DNA from: Dehalococcoidia bacterium
GTDB taxonomy: Bacteria; Chloroflexota; Dehalococcoidia; Lucifugimonadales; UBA3495
Reading direction: 5' to 3'
Length of the DNA stretch: 45,994 bases
Assembly: GCA_022827095.1 (NCBI GenBank)
Contig: JAJDTP010000012.1
Span: 95,057-141,050 of the forward strand
The notes beneath the pieces are model-generated. The model searched no databases and was not told where the DNA came from. It saw only the letters and a program-made list of their open reading frames with translations. The position numbers and the translations under genes were made by a program. Each line of letters opens with the position of its first letter. Positions within the stretch are counted from its first letter, which is position 1. Shown here in pieces: positions 1 through 45,994 of this stretch.

Positions 1-340
1 GCATTGCCTATGCAGCTGGAGACACTACTGCTTGGTGGAGCCACTTACCCGGCTACCGCGGCCGGGCGCCAGTCGCACTCCGTCAATCAATAGCCTCGTC
101 GAACTGTTCCAAAGACTTGGCTTTGAACTTTGCGGCGACGCCCACGATGAAGCGGGTCTGGAGAAAATAGCGCTCTACGCAAAAGGTGACTGCTGGACTC
201 ACGCGGCGGTACAGTTGCCAGGCGGCGCTTGGAGCAGCAAGCTGGGCCCGGATGAAGACATTCGGCACAACACCCCTGAATCACTCTGCGGCGAGTCCTA
301 CAGTCAAGTTCACTGCGTCATGCGACGACCTCGAATGTGA
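1..340 (+). pseudogene. DUF7689-like protein, 5' partial and frameshifted
   Basis: The gene enters from the left edge. From base 3 the third forward frame reads IAYAAGDTTAWWSHLPGYR, which fits the N-terminal NCIAxAAGDTxxWW motif I recall for DUF7689-type proteins; bases 1-2 fit the end of the cysteine codon. The rest of the domain is in the second frame (PSINSLVELFQRLGFELC, then EKIALYAKG, WSSKLGPDEDI and a final MRRPR) and ends with TGA at 338-340. The switch falls near base 59, where one missing base would restore GYRWPGASR. This is a one-base deletion or an assembly error. The function of the family is unknown to me. It lies upstream of the nitrile hydratase-like block on the same strand. 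A shorter reading starts with TTG at 32 but would lack the conserved N-terminus. Confidence 0.6.
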
Positions 341-390
341 ACCGAAACAACCACAGCCATCGACAACCTCACAATCCCAGGGTTCCGCTA

Positions 391-693
391 ATGACTTCCA
401 CGAGTTCTGAAACCGTCCGCTACGCCGATGGCGCCGCCGTCCGCGTCCGCGTTGGATACCCGGCGCACCACTTCCGCACGCCGGCTTACATTCAGGGGCA
501 TACTGGCCTCGTTGACGCTCTCTGCGGGGTTTACCCGAACCCCGAATTGCTGGCCCACGGCGGTGATGGACTGCCCCGCCAACCCCTCTACCGGATCCGT
601 CTGCGCCAGACCGACCTGTGGCCCGACTACGCCGGCAATCCGGCGGACACCCTGCTGGTGGACGTGTACCAGCACTGGCTGGAACCCGCCTGA
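391..693 (+). CDS. Nitrile hydratase / thiocyanate hydrolase beta-like small subunit (C-terminal half only)
   Basis: A 100-residue protein matching the SH3-like C-terminal half of nitrile hydratase beta: a VRVRVGYPAHHFRTPAYIQG core, GLVDALCG, an LYRIRLRQTDLW stretch and the final LLVDVYQHWLEPA. In the family the conserved arginine of the H-x-R-x-P motif contacts the oxidised cysteine claw of the alpha subunit. Full nitrile hydratase beta is about 220 residues with a helical N-terminal half. That half is absent here, as in thiocyanate hydrolase, where the two halves are separate subunits. The ATG at 391 is preferred over an in-frame GTG at 337, which would overlap the previous gene and add an unconserved tail. 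The partner alpha-like gene is 2.5 kb downstream in the same block. Substrate (nitrile, thiocyanate or other) cannot be told from sequence. Confidence 0.75.
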   Translation: MTSTSSETVRYADGAAVRVRVGYPAHHFRTPAYIQGHTGLVDALCGVYPNPELLAHGGDGLPRQPLYRIRLRQTDLWPDYAGNPADTLLVDVYQHWLEPA

Positions 694-741
694 TTTGTGC
701 TATCTTGCCGACCAGCGTTGCAATTGAGAGGTATGTGAACG

Positions 742-1914
742 ATGGAGCGACCGATATTTCAGCCTATTGGCTCCCCCGCCGAGGAACTGGATACGCCAGC
801 CTTGGTGGTCGATCTGGGGGTAATGGAGCAGAACATCGCGGTCCTGCACGGCACGTTCAGCGGCTCTAACGATGGATCGGACAATGGCGGTGTCGCGGTT
901 CGCCCTCATGTCTCCTGCCATGGCTGCCCTGAAATCTCCCAGTTCCAGCTGTCCGCAGCAGGAAGCGCCGGAGGCGTGGCGGTTGGCTCTTTGGCGGAAG
1001 CCGAGGCGTTTGCCGCCGGCGAAAACGGTTCCACTGACGACGGGGCCGCATCATCTCACCGCGCAATGGATGACATACTGATAGCGGGCCGGGTGGTTAC
1101 CCCCGCCAAGATCAACCGACTGGTTGCTCTGGCTGGTCGGATCAAGTTGAGCGTAGCAGTCGACAACCCCCGCAACGTCCAGGATCTTGCCGAGGCAGCG
1201 CAAGCCGCCGGCGTCACTTTGGGCGTGTTGGTGGACATGGATGCCGGATACGGGTTTGGCGGTGTGGCGCCCGGGCAGGAAACGGTCGATCTGGCGCGAA
1301 CGGTTCTGGACGCGCCCGGATTGTCCTTCGGTGGGTTAATGACCTACGAAGGCCCGTTGCCCATAACGGACCGGGCGGAACTGGAAGCCGAAACCCGGAG
1401 CCGGTTGCAACCGGTCCTGGACACGCGAAGCGACCTGGAGCAGGCCGGGTTTGAGGTTGCTACGGTAAGCGCGGGCAGCACCTACAACTACGATACGATC
1501 TCCCAACTGTCGGGGATCACTGAGGTACAGGCCGGTGTGTATCCCCTGATGGACATGGAGACCCTGCGAATCCGTCCGGAATTTCAGCCGGCGGCCAGTG
1601 TTCTGGCTACGGTCATCAGCCATCCAGTGGCGGGTCGGGCCGTGGTGGACGCCGGTCACAAGACCACCGGTCCAGATTTCGGTGTACCCGTTCTGGAGGG
1701 GTTCGAAGGGGCATTCGCTTCCAGGTTCAGCGCCGAGCACGGGATCCTGGATTTGGAGGGACCGGCCACCGACCGACTGATGCCCAACGACAAGGTCCAC
1801 CTGGTTCCGTACAACCTGGCCCTTTGCGTCAATCAGTATGACTACATCCGCGCCGTGCGGGATGGCAAGCTGGTGGGTTACTGGCGGGTCACCGGGCGGG
1901 GACAACTGGGGTAG
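742..1914 (+). CDS. DSD1/D-threonine aldolase-like PLP-fold protein lacking the Schiff-base lysine
   Basis: A 390-residue protein with the fold-type III (alanine racemase-like barrel plus beta domain) layout of D-serine dehydratase/D-threonine aldolase: LDTPALVVDL near residue 17, a GSLAEAEAFAAG stretch, ILIAGRVVTPAKI, SAGSTYNYD near 248 and a C-terminal beta domain. The PLP-binding motif is normally RPHxKTHK. Here it reads RPHVSCHGC, so the Schiff-base lysine is replaced by Ser58. The C-terminal metal motif (usually H-x-C or H-x-D) is also changed, to NLA in VPYNLALC. A ribosome binding site GAGAGG lies at 726-731. It may be a non-catalytic or repurposed paralogue paired with the next gene. 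The fold assignment is firm; the activity is unknown. Confidence 0.75.
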   Translation: MERPIFQPIGSPAEELDTPALVVDLGVMEQNIAVLHGTFSGSNDGSDNGGVAVRPHVSCHGCPEISQFQLSAAGSAGGVAVGSLAEAEAFAAGENGSTDDGAASSHRAMDDILIAGRVVTPAKINRLVALAGRIKLSVAVDNPRNVQDLAEAAQAAGVTLGVLVDMDAGYGFGGVAPGQETVDLARTVLDAPGLSFGGLMTYEGPLPITDRAELEAETRSRLQPVLDTRSDLEQAGFEVATVSAGSTYNYDTISQLSGITEVQAGVYPLMDMETLRIRPEFQPAASVLATVISHPVAGRAVVDAGHKTTGPDFGVPVLEGFEGAFASRFSAEHGILDLEGPATDRLMPNDKVHLVPYNLALCVNQYDYIRAVRDGKLVGYWRVTGRGQLG

Positions 1915-1982
1915 CGCCAACTCCCCGATCAGTGTTCGCGACAAGTTTAGATCAGAGATGCAGGAACCTCGGAGGTACGTCC

Positions 1983-3086
1983 ATGCCGCAAGACTATGAA
2001 CCCCATCCCGGCACGCCCGTTTCGCAACTGGACACTCCATGCCTGATCTTGGACATGGACGCTCTGGATCACAACATGGACGTGATTGCTAATTTCTACG
2101 CAGATCGCCACAGCAAGTTGCGTGGACACAGCAAGAATCACAAGAGCCCCGCCATTGCCCTGCGGCAGATCCAGCGGGGCGGCACCATCGGCGGGGTCTG
2201 CGCCGCCAAGGTCGCCGAGGCGGAGGTGATGGTGCAGGGTGGCGTGTCCAGCGTGTTCGTGACCAGCGAGGTGGTTGCGCCGCCGAAGATCGCCCGGCTC
2301 TGCGCCCTGGCGGACCAGGCCGAGATCCTGGTGGCCTGCGAAAACGAAGCGAACGCCCACGATCTTTCCCAGGCCGCCTCCTCCCAGGGCGTCAACCTAG
2401 GGGTGGTAATCGAGCAGGAAACCGGCCTGGTCCGGTGCGGGGTGCAGGAGGCGGAAACCGGCCTGGCACTGGCTCGATTGATTGACTCGCTGCCCGGGCT
2501 CTCCCTGAAAGGCGTGATGAGCCACCAGATGATGGCGGAACCTTCCGGAGACCTGGAGGACCGGACCTCCGAAGCACACCACCTGATTCAGCCGGTTCTG
2601 GATCTCAGGGAAGCAATGCTCGCCGACGGCTTGCCGGTTGAAATCGTGTCGACGGGGGAAACCTGGAGCTATGATATCGCCGGGGATATGCCGGAAGTCA
2701 CCGAGATCCAGGGCGGCTCATACCTGGTGATGGAAACCTCGTACGAATACATGGAGGATTTTCATCTGGCCGGCAAGGTGCTGTCGTCCATCATCAGCGT
2801 CCCACGTCCGGGAATAGCGATCGGTGATGCTGGAGCCCGGGCCGTGGGAGGCATGAAGGGGTTGCCGCGAGTGGAGGGTCGTCCAGGAGTCGAGGCCGTA
2901 GATATGAACACCGACCGCACGGTGTTCCAAGTGGCGGAGGGAGCCGAGCTGGCGGTTGGCGATCAGGTAGTGCTACTTCCCGGCCAGCAGGACGCCATGG
3001 TCAGTCGCTGGGATCGGTTCGTCGGCATACGTGACGGAATGGTGGAGACGGTTTGGGAAATCGAGGCACGGGGCTGTCACAACTAG
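1983..3086 (+). CDS. DSD1/D-threonine aldolase family PLP-dependent enzyme
   Basis: A 367-residue paralogue of the preceding protein, separated from it by 68 bases. It keeps the PLP lysine (K51 in RGHSKNHKSP), the VAEAEVMVQGG and VFVTSEVVAPPKIARL motifs, ETGLVRCG, and the STGETWSYD phosphate-site segment. Family members cleave or dehydrate D-hydroxyamino acids in the cytoplasm using PLP and a divalent metal. The usual C-terminal metal pair is altered here (PGQQDAM instead of PxHxC/D), so a normal D-threonine aldolase reaction is not assured. The ATG at 1983 is chosen because GGAGG lies at 1971-1975; the in-frame GTG at 1932 has no such support. It is probably co-transcribed with the nitrile hydratase-like genes. 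Confidence 0.8.
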   Translation: MPQDYEPHPGTPVSQLDTPCLILDMDALDHNMDVIANFYADRHSKLRGHSKNHKSPAIALRQIQRGGTIGGVCAAKVAEAEVMVQGGVSSVFVTSEVVAPPKIARLCALADQAEILVACENEANAHDLSQAASSQGVNLGVVIEQETGLVRCGVQEAETGLALARLIDSLPGLSLKGVMSHQMMAEPSGDLEDRTSEAHHLIQPVLDLREAMLADGLPVEIVSTGETWSYDIAGDMPEVTEIQGGSYLVMETSYEYMEDFHLAGKVLSSIISVPRPGIAIGDAGARAVGGMKGLPRVEGRPGVEAVDMNTDRTVFQVAEGAELAVGDQVVLLPGQQDAMVSRWDRFVGIRDGMVETVWEIEARGCHN

Positions 3087-3170
3087 AGGTTGTATTTCCA
3101 AAGGCGATTGCCCGCAAGCACAATCGGTTCTGATCAATAGCGGCTCCCGCTGAACATTGGAGAGAAGAAT

Positions 3171-3785
3171 ATGACCGCAACTCACGTTGTCGACCACATT
3201 CACGACGAGCCCATGAGCGAGGTAGCCCTCCGCTCCGTGGCCATTGAAGCCTTGCTCGCGGAAAAGGGACTGCTCACTGCTGATGAGGTACGGCGGCAGG
3301 TGAATCTGATGGACGGTCGGACTCCCGCTGACGGGGCTCGTGTCGTGGCACGTGCCTGGGTGGACGATGGCTTCAAGGCTCGCCTGCTGGCTGACTCCCG
3401 GTCCGCGTTGGCCGAGATGGGCGTCGCGATTCCCGAGGAAACACCGCACTTGACCGTGGTCGAAAACACTGATGACGTTCACCACATGGTCGTGTGTACC
3501 CTTTGCTCTTGCTACCCGCGGATGCTGCTCGGTCGCCCGCCAGACTGGTACAAGAGCCTGGCTTACCGCGCCCGCGCGGTCCGCGACCCCCGTGGTGTCA
3601 TGGCGGAGTTCGGTGCACAGCCGCCGGACGATGCCGAGGTCCGCGTCCTGGACAGCACCGCGGACGTGCGCTACTTGGTGCTGCCCCGTCGGCCTTCGGG
3701 TACTGAGGGCATGGGTGAAGAGGAACTCGCCGCCCTCGTGAGCCGGGACAGCATGATTGGAGTTACCGACGCCCTGACGCCCTGA
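3171..3785 (+). CDS. Nitrile hydratase / thiocyanate hydrolase alpha-like catalytic subunit (cobalt-type claw)
   Basis: A 204-residue protein of normal nitrile hydratase alpha length. The metal claw VCTLCSCYP has Cys109, Cys112 and Cys114. In known enzymes the last two cysteines are oxidised and, with backbone amides, bind Co(III) or Fe(III); CTLCSC followed by Tyr is typical of cobalt types. The downstream PPDWYKSLAYRARAVRDPRGV segment is strongly conserved. The usual PWPVLG after the claw is PRMLLG here. The helical N-terminus (ALRSVAIEALLAEKG) is also family-like. GGAGAGAAG precedes the ATG. It is the last gene of the block, followed by a strong terminator. No activator or cobalt chaperone gene lies next to it. 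Reaction class (nitrile or thiocyanate hydration) is inferred from family only. Confidence 0.88.
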   Translation: MTATHVVDHIHDEPMSEVALRSVAIEALLAEKGLLTADEVRRQVNLMDGRTPADGARVVARAWVDDGFKARLLADSRSALAEMGVAIPEETPHLTVVENTDDVHHMVVCTLCSCYPRMLLGRPPDWYKSLAYRARAVRDPRGVMAEFGAQPPDDAEVRVLDSTADVRYLVLPRRPSGTEGMGEEELAALVSRDSMIGVTDALTP

Positions 3786-3806
3786 ACCCGATGGTTCCGC
3801 AAACTG

Positions 3807-3836
3807 GTTGGGGGCGAATATTCATTCGCCCCCAAC
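3807..3836 (+). terminator. Rho-independent terminator after the nitrile hydratase-like block
   Basis: A perfect 13-bp stem (GTTGGGGGCGAAT with ATTCGCCCCCAAC) around the loop ATTC, followed by TTTT. It lies between the end of the alpha-like gene and the convergent rpiB gene. A related hairpin with the same GGGGCGAAT arm lies at 22031. Confidence 0.9.
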
Positions 3837-3865
3837 TTTTCTGTCGCGGTTCCGTTCCTAGTTTC

Positions 3866-4312
3866 CTACGTGAGTCGCTGCGGCTCTTCGTCGATCTGGT
3901 TGATGCGCCGAAGGTGGCGATCGCCTTCGAACTCAGTCGTCAGCCACACGTCCACAATCTCACGCGCCGTTTCCCACGAAACCAACCTCTGTCCCATGGA
4001 CAGCACGTTGGAGTCGTTATGCTGGCGGCCGAACCGGGCTGACTCGGCGTTCCAGCACAGCGTGCACCGGACCCCCGGCACGCGGTTGGCGACAATGGCC
4101 TCGCCGTTGCCGGACCCTCCCAGGACTATACCCCGGTCAACCTCGCCCCTGGCGACCGCCTCGGCGACAGGACGTATCCATTCCGGATAGTCGGTGGACT
4201 CGTCTGAATAGGCGCCGTAGTCCAAGGCCTCGTGCCCCAGGTACGCCAGCAGGGACAACAGTTTCCCCTTGTACTCGAACCCCGCGTGGTCGGAACCAAT
4301 AGCAATCTTCAT
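3866..4312 (-). CDS. rpiB: Ribose-5-phosphate isomerase B
   Basis: A 148-residue RpiB/LacA-LacB family protein, normal length. It starts MKIAIGSDHAGFEYK, then has ALDYGAYSDESTDYP, the anion-hole loop GGSGNGEA, RCTLCWNAESARFGRQHND with the usual phosphate-site residues, and VLSMGQRLV. It interconverts ribose 5-phosphate and ribulose 5-phosphate in the cytoplasm, in the pentose phosphate pathway. The loop is of the mycobacterial type (GSGNGE), in which a glutamate rather than the E. coli-type cysteine acts as base. It is transcribed towards the nitrile hydratase-like block and away from the alcohol dehydrogenase. The pathway partner rpe is also in this window, at 29347, but not linked. Confidence 0.92.
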   Translation of the reverse strand: MKIAIGSDHAGFEYKGKLLSLLAYLGHEALDYGAYSDESTDYPEWIRPVAEAVARGEVDRGIVLGGSGNGEAIVANRVPGVRCTLCWNAESARFGRQHNDSNVLSMGQRLVSWETAREIVDVWLTTEFEGDRHLRRINQIDEEPQRLT

Positions 4313-4467
4313 GGCTGTTCCCGCGACTATCGACGTGTCGGTTTCTTATTCTGGGCAGCAGTGTATCACAGCGCACGGCGGGACCTTTCCGCCCTTACTG
4401 ATCCCTCCGGCGTATGCTAGGATACCGGCCATCGACACGGTTTTCACGCTCGACAGGAGGGACCAGC

Positions 4468-5574
4468 ATGAAAGGACGCATCGTAGTCGTTAAGGAATAC
4501 GGCAAACCCTTTGAGATCGAGGAGTACGACGTTCCCGAGCCCGAACCCGGGGCAGTGCTGCTCCGCATGACCCAGGCAGGCATTTGCGGCTCCGACCTGC
4601 ACACCTGGCGCGGTGACCAGACCCAGGAGCATAATCCACTGCCTCCAACCGGCCGCGTCATGGGCCACGAGGGTACCGGCGTCATTGAACACCTCGGCGA
4701 TGGCATTACATCAGACTATTGGGGAACGGACATAAAAGAAGGCGACCGAGTGGTCTATGCCGCCGTGTTCCCCTGCTACCAATGCCACATGTGCCTGCGG
4801 GGCAACACCAACTGGTGCGCCAACCGTCAGTACCCGGCCGCCGGCAACTGGCCCTACTTCACCGGCACCTACGGCGACTTCCTGTATCTCCCGCCGCGCC
4901 ACCCCTTCTTCCGCGTCCCCGACGAATTGCCCGACAATCTGCTCGGGCCGGTCAACTGCGCCATGGGCACCGTTACCACCGGGTTGGAGCGCGCCGGGAT
5001 GAGCCACGGCCAGTCGGTGGTTATCATGGGCGCCGGTGGCCTCGGCATCCACGCTACCGCCATGGCCAAGGAGCGCGGCGCCGACCGGGTGATCGTGCTG
5101 GACCGGCTGGAGAACCGCCTGGAACTGGCGGAAGAATTCGGTGCCGACCACACGATCAACATCGAGGAATTCAACACTCCTGAAACCCGCGTGCGCCGGG
5201 TTCGTGAGTTGACCCGAGGCCGCGGCGCCGACGTGGTGATGGAGTTGGTTGGGCGCGCCGACCTGCTGCGGGAAGGCATCGACATGCTGTCCAACGGCGG
5301 CACCTTCGTGGAAATCGGTGACATTGTGCGCGGGCAGGAGACTTCCATCGACCCGTCCAAGTTGCTCCAGGGCAAGAACATCGTGGGCAGCCTGATGTAT
5401 CGGCCGTCGCTGTTGCCGGAGTTGCTTGACTTCCTGGTGCGGAACCAGGACCGTCTGCCTTTCCACAGATTGGTGTCTCACACCTTCCCGCTGGCCGACG
5501 TCAACGAGGCCTTCGCCGCCGCCGAGTGGAGCCAGCGCCAGACGGAGATAACGCGGGCGATGCTGGTGCCGTAG
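4468..5574 (+). CDS. Zinc-dependent alcohol dehydrogenase (MDR family)
   Basis: A 368-residue medium-chain dehydrogenase/reductase. The catalytic zinc site is shown by GICGSDLHTW and GHEGTG. The structural zinc lobe has four cysteines in CYQCHMCLRGNTNWC. The Rossmann motif is GAGGLGIHA, followed by VIVLDR with an Asp at the end of beta 2, which suggests NAD rather than NADP. The ATG at 4468 has a perfect AGGAGG at 4455-4460; an in-frame upstream start at 4414 has none. The family oxidises alcohols, polyols or threonine-type substrates. The closest general type is a sorbitol/threonine dehydrogenase-like enzyme, but the substrate cannot be named. It stands between rpiB (divergent) and an unrelated nuclease gene. 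Confidence 0.88.
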   Translation: MKGRIVVVKEYGKPFEIEEYDVPEPEPGAVLLRMTQAGICGSDLHTWRGDQTQEHNPLPPTGRVMGHEGTGVIEHLGDGITSDYWGTDIKEGDRVVYAAVFPCYQCHMCLRGNTNWCANRQYPAAGNWPYFTGTYGDFLYLPPRHPFFRVPDELPDNLLGPVNCAMGTVTTGLERAGMSHGQSVVIMGAGGLGIHATAMAKERGADRVIVLDRLENRLELAEEFGADHTINIEEFNTPETRVRRVRELTRGRGADVVMELVGRADLLREGIDMLSNGGTFVEIGDIVRGQETSIDPSKLLQGKNIVGSLMYRPSLLPELLDFLVRNQDRLPFHRLVSHTFPLADVNEAFAAAEWSQRQTEITRAMLVP

Positions 5575-5651
5575 TCAGACAAATTGGCGCAACCGACCAA
5601 ACTGGCCGGCGCGGCAACAGATCGTGCCGGCCAACCGGAGAATCCAACACA

Positions 5652-6380
5652 ATGGCAACCCGACGAGACCTGTACGAAGAGTTGCGCATATTGCGCGTCA
5701 AATTGGCCAGGGAAAACGGCCTGCAAGACTATATGGTGTTCAGCAACGACACGCTGAGGGAAATGGCGTTAAAACGCCCTGGCACCCGTGATGAAATGCT
5801 GTCAATCCGCGGCGTGGGCCCAGCTAAGATGGACCGGTACGGCCCCGACTTTCTTCAAGTCATCCACGAGTGGGTCGGAATGAACGCCGCGCCACAAGAC
5901 ACGAACCAGTCGACTGACACTGCTCAACGCAAGATACGGGACAGCCGCGATGCTGGCAGTACAGGTAGGTACGATGGCGGGCCGCAGTCTGCTCAACAAC
6001 CCATTCCCAACCATCAGGTTGCCGACCCAAGGAACCGCTACCCTGCTGATTACCGTACATCTGATGGCCATTATGTCCGTTCACGCGCGGAAGCGATGAT
6101 CGACGATTGGCTTTTCAACCGTCACATCGCTCATGCCTACGAGCGTAAGCTCCCCGTGGAAGAGAATGCGTTGTGCGACTTTTATTTGCCCCAAGGCAAT
6201 GTGTACATCGAGTTCTGGGGCAAAGAAGACGACGCGGCTTACGTAAGGCGTATGGAGGAAAAGCGGGAGATCTACCGACGGAACAGCCTAAAATTGATTT
6301 CGTTGACGGATAGCGAACTCTATCGCCTTGATGATCATATGCCAGGCCTCCTCCTCCGCCATGGCGTTGGCGTCAATTAA
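5652..6380 (+). CDS. HRDC domain protein with C-terminal PD-(D/E)XK-like nuclease domain
   Basis: A 242-residue two-domain protein. Residues about 1-75 form an HRDC domain (LYEELRILRVKLARENG, FSNDTLREMA, MLSIRGVGPAKMDRYG), as found at the C-terminus of RecQ helicases and RNase D, where it binds nucleic acid. A polar linker follows to about 130. The C-terminal part has EAMIDDWLFNR, LCDFYLPQGNVYIEFWG and a later KLISLTDSEL, matching the D-x(n)-E-x-W core of restriction-endonuclease-fold proteins. A role in DNA repair or processing is inferred from the domains. The ATG at 5652 begins the conserved domain; an earlier in-frame start at 5526 would overlap the dehydrogenase gene. The next genes encode a toxin-antitoxin set. 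Confidence 0.72.
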   Translation: MATRRDLYEELRILRVKLARENGLQDYMVFSNDTLREMALKRPGTRDEMLSIRGVGPAKMDRYGPDFLQVIHEWVGMNAAPQDTNQSTDTAQRKIRDSRDAGSTGRYDGGPQSAQQPIPNHQVADPRNRYPADYRTSDGHYVRSRAEAMIDDWLFNRHIAHAYERKLPVEENALCDFYLPQGNVYIEFWGKEDDAAYVRRMEEKREIYRRNSLKLISLTDSELYRLDDHMPGLLLRHGVGVN

Positions 6381-6420
6381 ATGGACCCAAACAGTTGATC
6401 GCTAAAATACGGAGCCGAGC

Positions 6421-6792
6421 GTGATCATCGAAGGAAATCCCCCCTTCAAAGACGGTATGCCTCCCATTCACCCCGGCGTGTACATCGCCGAGGACCTGGA
6501 AGAGTGGGGAATGTCCGCCGTCGAGTTGGACGCCGCCCTGGCTGTACCGGCCGGCACCATCACGTCGTTGGTGGCGGAACGCCTCAGTATAACCCCGGAA
6601 CTGGCCCTGCGGCTGTCGCACTATATGTGTATCTCCGCCGAGTTCTGGTTGGGTATCCAGGCCCAATACACCCTGAAAGTCGCCGAGCGCAAACACGGCT
6701 CCGCCATCATCGCCCAGGTCACTCCGCTTCCCGGAGCCAGCGAAAACCCTTACAAGAAGTCTGACTATGGCGATAGACAAGTCGCCGACTGA
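6421..6792 (+). CDS. higA: HigA family addiction module antitoxin (first copy)
   Basis: A 123-residue helix-turn-helix antitoxin. The motifs are PIHPGVYIAEDLEEWGMSAVELDAALAVPAGTITSLV, ITPELALRLSHYMCISAEFWLGIQAQYTL: the xre-type HTH followed by the SxEFWLxLQxxYDL signature of HigA proteins. It binds its operon DNA and neutralises the HigB toxin in the cytoplasm. The start codon is GTG at 6421. Its stop TGA overlaps the toxin ATG at 6792 by one base, so the two are translationally coupled. HigA encoded before HigB is the reverse of the classical higB-higA order. Confidence 0.85.
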   Translation: MIIEGNPPFKDGMPPIHPGVYIAEDLEEWGMSAVELDAALAVPAGTITSLVAERLSITPELALRLSHYMCISAEFWLGIQAQYTLKVAERKHGSAIIAQVTPLPGASENPYKKSDYGDRQVAD

Positions 6793-7070
6793 TGATCCAG
6801 AGCTTTCACGACAGGGACACTGATCGGTTGTTCCACGGCGAACGAGTGCTGGCCTACCACGGATTTGCTGAGCGGGCGTACGATAAACTCGTCGAACTGA
6901 ATAAAGCCAGGTCGCTGCAAGAATTGTATATCCGTCGAGGCAATCGCCTGGAATCGCTGTCTGGCAACCGCGAAGGTCAACACAGCATCCGCATCAACCG
7001 TCAATGGCGCGTCTGCTTTCGCTGGTACAATGGCGACGCCTACGATGTTGAAATAGCGGACTATCACTAA
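6792..7070 (+). CDS. higB: HigB/RelE-like mRNA interferase toxin
   Basis: A 92-residue type II toxin of the RelE/ParE superfamily, HigB branch. It starts MIQSFHDRDTDRLFHGERV and contains KLVELNKARSLQELYIRRGNRLESLSG, GQHSIRINRQWRVCFRW and the end VEIADYH, all close to the HigB/Killer-protein consensus with the conserved Arg and His residues that act on ribosome-bound mRNA. The length is typical and nothing is missing, so it is likely functional. It is flanked by two different higA paralogues, one overlapping its start and one beginning 10 bases after its stop. Confidence 0.9.
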   Translation: MIQSFHDRDTDRLFHGERVLAYHGFAERAYDKLVELNKARSLQELYIRRGNRLESLSGNREGQHSIRINRQWRVCFRWYNGDAYDVEIADYH

Positions 7071-7080
7071 CGGAGGCGGC

Positions 7081-7434
7081 ATGATTGCCAACAGCGACGC
7101 GGCGTCCGCGCATCCGGGCGCTATCTTGGCCGCGGAACTCGCAGAACTTGGTTTACCCCCCGCCGAGTTTGATGCCGGGTTGGGCTTGGCCGCCGGCGCT
7201 ACCGCGGAATTGCTGGCGCAGCGCGATGGCGTGACGCCGGAACTGGCCCTGCGCTTGGGCCGCTACTTCGGCGTCACCCCGGAGTTCTGGATGGATATGC
7301 AAGACGCTTACGACCTGCACGCAGCAAAAAGCGAGCATTGGGCTAATATCGCCGCCCAAATCACGCCTCGCATCACTCTTGACGACATCCCTGATTGGGC
7401 CGGCGGCAACAAAGTTACCGACACAGCCAATTAG
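7081..7434 (+). CDS. higA: HigA family antitoxin (second copy)
   Basis: A 117-residue HTH antitoxin, paralogous to the one at 6421 but clearly diverged (HPGAILAAELAELGLPPAEFDAGLGLAAGATAELL, VTPELALRLGRYFGVTPEFWMDMQDAYDLHAA). GGAGG precedes the ATG at 7081. The classical higB-higA order would make this the cognate antitoxin, leaving the first copy as an extra regulator or a second antidote. All three genes are on the same strand within 1 kb and look intact. Which antitoxin binds HigB cannot be decided from sequence. Confidence 0.85.
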   Translation: MIANSDAASAHPGAILAAELAELGLPPAEFDAGLGLAAGATAELLAQRDGVTPELALRLGRYFGVTPEFWMDMQDAYDLHAAKSEHWANIAAQITPRITLDDIPDWAGGNKVTDTAN

Positions 7435-7468
7435 CCGACAACCCCACATCCCCGCAAGGAGACCGCCA

Positions 7469-8539
7469 ATGAAATTCGGATTGATGTACGAAATCCAGGT
7501 TCCCGAGCCGCACTATCCCGGTGTGGAAGCGGAACGTTACAAGCAGGTTATGGCCCAGGTGGAGCTGGCCGACGATGTGGGGTTCGACTACTTCTGGACG
7601 GTGGAGCACCACTTCCTGAGGGAGTTCTCGCACTGCTCCGCGCCCGAGGTTCTGTACGGGGCCATCTCCCAGCGCACCAAGCGCATCAGGATCGGCCACG
7701 CCGTCGCCCTGCTGCCCGGCGCGTACAACCACCCGGTCCGCGTTGCCGAGCGCGCCGCCGTGCTGGACATCGTCAGCGATGGCCGCATGGATCTGGGCAC
7801 GGGACGGTCAACCACACTCATCGAAATGGACGGTTTCGAAGTTGACCCGGAGACCACCAAAGCCCAGTGGCGTGAGGCCATCGAGATGATCCCGCGCATG
7901 TGGACCGAGGACCCCTTCTCGCATTCGGGCGAGTTCTACAGCATCCCGCCCCGGTCGGTGATCCCCAAGCCGGTGCAGGACCCGCATCCCCCGCTGTGGA
8001 TGGCGTGCAGCCAACCCGCGTCATTCGGTGAAGCCGGCTCCATGGGTGTGGGCGTGCTCTGCTTCAACCTGGGCGGATACGAGCAGTTGATTGAGCGCGT
8101 CCAGATCTATCGTGATGCGGCAAAGAACGCCAACCCCATCGGACGGCAGGCCAACAACAACATCGCCGCCCTGTGCATGGTCCACGTCGCGGAAACCGAT
8201 GAGGAAGCCTACGAAGCCGCCGCCCGCGAGGGCGAATGGTTTGTCGGCAAGGCCGAGGAACTCTACGCCCCCTGGGCCGGTCGAAGCGTTCCTGACAGCT
8301 ACCGTTTCGCCGTCAACGCCGTACAGGAGGAGCGCGTCGACAAGACCGCCGACGATCACATTGCATCGGGCGCCTTTGCCATGGGCTCTCCCGAGACGGT
8401 CATCAAGACCCTGGAGAAGTACCGGGAGGCCGGCGTCGACCAGATACTCTGCTTCATGCAGATGGGCAACCTGCCCCACAGCAAAATCATGAACAGCATC
8501 CGCATGTTCGGGAAGTACGTGATCCCGCACTTCCTGTAG
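7469..8539 (+). CDS. LLM class flavin-dependent oxidoreductase (luciferase-like)
   Basis: A 356-residue bacterial-luciferase-like TIM-barrel monooxygenase. It starts MKFGLMYEIQ, has FDYFWTVEHHFLREFS (the EHH motif of the luciferase-like group), RIRIGHAVALLPGAYNHPVRVAERAAVLDIVSDGRMDLGTGRS and a C-terminal GSPETVIKTLEKYREAGVDQILCFMQMG. Such enzymes use reduced FMN or F420 to oxidise organic substrates in the cytoplasm. AAGGAG lies at 7456-7461 before the ATG at 7469; the longer in-frame start at 7379 falls inside higA. It stands alone, followed by a hairpin shared with the convergent gene. Expanded families of this enzyme are a known trait of SAR202-type Chloroflexota, but the substrate here is unknown. 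Confidence 0.87.
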   Translation: MKFGLMYEIQVPEPHYPGVEAERYKQVMAQVELADDVGFDYFWTVEHHFLREFSHCSAPEVLYGAISQRTKRIRIGHAVALLPGAYNHPVRVAERAAVLDIVSDGRMDLGTGRSTTLIEMDGFEVDPETTKAQWREAIEMIPRMWTEDPFSHSGEFYSIPPRSVIPKPVQDPHPPLWMACSQPASFGEAGSMGVGVLCFNLGGYEQLIERVQIYRDAAKNANPIGRQANNNIAALCMVHVAETDEEAYEAAAREGEWFVGKAEELYAPWAGRSVPDSYRFAVNAVQEERVDKTADDHIASGAFAMGSPETVIKTLEKYREAGVDQILCFMQMGNLPHSKIMNSIRMFGKYVIPHFL

Positions 8540-8570
8540 GCCGACTACTGGGATACTGTGGACCAAAAAC

Positions 8571-8591
8571 GGGCGGGTGTTTCACCCGCCC
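8571..8591 (-). terminator. Hairpin terminator between convergent genes
   Basis: A 9-bp perfect stem (GGGCGGGTG with CACCCGCCC) around TTT. On the minus strand it is followed by a run of T (AAAAA on the plus strand at 8565-8569), so it best fits a terminator of the small gene at 8623-8925. It may also stop the luciferase-like gene from the other side. Confidence 0.75.
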
Positions 8592-8622
8592 TAATGTCGC
8601 GTCCTGAAGGTGTGATGGGACG

Positions 8623-8925
8623 TCAGTCCGATGAAGGCAGTTGCTTTGCTTCCTGCAACTCCATCGACTCGCCGTTCAGCCGCAGGTCGCATTTGCCCGC
8701 CTTGGTGATCAAAACGGATACGGTCCCGTCGGGCGACGTCAGCCGTTTGCCCATGGTTACCTCGGGCGCGTCCTCGGCGGTGGCCGAGCCGCCGAAATCG
8801 ACATTGGCCCCCTTGATCTGCAGGGGAATTTCGCCGTCGGTCAGGTCGCCCTCTCCGCTGGCCTTGCTGACTATCATCTCGGCGCCGCCCGGCGCCACGT
8901 AACGTTGTCCAGTTTTCAGGTTCAT
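8623..8925 (-). CDS. Small beta-rich hypothetical protein
   Basis: A 100-residue protein I cannot name. From MNLKTGQRYVAPGGAEMIVSK on it alternates short beta-type segments: GEIPLQIKGANVDFGG, TMGKRLTSPDGTVSVLITKAG, CDLRLNGESMEL. The opening resembles small domains that normally carry a zinc-binding Cys pair at the YxCxxCG position, but the cysteines are absent here (YVAPGG). No signal peptide or membrane segment. The ATG at 8925 has GAGGTA upstream, and a near-consensus promoter (TTGACG, 18 bases, TATAAT) sits 40-70 bases further up on the same strand, which supports it as a real gene. A longer reading to 9045 would run through that promoter and is rejected. Confidence 0.65.
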   Translation of the reverse strand: MNLKTGQRYVAPGGAEMIVSKASGEGDLTDGEIPLQIKGANVDFGGSATAEDAPEVTMGKRLTSPDGTVSVLITKAGKCDLRLNGESMELQEAKQLPSSD

Positions 8926-8964
8926 TGTTGCCGGTACCTCTTCAATCTTCGGTTGATGTGCCGG

Positions 8965-8994
8965 ATTATAGTAAGCGCCGCCCCGGAGCGTCAA
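8965..8994 (-). promoter_or_regulatory. Sigma-70-type promoter for the gene at 8623-8925
   Basis: On the minus strand, TTGACG (8989-8994) and a perfect TATAAT (8965-8970) with an 18-base spacer, about 40 bases upstream of the ATG at 8925. Confidence 0.65.
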
Positions 8995-9005
8995 CGCGGC
9001 TGCGG

Positions 9006-9034
9006 TTGACCGTCGCCCGACCCGCAGGTAGACT
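9006..9034 (+). promoter_or_regulatory. Sigma-70-type promoter for the aquaporin leader
   Basis: TTGACC (9006-9011), a 17-base spacer and TAGACT (9029-9034). It diverges from the promoter at 8965-8994. A start near 9041 would give a leader of about 107 bases before the aquaporin start, with a terminator inside it. Confidence 0.55.
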
Positions 9035-9086
9035 CTGCGCACCATGGTCTACTATGGCGACACGACGAAGCGTCGAGCCAATCGAG

Positions 9087-9110
9087 AGGGCGGATTTTCC
9101 GCCCTTTTTG
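9087..9110 (+). terminator. Intrinsic terminator inside the aquaporin leader
   Basis: A perfect 8-bp stem (AGGGCGGA with TCCGCCCT) around TTT, followed by TTTTG. It points in the plus direction, yet no plus-strand gene ends just upstream: the flanking gene at 8623-8925 is on the other strand. It lies 38 bases before the aquaporin start and about 50 bases after a plausible transcription start. It is therefore either an attenuator or the end of a short RNA. Confidence 0.8.
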
Positions 9111-9147
9111 TATGTCTGTTGGTCTGCTGCTTGTCGGGAGGTCGTCT

Positions 9148-9813
9148 TTGCCCGCGCTAGCTCGACGACTCCTTGCGGAGAGTGTTGGAACGGCCTTCCT
9201 GCTGATGACGGTGATCGGCAGTGGCATCGCTGCCCAGCGCCTCAGCCCCGGCGACGTCGGGTTGCAGCTGTTTGAAAACGCCATCGCCACCGCATTCGGG
9301 TTGATGGCGCTGATCTGGGCATTCGGACCGGTTTCCGGCGCACACTTCAACCCGGCGGTGACCCTGGCCGACGTCATCCTGCACGGTCGGCCGGTTCGGG
9401 AAGGCATCGCCTACATAGGGGCTCAGGTCATTGGCGGGATCGTCGGCGCCGCGCTGGCCAACCTGATGTTCGCCTTGCCTCCGGTTACGTGGTCGACTAA
9501 GGTGCGCAGCGGACCCGACCTGTGGCTTGCGGAGGTCATCGCCACCCTGGGGCTCCTCTTCGTGATCTTTCTCATCCCACGACATCGAGCGGCGGTTATC
9601 CCGGTGGCGGTGGGCGCGTACATCGGAGCGGCGTATTTCTTCACTTCCTCCACCAGTTTCGCTAACCCGGCAGTGACGGTAGCCCGCATGTTTTCGGACA
9701 CCTTCGCCGGTATCTACCCGGCCTCCGCCCCGATCTTCATCGCAATGCAGTTGGTCGGCGCCGGCCTCGCCATCGGTTTGGTGTTGCTGCTGCGCGGTCG
9801 ACAGTCAGCCTGA
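9148..9813 (+). CDS. MIP family channel protein (aquaporin-like)
   Basis: A 221-residue inner-membrane channel with six hydrophobic segments and the two hallmark half-helices: HFNPAVTLAD near residue 67 and FANPAVTVARM near residue 170. It starts MPALARRLLAESVGTAFLL, typical of bacterial MIP proteins. Water, glycerol or a small uncharged solute (some related proteins move arsenite) would pass. The TTG at 9148 is preferred because GGGAGG lies at 9136-9141 and the conserved N-terminus begins there. An ATG at 9112 is directly after a terminator T-run and has no ribosome binding site. The leader with promoter and terminator suggests regulated read-through. The 3' end overlaps the convergent DUF429 gene by 9 bases. 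Confidence 0.85.
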   Translation: MPALARRLLAESVGTAFLLMTVIGSGIAAQRLSPGDVGLQLFENAIATAFGLMALIWAFGPVSGAHFNPAVTLADVILHGRPVREGIAYIGAQVIGGIVGAALANLMFALPPVTWSTKVRSGPDLWLAEVIATLGLLFVIFLIPRHRAAVIPVAVGAYIGAAYFFTSSTSFANPAVTVARMFSDTFAGIYPASAPIFIAMQLVGAGLAIGLVLLLRGRQSA

Positions 9814-10674
9814 ACCATCAGGCCCGTCGAGCCTCGGCACGTAAATCCAACCTTCCAACGCAGCATCGGCGAGTTCATCGCGGTTGGGGTGATGAAATCG
9901 GGACGAGTCCCTTGCCCACGCCGCCGCGCTCACCGCGGCAACCACCGCGTCCAGGCAGTCGTCATTGGCGCGGCACGCCATCCGGACACCGTCCAGGTTG
10001 GGCAAGTCAACGCTGGACGCCTCAGCCAATCCTCCCAGGATCTCGTCTCGACGTTTCAGCGCGGAGCGTCCCTTCTTGTATCCCTTGTACGGCAATCCAA
10101 CCGATTTCAAGAACGCTCCCGGCATGAGTTCGAGGAGCGTGACCCTCTGCGATGGTGGACCCGTTGGCTCCAGTGGCGGCACGTGCCACCGGTCGGGACG
10201 CTCGTGGTGCCACCGATGCAGCATCCTGATGCCCTCGTAGGTCATCGGCAGCATGTTCGGGTTGACGGTATGCAGAGGCGAATAACTCTCGCGGTGGTAG
10301 GCCAGGTCACCGGCCCGCTTGGGTTCTCGCTCCGAGAGCGGCAGCCCGGGCCGCTGATTTACGAATTCGTCCCGCCTGCCGACGAACTCGGTCGCAGTCA
10401 GGTCGGACACAACCCGCCAGATGTCGGGCATATCACCTGGCGGCGGATTCTGGGACAGGAATTCGGCGAACGCCCGAGGCACGCCAAACGGGAAGTCCAA
10501 TGCCGCTACCGCAGGAGTCGGCACATCGGACAGCGCTTCGTACAGGTCGTCGCGCCGCACCGGATGCACGCTGTCCAGCGCCAGCGCACCGTCGCCGCTG
10601 AGTTTCCCAGACGCCATCCAGGTGTTGCGATCTTCCCGATGGCCGCTGAAGTCGACGCCGATTATCGTGGTCAT
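9805..10674 (-). CDS. DUF429 domain protein (RNase H-like fold)
   Basis: A 289-residue protein with the DUF429 pattern: MTTIIGVDFSGHRED at the start with a nucleotide-site-like Asp, VAALDFPFGVPRAF, VTLLELMPGAFLKSVGLPYKGYKKG near residue 185, and ANDDCLDAVVAAVSAAAWA near residue 240 with the terminal Asp pair. The family is predicted to have an RNase H-like fold; the biochemical function is unknown. No signal peptide. The start ATG is at 10674. It converges on the aquaporin gene and diverges from the oxaloacetate decarboxylase-like gene, so it is its own unit. Confidence 0.78.
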   Translation of the reverse strand: MTTIIGVDFSGHREDRNTWMASGKLSGDGALALDSVHPVRRDDLYEALSDVPTPAVAALDFPFGVPRAFAEFLSQNPPPGDMPDIWRVVSDLTATEFVGRRDEFVNQRPGLPLSEREPKRAGDLAYHRESYSPLHTVNPNMLPMTYEGIRMLHRWHHERPDRWHVPPLEPTGPPSQRVTLLELMPGAFLKSVGLPYKGYKKGRSALKRRDEILGGLAEASSVDLPNLDGVRMACRANDDCLDAVVAAVSAAAWARDSSRFHHPNRDELADAALEGWIYVPRLDGPDGSG

Positions 10675-10738
10675 GGTATCGCTGGCGCCGTGCTATCGCC
10701 GGCTGATGCTGGCGGCTCTGTGCAGCACAGCCCGCAGG

Positions 10739-10766
10739 TTGCGCCCCCGCACGAATTGGTTAGAAT
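10739..10766 (+). promoter_or_regulatory. Possible promoter upstream of the oxaloacetate decarboxylase-like gene
   Basis: TTGCGC (10739-10744), a 16-base spacer and TAGAAT (10761-10766), 58 bases before the ATG at 10824. The -35 match is moderate. Confidence 0.35.
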
Positions 10767-10823
10767 ACACGGGACGGATGGTAGCATACCGCCGGACGAC
10801 GCAACCAAAGGAGCCAAAAGCGT

Positions 10824-11678
10824 ATGGACTACACCAAGCGACGGGAGCGGTATCGAGCCGTTCTGGCCGGCGATGTTTGCGTACATCCCGGCTCCGTGTT
10901 TGACCCGATTTCCGCCCGTATCGCGGAGGACTTGGGCTTCGAAGTCGGTATGTTCGCCGGCTCCATCGCCAGCGGCACCGTGCTGGGCGCCCCCGACTAC
11001 GTCGTGCTTACCCTCAGCGAATTCGCCCAGCAGATCTACCGGATATGCCGGGCCGGCACTCTGCCGCTGATGGTCGACGCTGACCACGGCTACGGGAATG
11101 CGTTGAGCGTAAAGCGGACGGTTGAGGAGTTAGAGGCTTCGGGCGTCGCCGCATTGACCATAGAAGACACCGTGCTGCCCATGCAGTTCGGCGACGGCCC
11201 TCGATACATATCGCTGGAAGAAGGCGTGGGCAAGATGAAAGCGGCACTCTCCGGCCGAACGGATCCGAACCTGGTGGTCGCCGGTCGCACCAGCAGCCTG
11301 AGCGAGGGACTGGACGAGTGCATCCGCCGCGCGAAGGCCTACGAGGCCGCGGGGGTTGATGCCCTCTTCCTGGCCGGCGCAAGCACCAAGGCCCAGGTCG
11401 AGGCCGTCAACGCTGAGCTGAACATACCGCTGCTTCTGGGTGGAGCCGGCGGCGAGCTCTCCGACAAGGCATGGCTGGGCCAGAACGGCGTGCGGGTGGC
11501 CCTGCAGGGGCACCTGTCCTTCCAGGCTTCGATCAAGGCGGTGTACGACACGCTGAAGGCTTTGCGTGACGGCGTCGCTCCGGGCGACCTGCGAGACCAG
11601 TGCGCCTCGCCGGAACTGATTGCCCAGGTCACGCGAAAGGACGATTACGACCAGCAGATCGCCGATTACTTGAAGTAG
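10824..11678 (+). CDS. Oxaloacetate decarboxylase-like enzyme (isocitrate lyase/PEP mutase family)
   Basis: A 284-residue protein of the isocitrate lyase/phosphoenolpyruvate mutase superfamily, a TIM barrel that binds 2-oxo acids with Mg2+. The metal-site segment is LPLMVDADHGYGNALSVKRTVEELEASGVAALTIEDT, which closely matches the oxaloacetate decarboxylase branch typified by Pseudomonas PA4872 (DADHGYGNA, IEDT, LPxxFG). The opening HPGSVFDPISARIAEDLGFEVGMFAGS and the later VVAGRTSSLSEGLDE also fit. The mutase/lyase cysteine loop (KKCGH) is absent, which argues against isocitrate lyase. It would decarboxylate oxaloacetate or a related oxo acid to pyruvate in the cytoplasm. It is followed after 49 bases by a VOC protein and may be co-transcribed with it. 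Confidence 0.83.
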   Translation: MDYTKRRERYRAVLAGDVCVHPGSVFDPISARIAEDLGFEVGMFAGSIASGTVLGAPDYVVLTLSEFAQQIYRICRAGTLPLMVDADHGYGNALSVKRTVEELEASGVAALTIEDTVLPMQFGDGPRYISLEEGVGKMKAALSGRTDPNLVVAGRTSSLSEGLDECIRRAKAYEAAGVDALFLAGASTKAQVEAVNAELNIPLLLGGAGGELSDKAWLGQNGVRVALQGHLSFQASIKAVYDTLKALRDGVAPGDLRDQCASPELIAQVTRKDDYDQQIADYLK

Positions 11679-11727
11679 TCGGCCCGCTGGGATTTTCAGT
11701 CACCATCAATCAAGGAGGAAAGTGATC

Positions 11728-12117
11728 ATGGCTTTTGTTTGTAACCACCTGCACCTGCGGAGCGAGGACCCCGACAACGCAGCCAAGTTCTACGTTGACA
11801 ACTTCGGCGCGGAGATCGTATCCACGCGGCCGCTGTCCAACACGATCTCCCACACCCTGGAGCTGAACGGTCAGCCCCTGCTCACCGTTTCGGGTGAGGC
11901 CGAGGGTGAGAATGCCGTGCCCGGCTCTACCCACCCACGCTTCGGCCTGGACCATTTCGGCTTCCAGACCGACAATATTCAGGAGGCCTTCGAACGGTTC
12001 AAGGCCAACGGCGCCAACATCATCTGCGATCCGTGGACCATGCCGTCCGGGTCGCAGGTGATGTTCGTGGAGGCGCCCGACAAGGTCAGCCTGGAAATCA
12101 TCCAGCGTCCCGACTAA
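11728..12117 (+). CDS. VOC family protein (glyoxalase/dioxygenase fold)
   Basis: A 129-residue vicinal-oxygen-chelate protein with two beta-alpha-beta-beta-beta halves: NHLHLRSEDPDNAAKFYVDNFGAEIV at the N-terminus and HFGFQTDNIQEAFERFKANGANI in the second half, ending VMFVEAPDKVSLEIIQRP. Metal ligands of the glyoxalase type (His in HLHLR, His in LDHFGF, Glu in SLEII) are in place. Substrate unknown: lactoylglutathione lyase, epimerase and ring-cleavage types share this fold. AAGGAGG at 11713-11718 sets the start at the ATG 11728 rather than the GTG at 11722. Confidence 0.82.
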   Translation: MAFVCNHLHLRSEDPDNAAKFYVDNFGAEIVSTRPLSNTISHTLELNGQPLLTVSGEAEGENAVPGSTHPRFGLDHFGFQTDNIQEAFERFKANGANIICDPWTMPSGSQVMFVEAPDKVSLEIIQRPD

Positions 12118-12143
12118 CCCGCCAAACCCCTCTGCTACACAAG

Positions 12144-12171
12144 GCCGCCGGAATCGTTTACGATCGGCGGC
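12144..12171 (+). terminator. Terminator between the VOC gene and the convergent binding-protein gene
   Basis: A stem of GCCGCCG (12144-12150) and CGGCGGC (12165-12171), with an inner ATCG/CGAT extension, followed by TTCTT. It lies in the 63-base gap between two convergent genes and can serve the plus strand. Confidence 0.7.
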
Positions 12172-12180
12172 TTCTTAAAT

Positions 12181-13320
12181 TCAGAACGGATATTGCAGTT
12201 CGCCTTCGGCCAGCTCCTGCGGCCATACCACCACCTTGCGGCCGTTCTGGCGTTGGATCAACGCAACCGACCTGCCGATCTGGCGGCCCGATTCGTCAAT
12301 CTTGAAGCGGCCGTAGAACGTCGTGAAGTCCGCTTTCACCGCCGCGTCCAGGATCGCATCGTCGTCCAGGCAACCCGCGAGGGCGACGCAGCGCTCGGCG
12401 ACCAGGCCGGCCGCCATGGCTTGCGCCATCGGGTAGTCGATTGCTACGTCTGCAGCCTCGGCCGCGTCGTTCAGTATCCGCAGCGCTTCGGCCGCGCCGG
12501 GCCCCACGTCAGGGGTTGGTATGCTGAAAGCCGGTTCCCATTGGCTTGGACCCACGAACCCGTCAGCCGCTTCGCCCAGCAGTTCTTCGAATCCGGCGAT
12601 GGGCGTCGCGATAACGGCGGCCAAGCCGATGTTGTTGCGGTTCGGGAGCCGGGCCAGCGCCCGGGCCGTACCAATGTCATGGCGGATCCGCCCTACGGTT
12701 ATCACGAGGTCCGGTTCCTGTTCGGCCACGTGGCGGGCGATCTCGGTGAAATTGACCTGCGTCGGCCGGTAACGCAGATCCAGCACCGTGGTGAACCCCA
12801 GCTCGTGAGCCGCTGATTCCGCACCCCGCGCTACGAGCCTGGCGAAAGCGCCCGTGTCGATGCGCAGTATCACCAGCCGGTTGGCCTCGGGGTTCACCCG
12901 GCGGACCAATGCCGGCGCCCCGACCAGGTACTGATCAGCCGGAGTCAGCACGCTGATCACTTTGCGGAACCCCCGGGCGTAATGCGCGTCGCCGGCGCCG
13001 CCCTGGTTCCACACCACCTTGCCGTGGGTCTCGGCGACTTCTGCGGCCGCCGTGGTGAGACCGGCAGAGTACGGCCCGAACAGCAGGTCAACCTGGTCGA
13101 CCGTGATCAGTTGTTCCGTGGCCAGTCGCGTCGCTTCCGCCGTACTGCCGTCGTCGTATCTAACCAGCGTAACCGGACGTTTTTCTCCTCCCACGGTGAG
13201 GCCGCCTTGCCGGTTGACATTATCAACCCACGCCGACAGGCCGGCCAACGCCTGCTGGCCTTGCGTAGCAAATTGGCCGGTCAGCGACGCTGATATCCCG
13301 GCCTTGATGGTTGCCGCCAT
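12181..13320 (-). CDS. Branched-chain amino acid-type binding protein without signal peptide
   Basis: A 379-residue type I periplasmic-binding-fold protein (Peripla_BP_6, LivJ/AmiC type). Marker segments are IKAGISASLTGQFATQGQQALAGLSAWVDNVNRQGGL, VTLVRYDDGSTAEATRLATEQLI, VDLLFGPYSAGLTTAAAEVAETHGKVVWNQGG and WPQELAEGELQYPF. Exported members start with a signal peptide or lipobox. This one begins at MAATIKAGISASLTG, directly with the domain, so it looks cytoplasmic, like the amide sensor AmiC. No permease or ATPase gene is adjacent. It begins 12 bases after the FIST-domain gene on the same strand and is probably in one operon with it, which suggests a ligand-sensing role. That role is inference. 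Confidence 0.8.
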   Translation of the reverse strand: MAATIKAGISASLTGQFATQGQQALAGLSAWVDNVNRQGGLTVGGEKRPVTLVRYDDGSTAEATRLATEQLITVDQVDLLFGPYSAGLTTAAAEVAETHGKVVWNQGGAGDAHYARGFRKVISVLTPADQYLVGAPALVRRVNPEANRLVILRIDTGAFARLVARGAESAAHELGFTTVLDLRYRPTQVNFTEIARHVAEQEPDLVITVGRIRHDIGTARALARLPNRNNIGLAAVIATPIAGFEELLGEAADGFVGPSQWEPAFSIPTPDVGPGAAEALRILNDAAEAADVAIDYPMAQAMAAGLVAERCVALAGCLDDDAILDAAVKADFTTFYGRFKIDESGRQIGRSVALIQRQNGRKVVVWPQELAEGELQYPF

Positions 13321-13332
13321 CGCCCTGGTCTC

Positions 13333-14523
13333 CTATGCGCGTGGGCGGAAAATGCCGAAACTGCTGGTGTAGCCGTGGAGGAACGTGGTCCCGCTCACCG
13401 GCCCGATTTCTCCGTTGCAGAAGAAACCGCCCAACGGCACTGCGGCGCCAACTTTTTCGTGGAACACCTCGGTGTCATGATTGGACCGGCCGTAGAGGTA
13501 CTTGCCCCTCCCCAGGCACGAAAACAGCAAAGCGCCGTGAGCCGGGTTCTCCCGGTTGTCCACCGCGTAGCGTTCCAGCACCGCCGAGAGGTCATCCGCG
13601 GAGGTTTCCGCGTCCCGCAGGTGAAACTGGACCAGCTGACCTTCTTTCAGCATCTCGCCGATGGCGAGCACGCCACTCCTCTGGTCCATGCCCATCACGT
13701 TGCGGATCAGGAAATCGCCTTGCTGGGGCTCGTCGATCAGCGCATCCATGACCACTCCCAGGAAAAGGGAGTGCTGCATCAGGTCGCGGTCGCGTTGCTC
13801 GGCTCCCTGGAACAAGGATCGGAGCACGTTCAGCGGCGGTTGTCCGTCGAGCTCGACGAGGAAATTGCGGTCGCTGCGGGTGATGTGCATCGGCGATCCA
13901 ATGGGCCGGCATCCCTGGGCTACCACGGTTTCAACAACGATGTTGCCCGTCAGCGCGACGCCGACGGCTCCGGAATCGTGGTAATCGCGTCCTAGGAACA
14001 GGCCGTTTTGGCGAGCCCCCTGCGCCGCGCTGGCCAGCCCGCCAATCTTGGCGGCGGCGGGATAGGCGTAGTCCAGTCCTAGCAAAAGGTTCTGCGCCGG
14101 GAACGACATCGGATCGGCCAGCAGGACGAACTGTGGCTGGTCCTCCGGGTCCACCCCCAGGGCGGTGTGCCAATCGTCCGGAGCCGCGTCCAGACTGGGG
14201 AGGTTGTCGCTTTCCAGCCGTATGGGGTGAATGTTGACGCCGGGCAGGCTGGCGGCCGTCACGGAAACGGCGGGTTCCTGCTCGACCTCGCTGCCGCCGC
14301 CGATGATGCCGCCGCCGGAGCAACCCAGCACCAGAGCCTGGTGCCCCAGCAGTTCGGCAACCAGTTCGGGAAGGTTGGCATAGTCCGAGGAATACTCCGA
14401 AGACGCGAAGACCACCGCCAGGTCTGCCGCCGTGTCGCCCATGTTCGCGCGGATGGACGCCGCGCATTCGGAAAGGGCGGCGCGCAGGCTGTTCTGTTGA
14501 GATAGCGCAGAAGCCCACTGCAT
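13333..14523 (-). CDS. FIST domain protein (FIST_N plus FIST_C)
   Basis: A 396-residue protein with the FIST N domain (AALSECAASIRANMGDTAADLAVVFASSEYSSDYANLPELVAELLG, LVLGCSGGGIIGGGSEVEQEPAVSV) and FIST C domain (LVELDGQPPLNVL, GDFLIRNVMGMDQRSGVLAIGEMLKEGQLVQFHLRD, GALLFSCLGRGKYLYGR, PLGGFFCNGEIGPVSGTTFLHGYTSSFGIF). FIST modules are sensory domains thought to bind small ligands such as amino acids, usually linked to signal transduction; no kinase or cyclase domain is fused here. The ATG at 14523 has GAGGTG upstream and a convincing promoter 60-90 bases further up. An extended reading to 14688 would run through that promoter. It leads an operon with the binding protein at 12181. Confidence 0.85.
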   Translation of the reverse strand: MQWASALSQQNSLRAALSECAASIRANMGDTAADLAVVFASSEYSSDYANLPELVAELLGHQALVLGCSGGGIIGGGSEVEQEPAVSVTAASLPGVNIHPIRLESDNLPSLDAAPDDWHTALGVDPEDQPQFVLLADPMSFPAQNLLLGLDYAYPAAAKIGGLASAAQGARQNGLFLGRDYHDSGAVGVALTGNIVVETVVAQGCRPIGSPMHITRSDRNFLVELDGQPPLNVLRSLFQGAEQRDRDLMQHSLFLGVVMDALIDEPQQGDFLIRNVMGMDQRSGVLAIGEMLKEGQLVQFHLRDAETSADDLSAVLERYAVDNRENPAHGALLFSCLGRGKYLYGRSNHDTEVFHEKVGAAVPLGGFFCNGEIGPVSGTTFLHGYTSSFGIFRPRA

Positions 14524-14583
14524 AGTAAACACCTCTACGGGGCCCAATTCGACCCCAATTTGCAGGCTGTCTCGTTTGGCGCG

Positions 14584-14610
14584 AGTATAGCATAGGGCAT
14601 GCCGTGGCAA
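14584..14610 (-). promoter_or_regulatory. Extended -10 promoter for the FIST operon
   Basis: On the minus strand, TTGCCA (14605-14610), a 15-base spacer ending in TGC, and TATACT (14584-14589). TTGCCA and TATACT each match 5 of 6 consensus bases and the TGC makes an extended -10, which tolerates a short spacer. It is about 60 bases before the ATG at 14523. Confidence 0.6.
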
Positions 14611-14719
14611 GCCCGTTATCGCGGCCCGATGACCGGCAGCGAAGGGCCGCGTTGCGCTCGTTTGAGCCAGTACCGGGGGTCGCTGCATGGCACGAGGAAA
14701 CCCGCAACTGCGCTCAACG

Positions 14720-14748
14720 TGGACGCTGCGTTACGACTTTGCTAAACT
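14720..14748 (+). promoter_or_regulatory. Possible promoter for the NMT1-like gene
   Basis: TGGACG (14720-14725), a 17-base spacer and TAAACT (14743-14748) preceded by TGC as an extended -10, 38 bases before the ATG at 14786. Confidence 0.45.
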
Positions 14749-14785
14749 TCGGTCACTTTCCGTTTTACGCTCAGGAGCGTCAGCA

Positions 14786-15709
14786 ATGAAAAAAGTCGTC
14801 AGCGAAATCAGTGGCGTGGTGTTCAGCCTGCCCTGGCTGGTTGCCCGTGACGAGGGCCTGTTCGAAGCCGAAGGCATCGACATGGAATTTGTCACCGCTC
14901 TGAACAGCGGTAAAGTTACCCCCACCGAGAATCCGGAAGAAGTGAACCCGATACTCGGTCATGTGGCGTTCGAAGATGCTCAGGTATCGATCTACCGCGC
15001 TTGAGAGGAAGGTCAGGTCCGTCGGGCCTATGAAAGCAAACAGGGCGCCCGCATCATCGCCCTCCGTTCGGCAGTCGCCACTCAGGCCATCCTGGTGCAC
15101 CCCGATTCTCCCCATTACTATCCTGGGACCCTGGGCAACCAACCGGTGGCGGTGCAGTTCCATGCCGGGTCCCACTACGTCGCGCTTCGGCTCCTGTCGG
15201 GCTATCTGCCCGAGGAGAAGATCAAGCTGGTTCATTATGGGTCTCCGCAGTTCCGGTTTGAGGCCCTGATGAACGGCGAAGTCGCGGCCGCCGCCCTCAT
15301 GGAACCCTGGATCACCCTCGCCGAAAAGCAGGGTTGCCGCCCGGTCTGCGAAGGCCATTACCTGGGCGCCGAAAACGCCAGCGACAACATGGACGAGGCA
15401 ACTTTCTCGGCCATCAACCGGGCTGTTGCGAAAGCGGTGGACCGCATCAACGCCGATAAGCGCAGGTACCTCCGGTATCTCATTGACGAGCCGCGGTTCG
15501 CTGCGGTGGCTGGCCGCTTCGGCGGGATCACGCCCGAGGACTTCCACCTGCCCCGACTGCGCTACTCGTACAACACCCCTTACACCGACGAGATCGTTGA
15601 GGACACCTACCACTGGATGGTACGCTGGGGTCTGCTCGACGGCGCCGCCTGCAGCGCGGACCTCGTCGACAATCGACTGGCCGAACCGGCCGTCGCGGCT
15701 GCCGATTAG
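14786..15709 (+). pseudogene. NMT1/THI5-like ABC substrate-binding protein interrupted by one in-frame TGA (recoding candidate)
   Basis: A single reading frame of 308 codons is broken only by TGA at 15002-15004, codon 73. Before it stands MKKVVSEISGVVFSLPWLVARDEGLFEAEGI and an end FEDAQVSIYRA; after the TGA the frame continues EEGQVRRAYES, HPDSPHYYPGTLGNQPVAV, SHYVALRLLSGYL, ALMEPWITLAEKQG, ADKRRYLRYLIDEPRF and TPEDFHLPRLRYSYNTPY. This is a SsuA/NMT1-type type II binding protein, without an obvious signal peptide. From memory, relatives read YRACEWGQ at the break, so the TGA sits at a cysteine. AGGAGCG precedes the ATG. Both halves are otherwise intact and conserved. It may be a fresh nonsense mutation, a sequencing error or a selenocysteine codon. 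The ThDP genes follow 164 bases later. Confidence 0.75.
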
Positions 15710-15787
15710 TCGTCACGTCTACGTCGATCGACACAGCAGCGATCACAGGCTGAACATCCAAGTGACGAGCGTCGCCGGCGCCTCCGG

Positions 15788-15816
15788 TTGACGCCGAAAA
15801 GCGCGCCGGGTATACC
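15788..15816 (+). promoter_or_regulatory. Promoter for the ThDP decarboxylase subunit operon
   Basis: TTGACG (15788-15793), a 17-base spacer and TATACC (15811-15816), 57 bases before the ATG at 15874. This suggests the ThDP genes are transcribed separately from the NMT1-like gene. Confidence 0.55.
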
Positions 15817-15873
15817 TGTTGTCGGCAACCCGGCGCTCCCGTTTGCCCAAACATCTCGAGGCAGGTTTCACCC

Positions 15874-16383
15874 ATGGCCGAATTGAGTCCCGCCCGCATC
15901 CTGGCGGAGTTGAAAAACAACGGCGCTACCCATGTGGTCTGGCTTCCCGACAGCGAGACCAACTTCCTCTACGTGTTGATGAGCGAGGAGCCCAGCATAG
16001 ACCTCGTGCCGGTGAGCCGTGAAGGACACGCTTTCTCCACCGCCGCGGGGCTAGCCGCCGGCGGCAAGAAGCCCGTCATTCTCATCCAGAATACCGGCAT
16101 GATGGAGTCCGGCGATTCGCTGCGTGGCTGGGGCCTGGGCATGAACGTGCCGGTGGTCATGATGGTCGGGTATCGAGGCTGGACGCGTCACGGCGTCATC
16201 AATGACACCGCCGCTTTCTACACCGAACGTTTCCTCCATGCGTTCAACATCAACTACTACCTCGTGGAGTCTGATGAGGACGCCGACCGCATCTCCATCG
16301 CCTTTGCCGAAGCGCAACGGGAGAAACGCCCCGTTGCCGTCCTCGTGGGCGACGAGTACCACGGCTTCAACGTCAGCCGCTGA
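15874..16383 (+). CDS. ThDP-dependent decarboxylase alpha subunit (N-terminal domain, sulfopyruvate/phosphonopyruvate decarboxylase-like)
   Basis: A 169-residue protein equal to the pyrimidine-binding (Pyr) domain of ThDP enzymes. The cofactor-activating glutamate lies in LVPVSREGHAFSTAAGLAAGGKKPVILIQNTGMMESGDSL, near residue 50, the typical REGxA motif of sulfopyruvate and phosphonopyruvate decarboxylases. The PP domain is on the next gene, so the enzyme is an alpha/beta hetero-oligomer as in ComD/ComE. The likely reaction is decarboxylation of a 2-oxo acid; the exact substrate is not determined. It is 27 bases upstream of the beta gene and downstream of an NMT1-like binding protein, so a transported precursor may feed it. 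Confidence 0.82.
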   Translation: MAELSPARILAELKNNGATHVVWLPDSETNFLYVLMSEEPSIDLVPVSREGHAFSTAAGLAAGGKKPVILIQNTGMMESGDSLRGWGLGMNVPVVMMVGYRGWTRHGVINDTAAFYTERFLHAFNINYYLVESDEDADRISIAFAEAQREKRPVAVLVGDEYHGFNVSR

Positions 16384-16410
16384 TCAACGCACATAACGGA
16401 AGTGACCACC

Positions 16411-17001
16411 ATGATGAAAACGGCGGAAATGCTGGAAATCTTCAACAAGCATCGCGGCGACGCGGTGGTAATACCGGGGCGCGGCGGACGGTTCTGGGTC
16501 GAGATGAGCGATCAGCCCGATCGGGACCTTCCCCTGGGCGACCCCGCCATGGGCGGCCACGCCTCTTTTGCTCTTGGCCTGGCCCTCGCCATTCCGGACC
16601 AGCGCGTCGTGCTGTTTGACTCTGAGGGCGACGTGCTGATGGGAATGGGCGCTCTGCCCACCATCGCGGAGAAAGCGCCGTCCAACCTCTACCATTTCAT
16701 GCTGGACAACGGCGTGTACGCCACCACGGGAGGCCAACCCGTTCCCAACGCCGAGCAGATGGAATATGACGTGGTCGCCCAGGGTTGCGGCTATCCGTCC
16801 ACCTACGCCATCGACAACCTGGAGGACTTCGCGAGCCAGATCGAAGAGATTCTGAGCGGGCCGGGCCCGGTGTTCGTCGCTCTGAAAATCGACCCCGAAA
16901 TCATCAACGAGCCCATAAACGCCCGTCCCCAGTGGCAGCGCAAGACCCGCAATCAGGCCGTCGCCGACATGCAGGCTGAGCTGGGCATCTCGGGCGGGTG
17001 A
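16411..17001 (+). CDS. ThDP-dependent decarboxylase beta subunit (C-terminal PP domain)
   Basis: A 196-residue diphosphate-binding domain of a ThDP enzyme. DLPLGDPAMGGHASFALGLALA is followed by the Mg-ThDP motif FDSEGDVLMGMGALPTIAEKAPSNLYHFMLDNGVYATTGG: the GD opens and LDNG closes the usual GDG-x(25)-NN signature, here as GDV and DN. It complements the alpha subunit encoded just upstream. A GTG at 16402 is also in frame, but the ATG ATG at 16411 begins the normal domain. I see no downstream gene in the same operon; a 193-base gap follows. Confidence 0.83.
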   Translation: MMKTAEMLEIFNKHRGDAVVIPGRGGRFWVEMSDQPDRDLPLGDPAMGGHASFALGLALAIPDQRVVLFDSEGDVLMGMGALPTIAEKAPSNLYHFMLDNGVYATTGGQPVPNAEQMEYDVVAQGCGYPSTYAIDNLEDFASQIEEILSGPGPVFVALKIDPEIINEPINARPQWQRKTRNQAVADMQAELGISGG

Positions 17002-17194
17002 CGGTAGCAACAGGACGCCGGCGACGTAAAGGATAATTGACATAAGTTGCAGTGATTTCCAAATCGTGGCCCGGGTCTATGCTGGTATTATGGATTCAGG
17101 CCGACCCGGCCCGTTACAGTTGGGTCGTATAACATCAAGATCGATGCTGCGCCGACGACGCTTATAGCCGGGTCGTGGCGCCAGGAGGAGGGTG

Positions 17195-17542
17195 ATGCCG
17201 AGCAAGGGTAAACGGGTGGCGGCCCGACAAAACAACCTGCGTCGCCGACGTGGCGGCGCCAACCGCGCGGCTCCGGTGCGAAATCCCGCTGCCGCCGCTC
17301 CGGTCGCGTCTGCCGTGGCGGCGCCCGCGGCGAACGCTTCCGCGTCCACTGCTGCTGCCACCGCTGAGGTAGAGGCTCGTCCACAGACCCGGGCTGCCGC
17401 GGTCGGTAGACCCGCCGCTCCCAGGGGGCGACGATTTGATCGCCCGGCCGCGTACAACCACGTTGGATCGGAACTGAGGCGCATCGGCATTTTCTCCGGC
17501 GTGCTGGTGGTGGTTCTCGTCGTCGTTTCCTTCGTGCTGTAG
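17195..17542 (+). CDS. Small basic, Ala/Pro-rich protein with C-terminal membrane anchor
   Basis: A 115-residue protein with three parts. The N-terminus is strongly basic (MPSKGKRVAARQNNLRRRRGG), followed by about 50 residues of low-complexity Ala/Val/Pro. The end is YNHVGSELRRIGIFSG and a hydrophobic stretch of about 18 residues (VLVVVLVVVSFVL), a tail anchor with the positive side in the cytoplasm. I recall similar MPxKGKRVAxRQ...SELRRI proteins in Chloroflexota genomes, so it is probably a lineage-specific conserved protein of unknown function. A perfect AGGAGG lies at 17183-17188, setting the start at ATG 17195. uvrC begins 27 bases later on the same strand. Confidence 0.7.
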   Translation: MPSKGKRVAARQNNLRRRRGGANRAAPVRNPAAAAPVASAVAAPAANASASTAAATAEVEARPQTRAAAVGRPAAPRGRRFDRPAAYNHVGSELRRIGIFSGVLVVVLVVVSFVL

Positions 17543-17569
17543 GCCCGAGCATGAGGCCGGTATCGGATC

Positions 17570-19426
17570 GTGGTTCGGCAGGAATTCGACCACCGCCTGT
17601 TGGTGACGCCGGAACGCCCCGGCGTTTACTTGATGAAGAACGCCGCTGGAGCGGTCATCTACGTCGGGAAGGCCGCCGTACTGCGTAACCGGCTGCGTTC
17701 CTATTTCGGGTCGCCAGCGGGCCTGGATCGCAAGACCCGGCGCATGGTCAGCGAACTGGCCGACTTCGAGTACATCGTCACCGACACCGAGGCTGAGGCG
17801 CTCATCCTTGAGAACACCCTCATCAAGCGCCACCGCCCCTACTTCAACGTCCGTCTCAAGGACGACAAAACCTACCCCTACCTCAAGGTAGACCTGTCCG
17901 AGGACTTTCCCCGGGTGTACATCACGCGGGGCGTGCACAAGGACGGCGCGCGGTATTTCGGGCCCTTCGCTAGCGCAGGCAGCGTCCGCCAGTCCATGGA
18001 CCTGGTCAAGAAGCTGTTCCCCTACCGTTCCTGCACCAAGAGGATCACGGGAACCGACCCGCGTCCGTGCCTGGAATACTACATTCACCGCTGCGTCGGC
18101 CCCTGCGCCGGCCTGGCGAGCCAGGACGAGTACGCGGAGGTAGTCAAACAGGTGATCCTGTTCCTGGAAGGGAACACCGAGGTCGTCACGGGTCAGCTCC
18201 GTGACAAGATGGAGGCGGCGGCCGAGGAACTGGAATTCGAGCGTGCCGCCGCCCTTCGCGACCAGATGGCGGCCATCCAGAAGTTCGAGGAAGAGCGCAC
18301 CGTCAAGGTGGATTCCGGGCGCCAGACCGACCTTGACGCCATCGCTGTATCCGTCGCGGCCAACGAAACCTGGGTGGAGGTGTTCTTCGTCCGTCACGGC
18401 AAGCTGATCGGGCGGGATCATTTCTTCATGGAGGGTCCACAGGATGGCGAGGCTGGCGAGATCATCGCCCAGTTCATCCAGCAGTTCTATGCCACCGCCC
18501 TCGAAGTACCCCCCATCGTCTTGGTGCAGCACGATCCGCCCGCCGAAGACGCCCAGCTCTTGCAAGACTTCCTGCGGAGCCGCCGTGGCGGCGCGGTTCG
18601 CATCTATCGCCCCCAGCGCGGGGAGAACCGGAAGCTGATGGATGTAGTCGCCGCCAACGCCTCAGAGGGCCTCGCCCAGCATCGGGTCAAGTGGTTGAAC
18701 CGCTCCGACGCCATCCAGGGCGCGTTGACGGAGCTGGAGGAGGAACTCAGCCTGCCCACGGCTCCGCGGCGCATGGAATGCTACGACATCTCCCACATCC
18801 AGGGAAGCAACCTGGTGGGCAGCATGGTCGTCTTTGATGACGGCAAACCTCGCACCCGCGATTACCGCCGGTTCAAGATCAAGGCCGTGGACGGGGTGGA
18901 CGATTACGCCAGCATGAAAGAAATGTTGACCCGCCGCTTCAAACGGCTGAGCCAGGCCATCGCCAACCCTGATCCCGACGGCAGGGTCGACAACTGGGGC
19001 GTTGTGCCCGACCTGGTGATCATCGACGGCGGCAAGGGTCACCTGTCGGCGGCCCAGGAAGTGATGCTCCACCTGGGTCTGGAACAGATCCCGTTGTGCT
19101 CCCTGGCCAAGGAGAACGAGGAGATATTCGTCCCGCACACTCCTGAGCCCATCGTTTTGCCCCGGGATTCGCAGGCGCTCTACCTGATGCAGCGGATCCG
19201 CGACGAAGCGCACCGGTTCGCGATCAGCTTTCACCGCAACCTGCGCTCCAAGAGCAGCCTGAAATCGCCCATCGACATGGTCACCGGTATCGGCCCCAAA
19301 CGGAAGCGCATGCTGCTCCGCCGGTTCGGCTCTCTCCAAGGCATCAAGGATGCCAGCGTCGAGGAGATCGCAGCCGTTCCCGGCCTCACCAGATCCCTCG
19401 CAGTCAGATTGAAACAGACCATCTAA
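17570..19426 (+). CDS. uvrC: Excinuclease ABC subunit C
   Basis: A 618-residue UvrC of normal length. The GIY-YIG nuclease domain occupies about residues 14-95 (PGVYLMKNAAGAVIYVGKA, then EAEALILENTLIKRHRPYFN with the catalytic Glu). The Cys-rich segment follows near 150-180 (CTKR, PCLEYYIHRCVGPC), then the UVR motif at about 205-240 (LRDKMEAAAEELEFERAAALRDQ). The C-terminal RNase H-like nuclease has YDISHIQGSNLVGSMVVF and LVIIDGGKGHL with its catalytic Asp residues. A helix-hairpin-helix pair closes the protein (GIGPKRKRMLLRRFGS). It makes the dual incisions in nucleotide excision repair with UvrA and UvrB. The GTG at 17570 is the only start close to the conserved N-terminus; its ribosome binding site is poor. 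Confidence 0.97.
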   Translation: MVRQEFDHRLLVTPERPGVYLMKNAAGAVIYVGKAAVLRNRLRSYFGSPAGLDRKTRRMVSELADFEYIVTDTEAEALILENTLIKRHRPYFNVRLKDDKTYPYLKVDLSEDFPRVYITRGVHKDGARYFGPFASAGSVRQSMDLVKKLFPYRSCTKRITGTDPRPCLEYYIHRCVGPCAGLASQDEYAEVVKQVILFLEGNTEVVTGQLRDKMEAAAEELEFERAAALRDQMAAIQKFEEERTVKVDSGRQTDLDAIAVSVAANETWVEVFFVRHGKLIGRDHFFMEGPQDGEAGEIIAQFIQQFYATALEVPPIVLVQHDPPAEDAQLLQDFLRSRRGGAVRIYRPQRGENRKLMDVVAANASEGLAQHRVKWLNRSDAIQGALTELEEELSLPTAPRRMECYDISHIQGSNLVGSMVVFDDGKPRTRDYRRFKIKAVDGVDDYASMKEMLTRRFKRLSQAIANPDPDGRVDNWGVVPDLVIIDGGKGHLSAAQEVMLHLGLEQIPLCSLAKENEEIFVPHTPEPIVLPRDSQALYLMQRIRDEAHRFAISFHRNLRSKSSLKSPIDMVTGIGPKRKRMLLRRFGSLQGIKDASVEEIAAVPGLTRSLAVRLKQTI

Positions 19427-19555
19427 GCGGACCGGCACATCGGGTGTCGGTCGCCGAGGTACCTCGGTGAACCGCCAGACCGACCCCTGACCTTCCGCTC
19501 CGTTGACGACATCGTAGCCGGTCTGCTGCCTGGATGTGATCATTGCCATCGGAAG

Positions 19556-19687
19556 CCGCTGCTGCTCCGGCGATTGGGCATCGATCCTGCGGTATCCTCT
19601 GCCGTGTTCGTGACTACGTTTACCGATGTTTTCGGATTCCTGATTTTCCTCGCTGCCGGGAGCTTCCTTGTGCGGGCGCTGGGCTGA
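19556..19687 (+). pseudogene. mgtE: 3' remnant of an mgtE magnesium transporter gene
   Basis: In the 357-base gap after uvrC, one frame reads PLLLRRLGIDPAV, SSAVFVTTFTDVFGFLIF and LAAGSFLVRALG before TGA at 19685-19687. This matches the last transmembrane helices of MgtE (PLLLKRLGxDPAVASSVFVTTxTDVxGFxxFL). About 43 codons are recognisable; upstream of PLLL the similarity stops and uvrC follows, so the rest of the roughly 450-residue protein is gone. No start codon with a ribosome binding site lies in front of it. It is a gene relic, presumably left by a deletion. I see nothing else in this gap. Confidence 0.72.
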
Positions 19688-19783
19688 CGGATTGGCCCAA
19701 CCGCGCTGGTTTTCCGCCTTGCCATAGATCCCGGAGTTACTTTACTATTGAGACCGGCGCAGTTGCGTCATCGGGTGTGGCGG

Positions 19784-20473
19784 ATGAATAAGCTCAGCAT
19801 CACATTGCCAGCCGGCGGTCAGATATGCATTGAGTCTGACGATGCGGGACTTGTTCGCGAAGTCCTTTATTCGTTCATGCCGCAGCTCACCGGGGTCAAC
19901 GGAGCATCAGCGGACGCAGCCATTGCCAAGCCGGCCGAGCCGCCCCCGCATTCCAACGGGCATTCGGCGCCCAATGGCTCTATACAGCATGTGCCCGAGC
20001 CGCAGCGCACTGCGGTTGTCGCCGCGGAGAGCAACGGAGCGCCCCCGGTCACACCTGCTGCCACCGTCGTGCAAATTACCCCGCCCCCACCGTCGGCCAC
20101 CGCCGCGCCGAATGGCGAACCGGCACGGGCTCCAACTCTAGCCGCTGAAACGATGACTCCATCCGAGCACGAGTACATCGCTTTTTGCCAGCGAGTCAAC
20201 CCCCTGGGCGACATGCGTCGAGTGGTGGTGGCCGCCGAGGCGGCGCACCGATACCTGAACATCGCCAGCGTCGATCCCGACAGCCTGGCTCACCTGTTCA
20301 CGCTGGCCGGTTGGCCGATTCCGCACAGCTTCGTGCAGACGCTGCGCAACGCCGCCCGCACCAAGTTCCGGTGGTTGGAGCGAATACCCGGTCTGTCTGG
20401 CCACTACAAGGTGACCAACACCGGGCGCAGCATTGTCCTTGGCGAGGGCGAGGTCAAGACCGAAGCCGAATAA
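19784..20473 (+). CDS. Hypothetical protein with disordered linker and C-terminal helical domain
   Basis: A 229-residue protein I do not recognise. Residues 1-37 look folded (MNKLSITLPAGGQICIESD, LVREVLYSFMPQL). About residues 38-130 form a low-complexity Pro/Ala/Ser/Asn linker. From about 135 a folded, mostly helical domain follows: EHEYIAFCQRVNPLGDMRRVVVAAEAAHRYL, LAHLFTLAGWPIPHSFVQTLRNAARTKFRWLERI, GHYKVTNTGRSIVLGE. The last part has the look of a winged-helix (YxVTNxGR at the wing), so nucleic-acid binding is possible, but this is only an impression. No signal peptide or membrane segment. The ATG at 19784 begins the conserved-looking part; a TTG at 19748 is also in frame. Confidence 0.6.
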   Translation: MNKLSITLPAGGQICIESDDAGLVREVLYSFMPQLTGVNGASADAAIAKPAEPPPHSNGHSAPNGSIQHVPEPQRTAVVAAESNGAPPVTPAATVVQITPPPPSATAAPNGEPARAPTLAAETMTPSEHEYIAFCQRVNPLGDMRRVVVAAEAAHRYLNIASVDPDSLAHLFTLAGWPIPHSFVQTLRNAARTKFRWLERIPGLSGHYKVTNTGRSIVLGEGEVKTEAE

Positions 20474-20564
20474 TCGGGCCCGGGTTCGTGTAGTACAATG
20501 GTCGCGGCCGCCGCGCGTCGTGCGCGGGCGTGCTTATTCCGGTTCCCGCATCAGGAGTTTCACC

Positions 20565-21983
20565 ATGCGCATGTACATCTGCGGCGAGTGGGTCGACCGC
20601 GATGACAAGATGCCCGTCATCAATCCCTTTGACCAGTCGGCGTTCGACACGGTCCCTCGCGGCTCAGCCGCCGACGTGCAGGCTGCCATCGCCAGCGCGG
20701 TGCGCGGCGCCGCGGTGATGGCCAAACTGCCCGCCCACCGTCGTTATACGATACTCAAGCGCGCCGCCGACCTTATGGAAGAACGAGCGGATGACCTTGC
20801 GGAAACCATAACCCGCGAAGAGGGCAAGGTCATCGCCGAAGGCCGCGCCGAGGTCCAACGCGCCGTCCAGACCATCACCCTGTCCGCCGAAGAAGCCAAG
20901 CGCCTGCACGGCGAGACCGTCCCCTTGGACTCCGCACCTGGCGTGGTCAACCAGTTTGGCTTCACCATCCGCGTGCCCGTGGGGGTTGTGGCCGCGATCG
21001 CGCCCTTCAACTTCCCGCTGAACCTCGTATGCCACAAGGTGGGGCCGGCCCTGGCCGGCGGAAACGCTGTCATCTTGAAACCCGCCGGTGACACTCCGTT
21101 GTCTGCCTTGAAACTGACCGAGATCCTGCTGGAAGCCGGACTGCCGGAAGAAGCCATCCAGACCATTACCGGTTCCGGCGCGGAGATCGGCGATGCCATC
21201 ACCGGTTCTTCCGACGTGCGCAAGATCACGTTCACCGGCAGCATGGAGGTGGGCGACCAGATTTGTCGCAACGCCGGCATCAAGAAGGTGACGATGGAGC
21301 TGGGGTCCAATAGCCCTCTGATCATCATGTCGGACGCCGACATTGAGAAAGTTGCGGCGGCCACCGTCTCCAGCGGATTTGCCAATGCGGGCCAGGTGTG
21401 CATCTCCACGCAGCGGGTCTTCGCAGCGCGCACCATCTACGCCGACCTGCTCGACGCGCTGGTCAAGCCCACCCAGGAGTTCAGCGTCGGCAATCCCTTC
21501 GATGAAGACGTCAAGATGGGCCCGATGATCCGCGAAACCGATGCTGCTCGGGTCGAGACTTGGATCGCGGAGGCCGTGGGGCAGGGCGCCCGCGTCATCG
21601 CCGGCGGCGACCGCGAGGGGACCCTGCACTCGGCTACCGTGGTGGCGGACGCCCGTCCGGAGATGCTCATTTCCCGCGAAGAGCTTTTCGGACCAGCAGT
21701 CGCGGTCAGCGCCTTCGATGACATTGACGATGCCATCGCCAAGGCCAATGATACGCGGTTCGGCCTGTCGGCCGGCATCTTCACCCAGAACGTGGACTGG
21801 GCCATGAAATTCGCCCAGGAAGTGCACTCGGGCAACCTGCACATCAATTCTTCCCCGCAATGGCGCGCCGACGTGATGCCCTACGGAGGGCTCAAGGACA
21901 GCGGGATGGGGAAGGAAGGACCCGCCTACGCCATCGAGGAGATGACCGAGCTCAAGATGGTGGTGTTCCACCTCGGCGGTTAG
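20565..21983 (+). CDS. Aldehyde dehydrogenase family protein
   Basis: A 472-residue NAD(P)-dependent aldehyde dehydrogenase of normal length. It shows the oxyanion Asn in AIAPFNFPLN, cofactor-site KPAGDTPLSAL, ITFTGSMEVGDQI, the general-base Glu in TMELGSNSPLI and the nucleophile Cys in SSGFANAGQVCISTQRVF, about residue 280, and REELFGPAVAVSAFDD near the end. ELGSNSP rather than ELGGKSP and GQVCISTQR point to the branch of lactaldehyde, phosphonoacetaldehyde and sulfoacetaldehyde-type dehydrogenases. It oxidises an aldehyde to its acid in the cytoplasm. AGGAG lies upstream of ATG 20565. The gene stands alone, with a hairpin after it. Confidence 0.9.
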   Translation: MRMYICGEWVDRDDKMPVINPFDQSAFDTVPRGSAADVQAAIASAVRGAAVMAKLPAHRRYTILKRAADLMEERADDLAETITREEGKVIAEGRAEVQRAVQTITLSAEEAKRLHGETVPLDSAPGVVNQFGFTIRVPVGVVAAIAPFNFPLNLVCHKVGPALAGGNAVILKPAGDTPLSALKLTEILLEAGLPEEAIQTITGSGAEIGDAITGSSDVRKITFTGSMEVGDQICRNAGIKKVTMELGSNSPLIIMSDADIEKVAAATVSSGFANAGQVCISTQRVFAARTIYADLLDALVKPTQEFSVGNPFDEDVKMGPMIRETDAARVETWIAEAVGQGARVIAGGDREGTLHSATVVADARPEMLISREELFGPAVAVSAFDDIDDAIAKANDTRFGLSAGIFTQNVDWAMKFAQEVHSGNLHINSSPQWRADVMPYGGLKDSGMGKEGPAYAIEEMTELKMVVFHLGG

Positions 21984-22030
21984 GTCTGGCGCATCCGCGC
22001 GGCGGGCACAGCCGGAATTGAGATGATCCA

Positions 22031-22052
22031 GGGGCGAATGTTCATTCGCCCC
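22031..22052 (+). terminator. Palindromic hairpin after the aldehyde dehydrogenase gene
   Basis: A perfect 10-bp stem, GGGGCGAATG and CATTCGCCCC, around TT. No T-run follows, so it is a weak terminator or a small dispersed palindrome. The arm is shared with the hairpin at 3807-3836. Confidence 0.6.
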
Positions 22053-22081
22053 TACCCATTCCAACACGACGGAGCGACGAT

Positions 22082-22894
22082 ATGAGCAGCAGACCGCACG
22101 GGATCGATGGATGGGGATATCCCAATCAGGAGTATGCCCCGGAGCCTCGAGTGATGACCGAAGCGCCGCGCAGCGCCCTGGTGGTCACGCCCCATCCCGA
22201 CGACGCCGAGGGCGGGTGCGGTGCGACCATGGCCAAGTGGATCGCCGAATCGGGGACCAAGGTGGTCATCCTGATGTGCACCAACGGCAACAAGGGTACC
22301 GGAGACCGCTCGTTGACCCCCGAGTCGCTGGCTGCGACCCGGGAGATTGAGCAGCAAAATGCCGCCAACGTGCTCGGTGTCTCCGAGGTTGTGTTTCTCC
22401 GTTACGGCGACGGCGAACTGGAGGACACGCACGCGTATCGCGGACAGGTCGTTCGCGAAATCAGGCGGCACAAACCCGAGGTGGTGTTCGGTATCGACCC
22501 CTATCGCGTCACGTCGCACACCCACCGTGACCACCGGCACAGCGGCCAGGCAGCTCTGGACGCGGCGTTCTCCTATGCCTGGAGCTGGCAAGATTTTCCG
22601 GAGCAGATCGAGGAAGAGGGACTAGAGCCGTACCGGGTGCGAGAGGCTCTGCTCTGGGGGTCCGAGCGGCCGGATACTTTCGTATCAATCACCGAGGAGC
22701 ACATACTCCGGAAAGCAGAGGCCCTCAGCCAGCACGCGTCCCAAATCAGCGCCCGCACCAGGGCCCAACGCCTGGATCGCATGACCGAAGGTTGCCGCTT
22801 GCAGGGTGAGCGTTGCGGCGTTCCTTTCGCGGAAGGGTTCCGACGCATCGACTTCAACCTCGGCACCGACGATTGGTGGCTGCTGAACCGTTAG
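22082..22894 (+). CDS. PIG-L/LmbE family zinc deacetylase
   Basis: A 270-residue PIG-L family protein. The first metal motif VVTPHPDDAEGGCGATMAKW (PHPDD-E) is near residue 38. The distal metal histidines are in TSHTHRDHRHSGQAALDA near residue 145. TNGNKGTGDRSLTPESLAATREIEQQNAANVLG is typical of bacterial LmbE-like members. Such enzymes remove N-acetyl or similar acyl groups from sugars (GlcNAc-type conjugates) with Zn2+ in the cytoplasm. No mycothiol or bacillithiol gene is next to it, so the substrate is unknown. GGAG precedes the ATG at 22082. Confidence 0.87.
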   Translation: MSSRPHGIDGWGYPNQEYAPEPRVMTEAPRSALVVTPHPDDAEGGCGATMAKWIAESGTKVVILMCTNGNKGTGDRSLTPESLAATREIEQQNAANVLGVSEVVFLRYGDGELEDTHAYRGQVVREIRRHKPEVVFGIDPYRVTSHTHRDHRHSGQAALDAAFSYAWSWQDFPEQIEEEGLEPYRVREALLWGSERPDTFVSITEEHILRKAEALSQHASQISARTRAQRLDRMTEGCRLQGERCGVPFAEGFRRIDFNLGTDDWWLLNR

Positions 22895-22936
22895 CCCGCC
22901 GGTCACGCGTAAAATGGAAGCCACGGGAATCTAATC

Positions 22937-23644
22937 GTGGTCATCATCCACACCAGCGACGACCTACTGCGCGTACTCCGCGAAAACCCGGAGTGGAAGG
23001 CGGAAGTACGGCGCGAAATCCTCACCGAAGAGCTACTCAGCATGCCAGCCCGCTTCGACCGGTTCGTGGCTAAAACTGAGCAGTTCATGGAGAAGACTGA
23101 TCGGTTCATTGAGAATACCCAGCAGTTCATTGAAGAACAACGCCAGTTCAACGCGAGGATAGACGACTTTGCAGTCCGTACTGACCAGAGGTTTGCCCGG
23201 CTGGAAGGGGACGTCTCTGACATGAAAGATGGCTTCGGAATCGGCCGAGTCGCTAAAGACGTTGAAGGCATCGCTCACGATATGGGCTACAAATTCATCA
23301 GAACACTCAGTGCCGGCGATTTGCTTGCTATGGTCACTGGCAATGATACCTCCGACCTTCAAACCGGAGACCTGCGCAGCTTTCGTGTTGCCGATTTAGT
23401 GATAGAGGCCAACGACGAGAACGGCGCCATTCACTATATCGCAATGGAAATTTCCTCCGCCGCCGATGAGCGTGATACCCGTCGCGCCATTCGCAACGCC
23501 GACTTTCTGGCTCGCTTCACCGGCCGCCCTGCCTATGCCGCCATCGCCAGCATGCGAAACGACAACCGTATCCAGGATGTTATTGACAGCGGGCAGGTGT
23601 ACTGGCACAGACTGGACAACCGCGAACCCCGGCCGGGAGCATAG
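22937..23644 (+). CDS. Coiled-coil protein with C-terminal nuclease-like domain (DUF3782-like)
   Basis: A 235-residue protein common in architecture among Chloroflexota and Cyanobacteria hypothetical proteins. An N-terminal helix (SDDLLRVLRENPEWKAEVRREILTEELL) is followed by repeated 7- and 11-residue coiled-coil units rich in F-x-x-K/N-T (RFVAKTEQFMEKTDRFIENTQQFIEEQ) to about residue 75, then a C-terminal alpha/beta domain (FRVADLVIEAND, HYIAMEISSAADERDTRRAIRNADFLARFTG). The D-x(n)-E-x-S core and the RDTRRAIRNA helix resemble the PD-(D/E)XK fold, with the usual Lys replaced. Function unknown; DNA binding or cleavage is a guess from the fold. The start is GTG at 22937. Confidence 0.68.
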   Translation: MVIIHTSDDLLRVLRENPEWKAEVRREILTEELLSMPARFDRFVAKTEQFMEKTDRFIENTQQFIEEQRQFNARIDDFAVRTDQRFARLEGDVSDMKDGFGIGRVAKDVEGIAHDMGYKFIRTLSAGDLLAMVTGNDTSDLQTGDLRSFRVADLVIEANDENGAIHYIAMEISSAADERDTRRAIRNADFLARFTGRPAYAAIASMRNDNRIQDVIDSGQVYWHRLDNREPRPGA

Positions 23645-23647
23645 CAG

Positions 23648-24250
23648 CTAGACGATAGCGGCTATCACCTCGTCCGCCGTGGCCACCCAGGCCATGCGCG
23701 GGAAGATGATGTCCATGCACACCTCGTGCTCGGCGGCGGTGCCAGCCGCGCAACAGTCCCGAACCACGATGCAGTCGTAGTCCTTGTCCCGGGCGTCTCG
23801 CAGCGAGCCTTCCACGACTCCAGTGGTCGAATATCCCGTCAGGATCAGAGTGGTTATCCCGAACCGGCGCAGATAGACTTCGATGTCGGTGGTGTTGAAC
23901 GGGCTGGTGGTGTGCTTGACCACGACGGGATCTTCGGGCCGCGGCGCGAGTTCCTCGACCACCTCGGCGTCGTGCGTTCCTGCGGTTAGACACGGACCCG
24001 CATCGGCAGCGCTGGCGGGCGCCCCGAACGGCGGCCGTGGAGCGTCGCGACGGTCGGGTCGGCGGTTCACCACCACATAGATCACTGCGATGCCCGCCGA
24101 CCGGGCCTTTTCCAGCAGGCGCACGCTATTCCCTATGATCTCCGTGCCCGAGAGGGGTTGGACCGGCATCGCGCCGCCCTTGACCAACTCGTTCTGCATG
24201 TCCTGTATCAGCAGCGCAGTGTGCCTGGGATCAATTGTGATTTCTGGCAT
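23648..24250 (-). CDS. Isochorismatase-like hydrolase with catalytic cysteine replaced
   Basis: A 200-residue protein of the isochorismatase/nicotinamidase superfamily. The Asp of the triad is in TALLIQDMQNE near residue 16 and the Lys in VVVKHTTSPFNTTDIEVYLR near residue 112. The cysteine loop, normally GxxTxxCVxxTxRDA, reads LTGYSTTGVVEGSLRDARD, so the nucleophile is Val. True isochorismatases also lack this Cys, but amidases need it, so this protein is not a normal cysteine hydrolase. AGAGGAAG lies before the ATG at 24250. The start overlaps the end of the upstream nuclease-like gene by 20 bases, so it is in an operon with it and probably with the luciferase-like gene at 25026. Confidence 0.82.
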   Translation of the reverse strand: MPEITIDPRHTALLIQDMQNELVKGGAMPVQPLSGTEIIGNSVRLLEKARSAGIAVIYVVVNRRPDRRDAPRPPFGAPASAADAGPCLTAGTHDAEVVEELAPRPEDPVVVKHTTSPFNTTDIEVYLRRFGITTLILTGYSTTGVVEGSLRDARDKDYDCIVVRDCCAAGTAAEHEVCMDIIFPRMAWVATADEVIAAIV

Positions 24251-25016
24251 GTTCTTCCTCTGGCGGACGTTCCGCGACTGTGCTTTCCGGCTGCGAGTGA
24301 GGTGTGTTGAGATTGATCGCCCCGTTGGCGGAGCGCGGAAACACGGCGCCGCCAGCGCCGTGTTTGACCCCATGCGCCCGCATCATGGTGGTGGTGTTTG
24401 CCCTGGCTATCGCCCGCAGTACGTTGGCGACGATGCCGGTATTTTTACGGATAGCCTTGGCCGGCGCTGATACACTTTCAATGGGACCGGGTTCCAGCAG
24501 ACCCCAACCCGGAGGGACCATCTTCGGCAGCACGACCCCTGGTGGGGTCATGATGTAGTGGTAATCGGCGATGCTGAGGAAACGCGGGTTGTGGAATTTG
24601 GTTGAGACCGTCGCCAGCCGTTCCTGCAACCTCCCGGCCTCTTGCTCCAGCCGGTTGCTGTCGCCGTTCCCGGACCGGTAACCGGGCGCACGGGCCAATT
24701 CGATCCGTCGCCTGAGAGCGGACTGTCGCCTTCGGAGACGATCGATGTCGGCTTGGGTGTGGTTATCCCGTGCGAAATCCGCTCGTGATGCCTTGACTTC
24801 CACTACGTAGATGGCGTTGCCCGGGCCGACTCCGACCACGTCCACCACCGAACCCCAGGGCCCTTGCAGCCTGACTTCGAAGCCGATGCACCGGCAGCGC
24901 GCTTCGGAATAAAGCCATTCCCAGGCTTCCCACTTCAGCCTGTACGCCGGGTCCGATTCGCTGCCGAGCTTGAACCGTGCGGCATCCAGGGACGAAACCG
25001 CGGACGCTTCTCCCAT
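24231..25016 (-). CDS. MmcB-like PD-(D/E)XK nuclease family protein
   Basis: A 261-residue protein. The N-terminal half carries a restriction-endonuclease-fold core: LYSEARCRCIGFEVRLQG, VVDVVGVGPGNAIYVVEVKASRADFARD (Asp, then E-V-K), as in MmcB-type DNA repair proteins. A helical segment with a coiled-coil look follows (DIDRLRRRQSALRRRIELA, RLEQEAGRLQERLA), then ADYHYIMTPPGVVLPKMVPPGWGLLE, which closes the nuclease fold. The last 60 residues are polar and poorly conserved. Cytoplasmic DNA processing is inferred. It starts 9 bases after the luciferase-like gene and overlaps the isochorismatase-like gene. Confidence 0.72.
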   Translation of the reverse strand: MGEASAVSSLDAARFKLGSESDPAYRLKWEAWEWLYSEARCRCIGFEVRLQGPWGSVVDVVGVGPGNAIYVVEVKASRADFARDNHTQADIDRLRRRQSALRRRIELARAPGYRSGNGDSNRLEQEAGRLQERLATVSTKFHNPRFLSIADYHYIMTPPGVVLPKMVPPGWGLLEPGPIESVSAPAKAIRKNTGIVANVLRAIARANTTTMMRAHGVKHGAGGAVFPRSANGAINLNTPHSQPESTVAERPPEEEHARNHN

Positions 25017-25025
25017 TAGTGCAGC

Positions 25026-26048
25026 CTACTGCTCCTGCAACTCGCGGACGATACGGCGTAACTGCCCTTGCTCGGCGTCGCTGGAAGTCTGAATGGAGAA
25101 GTGCATCTCGTCCACGAGCCCGCCGTACCGCTCCTTGAACATGCCGGGGATTTCGTCGTATTCGCCGATGATGGCGAAGGCGTTGAGCATCTCGTCGGTG
25201 ACCAGATCGCCCATTTCGGCCCATTTGTCCTCCCGCGACATGACGTGCAGCTCCTTGCCGATGTCCTCGAATCCGTGGCATTCCAGCACGGGGAAGTACG
25301 TCCGTGTGGACGAGTAGAAGGCGATACGACGCTTGGTCTCTTCGGCTGCTTCTGCGATGGCGGCACGGTTGGGCCCGGTGACAATGAAGCCGCCGCCGAC
25401 AACGGATACGTCCTCGGCGTTCCGGCCCGCTCGGCGGGCTCCCTCGGCGACGTTGGGCTGCACAACCTGCTTTACGTACTCCGGGGACACCAGGCTGTGC
25501 AGCATCAGTCCGTCGCTGCATTCTCCGGCCACGAGGCAGTTGTATCCGTTGACGGCCGCGGTGTACACCTCGGGATGGGCGTACTCGCTTGGCCCGGGAC
25601 TGAAAAACGGCGTCATCAGCGAGAACTGGTAGAAATCCCCGGCGTATTCCAGATTGCTGCCAGTGTCCCAGCAGTTCCAGATGGCATGCAAAGATTGCAC
25701 GTATTCCCGCAGGCGGGGCCCGGCAGACCCGGTCCAGCGAGTGGAAAATCTCCGCTCGATGTGGCCTTTCACCTGCGTGCCCAAACCCAGGCGGAACCGC
25801 CCGCCGCTGTTGTCCTGGAGGTCTCGCGCAGTGTAGGCGACTACCATGGGAGAGCGCGGGAAGGCGATTGCCACGTGCGTTTCCAGCGTCACGCGACTGG
25901 TCGATGTCGCCGCTACGGCCAGGGGCAGGAATGGGTCGTGGGCGGTCTCGTTGGTGGAAACGCCGTCGTATCCCATGGACTCCGCCCACGCCGCCTCGGC
26001 GGCCACAGCGTTGAGGTCACGGGATCGCAGGGAATAAACAACTCGCAT
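25026..26048 (-). CDS. LLM class F420/flavin-dependent oxidoreductase
   Basis: A 340-residue luciferase-like TIM-barrel enzyme, different in subtype from the one at 7469. It starts MRVVYSLRSRDLNAVAAEAAWAESMGYDGVSTNETAHDPFLPLAVAA, then RVTLETHVAIAFPRSPMVVAYTARDLQDNSGGRFRLGLGTQVKGHIERRF, which fits the actinobacterial F420-dependent group (TIGR03617-like). WNCWDTGSNLEYAGDFYQFSLMTPFFSP and PEVYTAAVNG follow. It would use F420H2 or FMNH2 on an unknown substrate in the cytoplasm. The ATG at 26048 heads a three-gene minus-strand unit with the MmcB-like and isochorismatase-like genes. Confidence 0.87.
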   Translation of the reverse strand: MRVVYSLRSRDLNAVAAEAAWAESMGYDGVSTNETAHDPFLPLAVAATSTSRVTLETHVAIAFPRSPMVVAYTARDLQDNSGGRFRLGLGTQVKGHIERRFSTRWTGSAGPRLREYVQSLHAIWNCWDTGSNLEYAGDFYQFSLMTPFFSPGPSEYAHPEVYTAAVNGYNCLVAGECSDGLMLHSLVSPEYVKQVVQPNVAEGARRAGRNAEDVSVVGGGFIVTGPNRAAIAEAAEETKRRIAFYSSTRTYFPVLECHGFEDIGKELHVMSREDKWAEMGDLVTDEMLNAFAIIGEYDEIPGMFKERYGGLVDEMHFSIQTSSDAEQGQLRRIVRELQEQ

Positions 26049-26077
26049 GGGGGTGGCTCCTCAAAGGTAGTGGAAAT

Positions 26078-26390
26078 TCAGTCCTGGCGACGGTAGATCG
26101 TCACCCCGAACGTATCAATATGCCGTTTCAACGGCTCATGCTTGATGTCCTCGTAGGCTTGTACATCTCACTTCTGCGGTATGTTCAAGTCTTCCAAGCC
26201 CAGCGCCATCCGGTCCCAGGCGGTAGTGGTCGGTTATGCCGTGGGTGGCCAAGTCGAAATCGGAACGCGGTGTTGCCTTGCCGGTGGCCCGGGAACCGAA
26301 CAACGTCACTGCGGTCAACTCCGGGTAGTCGGCGAAAACCCGACTCATTTTCTCCCGTGTTGAAGCAGCAATATCGGGAATGCCCGTCAT
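26078..26390 (-). pseudogene. Degraded MntA-type nucleotidyltransferase gene
   Basis: The N-terminal half is intact: MTGIPDIAASTREKM, LTAVTLFGSRATGKATPRSDFDLATHGI, with the GSRAxG-x(n)-SDxDL motif of minimal nucleotidyltransferases. After DHYRL the frame shifts near 26211-26220. In the next frame the C-terminal half is readable (ALGLEDLNIPQK, then DVQAYEDIKHEPLKRHID, TFGVTIYRRQ) up to TGA at 26078-26080. That frame has an extra in-frame TGA at 26168-26170, before DVQ. With a frameshift and a stop, the gene is dead. It overlaps the end of the HEPN fragment upstream by four bases (ATGA), as in intact HEPN/MNT toxin-antitoxin operons. Confidence 0.75.
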
Positions 26391-26488
26391 CCCAGCGCCT
26401 CCAAGCCGAACCGCTGATAAAGGTCGCCGAGCACCGGCAGGTAACGCCGGCGGACGTTTTCCAGCACCGCGTTGTGCCGTGCTGTCCG
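26387..26488 (-). pseudogene. 3' fragment of a HEPN-like (HI0074-type) partner gene
   Basis: About 33 codons remain: ARHNAVLENVRRRYLPVL and GDLYQRFGLEALG before TGA, the usual end of nucleotidyltransferase substrate-binding/HEPN proteins that precede an MNT gene. The rest of the roughly 140-residue protein is missing and the fragment abuts the stop of the pterin dehydratase gene. Its stop overlaps the start of the nucleotidyltransferase remnant. Confidence 0.6.
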
Positions 26489-26490
26489 CC

Positions 26491-26850
26491 CTATCCCTCC
26501 GCCGGCGCGTGCTCGGCGTACAACTGGTCCGTCTTCGCGGCCATGATGAAGTCGTTGCGATGCAGGTTGCGAATCTTGTGCGTCCACCAGGTCACGCTGA
26601 CCCGCCCCCATTCGGTGGTCAGCCTGGGATGGTGACCTTCAGATTCCGCCAACTCACCCAGCGCGTGGGTGAAGTCCAAAGCCTGCACGAAATTCTGGAA
26701 CTTGAACTGCCGGTCCAACTTGGGAATTCCAGCCTCATCAATCAATGACCAATCATTCACCGCGGGGTGCAATTCTGCGACTTCGGCTTCGGTGACGTGC
26801 GGGGAGTCGCGGCGGCAGGCGGTGCATCGTTCGCTGTATAACTCGGCCAT
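26491..26850 (-). CDS. Pterin-4a-carbinolamine dehydratase (4a-hydroxytetrahydrobiopterin dehydratase)
   Basis: A 119-residue DCoH/PhhB-like protein. Motifs are LDRQFKFQNFVQALDFTHALGELAESEGHHPRLTTEWGRVSVTWWTH, which carries the catalytic E-x-x-x-HHP and the W-x-x-V-x-V-x-x-x-TH signature, near residues 48-92. It dehydrates 4a-hydroxy-tetrahydropterins and is cytoplasmic. The N-terminal CTACRRDSPHVTE segment with two Cys is common in Chloroflexota and cyanobacterial members. No phenylalanine hydroxylase is nearby, so it may serve a pterin (for example molybdopterin-related) side role, as proposed for many bacterial homologues. AGGAGG precedes the ATG at 26850. The gene diverges from the TIM-barrel gene at 27066. 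Confidence 0.9.
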   Translation of the reverse strand: MAELYSERCTACRRDSPHVTEAEVAELHPAVNDWSLIDEAGIPKLDRQFKFQNFVQALDFTHALGELAESEGHHPRLTTEWGRVSVTWWTHKIRNLHRNDFIMAAKTDQLYAEHAPAEG

Positions 26851-26951
26851 TGTGGTTGGCCTCCTCATTGTTTCGGTGGGCATTTGTTCGCATCGTAATT
26901 CTAGCATAGCGATTTTTGAGTTCGCCGGCTCACGTGTCATCCGACGTGCTG

Positions 26952-26980
26952 TTGAGCGCAAACCCTTGCTGCGGTATAGT
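26952..26980 (+). promoter_or_regulatory. Promoter for the TIM-barrel isomerase gene
   Basis: TTGAGC (26952-26957), a 17-base spacer and TATAGT (26975-26980), 86 bases before the ATG at 27066. Confidence 0.5.
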
Positions 26981-27065
26981 TTCGGCTGATGATGCACCGA
27001 TTACCGGCCACCGAGGATCTCCAGGCCACGGCATCGAATCCAATTTGCGAGGTAGACAGAGCACC

Positions 27066-27881
27066 ATGATTTACGGCGCAATTACTAATTCCTGGCGCAA
27101 CCAACTGGACGATGCCGACCTTGCCGATCTCATCGCAAGCGCACAGGACCACGGCGCGCGCCACATCGAACTGCGCCAGACCTGTCTGGGTCTCGCGGAG
27201 TCTGGCGAAGGCCAGGGCTGGCGGCCCAACCTGACCGCCCTCGCCGATGTCGTGGTTCGGTTCCCGGAGCTCACCTTCGACCTGGCCGTTGCGCTGCCGT
27301 GCATCACCACCGACATTGATCCGCAGGGCGGACTGTACCAATCCCAACTGGAGGCGGCGCGCCTCGTTGGCGGCGGTTCTCCCCACCTGCGCACCGTAGA
27401 CCCCGGGACCTCCGATACGCCGTGGGAGTCGGCCGATGACGTCGCCGAGGCGGTGGGTCGGATAGTTCCCCTGGTACGCGAGGCGGCTCGCCAGGGGGTC
27501 ATCTTCTCCATGGAAAACTCGGGACAGCCACTGCGCTCGATGGCCCTGTTGGTCAGCGAGGCCCGAGCCCGACTGACCGCAGAGGAAGGGCAGTATCTCG
27601 GCCTGTGCCCCGATCCCACCAACCAGTTGCGTCGCCACCCGGACAGCCAGCCGCTGGACGAATTGGCCAACCTGCCCGCTGACTACATCAAGATCGTCCA
27701 CTTCAAGCAGGCTCGCGACGGCGTCGCCATTGGCAGCGTGGACGACGGCGATCTGGACTGCCGGGCCATGCATCGGATCTTGGATGGCAAGGCGTATGAC
27801 GGACCGGCGGTCATGGAAATCCCGCCGCACGACGACGTTTTCGAGAACCTTGCCGCCAGCTTCGCCTATCTGGACGCCTAG
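27066..27881 (+). CDS. Sugar phosphate isomerase/epimerase family TIM-barrel protein
   Basis: A 271-residue xylose isomerase-like TIM barrel (AP endonuclease 2 fold). Signs are GARHIELRQTCLG, VIFSMENSGQPLRSM with the metal-binding Glu near residue 150, LGLCPDPTNQLRRHP, YIKIVHFKQARDG with the metal His near residue 220, and the final YDGPAVMEIPP with the last metal Glu. The metal pattern E-D-H-E is therefore complete. Reaction unknown: members isomerise or epimerise keto-sugars and related polyols in the cytoplasm. The ATG at 27066 has a GAGGTAG upstream; a longer in-frame reading to 26916 contains the promoter and is not used. It is followed by a palindromic repeat. Confidence 0.78.
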   Translation: MIYGAITNSWRNQLDDADLADLIASAQDHGARHIELRQTCLGLAESGEGQGWRPNLTALADVVVRFPELTFDLAVALPCITTDIDPQGGLYQSQLEAARLVGGGSPHLRTVDPGTSDTPWESADDVAEAVGRIVPLVREAARQGVIFSMENSGQPLRSMALLVSEARARLTAEEGQYLGLCPDPTNQLRRHPDSQPLDELANLPADYIKIVHFKQARDGVAIGSVDDGDLDCRAMHRILDGKAYDGPAVMEIPPHDDVFENLAASFAYLDA

Positions 27882-27896
27882 GTTGGTATTTTAGCC

Positions 27897-27988
27897 GTCA
27901 TGCCGAGGGACGTAGCGCCATGGCAAACCCATCCTGATAGCAGCGCGCCTTTCCTCAGCGAGGTCGCCATGCTGCGCTCGCAATGACA
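27897..27988. repeat. Dispersed palindromic repeat at the argH 5' end (diverged copy)
   Basis: The left arm GTCATGCCGAG (27897-27907) is inverse to the right arm CTCGCAATGAC (27977-27987) at 9 of 11 positions; the consensus arm GTCATTGCGAG is the one seen perfectly at 34422. An inner CATGGCAA also resembles the TGGCAAT of that copy. The element fills almost the whole gap between two genes, and its right arm contains the ATG at 27983 that can start argH. Confidence 0.65.
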
Positions 27989-29350
27989 CACTCAAACAGC
28001 CCCATGCAGGATCACAGCGACTACACCGTTTCCATACACTACGACCGCAGGCTTTACCGGCAGGATATCGCCGGCTCCAAGGCCCACGCGGCTATGCTGG
28101 CCAAGCAGGGCATCATTGCCGAGGACGACGCCGAAGCGATAATCGACGGCCTTACCGCAGTGCAGGAGGAGATCCAGCGGGGCGATTTCCCGTGGGATCC
28201 CGCACTCGAAGACCTGCACATGAACATTGAAAGACGGCTGACCGACCTGATCGGTCCCGCCGGGGCGCGTTTGCACACCGGGCGCTCACGCAACGACCAG
28301 ATTGCCCTGGACATGCGCCTCTACACCCGGGCTGTGATCGACGATACGGTGTCAGGCTTGCGGTCAGTGCAGCAGGCTCTCGTCGCTCTGGCGGAGAGAT
28401 ACGTTGGCGTCGTGATGCCGGGCTATACTCACCTGCAGCGCGCCCAGCCGGTTCTGTTCGCCCACCACATGCTGGCCTACTTCGAGATGCTGGAACGCGA
28501 TGTTGGCCGGTTTACGGACTGCGGCGCCCGCATGGACGTGCTCCCGCTGGGCAGCGGAGCGTTGGCCGGCGTGCCCTATCCCACCGATCGTAACGCCGTC
28601 GCTTCTGCCCTGGAATTTTCGGAAATCAGCCCGAACAGCATGGACGCCGTCGCTGACCGCGATTTTCTGGCCGAGTTCCACGCCGCCGCCGCCATCGCCA
28701 TGATGCATATTTCCCGGTTGTCCGAGGAGATTGTCATCTGGTCCAGTCGCGAGTTCGACTTCGTGCGCTTGTCTGATGAATTCACCACCGGCAGCAGCAT
28801 CATGCCCCAGAAGCGGAACCCCGATTTCGCGGAGATAGCCAGGGGAAAAACGGGCCGGGTGTACGGCAGCCTGATGGGGATTCTGACCGTTCTCAAGGGC
28901 CTGCCCCTGACTTACAACCGGGACCTGCAGGAGGATAAGGAAGGTTTCTTCGATACCGTGGACACCCTGCTGTCAACGCTGTCCGTCTTCGCCGACATGC
29001 TGCCCGGGATGAAACTGAACACCGACCGCGTCGAATCCCTGGCCGGCGAAAGCTACATGCTCGCGACCGATCTGGCCGATTACCTGGTGGGCAAGGGCGT
29101 GCCCTTCCGCGACGCCCACGGCGTCATGCGTCGCCTGTGCCAGCACTGCGAGGCCGACGGCTTGTCCCTCTCTGATTTGCCGATGGCTGAATACCGCCGT
29201 TTCGCGTCCGAATTCGACGAGGACGTGTACGCCATCACCGCCGCCGCGTCGGTAGCCGCACGCGACAACCCGGGCGGCACGGCGCCCAACCGGGTGGCAG
29301 ATGGCATCGCCCGGGCCAGGCAGATCCTGTTGGCTGCCGAGTCGCCGTGA
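27983..29350 (+). CDS. argH: Argininosuccinate lyase
   Basis: A protein of 455 residues from ATG 27983 (448 from ATG 28004). It splits argininosuccinate into arginine and fumarate in arginine synthesis. HYDRRLYRQDIAGSKAHAAMLAKQGII, LHTGRSRNDQIALDMRLY, MPGYTHLQRAQPVLFAHHML with the catalytic His, and the signature GSSIMPQKRNPDFAEIARGKTGRVYG (usually QKKNPD) are all present, so the active site is complete. The usual N-terminal WGGRF segment is missing. The 5' end lies on the right arm of a palindromic repeat, and neither possible ATG has a ribosome binding site. Insertion of the repeat may have replaced the original first 10-15 codons. The stop overlaps the rpe start (GTGA). Confidence 0.93.
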   Translation: MTHSNSPMQDHSDYTVSIHYDRRLYRQDIAGSKAHAAMLAKQGIIAEDDAEAIIDGLTAVQEEIQRGDFPWDPALEDLHMNIERRLTDLIGPAGARLHTGRSRNDQIALDMRLYTRAVIDDTVSGLRSVQQALVALAERYVGVVMPGYTHLQRAQPVLFAHHMLAYFEMLERDVGRFTDCGARMDVLPLGSGALAGVPYPTDRNAVASALEFSEISPNSMDAVADRDFLAEFHAAAAIAMMHISRLSEEIVIWSSREFDFVRLSDEFTTGSSIMPQKRNPDFAEIARGKTGRVYGSLMGILTVLKGLPLTYNRDLQEDKEGFFDTVDTLLSTLSVFADMLPGMKLNTDRVESLAGESYMLATDLADYLVGKGVPFRDAHGVMRRLCQHCEADGLSLSDLPMAEYRRFASEFDEDVYAITAAASVAARDNPGGTAPNRVADGIARARQILLAAESP

Positions 29351-30045
29351 CCTCCACCGCCGCGCACGTCCAGATCGCCCCGTCGGTGCTCGCTGCCGAC
29401 TTCGGTCGCCTGGCCCAGCAGGTGGCGGATGCTGAGGCGGCCGGGGCCGACCTGATCCACGTCGACGTCATGGACGGCCGCTTCGTCCCCAATATTTCCT
29501 TTGGCGAGGTGGTCGTGGACGCCATTCGGGGCGCCACGTCCCTTCCGTTAAACATCCACCTCATGGTCCATGAGCCGGACCGGCTGCTACCGGGATTGGT
29601 CAAGGACATCAATGACCAGGTCCTGGTGCATGCCGAAGCCTGTACTCACCTGCATCGCACCGTCGGCTACATCAAAGAGCAGGGCTGCCGGGTTGGCGTC
29701 GCCATAAATCCGGCGACACCGATAGCGGCGGTGGAAGAGGTGCTGCCGGACCTGGACATCGTGCTGGTTATGACTGTCAACCCGGGGTTCGGTGGTCAGT
29801 CATTCATACCGTCGGCGCTTGGAAAACTGCGACGTCTCCATCGCGCCATCACCGAAAACGGCTACCACGCGCAACTTGAAGTCGATGGTGGAGTAAAAGC
29901 TGACGACACCGCCCGTGATTCAGTGGCAGCCGGCGCCGGAATCCTGGTCGCCGGAACCGCAATATTCAACCGCGAGCAATCGGTGGCGGAAGCGATGGCC
30001 GCGATGCGGGATTCGGTTTCGGGCATGAGCCCAGGGAATCAATAA
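29347..30045 (+). CDS. rpe: Ribulose-phosphate 3-epimerase
   Basis: A 232-residue TIM-barrel epimerase of normal length. It has IAPSVLAADFGRLAQQV, LIHVDVMDGRFVPNISFG with the metal-binding His/Asp and catalytic Asp, LNIHLMVHEPDRLL with the second metal His, VLVMTVNPGFGGQSFI, and LEVDGGV with the second catalytic Asp. It interconverts ribulose 5-phosphate and xylulose 5-phosphate in the pentose phosphate/Calvin-type pathways. The start is GTG at 29347, overlapping the argH stop by four bases, which implies translational coupling. The pairing with argH is not a pathway link. Confidence 0.94.
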   Translation: MTSTAAHVQIAPSVLAADFGRLAQQVADAEAAGADLIHVDVMDGRFVPNISFGEVVVDAIRGATSLPLNIHLMVHEPDRLLPGLVKDINDQVLVHAEACTHLHRTVGYIKEQGCRVGVAINPATPIAAVEEVLPDLDIVLVMTVNPGFGGQSFIPSALGKLRRLHRAITENGYHAQLEVDGGVKADDTARDSVAAGAGILVAGTAIFNREQSVAEAMAAMRDSVSGMSPGNQ

Positions 30046-30066
30046 GGGCGAAAACACGTTCGCCCT
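30045..30066. terminator. Hairpin between convergent rpe and rpmB
   Basis: An 8-bp perfect stem, AGGGCGAA and TTCGCCCT, around the six-base loop AACACG, directly after the rpe stop. There is no clear T-run on either side, so it is a moderate terminator for either gene. Confidence 0.55.
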
Positions 30067-30095
30067 CGGGTACTCCTTGTCGGTCTGGCGCTTCG

Positions 30096-30308
30096 CTAAG
30101 CGGCCGCTCTGGCTCTGGCCTTCTTGCCCCGGGGCGGCTTGTACATCGTGCGAAGGCACCGCGAGCAGATCTTCACCCGGGTCGGCTTGCCGTCGATGGC
30201 TAGCGTCTGCTTATGAACGTTGGCCTTCCACCGCGTCTTGGTCTTGCGGTTCGAGTGGCTCACGTTATTCCCGGTCATGCCGGATTTGTTGCATATCTGG
30301 CACTGCAT
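30096..30308 (-). CDS. rpmB: 50S ribosomal protein L28
   Basis: A 70-residue L28 of normal length. It starts MQCQICNKSGMTGNNVSHSNRKTKTRW with the SHSxxKTKR-type RNA-binding stretch, and ends VKICSRCLRTMYKPPRGKK. Two Cys pairs (CQIC and CSRC) form a zinc ribbon, the C+ form, which predicts normal zinc-replete expression. It is a part of the large ribosomal subunit. The ATG at 30308 follows an extended -10 promoter by about 30 bases. It is monocistronic here; rpmG is not adjacent. Confidence 0.96.
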   Translation of the reverse strand: MQCQICNKSGMTGNNVSHSNRKTKTRWKANVHKQTLAIDGKPTRVKICSRCLRTMYKPPRGKKARARAAA

Positions 30309-30338
30309 GATCAGTTCCCTACTTAGGTGGTTCCGCAG

Positions 30339-30347
30339 ATTATAGCA
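30339..30347 (-). promoter_or_regulatory. Extended -10 element for rpmB
   Basis: On the minus strand TGCTATAAT, an extended -10 with a perfect TATAAT, 31 bases upstream of the rpmB ATG. No good -35 is seen, as expected for this promoter class. Confidence 0.5.
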
Positions 30348-30440
30348 TAGCGAACGCCTGCTTGCGCCGCCCCGCCCGGGCCGCCTCGGACATTACACAA
30401 AATTTACGTGCGCCCCACTTATGCCAAAGCCCAATGTCGT

Positions 30441-30446
30441 TATAAA
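30441..30446 (+). promoter_or_regulatory. Possible -10 box for the ArsC-like gene
   Basis: TATAAA, with a poor -35 candidate TTATGC at 30419-30424 (16-base spacer), 49 bases before the ATG at 30495. Confidence 0.3.
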
Positions 30447-30494
30447 ATAGCGGTTGCCGCACCAAAAGTTTACCGGGTTCGTCGGGAGGATCCC

Positions 30495-30857
30495 ATGGGC
30501 GCTACAGCGACTATGTACTGGTGGCCACGTTGAAGCAGTTGTCGCAAGGTGCGAGAGTTGCTCGTACAAAACGGCTACACGGTTGAAGAACGCGATTATT
30601 TCAAAGAACCATTCTCCGAAACGGAGCTACGTGATCTCGTCGCCGAGTTGGGAGAGCCGGGCGTGACTGGCATGTTTGCCGCCCGCAGCCCGTCACTGAA
30701 GAAGATGGGCCTGAACGCGGCCGACCTTTCCGATGAGCGGAAGTTGTCGTTGATGCTCGAAGAGCCGCGCTTGGTGCGCCGTCCCATCGTGCGTCTGGGT
30801 GACCGCCTGATCGTAGGGGCCAGCGTCAAGACCATGACCGAAGCGCTCGGTTCCTGA
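30495..30857 (+). CDS. ArsC/Spx-like thioredoxin-fold protein with in-frame TGA in the CxxC motif: candidate selenoprotein
   Basis: An ATG at 30495 with GGGAGG at 30483-30488 opens a frame reading MGATATMYWWPR, then TGA (30531-30533), then SSCRKVRELLVQNGY and on to TGA at 30855. With the internal TGA read through, the protein has 120 residues, the normal size of ArsC/Spx-like proteins. Downstream motifs fit: EERDYFKEPFSETELRDLVAELG, ARSPSLKKMGL and EEPRLVRRPIVRLGDRLIVG (the RPIV loop). The family normally has P-x-C-S-x-C-R here, so the TGA replaces the first, redox-active Cys and would give UxxC. The 29 bases after it (30534-30562) fold into a hairpin with 11 of 12 pairs and loop AAGGU. Without read-through a GTG at 30549 would give a protein lacking the catalytic motif. 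Confidence 0.82.
30534..30562 (+). promoter_or_regulatory. Candidate bacterial SECIS hairpin
   Basis: It begins on the base after TGA. The arms are AGCAGTTGTCGC (30534-30545) and GCGAGAGTTGCT (30551-30562), with nine Watson-Crick pairs, two G-U pairs and one G-G mismatch. The loop is AAGGU (30546-30550), containing the GGU found in the loop of the E. coli fdhF element. The loop lies 12 bases after the TGA, slightly nearer than in E. coli. Confidence 0.6.
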
Positions 30858-30905
30858 TTCGACCCGCGCCGACACCCGCAACGCCGCCAGGACAACGAAC
30901 CGATC

Positions 30906-31343
30906 ATGAAAATATTTTTCGACGTTGACTACACCATACTGGGCTTGGACGACACCCTTCGCCCGGGTACCGTTGACACCTTTCAGAAACTCCTTGATGA
31001 CGGCCATGAAATCTACATCTGGTCGGGCATGGGCGAGCGATGGGAGGTGATCGAGAAGCACGACCTGCATCGGTTCGTATCCGGCGTGTACGAGAAGCCC
31101 ACGCATCATTTTCACGAACGCTTGCCGGAGTTGAAGATTCCGGTAGAACCCGAGTTCGTGATCGACGATTACCCTGAAATCGTTGCGGCTTTCGGCGGGG
31201 TGTGGGTGCCGCCCTATTTCTTCTCCCGAAGCGTCGACCACGAGATGGATCGCATTTACCGGATCATCTGTGACTTCCAGGAAACCGGCGACTCGGAAGA
31301 CCGCCAATACCGCGCCAAGGGCACTAAGATCCCGTTGTTCTAG
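30906..31343 (+). CDS. HAD superfamily hydrolase-like protein
   Basis: A 145-residue protein with the HAD motif I at its start (MKIFFDVDYTILGLDDTLRPGT: DxDxT/S with the nucleophile Asp6 and Asp8) and motif II in EIYIWSGMGERW (Ser/Gly loop). A later FVIDDYPEIVAAFGG holds the two acidic residues of motif IV. This is the full small-HAD core without a cap. It is a likely phosphatase acting in the cytoplasm, substrate unknown. It starts 48 bases after the ArsC-like gene on the same strand, and hicB follows, so the genes may share a transcript. Confidence 0.78.
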   Translation: MKIFFDVDYTILGLDDTLRPGTVDTFQKLLDDGHEIYIWSGMGERWEVIEKHDLHRFVSGVYEKPTHHFHERLPELKIPVEPEFVIDDYPEIVAAFGGVWVPPYFFSRSVDHEMDRIYRIICDFQETGDSEDRQYRAKGTKIPLF

Positions 31344-31399
31344 CGGCGTGTCCCGGCGGTGTCTCGTGACAGGCTGTAAAGTTGGGAGGAGGTAACACC

Positions 31400-31894
31400 A
31401 TGGATTTGCTGGCATTCAAGGTGGTGATTGAGCTGGACGAGGACGTATGGCAATCGTACTATCCAGCGTGGGAACATTTGGGGGCAGCCACATTCGGAAG
31501 TACGCCGGAAGAGGCGGCCGCCAACATCAAGGAAGTCCTCGAGATGATAGTCGTGGAAATCGAAGAAGGCATGATTGAATGGCCGGTCACGCCCAGCCCA
31601 CCCTGGGAGTTCTCTAAATCCAGCATTCAGGATGCACCGGACTTTCTCCATGTCAAATGTTCTCCCGAGTACCCTGAGGCGGTAGCCTCACACGGCGGCT
31701 TGCCTGTGGATGGCCTCTCCGTCGCCGGCCCCGATGACGTCTATCGGATGATATACATAGCCATGGACGATGTTTTGGCGGCAATACACGCTCGGCGAAC
31801 CTTGAGAGAAACTCGCACGGGTGGTCTGGCCTCCCGGATCTTTGCGCATGAAACCGGGAGCAACCCGGCTAAGGAAGAGCTACGGATACGATAA
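31400..31894 (+). CDS. hicB: HicB-like antitoxin with C-terminal extension
   Basis: A 164-residue protein. The first 60 residues have the HicB partial RNase H-like fold: AFKVVIELDEDVWQSYYPAWEHLGAATFGSTPEEAAANIKEVLEMIVVEIEEG. The remainder (PVTPSPPWEFSKSS, VASHGGLPVDGLSVAG, DVYRMIYIAMDDVLAAIHARRTL) is an extension I do not recognise; a usual HicB ends with a short DNA-binding domain. GGGAGGAGG at 31384-31392 sets the ATG at 31400. It precedes hicA by 116 bases, the reverse of the usual order. The pair would regulate itself through HicB binding. Confidence 0.68.
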   Translation: MDLLAFKVVIELDEDVWQSYYPAWEHLGAATFGSTPEEAAANIKEVLEMIVVEIEEGMIEWPVTPSPPWEFSKSSIQDAPDFLHVKCSPEYPEAVASHGGLPVDGLSVAGPDDVYRMIYIAMDDVLAAIHARRTLRETRTGGLASRIFAHETGSNPAKEELRIR

Positions 31895-32010
31895 CGGTGA
31901 CAGAGAATCCACAGTCAACGGCTCCGAGAAGTTCTGTAAGGATGCTTGCGCACAGGGGTAGGACAACGCTTGTCATCAGAGAGACGTAGTCTGTAAGGTC
32001 TGCGGTTCCT

Positions 32011-32268
32011 ATGCCCATAAACTACCAACGGATCAGAAACATAACTGCCCGCGAGATTGAGAGTGCGCTATTCCGGGACGGTTTTGTGCCTGTCGGTAGA
32101 GGTGGCGGCCACCGCCAATATCGTGACCACGCCACCAATCGGAACGTAACGCTGGCTTGGCACGGGCGGGGCCAGACCCTCAGTTTGGGAACCCTGCGCC
32201 GGGTCATCGAGAGGCAAGCCCAATGGACCGAAGAGGACCTTATTCGCTTGGGCCTCATCAGCGACTGA
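32011..32268 (+). CDS. hicA: HicA family mRNA interferase toxin
   Basis: An 85-residue HicA/YcfA-type toxin with a double-stranded-RNA-binding-like fold. NITAREIESALFRDGFVPVGRGGGHRQYRDHATNRNVTLAWHGRGQTLSLGTLRRVIERQAQWTEEDLIRLGLI matches the family along its length, with the active histidine in GGGHRQY (usually GSH) and the TLR-x-I helix. It cleaves translated mRNA when free of HicB. The stop is six bases before the mutL ATG, so mutL is likely on the same transcript. Confidence 0.86.
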   Translation: MPINYQRIRNITAREIESALFRDGFVPVGRGGGHRQYRDHATNRNVTLAWHGRGQTLSLGTLRRVIERQAQWTEEDLIRLGLISD

Positions 32269-32274
32269 CTGCCT

Positions 32275-34035
32275 ATGCCGATCCAGCAACTCCCTCCCCA
32301 CGTCGCCGCCCAGATCGCAGCCGGTGAGGTGATTGAGCGGCCGGCTTCGGTGGTCAAGGAGCTGGTCGAGAACTCCCTGGACGCCTCGGCAACGAGTATC
32401 GCGGTCTCCATACGCGAAGGTGGAGTCGCCGAAATAGGCGTCACCGACGACGGCTGCGGCATTGCGCCGGATGAACTGTGTCTGGCGTTTCGCCACCACG
32501 CCACGAGCAAGCTTGCCACGGTTGAGGATCTGAACACGGTTTCCACCCTCGGGTTCCGCGGCGAGGCGTTGCCCAGCGTAGCGGCCGTTGCCCGGGTCGT
32601 GTGCACGACGCGCCCGACGAATACTGAATCGGGAGCCCGCATCGAGTTTCGCTACGGCGCTTGCGTGGGACAGTGGCATCAAGGATGCCCGCCGGGGACA
32701 TCGGTCCAGGTCGCCGATCTGTTCGGTGAGTTGCCCGCTCGCCGCAAGTTCCTGCGCTCGGCGGCGGCCGAGACTGCGCGCATCCAGGAAGTGATCACCC
32801 GTTATGGCCTGGCCCACCCGGAGGTCCGGTTCACTCTATCGGTTGACGGACGCGAGGCGATCAGCACCCCGGGGTCCGGCCGGTTACAGGACGCTATCCT
32901 GTCGATCTATGGGGCGGAAGTCGCCGGTCGCATGTTGCCGGTTTCGCTTACCGATGGTGAGGTGGCCGTCGATGGATACACCGGCGCCCCGGACCTCAAC
33001 CGGCGCAACCGTTCCTACACCACCCTCCTGGTCAACCGCCGTTGGGTTTACGACCGCTCCATCTACTACGCCATCGAGCAAGCATATCAGGGGACCCTCC
33101 CGGACCGTCGCTTTCCGTTCGCTGTGATCAATATTTCTGTACCCACCGACCAGGTGGACGTCAATTCCCATCCCACCAAGCGAGAGGTGCGATTTCGGGA
33201 TGGGGACCGGTTGTTCTCCCGGGTTCAGCGTGCTGTGCGTGAGGCTTTGATCGCTCATGCTCCAGTGCGGACCGCGGCGCGATCATTCGCTCCGGTCGAC
33301 GCGGGTCCTCAGCCGCCGGCGTCTCCTGAAACTCCGCGCCTGCCTGCCATCAATGTTACGCTGCCTCGCACGGATGCCATCGCTCTGCCCCGAACCGACG
33401 GCATCGCGCTGCCCGCCACAGCACTCGCTCCGACCGAAGGGTCGTTCCGCGACGTGTTGGCAGGCCTGCGCGTCGTCGGCCAGATCCGCCAGACCTACAT
33501 TGTGGCTGAGGGGAGGTCCGGCATGTACCTGATCGACCAACATGCCGCTCACGAATGCGTGGTCTTCGATCAGATCCGCCGGCGCATGCAAGGAGGCCGG
33601 CGACCTTCGCAGCCGTTGCTCGCTCCCCTCACAGCCGAGTTATCCGCAGCCCAGGCGGTCACTATGGACAGCTATGCCGACCTGCTCGCGGACTATGGGT
33701 TCGTGCTGGATCACTTCGGGGACAATGCCTGGCTGGTTCGTGCTCTTCCCGCCGAATTGGCAGCCCGAGCCAACCCCGACCCGGCCGTCGCATTGTCTGA
33801 TCTGCTGGATGCGGTGGCGGTGGAACAGGTGGTGATGGAGCGGGAGGACGCGCTGGCAGCCACCGTTGCGTGTCACGGCTCCGTGCGGGCGGGGATGACG
33901 CTGGCGCCGGAGGAAATGGACGCGCTGCTCCGCCAGCTGGAGACTACCGAAAATCCGCACAACTGTCCCCATGGCCGACCCACGGTGATCCATTTCTCCG
34001 AGTACCAGCTGGAACGCGAATTCGGTCGGCGCTGA
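32275..34035 (+). CDS. mutL: DNA mismatch repair protein MutL
   Basis: A 586-residue MutL. The GHKL ATPase domain has IAAGEVIERPASVVKELVENSLDA, the ATP lid motif TDDGCGIAPDE, ATSKL and TLGFRGEALPSV within the first 110 residues. VNSHPTKREVRF closes the N-terminal part near residue 300, then a Pro-rich linker follows. The C-terminal dimerisation domain has the endonuclease motif as DQHAAHECVVFDQI (DQHAx2Ex4E with the last Glu as Asp), ACHGSVRAGM, and NCPHGRP before the FxxxxLEREFGRR end. It is thus an endonuclease-type MutL as in bacteria without MutH. It couples MutS recognition to excision. mutS is not in the window. Confidence 0.96.
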   Translation: MPIQQLPPHVAAQIAAGEVIERPASVVKELVENSLDASATSIAVSIREGGVAEIGVTDDGCGIAPDELCLAFRHHATSKLATVEDLNTVSTLGFRGEALPSVAAVARVVCTTRPTNTESGARIEFRYGACVGQWHQGCPPGTSVQVADLFGELPARRKFLRSAAAETARIQEVITRYGLAHPEVRFTLSVDGREAISTPGSGRLQDAILSIYGAEVAGRMLPVSLTDGEVAVDGYTGAPDLNRRNRSYTTLLVNRRWVYDRSIYYAIEQAYQGTLPDRRFPFAVINISVPTDQVDVNSHPTKREVRFRDGDRLFSRVQRAVREALIAHAPVRTAARSFAPVDAGPQPPASPETPRLPAINVTLPRTDAIALPRTDGIALPATALAPTEGSFRDVLAGLRVVGQIRQTYIVAEGRSGMYLIDQHAAHECVVFDQIRRRMQGGRRPSQPLLAPLTAELSAAQAVTMDSYADLLADYGFVLDHFGDNAWLVRALPAELAARANPDPAVALSDLLDAVAVEQVVMEREDALAATVACHGSVRAGMTLAPEEMDALLRQLETTENPHNCPHGRPTVIHFSEYQLEREFGRR

Positions 34036-34048
34036 ACAGAAGACACAG

Positions 34049-34079
34049 CTCAGGGGCAGCCGTACCGGCTGCCCCTGAG
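34049..34079 (+). terminator. Strong hairpin after mutL
   Basis: A perfect 14-bp stem, CTCAGGGGCAGCCG and CGGCTGCCCCTGAG, around TAC. No T-run follows. It lies between mutL and the convergent small Tat-signal gene and can block transcription from both sides. Confidence 0.7.
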
Positions 34080-34104
34080 CAATAGTCGTTGGTCGCCAGA
34101 TCAG

Positions 34105-34314
34105 TTAGCGACGCGGGTCAGTCCTCGGGTCTTGGGCCGGGTGAAACATCGAACCGGGCCCGGGGAATTCATTTGCCGCCTCGGCCGCGTTGTTGCGCCG
34201 CCCGAAGGGTAGCATCGACGTTACCACCGCGGCCCCTGCAATACCGATGCCAAGCACTCCCAAGAAACGGCGGCGCGAAGGTCCTGATTGGCTGTTTTCG
34301 TTAGGTGTCGGCAC
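34105..34314 (-). CDS. Small protein with twin-arginine signal
   Basis: A 69-residue protein. The N-terminus has the Tat motif in PSRRRFLGVLGIGIAGAAVV, followed by a hydrophobic helix to about residue 33, and then only about 35 polar residues (NNAAEAANEFPGPGSMFHPAQD). The signal peptide therefore makes up half of the product. It could be a truncated exported protein or a short peptide left after cleavage. No partner oxidoreductase is adjacent, and no ribosome binding site is strong. I cannot assign a function. Confidence 0.5.
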   Translation of the reverse strand: MPTPNENSQSGPSRRRFLGVLGIGIAGAAVVTSMLPFGRRNNAAEAANEFPGPGSMFHPAQDPRTDPRR

Positions 34315-34421
34315 TGCTGCAATTACTCCAGAGTGGTTTCGAAAATCGCGAAAATCGTATCAGGAGGCGTTTGGGGTGTCAATTGTGGCCCGGCGTCGTA
34401 ACTGTTCAGAACTCAGGAGGT

Positions 34422-34531
34422 TGTCATTGCGAGGCGCTTGCGCCGTGGCAATCTCGACGCCGTAACAGCAACGTCTGCCCCGAACGACTCCCCTACGCTG
34501 ACGAGATTGCCGCGCTTCGCTCGCAATGACA
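34422..34531. repeat. Dispersed palindromic repeat (nested inverted repeats)
   Basis: The ends TGTCATTGCGAG (34422-34433) and CTCGCAATGACA (34520-34531) are perfect inverted repeats of 12 bases. Inner arms GGCAATCTCG (34447-34456) and CGAGATTGCC (34502-34511) are a second perfect pair. The GTCATTGCGAG...GGCAATCTC pattern is a known kind of intergenic palindrome found in many unrelated bacteria. It has no coding capacity and fills part of the 342-base gap between the Tat-signal gene and the CocE gene. The rest of that gap holds only the CocE ribosome binding site. Confidence 0.85.
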
Positions 34532-34656
34532 CTTTCCCCGCAACTCTGAACACTTACAGTGCAAGCGCGTTTGTTGACGCTGTGTACTACGGCGGGTATC
34601 GTTGCCGTCAGTCGACGCCGGAAACGATTGCCAAACTGCCTCCGGAGGTGCCACCT

Positions 34657-36420
34657 ATGACTGTCCAGCGAACCCAATACCAGGTCACACGCGAGCCTAA
34701 CGTCATGGTGCCAATGCGCGACGGAACCCACCTGGCTACCGACGTTGTGCGCCCCGACGCGCCGGGCCGTTTTCCGGTGTTGATCAACCGGGGTCCGTAT
34801 AGCAAGGACAGCTACCTCGACAACCCCGACCATTCCATCTGGTTCTTTCCGCGGCACGGGTACGTGCTTCTGAGCCAGGATGTGCGAGGTCGCTTCGAGT
34901 CCGAAGGCGATTACGACCCGCTATTCCAGGAAGCCCTGGACGGCTACGACACCGTTGAATGGGCGGCTCAGCAACCCTGGTCCAACGGCCGCGTGGCCAC
35001 CACCGGGCAGAGCTACCTCGGCGCCACGCAATACACGCTGGCCGGAAAACACCCGCTGCCACCCCACCTCCAGACCATGGCCGTTGTGTCCGCGTCGTCC
35101 GACTTCCACCAGTCCTGGGTCTACCACACCGGCGGCGCGATGGAATGGGGCTGGACGGTTCCTTACGCCATCCTCAAGGGAAGGAATACCCTGGCCCGTG
35201 GCGGCCACGAAGCGCTGTTGGCCAAGATGGACGAGTACGTCATAGAGCCGGGCAACTTTGGACAGCCCCTGTCCGATGAGTGGTATCGGCACCTGCCCCT
35301 GCGCGACTGGATCGACCGCCTCAAGGAGGCCGCGCCCTACTTCCACGAATACTTCGACGAGGAGTTGGACGGCCCGTACTGGTGGGGCATCAACTTGCAG
35401 CGGCAGGCGCGCAACGTGACCATCCCCATGTTCCACGTCAGCTCGTGGTACGACATCTTTCTGGAGGGTGCCCTCAACGCCTACCAGACCATCGGGCAGC
35501 ATGGCGGTAGCGAGGCCGCCCGGCGGAACCAGAAGTTGCTGATCGGCCCGTGGGCCCACTTGCGGCCCTTTACCGAGCCGACCACCGGCGGCGCCGGCAA
35601 CATCGATTTCGGCTCCGAAGCGGCCATTGAATTGCACGATTATCTCCTGCGCTGGTACGGCTACTGGCTGAAAGGAGAAGAGACCGGCATCACGGACGAC
35701 ACACCGGTCCGCCTGTTCGTCATGGGCGACAACAAGTGGCGCGACGAACACGAGTGGCCCCTGGCTCGCACCCAGTACACCCGCTGGTACCTTCACTCCG
35801 GAGGCAGCGCTAACACCCGCAGCGGTGATGGTTCGCTGTCCACCGTGCCGCCGGCGCCGGACGAGCCACCGGATCAGTTCACCTACGATCCAAACGATCC
35901 CGTGCCCACCTTGGGCGGCAACACCCTGATAATCGAGTACGGCGTATTCGATCAGGGAACCGCTGAGGACCGGCCGGATGTCCTGTCCTTCACTTCCGAC
36001 CCGGTCGAGTCTGATCTCGAGCTCACTGGGCCCATTTCCGTGACCTTGTATGCCTCGACCACTGCGGTGGACACCGACTTCACCGCCAAGCTGGTGGACG
36101 TGCGGCCCGACGGTTTCGCCCAAAATCTACAGGACGGGATCATTCGCGCCCGCTATCGCACGTCGGTCCGCGAGCCGTCTTTCGTCACTCCGGGCGAGGT
36201 GTATCGCTATACAATCGACCTGTGGGCCACCAGCCACGTGATCAAGCCGGGTCATCGCGTCCGGGTGGATATCTCCAGCAGCAATTTCCCACGCTTTGAC
36301 CGGAACCCGAACACTGGGGCGGCACTCGGCGTGGACACCCGTCTCGAGACGGCGCGCCAGACCGTGCATCACTCCGCCCGCTACCCGTCGCACATCACGC
36401 TCCCCGTGATACCGCGCTGA
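34657..36420 (+). CDS. CocE/NonD family alpha/beta hydrolase (X-Pro dipeptidyl-peptidase S15-like)
   Basis: A 587-residue protein with the CocE/S15 layout. The N-terminus has MVPMRDGTHLATDVVRPDAPGRFPVLINRGPYSKDSY and GYVLLSQDVRGRFESEGDYDPL. The nucleophile Ser is in VATTGQSYLGATQY near residue 127, the acid Asp in FHVSSWYDIFLEG near 267, and His in GPWAHLRPF near 304. The C-terminal jelly roll (LELTGPISVTLYASTTAVDTDFTAKLVDVRPDG) completes it. Members hydrolyse esters, cephalosporins or glutaryl/prolyl amides; the substrate here is unknown. No signal peptide. CGGAGGTG lies before ATG 34657. It is followed by Rieske dioxygenase genes on the same strand, suggesting a degradation pathway. Confidence 0.88.
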   Translation: MTVQRTQYQVTREPNVMVPMRDGTHLATDVVRPDAPGRFPVLINRGPYSKDSYLDNPDHSIWFFPRHGYVLLSQDVRGRFESEGDYDPLFQEALDGYDTVEWAAQQPWSNGRVATTGQSYLGATQYTLAGKHPLPPHLQTMAVVSASSDFHQSWVYHTGGAMEWGWTVPYAILKGRNTLARGGHEALLAKMDEYVIEPGNFGQPLSDEWYRHLPLRDWIDRLKEAAPYFHEYFDEELDGPYWWGINLQRQARNVTIPMFHVSSWYDIFLEGALNAYQTIGQHGGSEAARRNQKLLIGPWAHLRPFTEPTTGGAGNIDFGSEAAIELHDYLLRWYGYWLKGEETGITDDTPVRLFVMGDNKWRDEHEWPLARTQYTRWYLHSGGSANTRSGDGSLSTVPPAPDEPPDQFTYDPNDPVPTLGGNTLIIEYGVFDQGTAEDRPDVLSFTSDPVESDLELTGPISVTLYASTTAVDTDFTAKLVDVRPDGFAQNLQDGIIRARYRTSVREPSFVTPGEVYRYTIDLWATSHVIKPGHRVRVDISSSNFPRFDRNPNTGAALGVDTRLETARQTVHHSARYPSHITLPVIPR

Positions 36421-36491
36421 CGAGTCCCTCGTTTGTTGGTCGCGGCGGCCTCGCCGCAGACCATTGAGCGACATAAACCAGGAGGCCTTTG

Positions 36492-37829
36492 ATGGATCTC
36501 GAAAACCTCGTGTACGACCGGCCGGATCTGGGCAAGTTCCAGGTCCATCGTTCGAGCATGACGTCGCCGGACATCTACGAACTGGAGCGACGACGCATCT
36601 TTGATCGCTGCTGGCTCTACCTGGGGCACGAGTCGGAAGTGCCGAACCCGGGAGACTACGCCCGCCGGGTGGTTGCCGAGAGGGCACTGTTTTTCGCCCG
36701 GGACCGTCATGGCGAATTGCGTGTGTTCCACAACACCTGTCCCCATCGCGGCGCGCTGATCTGCCGCACCGACCATGGTAACGCCCAGGTGCTCCAGTGC
36801 TTCTACCACGCCTGGAGTTTCAACACCTCCGGCGAATTGATCGGGATGCCCGACATCGAGGGATACGGACCCGATTTCGACCGCGCCGATTTCAGCCTGC
36901 GCTCCCCTCGCTATGAGAGCTACCAGGGCTTCATCTTCGTGTGCTTCGACCCGGACGGCGGATCCCTGCGTGATTACCTGGCCGGTGCGGCGGAGTATCT
37001 TGATCTGGTGGCTGACCAGGCCCCGGAAGGTATGAAGGTGATCCCCGGTTCCAACCGCTACACCATCAAGGCCAACTGGAAGCTGCTCGCCGAAAACAGC
37101 ATCGACGGCTACCACGCGTTGCCGACGCACCAGACCTATTTCGATTACATGGCCAGCGAAGCCGGCAGCGACATTCCCGCGATCAACCGTCGCCACGGTT
37201 TTGGCAGGGCGCTGGGCAACGGGCACGGCGTCATGGAAAACGACGCGATCTACGGCCGCCCGATTGCGATGTGGCACCCTTATTTCGGCGAGGAGGCCCG
37301 CGAAGAGATCAATGGCATTAAGGACGAGTTGATTGGCCGCCACGGCCACACCAAGGCACTGCGCATGTGCGAGAAGAGCCGGAACATGGTGATCTTCCCC
37401 AACCTGGTCATCAACGACATCATGGCGGTGACCATCCGCGTGTTCCAACCCACCGGCCCGGACAGCATGGACGTGACGGCGTGGCAGATGGTGCCCGCCG
37501 GCGAGACCGGTTCTCGGTTGAACCGCCGCCTGGACTCCTTTCTCACCTTCCTAGGGCCCGGCGGGTTCGCAACTCCGGACGACACTGAAGCTCTGGAATC
37601 GTGCCAGCAGGGGTTCCGTTCCGGGGGCGTGGAATGGTCAGATCTGTCGCGTGGGTTCCACCGGGATCCCCGCGGCAACGACGAGCTCCAGATGCGTTCT
37701 TTCTGGCGCCGCTGGCAGTCGTTGGTCGCGGAGCGCCCTCACGTTGAGCAGTTCGAGCGTGGGCTGACGCCGGGTGAAATACCCAACGTGCAGCCTTCGC
37801 CCGAGCTCACCGTCGCCGCCGACGATTAG
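36492..37829 (+). CDS. Rieske ring-hydroxylating dioxygenase alpha subunit
   Basis: A 445-residue large subunit of an aromatic-ring-hydroxylating oxygenase. The Rieske [2Fe-2S] site is CPHRGALIC and CFYHAWSF (C-x-H-x(n)-C-x-x-H) near residues 85-115. The catalytic mononuclear iron site is ENSIDGYHALPTHQTY, with the two His ligands and the bridging Asp, near residue 205. The whole catalytic domain is in place up to a 30-residue polar tail. It hydroxylates an aromatic substrate with O2 and electrons from a reductase not encoded in the window. AGGAGG precedes the ATG at 36492. The beta subunit follows after 19 bases. Confidence 0.94.
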   Translation: MDLENLVYDRPDLGKFQVHRSSMTSPDIYELERRRIFDRCWLYLGHESEVPNPGDYARRVVAERALFFARDRHGELRVFHNTCPHRGALICRTDHGNAQVLQCFYHAWSFNTSGELIGMPDIEGYGPDFDRADFSLRSPRYESYQGFIFVCFDPDGGSLRDYLAGAAEYLDLVADQAPEGMKVIPGSNRYTIKANWKLLAENSIDGYHALPTHQTYFDYMASEAGSDIPAINRRHGFGRALGNGHGVMENDAIYGRPIAMWHPYFGEEAREEINGIKDELIGRHGHTKALRMCEKSRNMVIFPNLVINDIMAVTIRVFQPTGPDSMDVTAWQMVPAGETGSRLNRRLDSFLTFLGPGGFATPDDTEALESCQQGFRSGGVEWSDLSRGFHRDPRGNDELQMRSFWRRWQSLVAERPHVEQFERGLTPGEIPNVQPSPELTVAADD

Positions 37830-37848
37830 ACGCAGGAGCGTGACCTAC

Positions 37849-38388
37849 ATGGTTGCCCAGAACATCCCAGTCGAGCCCTACGCGACGGGTCTGCCGGCGA
37901 CAGCCGAATCCCTGTTGCTCCAGCACGAGGTGGAGCAGTTGCTGTACCTCGAAGCACGATTGCTGGACGACTGGAATCTCGACGCGTGGCTGACGCTCTA
38001 CACGCCGGACGCCCGCTACATCGTGCCCACTACCGACCTGCCCGAGGGCGACCCGGCGTCGGATCTAGTATTCATCGATGATGACTACCGGCGCATGCAG
38101 GGCCGGGTGGTGCGTCTGCAGAGCCGCCATGCTCACCGTGAGTATCCGTGGTCACGCACGCGCCGGTTCATTTCAAACGTGATGGTGACGGCACAAGAAG
38201 GGAACGAACTTGACGTCACCTGTTCCGTCGCCGTGTGGCGGTACCAGGCCGGCGAGGCGTCTCCTTACGTCGGTCGCTACGACCTGCGCCTGCGCCATGT
38301 GGATGGCGACCTCAGGATCTGTCGCAAGCGCGCCGTCCTCGACCTCGAAGAGTTGTCCAACCACGGGGCGCTCAGCATCATCTTCTAA
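37849..38388 (+). CDS. Ring-hydroxylating dioxygenase beta subunit
   Basis: A 179-residue NTF2/SnoaL-like small subunit. HEVEQLLYLEARLLDDWNLDAWLTLYTPDARYIVPTTD is the classic opening helix and cone strand, followed by RLQSRHAHREYPWSRTRRFISNVMV, VAVWRYQAGEASPYVGRYDLRLRHVDGDLRICRKRAVLDLEEL. It builds the alpha3-beta3 oxygenase with the preceding gene and has a structural role. The ATG at 37849 has AGGAGCG upstream. No ferredoxin or reductase gene follows: the next gene belongs to another family and has its own promoter-like sequence. Confidence 0.93.
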   Translation: MVAQNIPVEPYATGLPATAESLLLQHEVEQLLYLEARLLDDWNLDAWLTLYTPDARYIVPTTDLPEGDPASDLVFIDDDYRRMQGRVVRLQSRHAHREYPWSRTRRFISNVMVTAQEGNELDVTCSVAVWRYQAGEASPYVGRYDLRLRHVDGDLRICRKRAVLDLEELSNHGALSIIF

Positions 38389-38414
38389 CCGACCGGAATC
38401 CGATGAACCCGGCT

Positions 38415-38442
38415 CTGACGGAGTCGAACGCTGTGCTATCAT
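38415..38442 (+). promoter_or_regulatory. Possible promoter before the gluconate-dehydrogenase-subunit-3-like gene
   Basis: CTGACG (38415-38420), a 16-base spacer ending in TGC, and TATCAT (38437-38442), 36 bases before the ATG at 38479. The TGC makes an extended -10. Confidence 0.4.
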
Positions 38443-38478
38443 CGTCGCCGTATTTTCGGGACTAGGACTAATGTGATC

Positions 38479-38937
38479 ATGACTTCGAACAACTCGATCC
38501 TCAGCGATGCCCAGCGTACCCTGCTGTCTGCCGTACTGAACCGGATCGTTCCCGCTGCTGGGGACATGCCCGCGGCCGGTGATCTTGGCATCGCCGACTT
38601 CGTTGAATCGGTCGCCGCCGGCTCCTCCGGGAAGCGGCGTACGTTGATGGATGGCCTGGTCCGCATCGAGCTTGCCGCAAGTGAACGCGGAGGAGCATTC
38701 GCCACGCTGGCGGAGGCTGCCCAGACCGATGCCCTGCGAGCGGTTCAGGCGTCCAGCCCGGAGTTTTTCCAGGAGTTGGTCACCCAGACCTATCGAGGCT
38801 ACTACTCCAACGAAACGGTATGCGGCGCCCTGGGATACCGGCCGCCCAACCGCGAGGATTACGATCCGCTGCCGTTCGACGAATCTCTGCTCGAACCGGT
38901 CCGTCAGCGCGGACAGATCTGGACCAACACCAGCTAG
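38479..38937 (+). CDS. Gluconate 2-dehydrogenase subunit 3-like protein
   Basis: A 152-residue all-helical protein. LSDAQRTLLSAVLNRIVPAAGDMPAAGDLGIADFVES matches the opening of gluconate 2-dehydrogenase subunit 3 family proteins, and FFQELVTQTYRGYYSNETVCGALGYRPPNREDYDPLPFDESLL is the typical end. In known complexes the small subunit helps export or assemble a GMC flavoprotein partner and carries a Tat signal. Here the Tat signal is missing and no GMC gene is adjacent, so the partner is elsewhere or the role differs. The ATG at 38479 or a GTG at 38473 could start it. It ends base to base against the convergent radical SAM gene. Confidence 0.72.
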   Translation: MTSNNSILSDAQRTLLSAVLNRIVPAAGDMPAAGDLGIADFVESVAAGSSGKRRTLMDGLVRIELAASERGGAFATLAEAAQTDALRAVQASSPEFFQELVTQTYRGYYSNETVCGALGYRPPNREDYDPLPFDESLLEPVRQRGQIWTNTS

Positions 38938-39915
38938 CTAGGCCGCGAGGGGCAGCGACAACTGGGTCGGACCGTAGGGCTCGCCATCGACACTCGGCGT
39001 TTCGCGCACGGCCCTGCCAGCCTCGGAGAATCCGGGCAGAGTTGCAGGTTGCAGGTTTTTGATGGACGGCATCCGAGGTAACTCCCAACGCAACCGGGCG
39101 TCGTCTACCAGGGCGAGTACGGAGTTCGTATAGTCCCTTGGCGCGTGTTCGCTCCGGTAGAGCCGCGCATAACCGGGAGCCAGGTGCGGATACGACTCGC
39201 GGATGAATGGCATGAACCACTCCCGGCTACCGGGCCGCAGGAACAGGAGATTGCCGGAGAGGAACTGGGCACGGTGCTGCGCGGCCGCCGATACCAGGGC
39301 GTCGATGCTTGCCGCGGTGTCGGATAGTCCCGGCAGCAGCGGCGCGGCCAGTACGCCGGCCGGCACGCCGTGATCAACCAGGTATTGCATGGCCTCCAGA
39401 CGGGCAATGGGGTGCGGAGCCCCGGGCTCGGTTTGCCGCCATACGGTCTCGTCAATGGTTCCGACGCTGAACACTACCTGAGCGCCGGCGACCTCATTCA
39501 GCCTGCGCAGCAGGTCAATGTCCCGGCGCACCAACGTGCCCTTGGTGGTAACCGAAGCGGGGTTCCGGAACTCTACCAGCGTCTCGAGGATTTGCCTGGT
39601 CAGTCCGTAATGGGCTTCAGCCGGTTCGTAGGGGTCGGACGCGGTGCCGATAGCTATGGGCTCGCCACACCACTTGGGACTGCAGAGTTCCTGACGCAGC
39701 ACGTCCGGGGCGTTGATCTTGGCGAAAATCTGGCGCTCAAAATCCGCGCCGGGGTCCATGCCCCAGTACTCGTGCGTCGACCGGGCGTAGCAATAGCGAC
39801 ACGCGTGGCGGCAACCCCGATAGGGATTGATGGTCCAGCGAAAAGGAAAGTCCGGCGCGTTGACGCGGTTGATCAAGGACTTGCATCGGATTTCGGTGAC
39901 TTCGGCGGCAACCAT
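38938..39915 (-). CDS. SPL family radical SAM protein (Rv2578c-like)
   Basis: A 325-residue radical SAM protein with the cluster motif CRHACRYCYAR (CxxxCxxC) near residue 36. The start INRVNAPDFPFRWTINPYRGC and the later IAIGTASDPYEPAEAHYGLTRQILETL, TTKGTLVRRDIDLLRRL, VFSVGTIDETVWRQTEPGAPHPIARLEAM, PLLPGLSD are the pattern of the Rv2578c/spore photoproduct lyase-like group found in Actinobacteria and Chloroflexota. It would cleave SAM to make a deoxyadenosyl radical; the substrate is unknown, and a DNA-lesion role is only suggested by the family name. GGAGG lies upstream of ATG 39915. The last 40 residues are a poorly conserved tail. Confidence 0.88.
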   Translation of the reverse strand: MVAAEVTEIRCKSLINRVNAPDFPFRWTINPYRGCRHACRYCYARSTHEYWGMDPGADFERQIFAKINAPDVLRQELCSPKWCGEPIAIGTASDPYEPAEAHYGLTRQILETLVEFRNPASVTTKGTLVRRDIDLLRRLNEVAGAQVVFSVGTIDETVWRQTEPGAPHPIARLEAMQYLVDHGVPAGVLAAPLLPGLSDTAASIDALVSAAAQHRAQFLSGNLLFLRPGSREWFMPFIRESYPHLAPGYARLYRSEHAPRDYTNSVLALVDDARLRWELPRMPSIKNLQPATLPGFSEAGRAVRETPSVDGEPYGPTQLSLPLAA

Positions 39916-40028
39916 GGTTCGAGCCTCCGCAAACTGATATTCGGAACGTGTGTACTATATTAGAGCGCATGTTCTTGCGTGTCAACCCCAGGGCAGGCTC
40001 ACGCGTACCCGGTTTGGGCGGTAGTATT

Positions 40029-40136
40029 GTCAGAATCAGGATTTGCCGGATTTATGGATTATCAGGATTAGGAACGCCCTGTCCCAAATGGTCTCAATCC
40101 GGCCAATCCCATAATCTTGAAAATCCTGATTCTGAC
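40029..40136. repeat. Dispersed palindromic repeat (CAGAATCAGGATTT type)
   Basis: Perfect 16-base inverted arms: GTCAGAATCAGGATTT (40029-40044) and AAATCCTGATTCTGAC (40121-40136). A second pair, GCCGGATT (40045-40052) with AATCCGGC (40096-40103), lies inside. The cagaatcaggattt/aaatcctgattctg type is a common intergenic palindrome in environmental bacteria. It has no reading frame of note. It occupies part of the 389-base gap between the radical SAM gene and the jelly-roll gene; I see nothing convincing in the rest of this gap. Confidence 0.85.
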
Positions 40137-40304
40137 GTTTCCCCGCCGCCAACTGGGTAAGCATGAGCGTGACCGCAGCCTCATTTGCAAGCGACACGAA
40201 CGGAGCCGGCACAGGCAGCCCTCTGCGCGAAGTGCTTGACCCGGTTTTGCGGTACCATTAGCGCGTCAACACCACGGTTCAATCCGGTAAAGGCAGGTGC
40301 ATCA

Positions 40305-40817
40305 ATGCCCCGAGCAACAATCAACATCGCAGAACCCTCCGGCCAGGCGGTTACCGATACCACCTGGCGCTTTGCCGTCGGCTACATCCCGGGCGAGCCC
40401 AACCTGGGTTTGGTGGGCGAGGCCCAGGGCGGCAGTCCGGCTCGGCTGCCTGACTACGACGACTCCGAATGGGAGATTTGCGACGATCTGCCCGGCCGCG
40501 TATCGGGTGGGTTCACTTTCGCCTGGTATCGAGCCACGGTCACCATCCCTGAGACCATCAACGGCCAACCGACAAGCGGGATGCGGGTCCAGTTCGAGAC
40601 CTGCGTGGACGACTACGGCGAGATATGGATCGACGGCGAGTGCAACCGCGACCGGGGCACCGTCCAGGGGTTCAACGTATCGCAGCGGGTTCCGGTGACC
40701 GCCAACGCCCAACCCGGGGACAAGCACACCATCGCCGTGCTAGCCGTTAATGGCCCCCTCGGCGACCCGTTCGGCACGGTGTTCGTGCGTTATGCCCAGC
40801 TCGGCTTCGAGTGGTAG
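40305..40817 (+). CDS. Jelly-roll (galactose-binding-like) domain protein
   Basis: A 170-residue protein with a single beta-sandwich domain like the sugar-binding domain of glycoside hydrolase family 2. It has TTWRFAVGYIPGEPNLG, LPDYDDSEWEICDDLPGRVSGGFTFAWYRATVTIPETI, MRVQFETCVDDYGEIWIDGECN, GTVQGFNVSQRVPVTANAQPGDKHTIAVLAVNGPLGDPFGTVFVRYAQLGF. The D-D-S-E-W and F-E-x-x-x-D-D-Y-x-E-I-W-I-D-G motifs are those of galactose-binding-like folds. No catalytic domain and no signal peptide, so it is a stand-alone binding module of unknown role. The ATG at 40305 is preceded by AGGCAGG. It converges on the hydantoinase gene. Confidence 0.72.
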   Translation: MPRATINIAEPSGQAVTDTTWRFAVGYIPGEPNLGLVGEAQGGSPARLPDYDDSEWEICDDLPGRVSGGFTFAWYRATVTIPETINGQPTSGMRVQFETCVDDYGEIWIDGECNRDRGTVQGFNVSQRVPVTANAQPGDKHTIAVLAVNGPLGDPFGTVFVRYAQLGFEW

Positions 40818-40866
40818 TCTCCGGGCGACTTGGCCGCGAAACGGGCCGGCCAGCGGCTCTCCGCAG

Positions 40867-42417
40867 TCACCGCGCCGGCCCGAGCCCGGCCAGGTCGCCT
40901 ACCGCCTTCACCCTGACCCGGGTGGCGTTGCTGGGCACGTACGTCAGCGGCACTTCGTCGATCTCAACCACCTCAATGGTGGTAGGGTCGGCTCCGGCGG
41001 ACACGGCCCGGGCCACCGCCGCGGCCGAGCAGTCTGCGATGGCCTCCTGCCGCCCGATGCCTTCCAGCGAGTAGACCCGTTCGACTTGGCCGCCCACTTG
41101 GGCGATCGCCGCTCCGATGGCGTTGGCGACGCCCGAGTTCTCGGGCCGCAGTACCTCCGATGCCCCGGCCAGTCTGCTGCCCAGCAGGATGCTGCCGCCG
41201 CCGACCAGCGCCACCGGAACGTCGTCGCGGCTCAATTTCACCCGGTCGATTGCGGTTTCGATCCGGCGCTGGATTTCGTCCATGACTCGGTTAACCGGCG
41301 AAGCATCCAGGTCCGCTACCAGGCTCGCGTCCCCGATCTGTACAAGGCCGCTGGCAACCGCCACGTCGGTGGTGGTGAGCGTATGCCCGCCGAACACGCG
41401 CCCGTCCGTCGTCAGTCGGTATCCCACACTTTCGGGGCCGATGCGCAGCGGGTCCGGTTCCACTACCGTGCCTCCGCCCAAGGGGATCGATACTGTGTCC
41501 GGCATGCGGAAATTGGTGCGCACGCCCGCCAACTCGACGGCTACTGCCGCTTCCCGCGGGAACCCATTCACCAGCGCTCCTACATCTGTGGACGTGCCGC
41601 CCACGTCCACCACGATGCCGTCGCGTATCCCTGAAAGCCAGGCCGCGCCGCGCATGCTGTTGGTGGGCCCCGAAGCGATGGTGAGCACCGGGAAACTGGC
41701 GGCGAATTCCGCGTCCATCAGGGTGCCGTCGTTCTGGCTCAGGTACAGGGGGGCGTTCACCCCCAGGGCTTCGATGGCGCGCTCGATGCCGCGGATGGTG
41801 CGTTGGGCCAGTTCACCCAACGCCGCGTTCAAGGTCGCTGCGTTCTCCCGCTCCAGGAGCCCAGTCCTCCCGTTTTCGTGGGATACGCAAACCCGCAGGT
41901 CAGGGTCTTGTTCGCGTATCACTTCAGCGGCCGCCGATTCGTGCTCACCGTTCACCGGCGAAAACACGCCGGACACGGCAACCGCTCTCACCCCCTGCCG
42001 GCGCATATCGGCCACCGCCTCGCGTATCTCAGACCGGTCCATCGGACTGATCTCGCGGCCGTCAAATTCGTGGCCGCCCCCCACCAGGTACATGTACCCG
42101 CCCATGGCGTCCCGTAGGTCGTCCGGCCAGTCCACCAACGGCGGCAGGAGTTGGGTGGCGGGCAGGCACAAGCGGAGAACCGCGGTCGGAGCCAGTTCCC
42201 GGCGTTCCAGCAGTGCATTGGTGAAGTGCGTCGTGCCTACCATCACAGCGTCCACCCGCGCGGTGGCGGGCGATTCGGCCAGCAGTTCTCTCAGGGCGTC
42301 GACTATACCGGTGGTAACGTCGGGAGTTGTGGGCAGTTTCACCGCGTGGACCAACTGCGGTCCGTCCATCAGAACGGCGTCCGTGTTCGTGCCTCCCACG
42401 TCGATCCCGACTAACAT
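40867..42417 (-). CDS. Hydantoinase/oxoprolinase family protein (hydantoinase A-like)
   Basis: A 516-residue ATP-binding hydantoinase/oxoprolinase subunit. It begins MLVGIDVGGTNTDAVLMDG (actin-like phosphate loop), has VMVGTTHFTNALLER, GVFSPVNGEHESAAAEVIREQ, LYLSQNDGTLMDAEFAASFPVLTIASGPTNSMRGAAWLSG, IVVDVGGTSTDVGALVNGFP and GGGTVVEPDPLRIGPESVGY. These are the standard motifs of HyuA-type proteins that couple ATP hydrolysis to ring opening of hydantoins or oxoproline-like rings. No HyuB partner is here; instead a DUF917 gene lies directly upstream on the same strand (12-base gap), which is a common HyuA-DUF917 pairing. Confidence 0.88.
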   Translation of the reverse strand: MLVGIDVGGTNTDAVLMDGPQLVHAVKLPTTPDVTTGIVDALRELLAESPATARVDAVMVGTTHFTNALLERRELAPTAVLRLCLPATQLLPPLVDWPDDLRDAMGGYMYLVGGGHEFDGREISPMDRSEIREAVADMRRQGVRAVAVSGVFSPVNGEHESAAAEVIREQDPDLRVCVSHENGRTGLLERENAATLNAALGELAQRTIRGIERAIEALGVNAPLYLSQNDGTLMDAEFAASFPVLTIASGPTNSMRGAAWLSGIRDGIVVDVGGTSTDVGALVNGFPREAAVAVELAGVRTNFRMPDTVSIPLGGGTVVEPDPLRIGPESVGYRLTTDGRVFGGHTLTTTDVAVASGLVQIGDASLVADLDASPVNRVMDEIQRRIETAIDRVKLSRDDVPVALVGGGSILLGSRLAGASEVLRPENSGVANAIGAAIAQVGGQVERVYSLEGIGRQEAIADCSAAAVARAVSAGADPTTIEVVEIDEVPLTYVPSNATRVRVKAVGDLAGLGPAR

Positions 42418-42429
42418 GACCCGCGCCCT

Positions 42430-43500
42430 CTAAACCGCCAATGGCGCGTAGTCGAGGTCGTACCCGAACGCCTGCGGCCCGGCGACGGCCAATCCCTCCG
42501 GGCTTGTCCACAGCTCCGGGGCCGGAAAGCCCAGGATCGTGACCCGCAGACCGTACCGCATCAACTCCGTCGTGACCGGCTCGCCAAGGTCGGTGGCGAC
42601 GGCGCAGATCAGGTCCGGGACCACGCAGGCGACCACACCTTCACGGCGGGCAACGAGGTTTTCGTTTTGGAACTCGATGACCATGCGCTCGCCGGAATAA
42701 GCATCCAACCCGTCGATGGTCAGCACGCCGCGGGCGAACCCCGCCGTAGTGCGGCGTTCCACGTCCACCACCTTGCCGCCGAACAGGACCTTGCCGGGGC
42801 AGACGCTGAGGATCGCTTCCAACGGGTCATCGCCATGCTGGCGCGCGGACTTCACCGCATCCCCGAGGTCTCGCGCCAGCGACAGGGTCAGGGGCACCGC
42901 CGTGCGCCGCACCTGTTCGGTGGACATGGGCGCTACCGCGTAGCAGGCGACGCAGCCCATCTGTATCGTCACCGACCGGGCCAGCCGCTCCGCCCACCGG
43001 GGGTCTATCGTCTCCCGTATGACCACGCTGTTGCCCTTTTCGTCGGCCACCGCCATAGGGCAACATGGCACGCCGTACACGAAAAACGTCTTCATCTGGA
43101 ATTCGGGGAACGCTCGGCCCATGCCGTCGGCGTCCACCACCGGCAGGCCGGCCATGGCGGCCGCGATCAACGGTTCCACCGAGTTGCTGCCGCCGATTTC
43201 GTTGGAGATGAGGGCGGTTGCCTGCTCGCCTGTGAAGTCCTCTATGGCGCGCAGTGCGTGGTACGACTGGAGGTCGCGGACCTTTTCGATGCCAACCGTA
43301 GGCGCGCCGATGCCACCCACGCACACCACGCGGGCGTCATCCGGCAACTCGTCGGGGGCGAGCACATCCACCGGTCCCCATCGGCGAATGGCCTGCCGCG
43401 CCCGCAGTTGCCCGATGTATGGGTTTCCGCCCCCGCCGGTGCCCAGGATTCCGGCGCCGATGGCGATAGATTCCAGCTCGTTTTCCGTAGCCTGCCACAT
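42430..43500 (-). CDS. DUF917 domain protein (hydantoinase-associated)
   Basis: A 356-residue protein with the DUF917 pattern: ESIAIGAGILGTGGGGNPYIGQLRARQAI, VVCVGGIGAPTVGIEKV, ISNEIGGSNSVEPLIAAAMAGLPVVDADGMGRAFPEFQMKTFFVYGVPCCPMAVAD, and VPDLICAVATDLGEPVTTELMRYGLRVTILGFPAPELWTS. A member of the family has been described as S-methyl thiohydantoin desulfurase, but most are uncharacterised. The steady genome pairing with hydantoinase genes, also seen here, points to hydantoin-like or related ring compounds. It lies between the SDR gene and the hydantoinase gene on the same strand. Confidence 0.85.
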   Translation of the reverse strand: MWQATENELESIAIGAGILGTGGGGNPYIGQLRARQAIRRWGPVDVLAPDELPDDARVVCVGGIGAPTVGIEKVRDLQSYHALRAIEDFTGEQATALISNEIGGSNSVEPLIAAAMAGLPVVDADGMGRAFPEFQMKTFFVYGVPCCPMAVADEKGNSVVIRETIDPRWAERLARSVTIQMGCVACYAVAPMSTEQVRRTAVPLTLSLARDLGDAVKSARQHGDDPLEAILSVCPGKVLFGGKVVDVERRTTAGFARGVLTIDGLDAYSGERMVIEFQNENLVARREGVVACVVPDLICAVATDLGEPVTTELMRYGLRVTILGFPAPELWTSPEGLAVAGPQAFGYDLDYAPLAV

Positions 43501-43556
43501 GTCGGGATCTCAGTTTGTTGACGCTGCCGGGTGTTCTGGATGATCGACGGCGCCGA

Positions 43557-44348
43557 TTACCGCGCGCCCGCCGACCGGCCGCCGTCCACCATGTAGACGC
43601 CGCCGGTGCAGAAACTGCTGTCGTCGCTGGCGAGGAACAGCATCATCCGCGCCACCTCCTCGGGGTTCCCATAACGACCCAGCGGGATGCGCGAGGAGGT
43701 GGCCCGGTATGTCTGCTCTACGGTGACCGCTGCGTCGTCCAACGCAGCCACTCGCATTTCCTCGATGGACCGCATCATCCGAGTCTCGGTGGGCGCCGGG
43801 TTGACGGTGTTGACGCGGATACCCGACGCCGCGCCTTCCATGGCGGCCGTGCGCATCAGGCCGATTACCGCGTGTTTGCTGGTCGTGTACGCCGACATGT
43901 CGGGGCCGGCGCCAATGCCGGCGGTGGACGACGTGATCACGATGCTGCCGCCGCCGCGCTCCCGCATCACCGGCACGACGTACTTGATGCCCAGCCACAC
44001 CCCACGCACGTTGACCGCCATCACTCGATCGAATACCTCCAGGGGATAGTCCGGAATAGGGGATAGGGAACCCTCAATCCCGGCGTTGGCCAACAGTATG
44101 TCCACGCCACCCCACCGGTCCACCGCCGCCTGCACGTAGGCTTGGGTCTGGTCGGCCGAGGTAACGTCCGCCACGGCGTAACTGGCCTGATCCTCACCAA
44201 TCGACTGCACCGTTTCCCGCAGCGCCGACTCGTCCAGGTCGACCAGCGTGAGATGGGCACCCTCGTCCGCGAACAGCCGTGCGGCGGCGCGACCGATTCC
44301 GCCGGTGGCTCCTGTGATCAACGCCACTTTTCCTTCCAAACGTGCCAT
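43557..44348 (-). CDS. SDR family oxidoreductase
   Basis: A 263-residue classical short-chain dehydrogenase/reductase. The cofactor motif is TGATGGIGRAAA near residue 13, LVDLDES with an Asp at the end of beta 2 (NAD preference), LLANAGIEG (NAG), the catalytic Ser in IVITSSTAG, and YTTSKHA (Tyr-x-x-x-Lys) near residue 155. The end FCTGGVYMVDGG is typical. Substrate unknown. The ATG at 44348 is preferred to the one at 44354 because AGGAG lies only one base in front of the latter but seven in front of the former. It heads the operon with DUF917 and hydantoinase genes. Confidence 0.9.
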   Translation of the reverse strand: MARLEGKVALITGATGGIGRAAARLFADEGAHLTLVDLDESALRETVQSIGEDQASYAVADVTSADQTQAYVQAAVDRWGGVDILLANAGIEGSLSPIPDYPLEVFDRVMAVNVRGVWLGIKYVVPVMRERGGGSIVITSSTAGIGAGPDMSAYTTSKHAVIGLMRTAAMEGAASGIRVNTVNPAPTETRMMRSIEEMRVAALDDAAVTVEQTYRATSSRIPLGRYGNPEEVARMMLFLASDDSSFCTGGVYMVDGGRSAGAR

Positions 44349-44390
44349 GGTCATTCTCCTCGTTGTCTAGCCTGACGTGCCTGCGATGAT

Positions 44391-45272
44391 CTAACCCGGC
44401 GGCCGGCCTGCCATCTGTACCTCGCACTCCAGAGCGGCTTCAAACAGCGCAACGGGGAACTCCGCCGCGGGTGTCAGGAGCACCGCCAGGGTATCCGGGC
44501 CGCCCACCCTTTCCAATACACATTGGAAGTTTTCGTACTCCTCAGGCTCAATCCCCATAGCGGGCGCTGCCATCTGGAATTCCTCTTCGCTGAGGCAAGA
44601 AAGCGAGACTACAAAAGTCACCATCCCCTCGACCTGAGCGGCCTCGCCTTCGGAGCCGGGATCATTTGCCGCCAACATCCTCGTCATAAGCGCTGTCAGG
44701 TCGTGATTTGCGTAGCTGCGGCGCAGGCAAGTAGATGATTCCGCACTAATCGGTCCGGTGGCGCTCAGCACAGGTGTCATAAACAGCCTGAGCGACGTGT
44801 CATGGCCCAGACAACCTAATACCGCGGTACGCTCCGCCTCGTTGGCCAGTTCCGGAGCCTCCAGTACCGCCGCCAAGCGATCTGTCGGAAGAGCTCCGGA
44901 GAGGCAATCGCGCTCCGCCTCAGTAACATCCGTTAGAAACTCTTCCACGTCGTTTATCGCCAGGGCAGCCAGCGGTTCGATATCGGGGTTTGCCGGAGCC
45001 ACAGGGGCGGCTGTGGGAGTGTCGGTCGGTGTCGGGCTGGGCGGGATCTCCGTGGGCGTTGGCGCCGGTGTTGGGTCCGAAGTGGCCGTCGGTTCAATCG
45101 TTGGAGTGGACTCGCCGGCTTTGGCCAAGGCTGCCGCGATGGTGGCTTCGTAATCGGGCGCGTCCGATACTCCCGGCTCGTCTCCGCCGCACGCCAGCGC
45201 GAACCAGCACAAGCAGGCCAGCGCACACAGCGCAAGCGGCAGGTGAAGGTTCCTTGTCGTGCATTTGGTCAT
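44391..45272 (-). CDS. Lipoprotein with Pro/Thr-rich stalk and Cys-containing domain
   Basis: A 293-residue secreted lipoprotein. The signal peptide ends in the lipobox FALACGGDE (Cys28), so it is anchored on the outer face of the membrane. About residues 55-95 form a low-complexity TPTEIPPSPTPTDTPT-type stalk of the kind common on Chloroflexota surface proteins. The folded helical part (about 100-285) has spaced cysteines (ERDCLSG, LGCLGH, STCLRR, SLSCLSEEEF, FQCVLE, ECEVQ), likely disulfide-bonded. No enzymatic motif is seen. Its role is unknown. It is 42 bases upstream of the SDR gene on the same strand, but a functional link is not apparent. Confidence 0.75.
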   Translation of the reverse strand: MTKCTTRNLHLPLALCALACLCWFALACGGDEPGVSDAPDYEATIAAALAKAGESTPTIEPTATSDPTPAPTPTEIPPSPTPTDTPTAAPVAPANPDIEPLAALAINDVEEFLTDVTEAERDCLSGALPTDRLAAVLEAPELANEAERTAVLGCLGHDTSLRLFMTPVLSATGPISAESSTCLRRSYANHDLTALMTRMLAANDPGSEGEAAQVEGMVTFVVSLSCLSEEEFQMAAPAMGIEPEEYENFQCVLERVGGPDTLAVLLTPAAEFPVALFEAALECEVQMAGRPPG

Positions 45273-45562
45273 ATCAGACCTCTGCCGTGTATTGCGTCTC
45301 GTGAGTGTATACCATCCTTGGGAAAATGCACCCTATTCACTCGCGACGCGATCTATCCCAATCTGGCCGCCGTGGTTTCGTTCCCCGCGGTCATCGCCGG
45401 GGTCGACCATTGTGGCGCCCTGACCTCGCTCGCACCGTTCGCAGACGCTTTTCAAAGAAAGTTGTGATCCGCGTACATTGAAGCGGAAGGGCTACTTGGA
45501 CATAACGGTTATCGATAATGCTGTCCGCAGGTCACTGTAGCGATTGGGGTGAAGGTGCAAAA
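45273..45562. other. Intergenic region with no recognised gene
   Basis: This 290-base stretch separates two minus-strand genes. One plus-strand frame reads IYPNLAAVVSFPAVIAGVDH and stops at 45465-45467, but I cannot match it to a family and it has no ribosome binding site. No RNA gene or clear promoter is seen. Confidence 0.4.
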
Positions 45563-45590
45563 ATCAGGGGACTGTCGACAGTCCCCTGAT
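45563..45590 (-). terminator. Perfect palindrome, terminator of the metal-binding ABC gene
   Basis: A 28-base perfect palindrome with the arm ATCAGGGGACTGTC. On the minus strand it is followed by TTTT (AAAA at 45559-45562), so it is a good terminator for the gene ending at 45628. Confidence 0.8.
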
Positions 45591-45627
45591 GGTTGACGGG
45601 AAGTCCGCGGCGAGTTGCCGTGTTGGG

Positions 45628-45994
45628 TCAGCGCAGCATTTGGGCCAACTGGTCGGCGTTGGCGCGCATCATGTCGATGTATTGGGGGTAGGTATTGTCG
45701 GGCAGGGAGCGGATGATGCCGACAGCGATGCCGGTGTCCCGGGCGACCTGCTCCAGGGCGTCGGCGGAGAATTGGGGTTCGGCGAAGACGGCGGGGAGGC
45801 CGCGGTGTTCGACCAGTTCGAGGACGTTGGCGATGTCGTCGGGGGAGACGTCGCCGCCGTGGCCGCCGACGAAGGCCTGGACCTCCACGTCGTAGCGGGA
45901 GCCGAAGTAGCCGAAGGCGTCGTGGAAGGTGACCATGACGCGGTGGTCTGCGGGTATGGAACCCACGGCGTCGGCGATGTAGGCGTCCAGGGCC
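45628..45994 (-). CDS. Metal ABC transporter substrate-binding protein, ZnuA/TroA-like (partial)
   Basis: The C-terminal 122 residues of a cluster 9 (zinc/manganese) solute-binding protein; the start lies beyond the right edge, and the frame is open to base 45994. It reads ALDAYIADAVGSIPADHRVMVTFHDAFGYFGSRYDVEV, GGHGGDVSPDDIANVLELVEHRGLPAVFAEPQFSADALEQVARDTGIAVGI, and DNTYPQYIDMMRANADQLAQ. The HDAFGYF histidine and the Glu in FAEPQFS are usual metal-site positions. It would deliver Zn2+ or Mn2+ to an ABC importer at the membrane. The permease and ATPase genes are probably outside the window. Confidence 0.9.
   Translation of the reverse strand, partial: ALDAYIADAVGSIPADHRVMVTFHDAFGYFGSRYDVEVQAFVGGHGGDVSPDDIANVLELVEHRGLPAVFAEPQFSADALEQVARDTGIAVGIIRSLPDNTYPQYIDMMRANADQLAQMLR

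Follow-up and report, generated by a model that had tools for sequence, protein, structure and literature searches.

A split cobalt-type nitrile hydratase operon of a marine SAR202-group bacterium holds a PLP gene pair with complementary loss of active-site residues and a putative heterodimeric product

In a marine SAR202-group bacterium the Co nitrile hydratase operon includes two sister genes, PLP1 and PLP2, which resemble the halves of a single vitamin-B6 (PLP) enzyme and have lost active-site residues in a complementary manner. From the observed sequences, residue patterns, tree and synteny we infer, as the probable explanation, two modules in one transcription unit: a split Co-type nitrile hydratase, and an obligate PLP1-PLP2 heterodimer with a single working active site, for which a reaction class may also be suggested. 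In the window (the whole stretch of DNA analysed, 45,994 nucleotides) the gene order is betaC, PLP1, PLP2, alpha, with gaps of 48, 68 and 84 bp. The features of the locus are as follows.

Genome C10:91944-92762, left of window base 1: deacetylase-family gene, preceding betaN
Genome C10:92766-93085, left of window base 1 by 1,971 bp: betaN, the N-terminal half of the hydratase beta subunit
1..390, plus strand: right end of the 2.4-kb insert between the beta halves, with a DUF7689 coding sequence at 2-340 in two overlapping frames
391..693, plus strand: betaC, the C-terminal half of the nitrile hydratase beta subunit (PF02211, NHase_beta_C, 3.3e-19)
742..1914, plus strand: PLP1, putative pseudo-subunit of D-threonine-aldolase fold (Pfam Ala_racemase_N and D-ser_dehydrat)
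1983..3086, plus strand: PLP2, its Lys-bearing putative partner (Pfam Ala_racemase_N and D-ser_dehydrat)
3171..3785, plus strand: nitrile hydratase alpha subunit with the Co-type claw VCTLCSC (PF02979, NHase_alpha, 1.2e-79)
3806..3837, plus strand: probable intrinsic terminator 3' of alpha, a 14-pair stem followed by TTTCT

A sequence-only reading of this DNA had described a beta-like half, two PLP paralogues and an alpha subunit with a CTLCSC claw, in one direction with short gaps and one terminator, and the open reading frames, the Pfam matches and the stem at 3806-3837 bear this description out. The stem is by far the longest among the terminator-like sites and marks the strongest of them; three such sites were found against 2.3 expected from shuffles, so that their count is itself not significant. 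The four-gene order recurs in nine other genomes of the genus and partly in G185, where the contig ends within PLP2, which makes the arrangement more than chance.

Both PLP proteins have the fold and two-domain architecture (PF01168 and PF14031) of D-threonine aldolase, the D-3-hydroxyaspartate aldolase BhcC and D-serine dehydratase (PDB 4v15, 6qkb, 7dib, 3anu), as judged by Pfam and phmmer and, for PLP1, by Foldseek, in which its predicted model (pLDDT 86.7) best matched D-threonine aldolases at a TM of about 0.86. Against NF045642 (BhcC, 3-hydroxy-D-aspartate aldolase) they scored 189.4 and 247.2 bits, below the curated cut-off of 690. The two PLP genes, called DSD1-type in the earlier reading, do not encode two ordinary DSD1 enzymes, as PLP1 is without the catalytic lysine. 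Its position 58, where that residue is expected, is Ser (913-915), and most of the PLP-binding residues are likewise missing; what it shares with the aldolases is the cross-protomer loops, of which it retains Lys307 (1660-1662) and Ser330-Ala331-Glu332-His333 (1729-1740). PLP2 shares with them the catalytic lysine, here Lys51 (2133-2135), and Arg157 (AxDTA numbering); in the window it has Gln in place of the metal His, and its cross-protomer loops are degenerate.

This division of residues extends well beyond the window. AxDTA forms a head-to-tail dimer in which loops 295-298 and 319-323 reach each site from the second protomer (PMC4401734); we note that this paper, our one source for the cross-protomer origin of the loops, assigns His347/Asp349 inconsistently by domain. 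Among 87 PLP1 and 90 PLP2 sequences compared in AxDTA numbering, 89/90 PLP2s keep Lys59 and Arg157 and have His at position 187, whereas Lys59 is kept in three PLP1s and lost in the other 84; conversely, Lys297, Ser320, Ala321, Glu322 and His323 are kept in every PLP1 (87/87), and Lys297, Glu322 and His323 together in only five of the 90 PLP2s. The contrast between own-site and loop conservation has a permutation p of about 5e-5. In three deep loci PLP1 bears the lysine within a fully canonical PLP site, and the PLP2s of these loci all have Lys297, Glu322 and His323, a combination found in only 2/87 PLP2s of other loci. In the tree, PLP1, PLP2 and the canonical enzymes are each set apart by a branch of their own (SH-aLRT 99/100/97), and the Lys-less PLP1s split from the three Lys-bearing ones (SH-aLRT 96). 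It counts against the heterodimer argument that the coupled decay may have been a single evolutionary event, both genes having stayed in their ancestral states in the deep lineages.

That PLP1 is a pseudogene in decay was ruled out by a dN/dS of 0.13-0.17, which indicates purifying selection, by open frames in most loci and by the invariance of its loop residues; in G064 it is split over two frames. PLP2 is also under purifying selection (dN/dS 0.07-0.08).

In their complementary loss of active-site residues the paralogues PLP1 and PLP2 match what a composite-site heterodimer of the LCB1/LCB2 type would show. In eukaryotic serine palmitoyltransferase (LCB1/LCB2), as in PLP1/PLP2, one member of a paralogue pair is without the PLP lysine, but the former has other chemistry and an unrelated PLP fold, type I as against the type III fold of alanine racemase. 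In that enzyme the lysine-less paralogue keeps other catalytic residues, and one site per heterodimer is the working hypothesis (PMC3794620). In the proposed heterodimer, the PLP2 barrel would hold PLP on Lys51 and the beta-domain of PLP1 would supply the loops (Lys307, Ser330-His333) that complete the site; the mirror site, made of the PLP1 barrel and the PLP2 loops, would be dead.

Alternatively, PLP1 might be a regulatory pseudoenzyme in the style of a prozyme or antizyme inhibitor, which would bind PLP2 and allosterically activate or stabilize it while leaving its active site uncompleted. Dead paralogues that activate a partner have precedents (PMC5201418, PMC3663545), and the loss of the lysine and of most PLP-binding residues from PLP1 would fit; we nevertheless regard this as unlikely, though worth keeping in mind, for it leaves unexplained why the partner-reaching residues are invariant in PLP1 while PLP2 has lost its own loops. 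It is also conceivable, if quite improbable, that the two proteins form independent homodimers and that PLP1 has taken on a new role that needs no Lys, ligand binding for instance. The good predicted fold of PLP1 by itself and the purifying selection on it would agree with this, but neither the complementary residue loss nor the tandem PLP1-PLP2 order in 52 loci would be accounted for. We count against the heterodimer that some f40/f41 genomes carry an additional PLP2 with no PLP1 next to it (L123; in L114 the upstream sequence is too short to tell) and that PLP1 and PLP2 are unlinked in G018 and G025.

As to the reaction, the characterised AxDTA homodimer has two equivalent sites, with His and Asp as the metal pair; here the site residues are divided between two diverged paralogues, and of the metal pair most PLP2s have only a part and PLP1 nothing. 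Neither protein has the full ligand pair His347 and Asp349 (or Cys) of D-threonine aldolase: position 347 of PLP2 is Gln or Tyr in 79/90 and position 349 is Asp in 87/90, and in PLP1 they are mostly Asp/Asn/Glu and Gly/Ala/Ser, respectively. Since neither chain has an intact pair, the chemistry probably differs from that of D-threonine aldolase, and the most likely class would be a reaction that needs no metal and acts on a D- or beta-hydroxy amino acid.

The other module is, on sequence criteria, a three-gene Co-type nitrile hydratase, in which betaN, betaC and alpha would form the usual nitrile-to-amide enzyme. Alpha scores 252.4 bits against TIGR01323 (nitrile hydratase alpha; curated cut-off 249.85), and its CTLCSC claw, intact in the window, is present in 60/61 alpha sequences. 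Of the two beta residues that we take, from P. putida nitrile hydratase and our alignments, to be the active-site arginines, that of betaN is conserved in 55/55 sequences and that of betaC (HHFRTP) in 53/53. The betaC frame matches NHase_beta_C alone, with the N-terminal domain absent from it, and the sequence-only reading had suggested looking for that half just left of base 1. There betaN is indeed located, which disposes of its supposed absence; it is parted from betaC by the cargo insert, the rest of which also lies left of base 1. A profile search of the whole genome gave one PF02211 and one PF21006 match, hence no second or full beta subunit elsewhere, which that reading had named as evidence against itself. 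The sole PF21006 match is betaN, so that this search finds no separate activator gene, a difference from Co-type nitrile hydratases, as are the beta subunit in two polypeptides and the insert that separates their genes.

The claim that a split beta subunit occurs only in thiocyanate hydrolase-like enzymes did not hold, since the split is the norm in the order (44/50 loci, with fusion in 6/50) and, like the three subunits, is not diagnostic for thiocyanate hydrolase; it speaks rather for a three-gene Co-type nitrile hydratase. Three polypeptides with a split beta subunit also make up the toyocamycin nitrile hydratase ToyJKL. It is highly improbable that the trio is instead a thiocyanate hydrolase: this enzyme likewise has three separate subunits, to which betaN and betaC each show weak matches, but alpha reaches only 191.9 bits against TIGR03887 (thiocyanate hydrolase gamma; curated cut-off 291.45), the stretch that aligns covers 191 residues of alpha and 208 of the gamma subunit, and among solved structures the nearest chains belong to Co-type nitrile hydratases (for betaC their beta chains, e.g. 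3qyg_B).

The union of the two modules is a genus-level relocation. The PLP1-PLP2 pair is present across the whole bacterial order and adjoins the hydratase in one genus only, where 11/14 genomes have the order betaC-PLP1-PLP2 and three have no PLP pair at all; in other genera both modules are common and unlinked, with PLP1-PLP2 as a stand-alone tandem. The proposal of a novel pathway joining a hydratase to D-amino-acid or hydroxyamino-acid chemistry is thus weak by its own test of conserved neighbourhoods, which is passed inside the genus and failed outside it. That the PLP proteins process the nitrile hydratase product would agree with the single strand, small gaps and one terminator, and with the PLP pair being the only insert seen between betaC and alpha in the 11 linked genomes, although five of these took up differing inserts between betaN and betaC. 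We nonetheless consider such a single pathway distinctly doubtful, given the unlinked modules elsewhere, the hydratase trio without a PLP pair in G193, and genomes with the pair but no alpha match (e.g. G018, G023, G243). A functional link is possible and not required. Across loci, no convincing case emerged of pathway genes conserved next to the PLP pair; one same-strand upstream family recurs in 12 groups (TsaD by Pfam in L106 and L111). Family f1 repeatedly has formate-THF ligase, methionine synthase, CoA-transferase III and Asp/Glu racemase family genes nearby on the opposite strand, which may be positional.

In the open-access literature no paper surfaced on the PLP1/PLP2 pair in SAR202, nor any heterodimer of this kind, and SAR202 with nitrile hydratase yielded one passing mention. 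We think it somewhat better than an even chance that an order-wide obligate heterodimer of D-threonine-aldolase fold exists in SAR202, whose only site is completed by a Lys-less pseudo-subunit, which contributes the second half; its activity would be new and independent of metal, and surviving deep lineages would represent an intermediate with both sites intact. If so, bacteria would have evolved the LCB1/LCB2 arrangement independently and in another PLP fold. Ancestral two-site and derived one-site states would both survive in living lineages, so that a classic question, the passage from symmetric homodimer to obligate heterodimer by complementary loss, would become directly testable. Family-level annotation as alanine racemase/serine dehydratase domains masks the fact that a widespread group of marine bacteria has a gene which lacks the catalytic lysine.

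The arrangement described by the sequence-only reading, in which a beta-like gene, two PLP genes and an alpha gene form one block, is confirmed, with all four genes on the + strand. In genome coordinates the window spans G000:C10:95057-141050. The N-terminal half of nitrile hydratase beta (betaN) is present to the left of base 1 on contig C10, separated by an insert of ~2.4 kb from the C-terminal half (betaC), and no full beta subunit lies elsewhere, the whole genome yielding one match each for alpha, betaN and betaC.

Features of the hydratase locus (L005, the locus of the window's genome)
C10:91944-92762 (L005:1945-2763), same strand as the operon, left of base 1: polysaccharide-deacetylase-family gene
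C10:92766-93085, same strand as the operon, left of base 1: betaN (PF21006, 1.6e-21)
C10:93086-95446 (L005:3087-5447), extending into window 1-390: cargo hotspot
window 391-693, +: betaC
window 742-1914, +: PLP1
window 1983-3086, +: PLP2
window 3171-3785, +: alpha
window 3806-3837, 3' of alpha: 14-pair terminator stem

The split beta subunit had been taken as thiocyanate hydrolase-like, a view we do not uphold: the window alpha scores 191.9 bits with the thiocyanate hydrolase model, far under its cut-off of 291.45, and 44 of 50 loci have beta in two halves against 6 with a fused gene, so that a split is ordinary in this order. The nitrile hydratase alpha model is passed (252.4 bits; cut-off 249.85), the claw, CTLCSC, is of the Co-type, and the solved chains closest to the hydratase subunits are Co-type nitrile hydratases. 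Alpha is matched in 105 of 250 genomes of the order, and among 60 loci around alpha surveyed together with the window's own, the CTLCSC claw occurs in 60/61 alpha sequences, and the Arg is conserved throughout in both beta halves (betaN 55/55, betaC 53/53). The hydratase of the window is ordinary for its group. We note that alpha lies far from betaC on a single contig in two genomes, at ~535 kb in the one-contig genome G192 (C1:2263210, C1:1728207) and ~1.03 Mb in G021 (C1:1080514, C1:48531), and that a polysaccharide-deacetylase-family gene precedes betaN in L005 and across much of family f1.

In genus relatives without the insert the beta halves overlap or lie 2 bp apart; in 5 of 11 genus loci (L005, L038, L039, L040 and L041) the gap is filled by 1.7-3.4 kb of differing cargo, its main predicted genes oriented as the operon. 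Cassettes recur from genome to genome in different combinations, and where they are stacked, scars lie between them, of betaC (L005:4540-4623, window genome) and betaN (L038:5006-5103). The cargo includes an HNH protein, a PIN-domain protein, DUF7689 and a match to the PADLOC candidate PDC-M09A; apart from the PLP pair, no insert was seen in the betaC-alpha gap of the genus loci. DUF7689 is a single frame at L038:4467-4979 and two overlapping frames in the window genome (window 2-340; L005:4964-5397), the latter reflecting either a frameshift or a sequencing error.

The genus is represented by 14 genomes, and 11 of them have the order betaC-PLP1-PLP2 (G000, G181-G185, G187-G191; G185 is counted although its contig stops within PLP2), which occurs in no other locus read. 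The one-contig genome G193 has betaN-betaC-alpha and lacks the PLP pair, and the family's other genera carry the pair away from the hydratase, at a distance of ~800 kb in G176. As the window's genus adjoins genera g2 and g5 in both the PLP1 and PLP2 trees, relocation within the lineage would fit the union better than gain from outside. The proposal of one novel pathway is favoured by the order kept within the genus and disfavoured by its lack of linkage elsewhere; the pathway is unproven, and the earlier reading holds as observation and in part only as interpretation.

The PLP1-PLP2 tandem, PLP1 leading, was found in 52 loci, with more cases among additional relatives, and PLP1, PLP2 and the canonical enzymes are each set apart from the rest of the tree by a single branch (SH-aLRT 99, 100 and 97, respectively). 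Named relatives are mostly SAR202, Dehalococcoidia or Chloroflexota MAGs; relatives filed under other phyla, in records named as a Proteobacteria MAG (L226) and a Poseidoniales MAG (L234), are possibly misbinned contigs. Extra PLP2-type genes at L123 (G247:C19) and L114 (G245:C117) cluster together in the tree; PLP1 is not adjacent to that of L123, and that of L114 starts too near the contig end to judge. Beyond the window's genus, opposite-strand genes recur beside the pair in family f1 (L128, L131, L133, L137, L142 and others), namely formate-THF ligase, methionine synthase, CoA-transferase III and an Asp/Glu-racemase-family gene, a possible lead to one-carbon metabolism. A same-strand gene family lies upstream of the pair in 12 groups (L106, L109, L111 and other order groups), and is TsaD by Pfam in L106 and L111, the sole members checked.

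In Alcaligenes xylosoxidans D-threonine aldolase, whose numbering we use, the residues that a protomer supplies to its own site include Lys59, Arg157, Tyr187, Thr233, Gln249, Ser252 and Tyr260, and loops 295-298 and 319-323 are contributed by its partner in the head-to-tail dimer (PMC4401734). With each distinct sequence counted once (87 for PLP1, 90 for PLP2), Lys59, Arg157 and His187 occur together in 89/90 PLP2, and Lys59 in 3/87 PLP1; the loop residues Gly295, Lys297, Ser320, Ala321, Glu322 and His323 are present in 87/87 PLP1, and Lys297, Glu322 and His323 together in 5/90 PLP2. None of 20,000 draws from the conserved columns equalled this contrast between own-site and loop conservation (p ~5e-5); as neither columns nor sequences are independent, the value serves as a guide. 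The metal pair is gone in PLP1, the three with Lys59 included, and in PLP2 Asp349 is present in 87/90 and position 347 is mostly Gln; neither a plain D-threonine aldolase nor a plain D-serine dehydratase would be expected to have its metal site altered in this way. PLP1 as a pseudogene was ruled out by its dN/dS (0.13-0.17 versus 0.07-0.08 for PLP2, five within-genus pairs) and by a confident predicted structure (pLDDT 86.7), whose top matches are D-threonine aldolases.

The three Lys-bearing PLP1s come from distinct loci of families f4 and f12 (L153, L146 and L147), where the PLP1 site is fully canonical and the PLP2 partners carry Lys297, Glu322 and His323, a combination found in just two more distinct PLP2s of the 90. 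The Lys-less PLP1s split from these three at SH-aLRT 96. Such coupling would follow if one site, made up of the PLP1 barrel and the PLP2 loops, had been lost as a unit, and the decay may have been one single event. Judged from these residue patterns, PLP2 and PLP1 most likely would form a heterodimer with a single working active site, a parallel to LCB1/LCB2 of serine palmitoyltransferase (PMC3794620).
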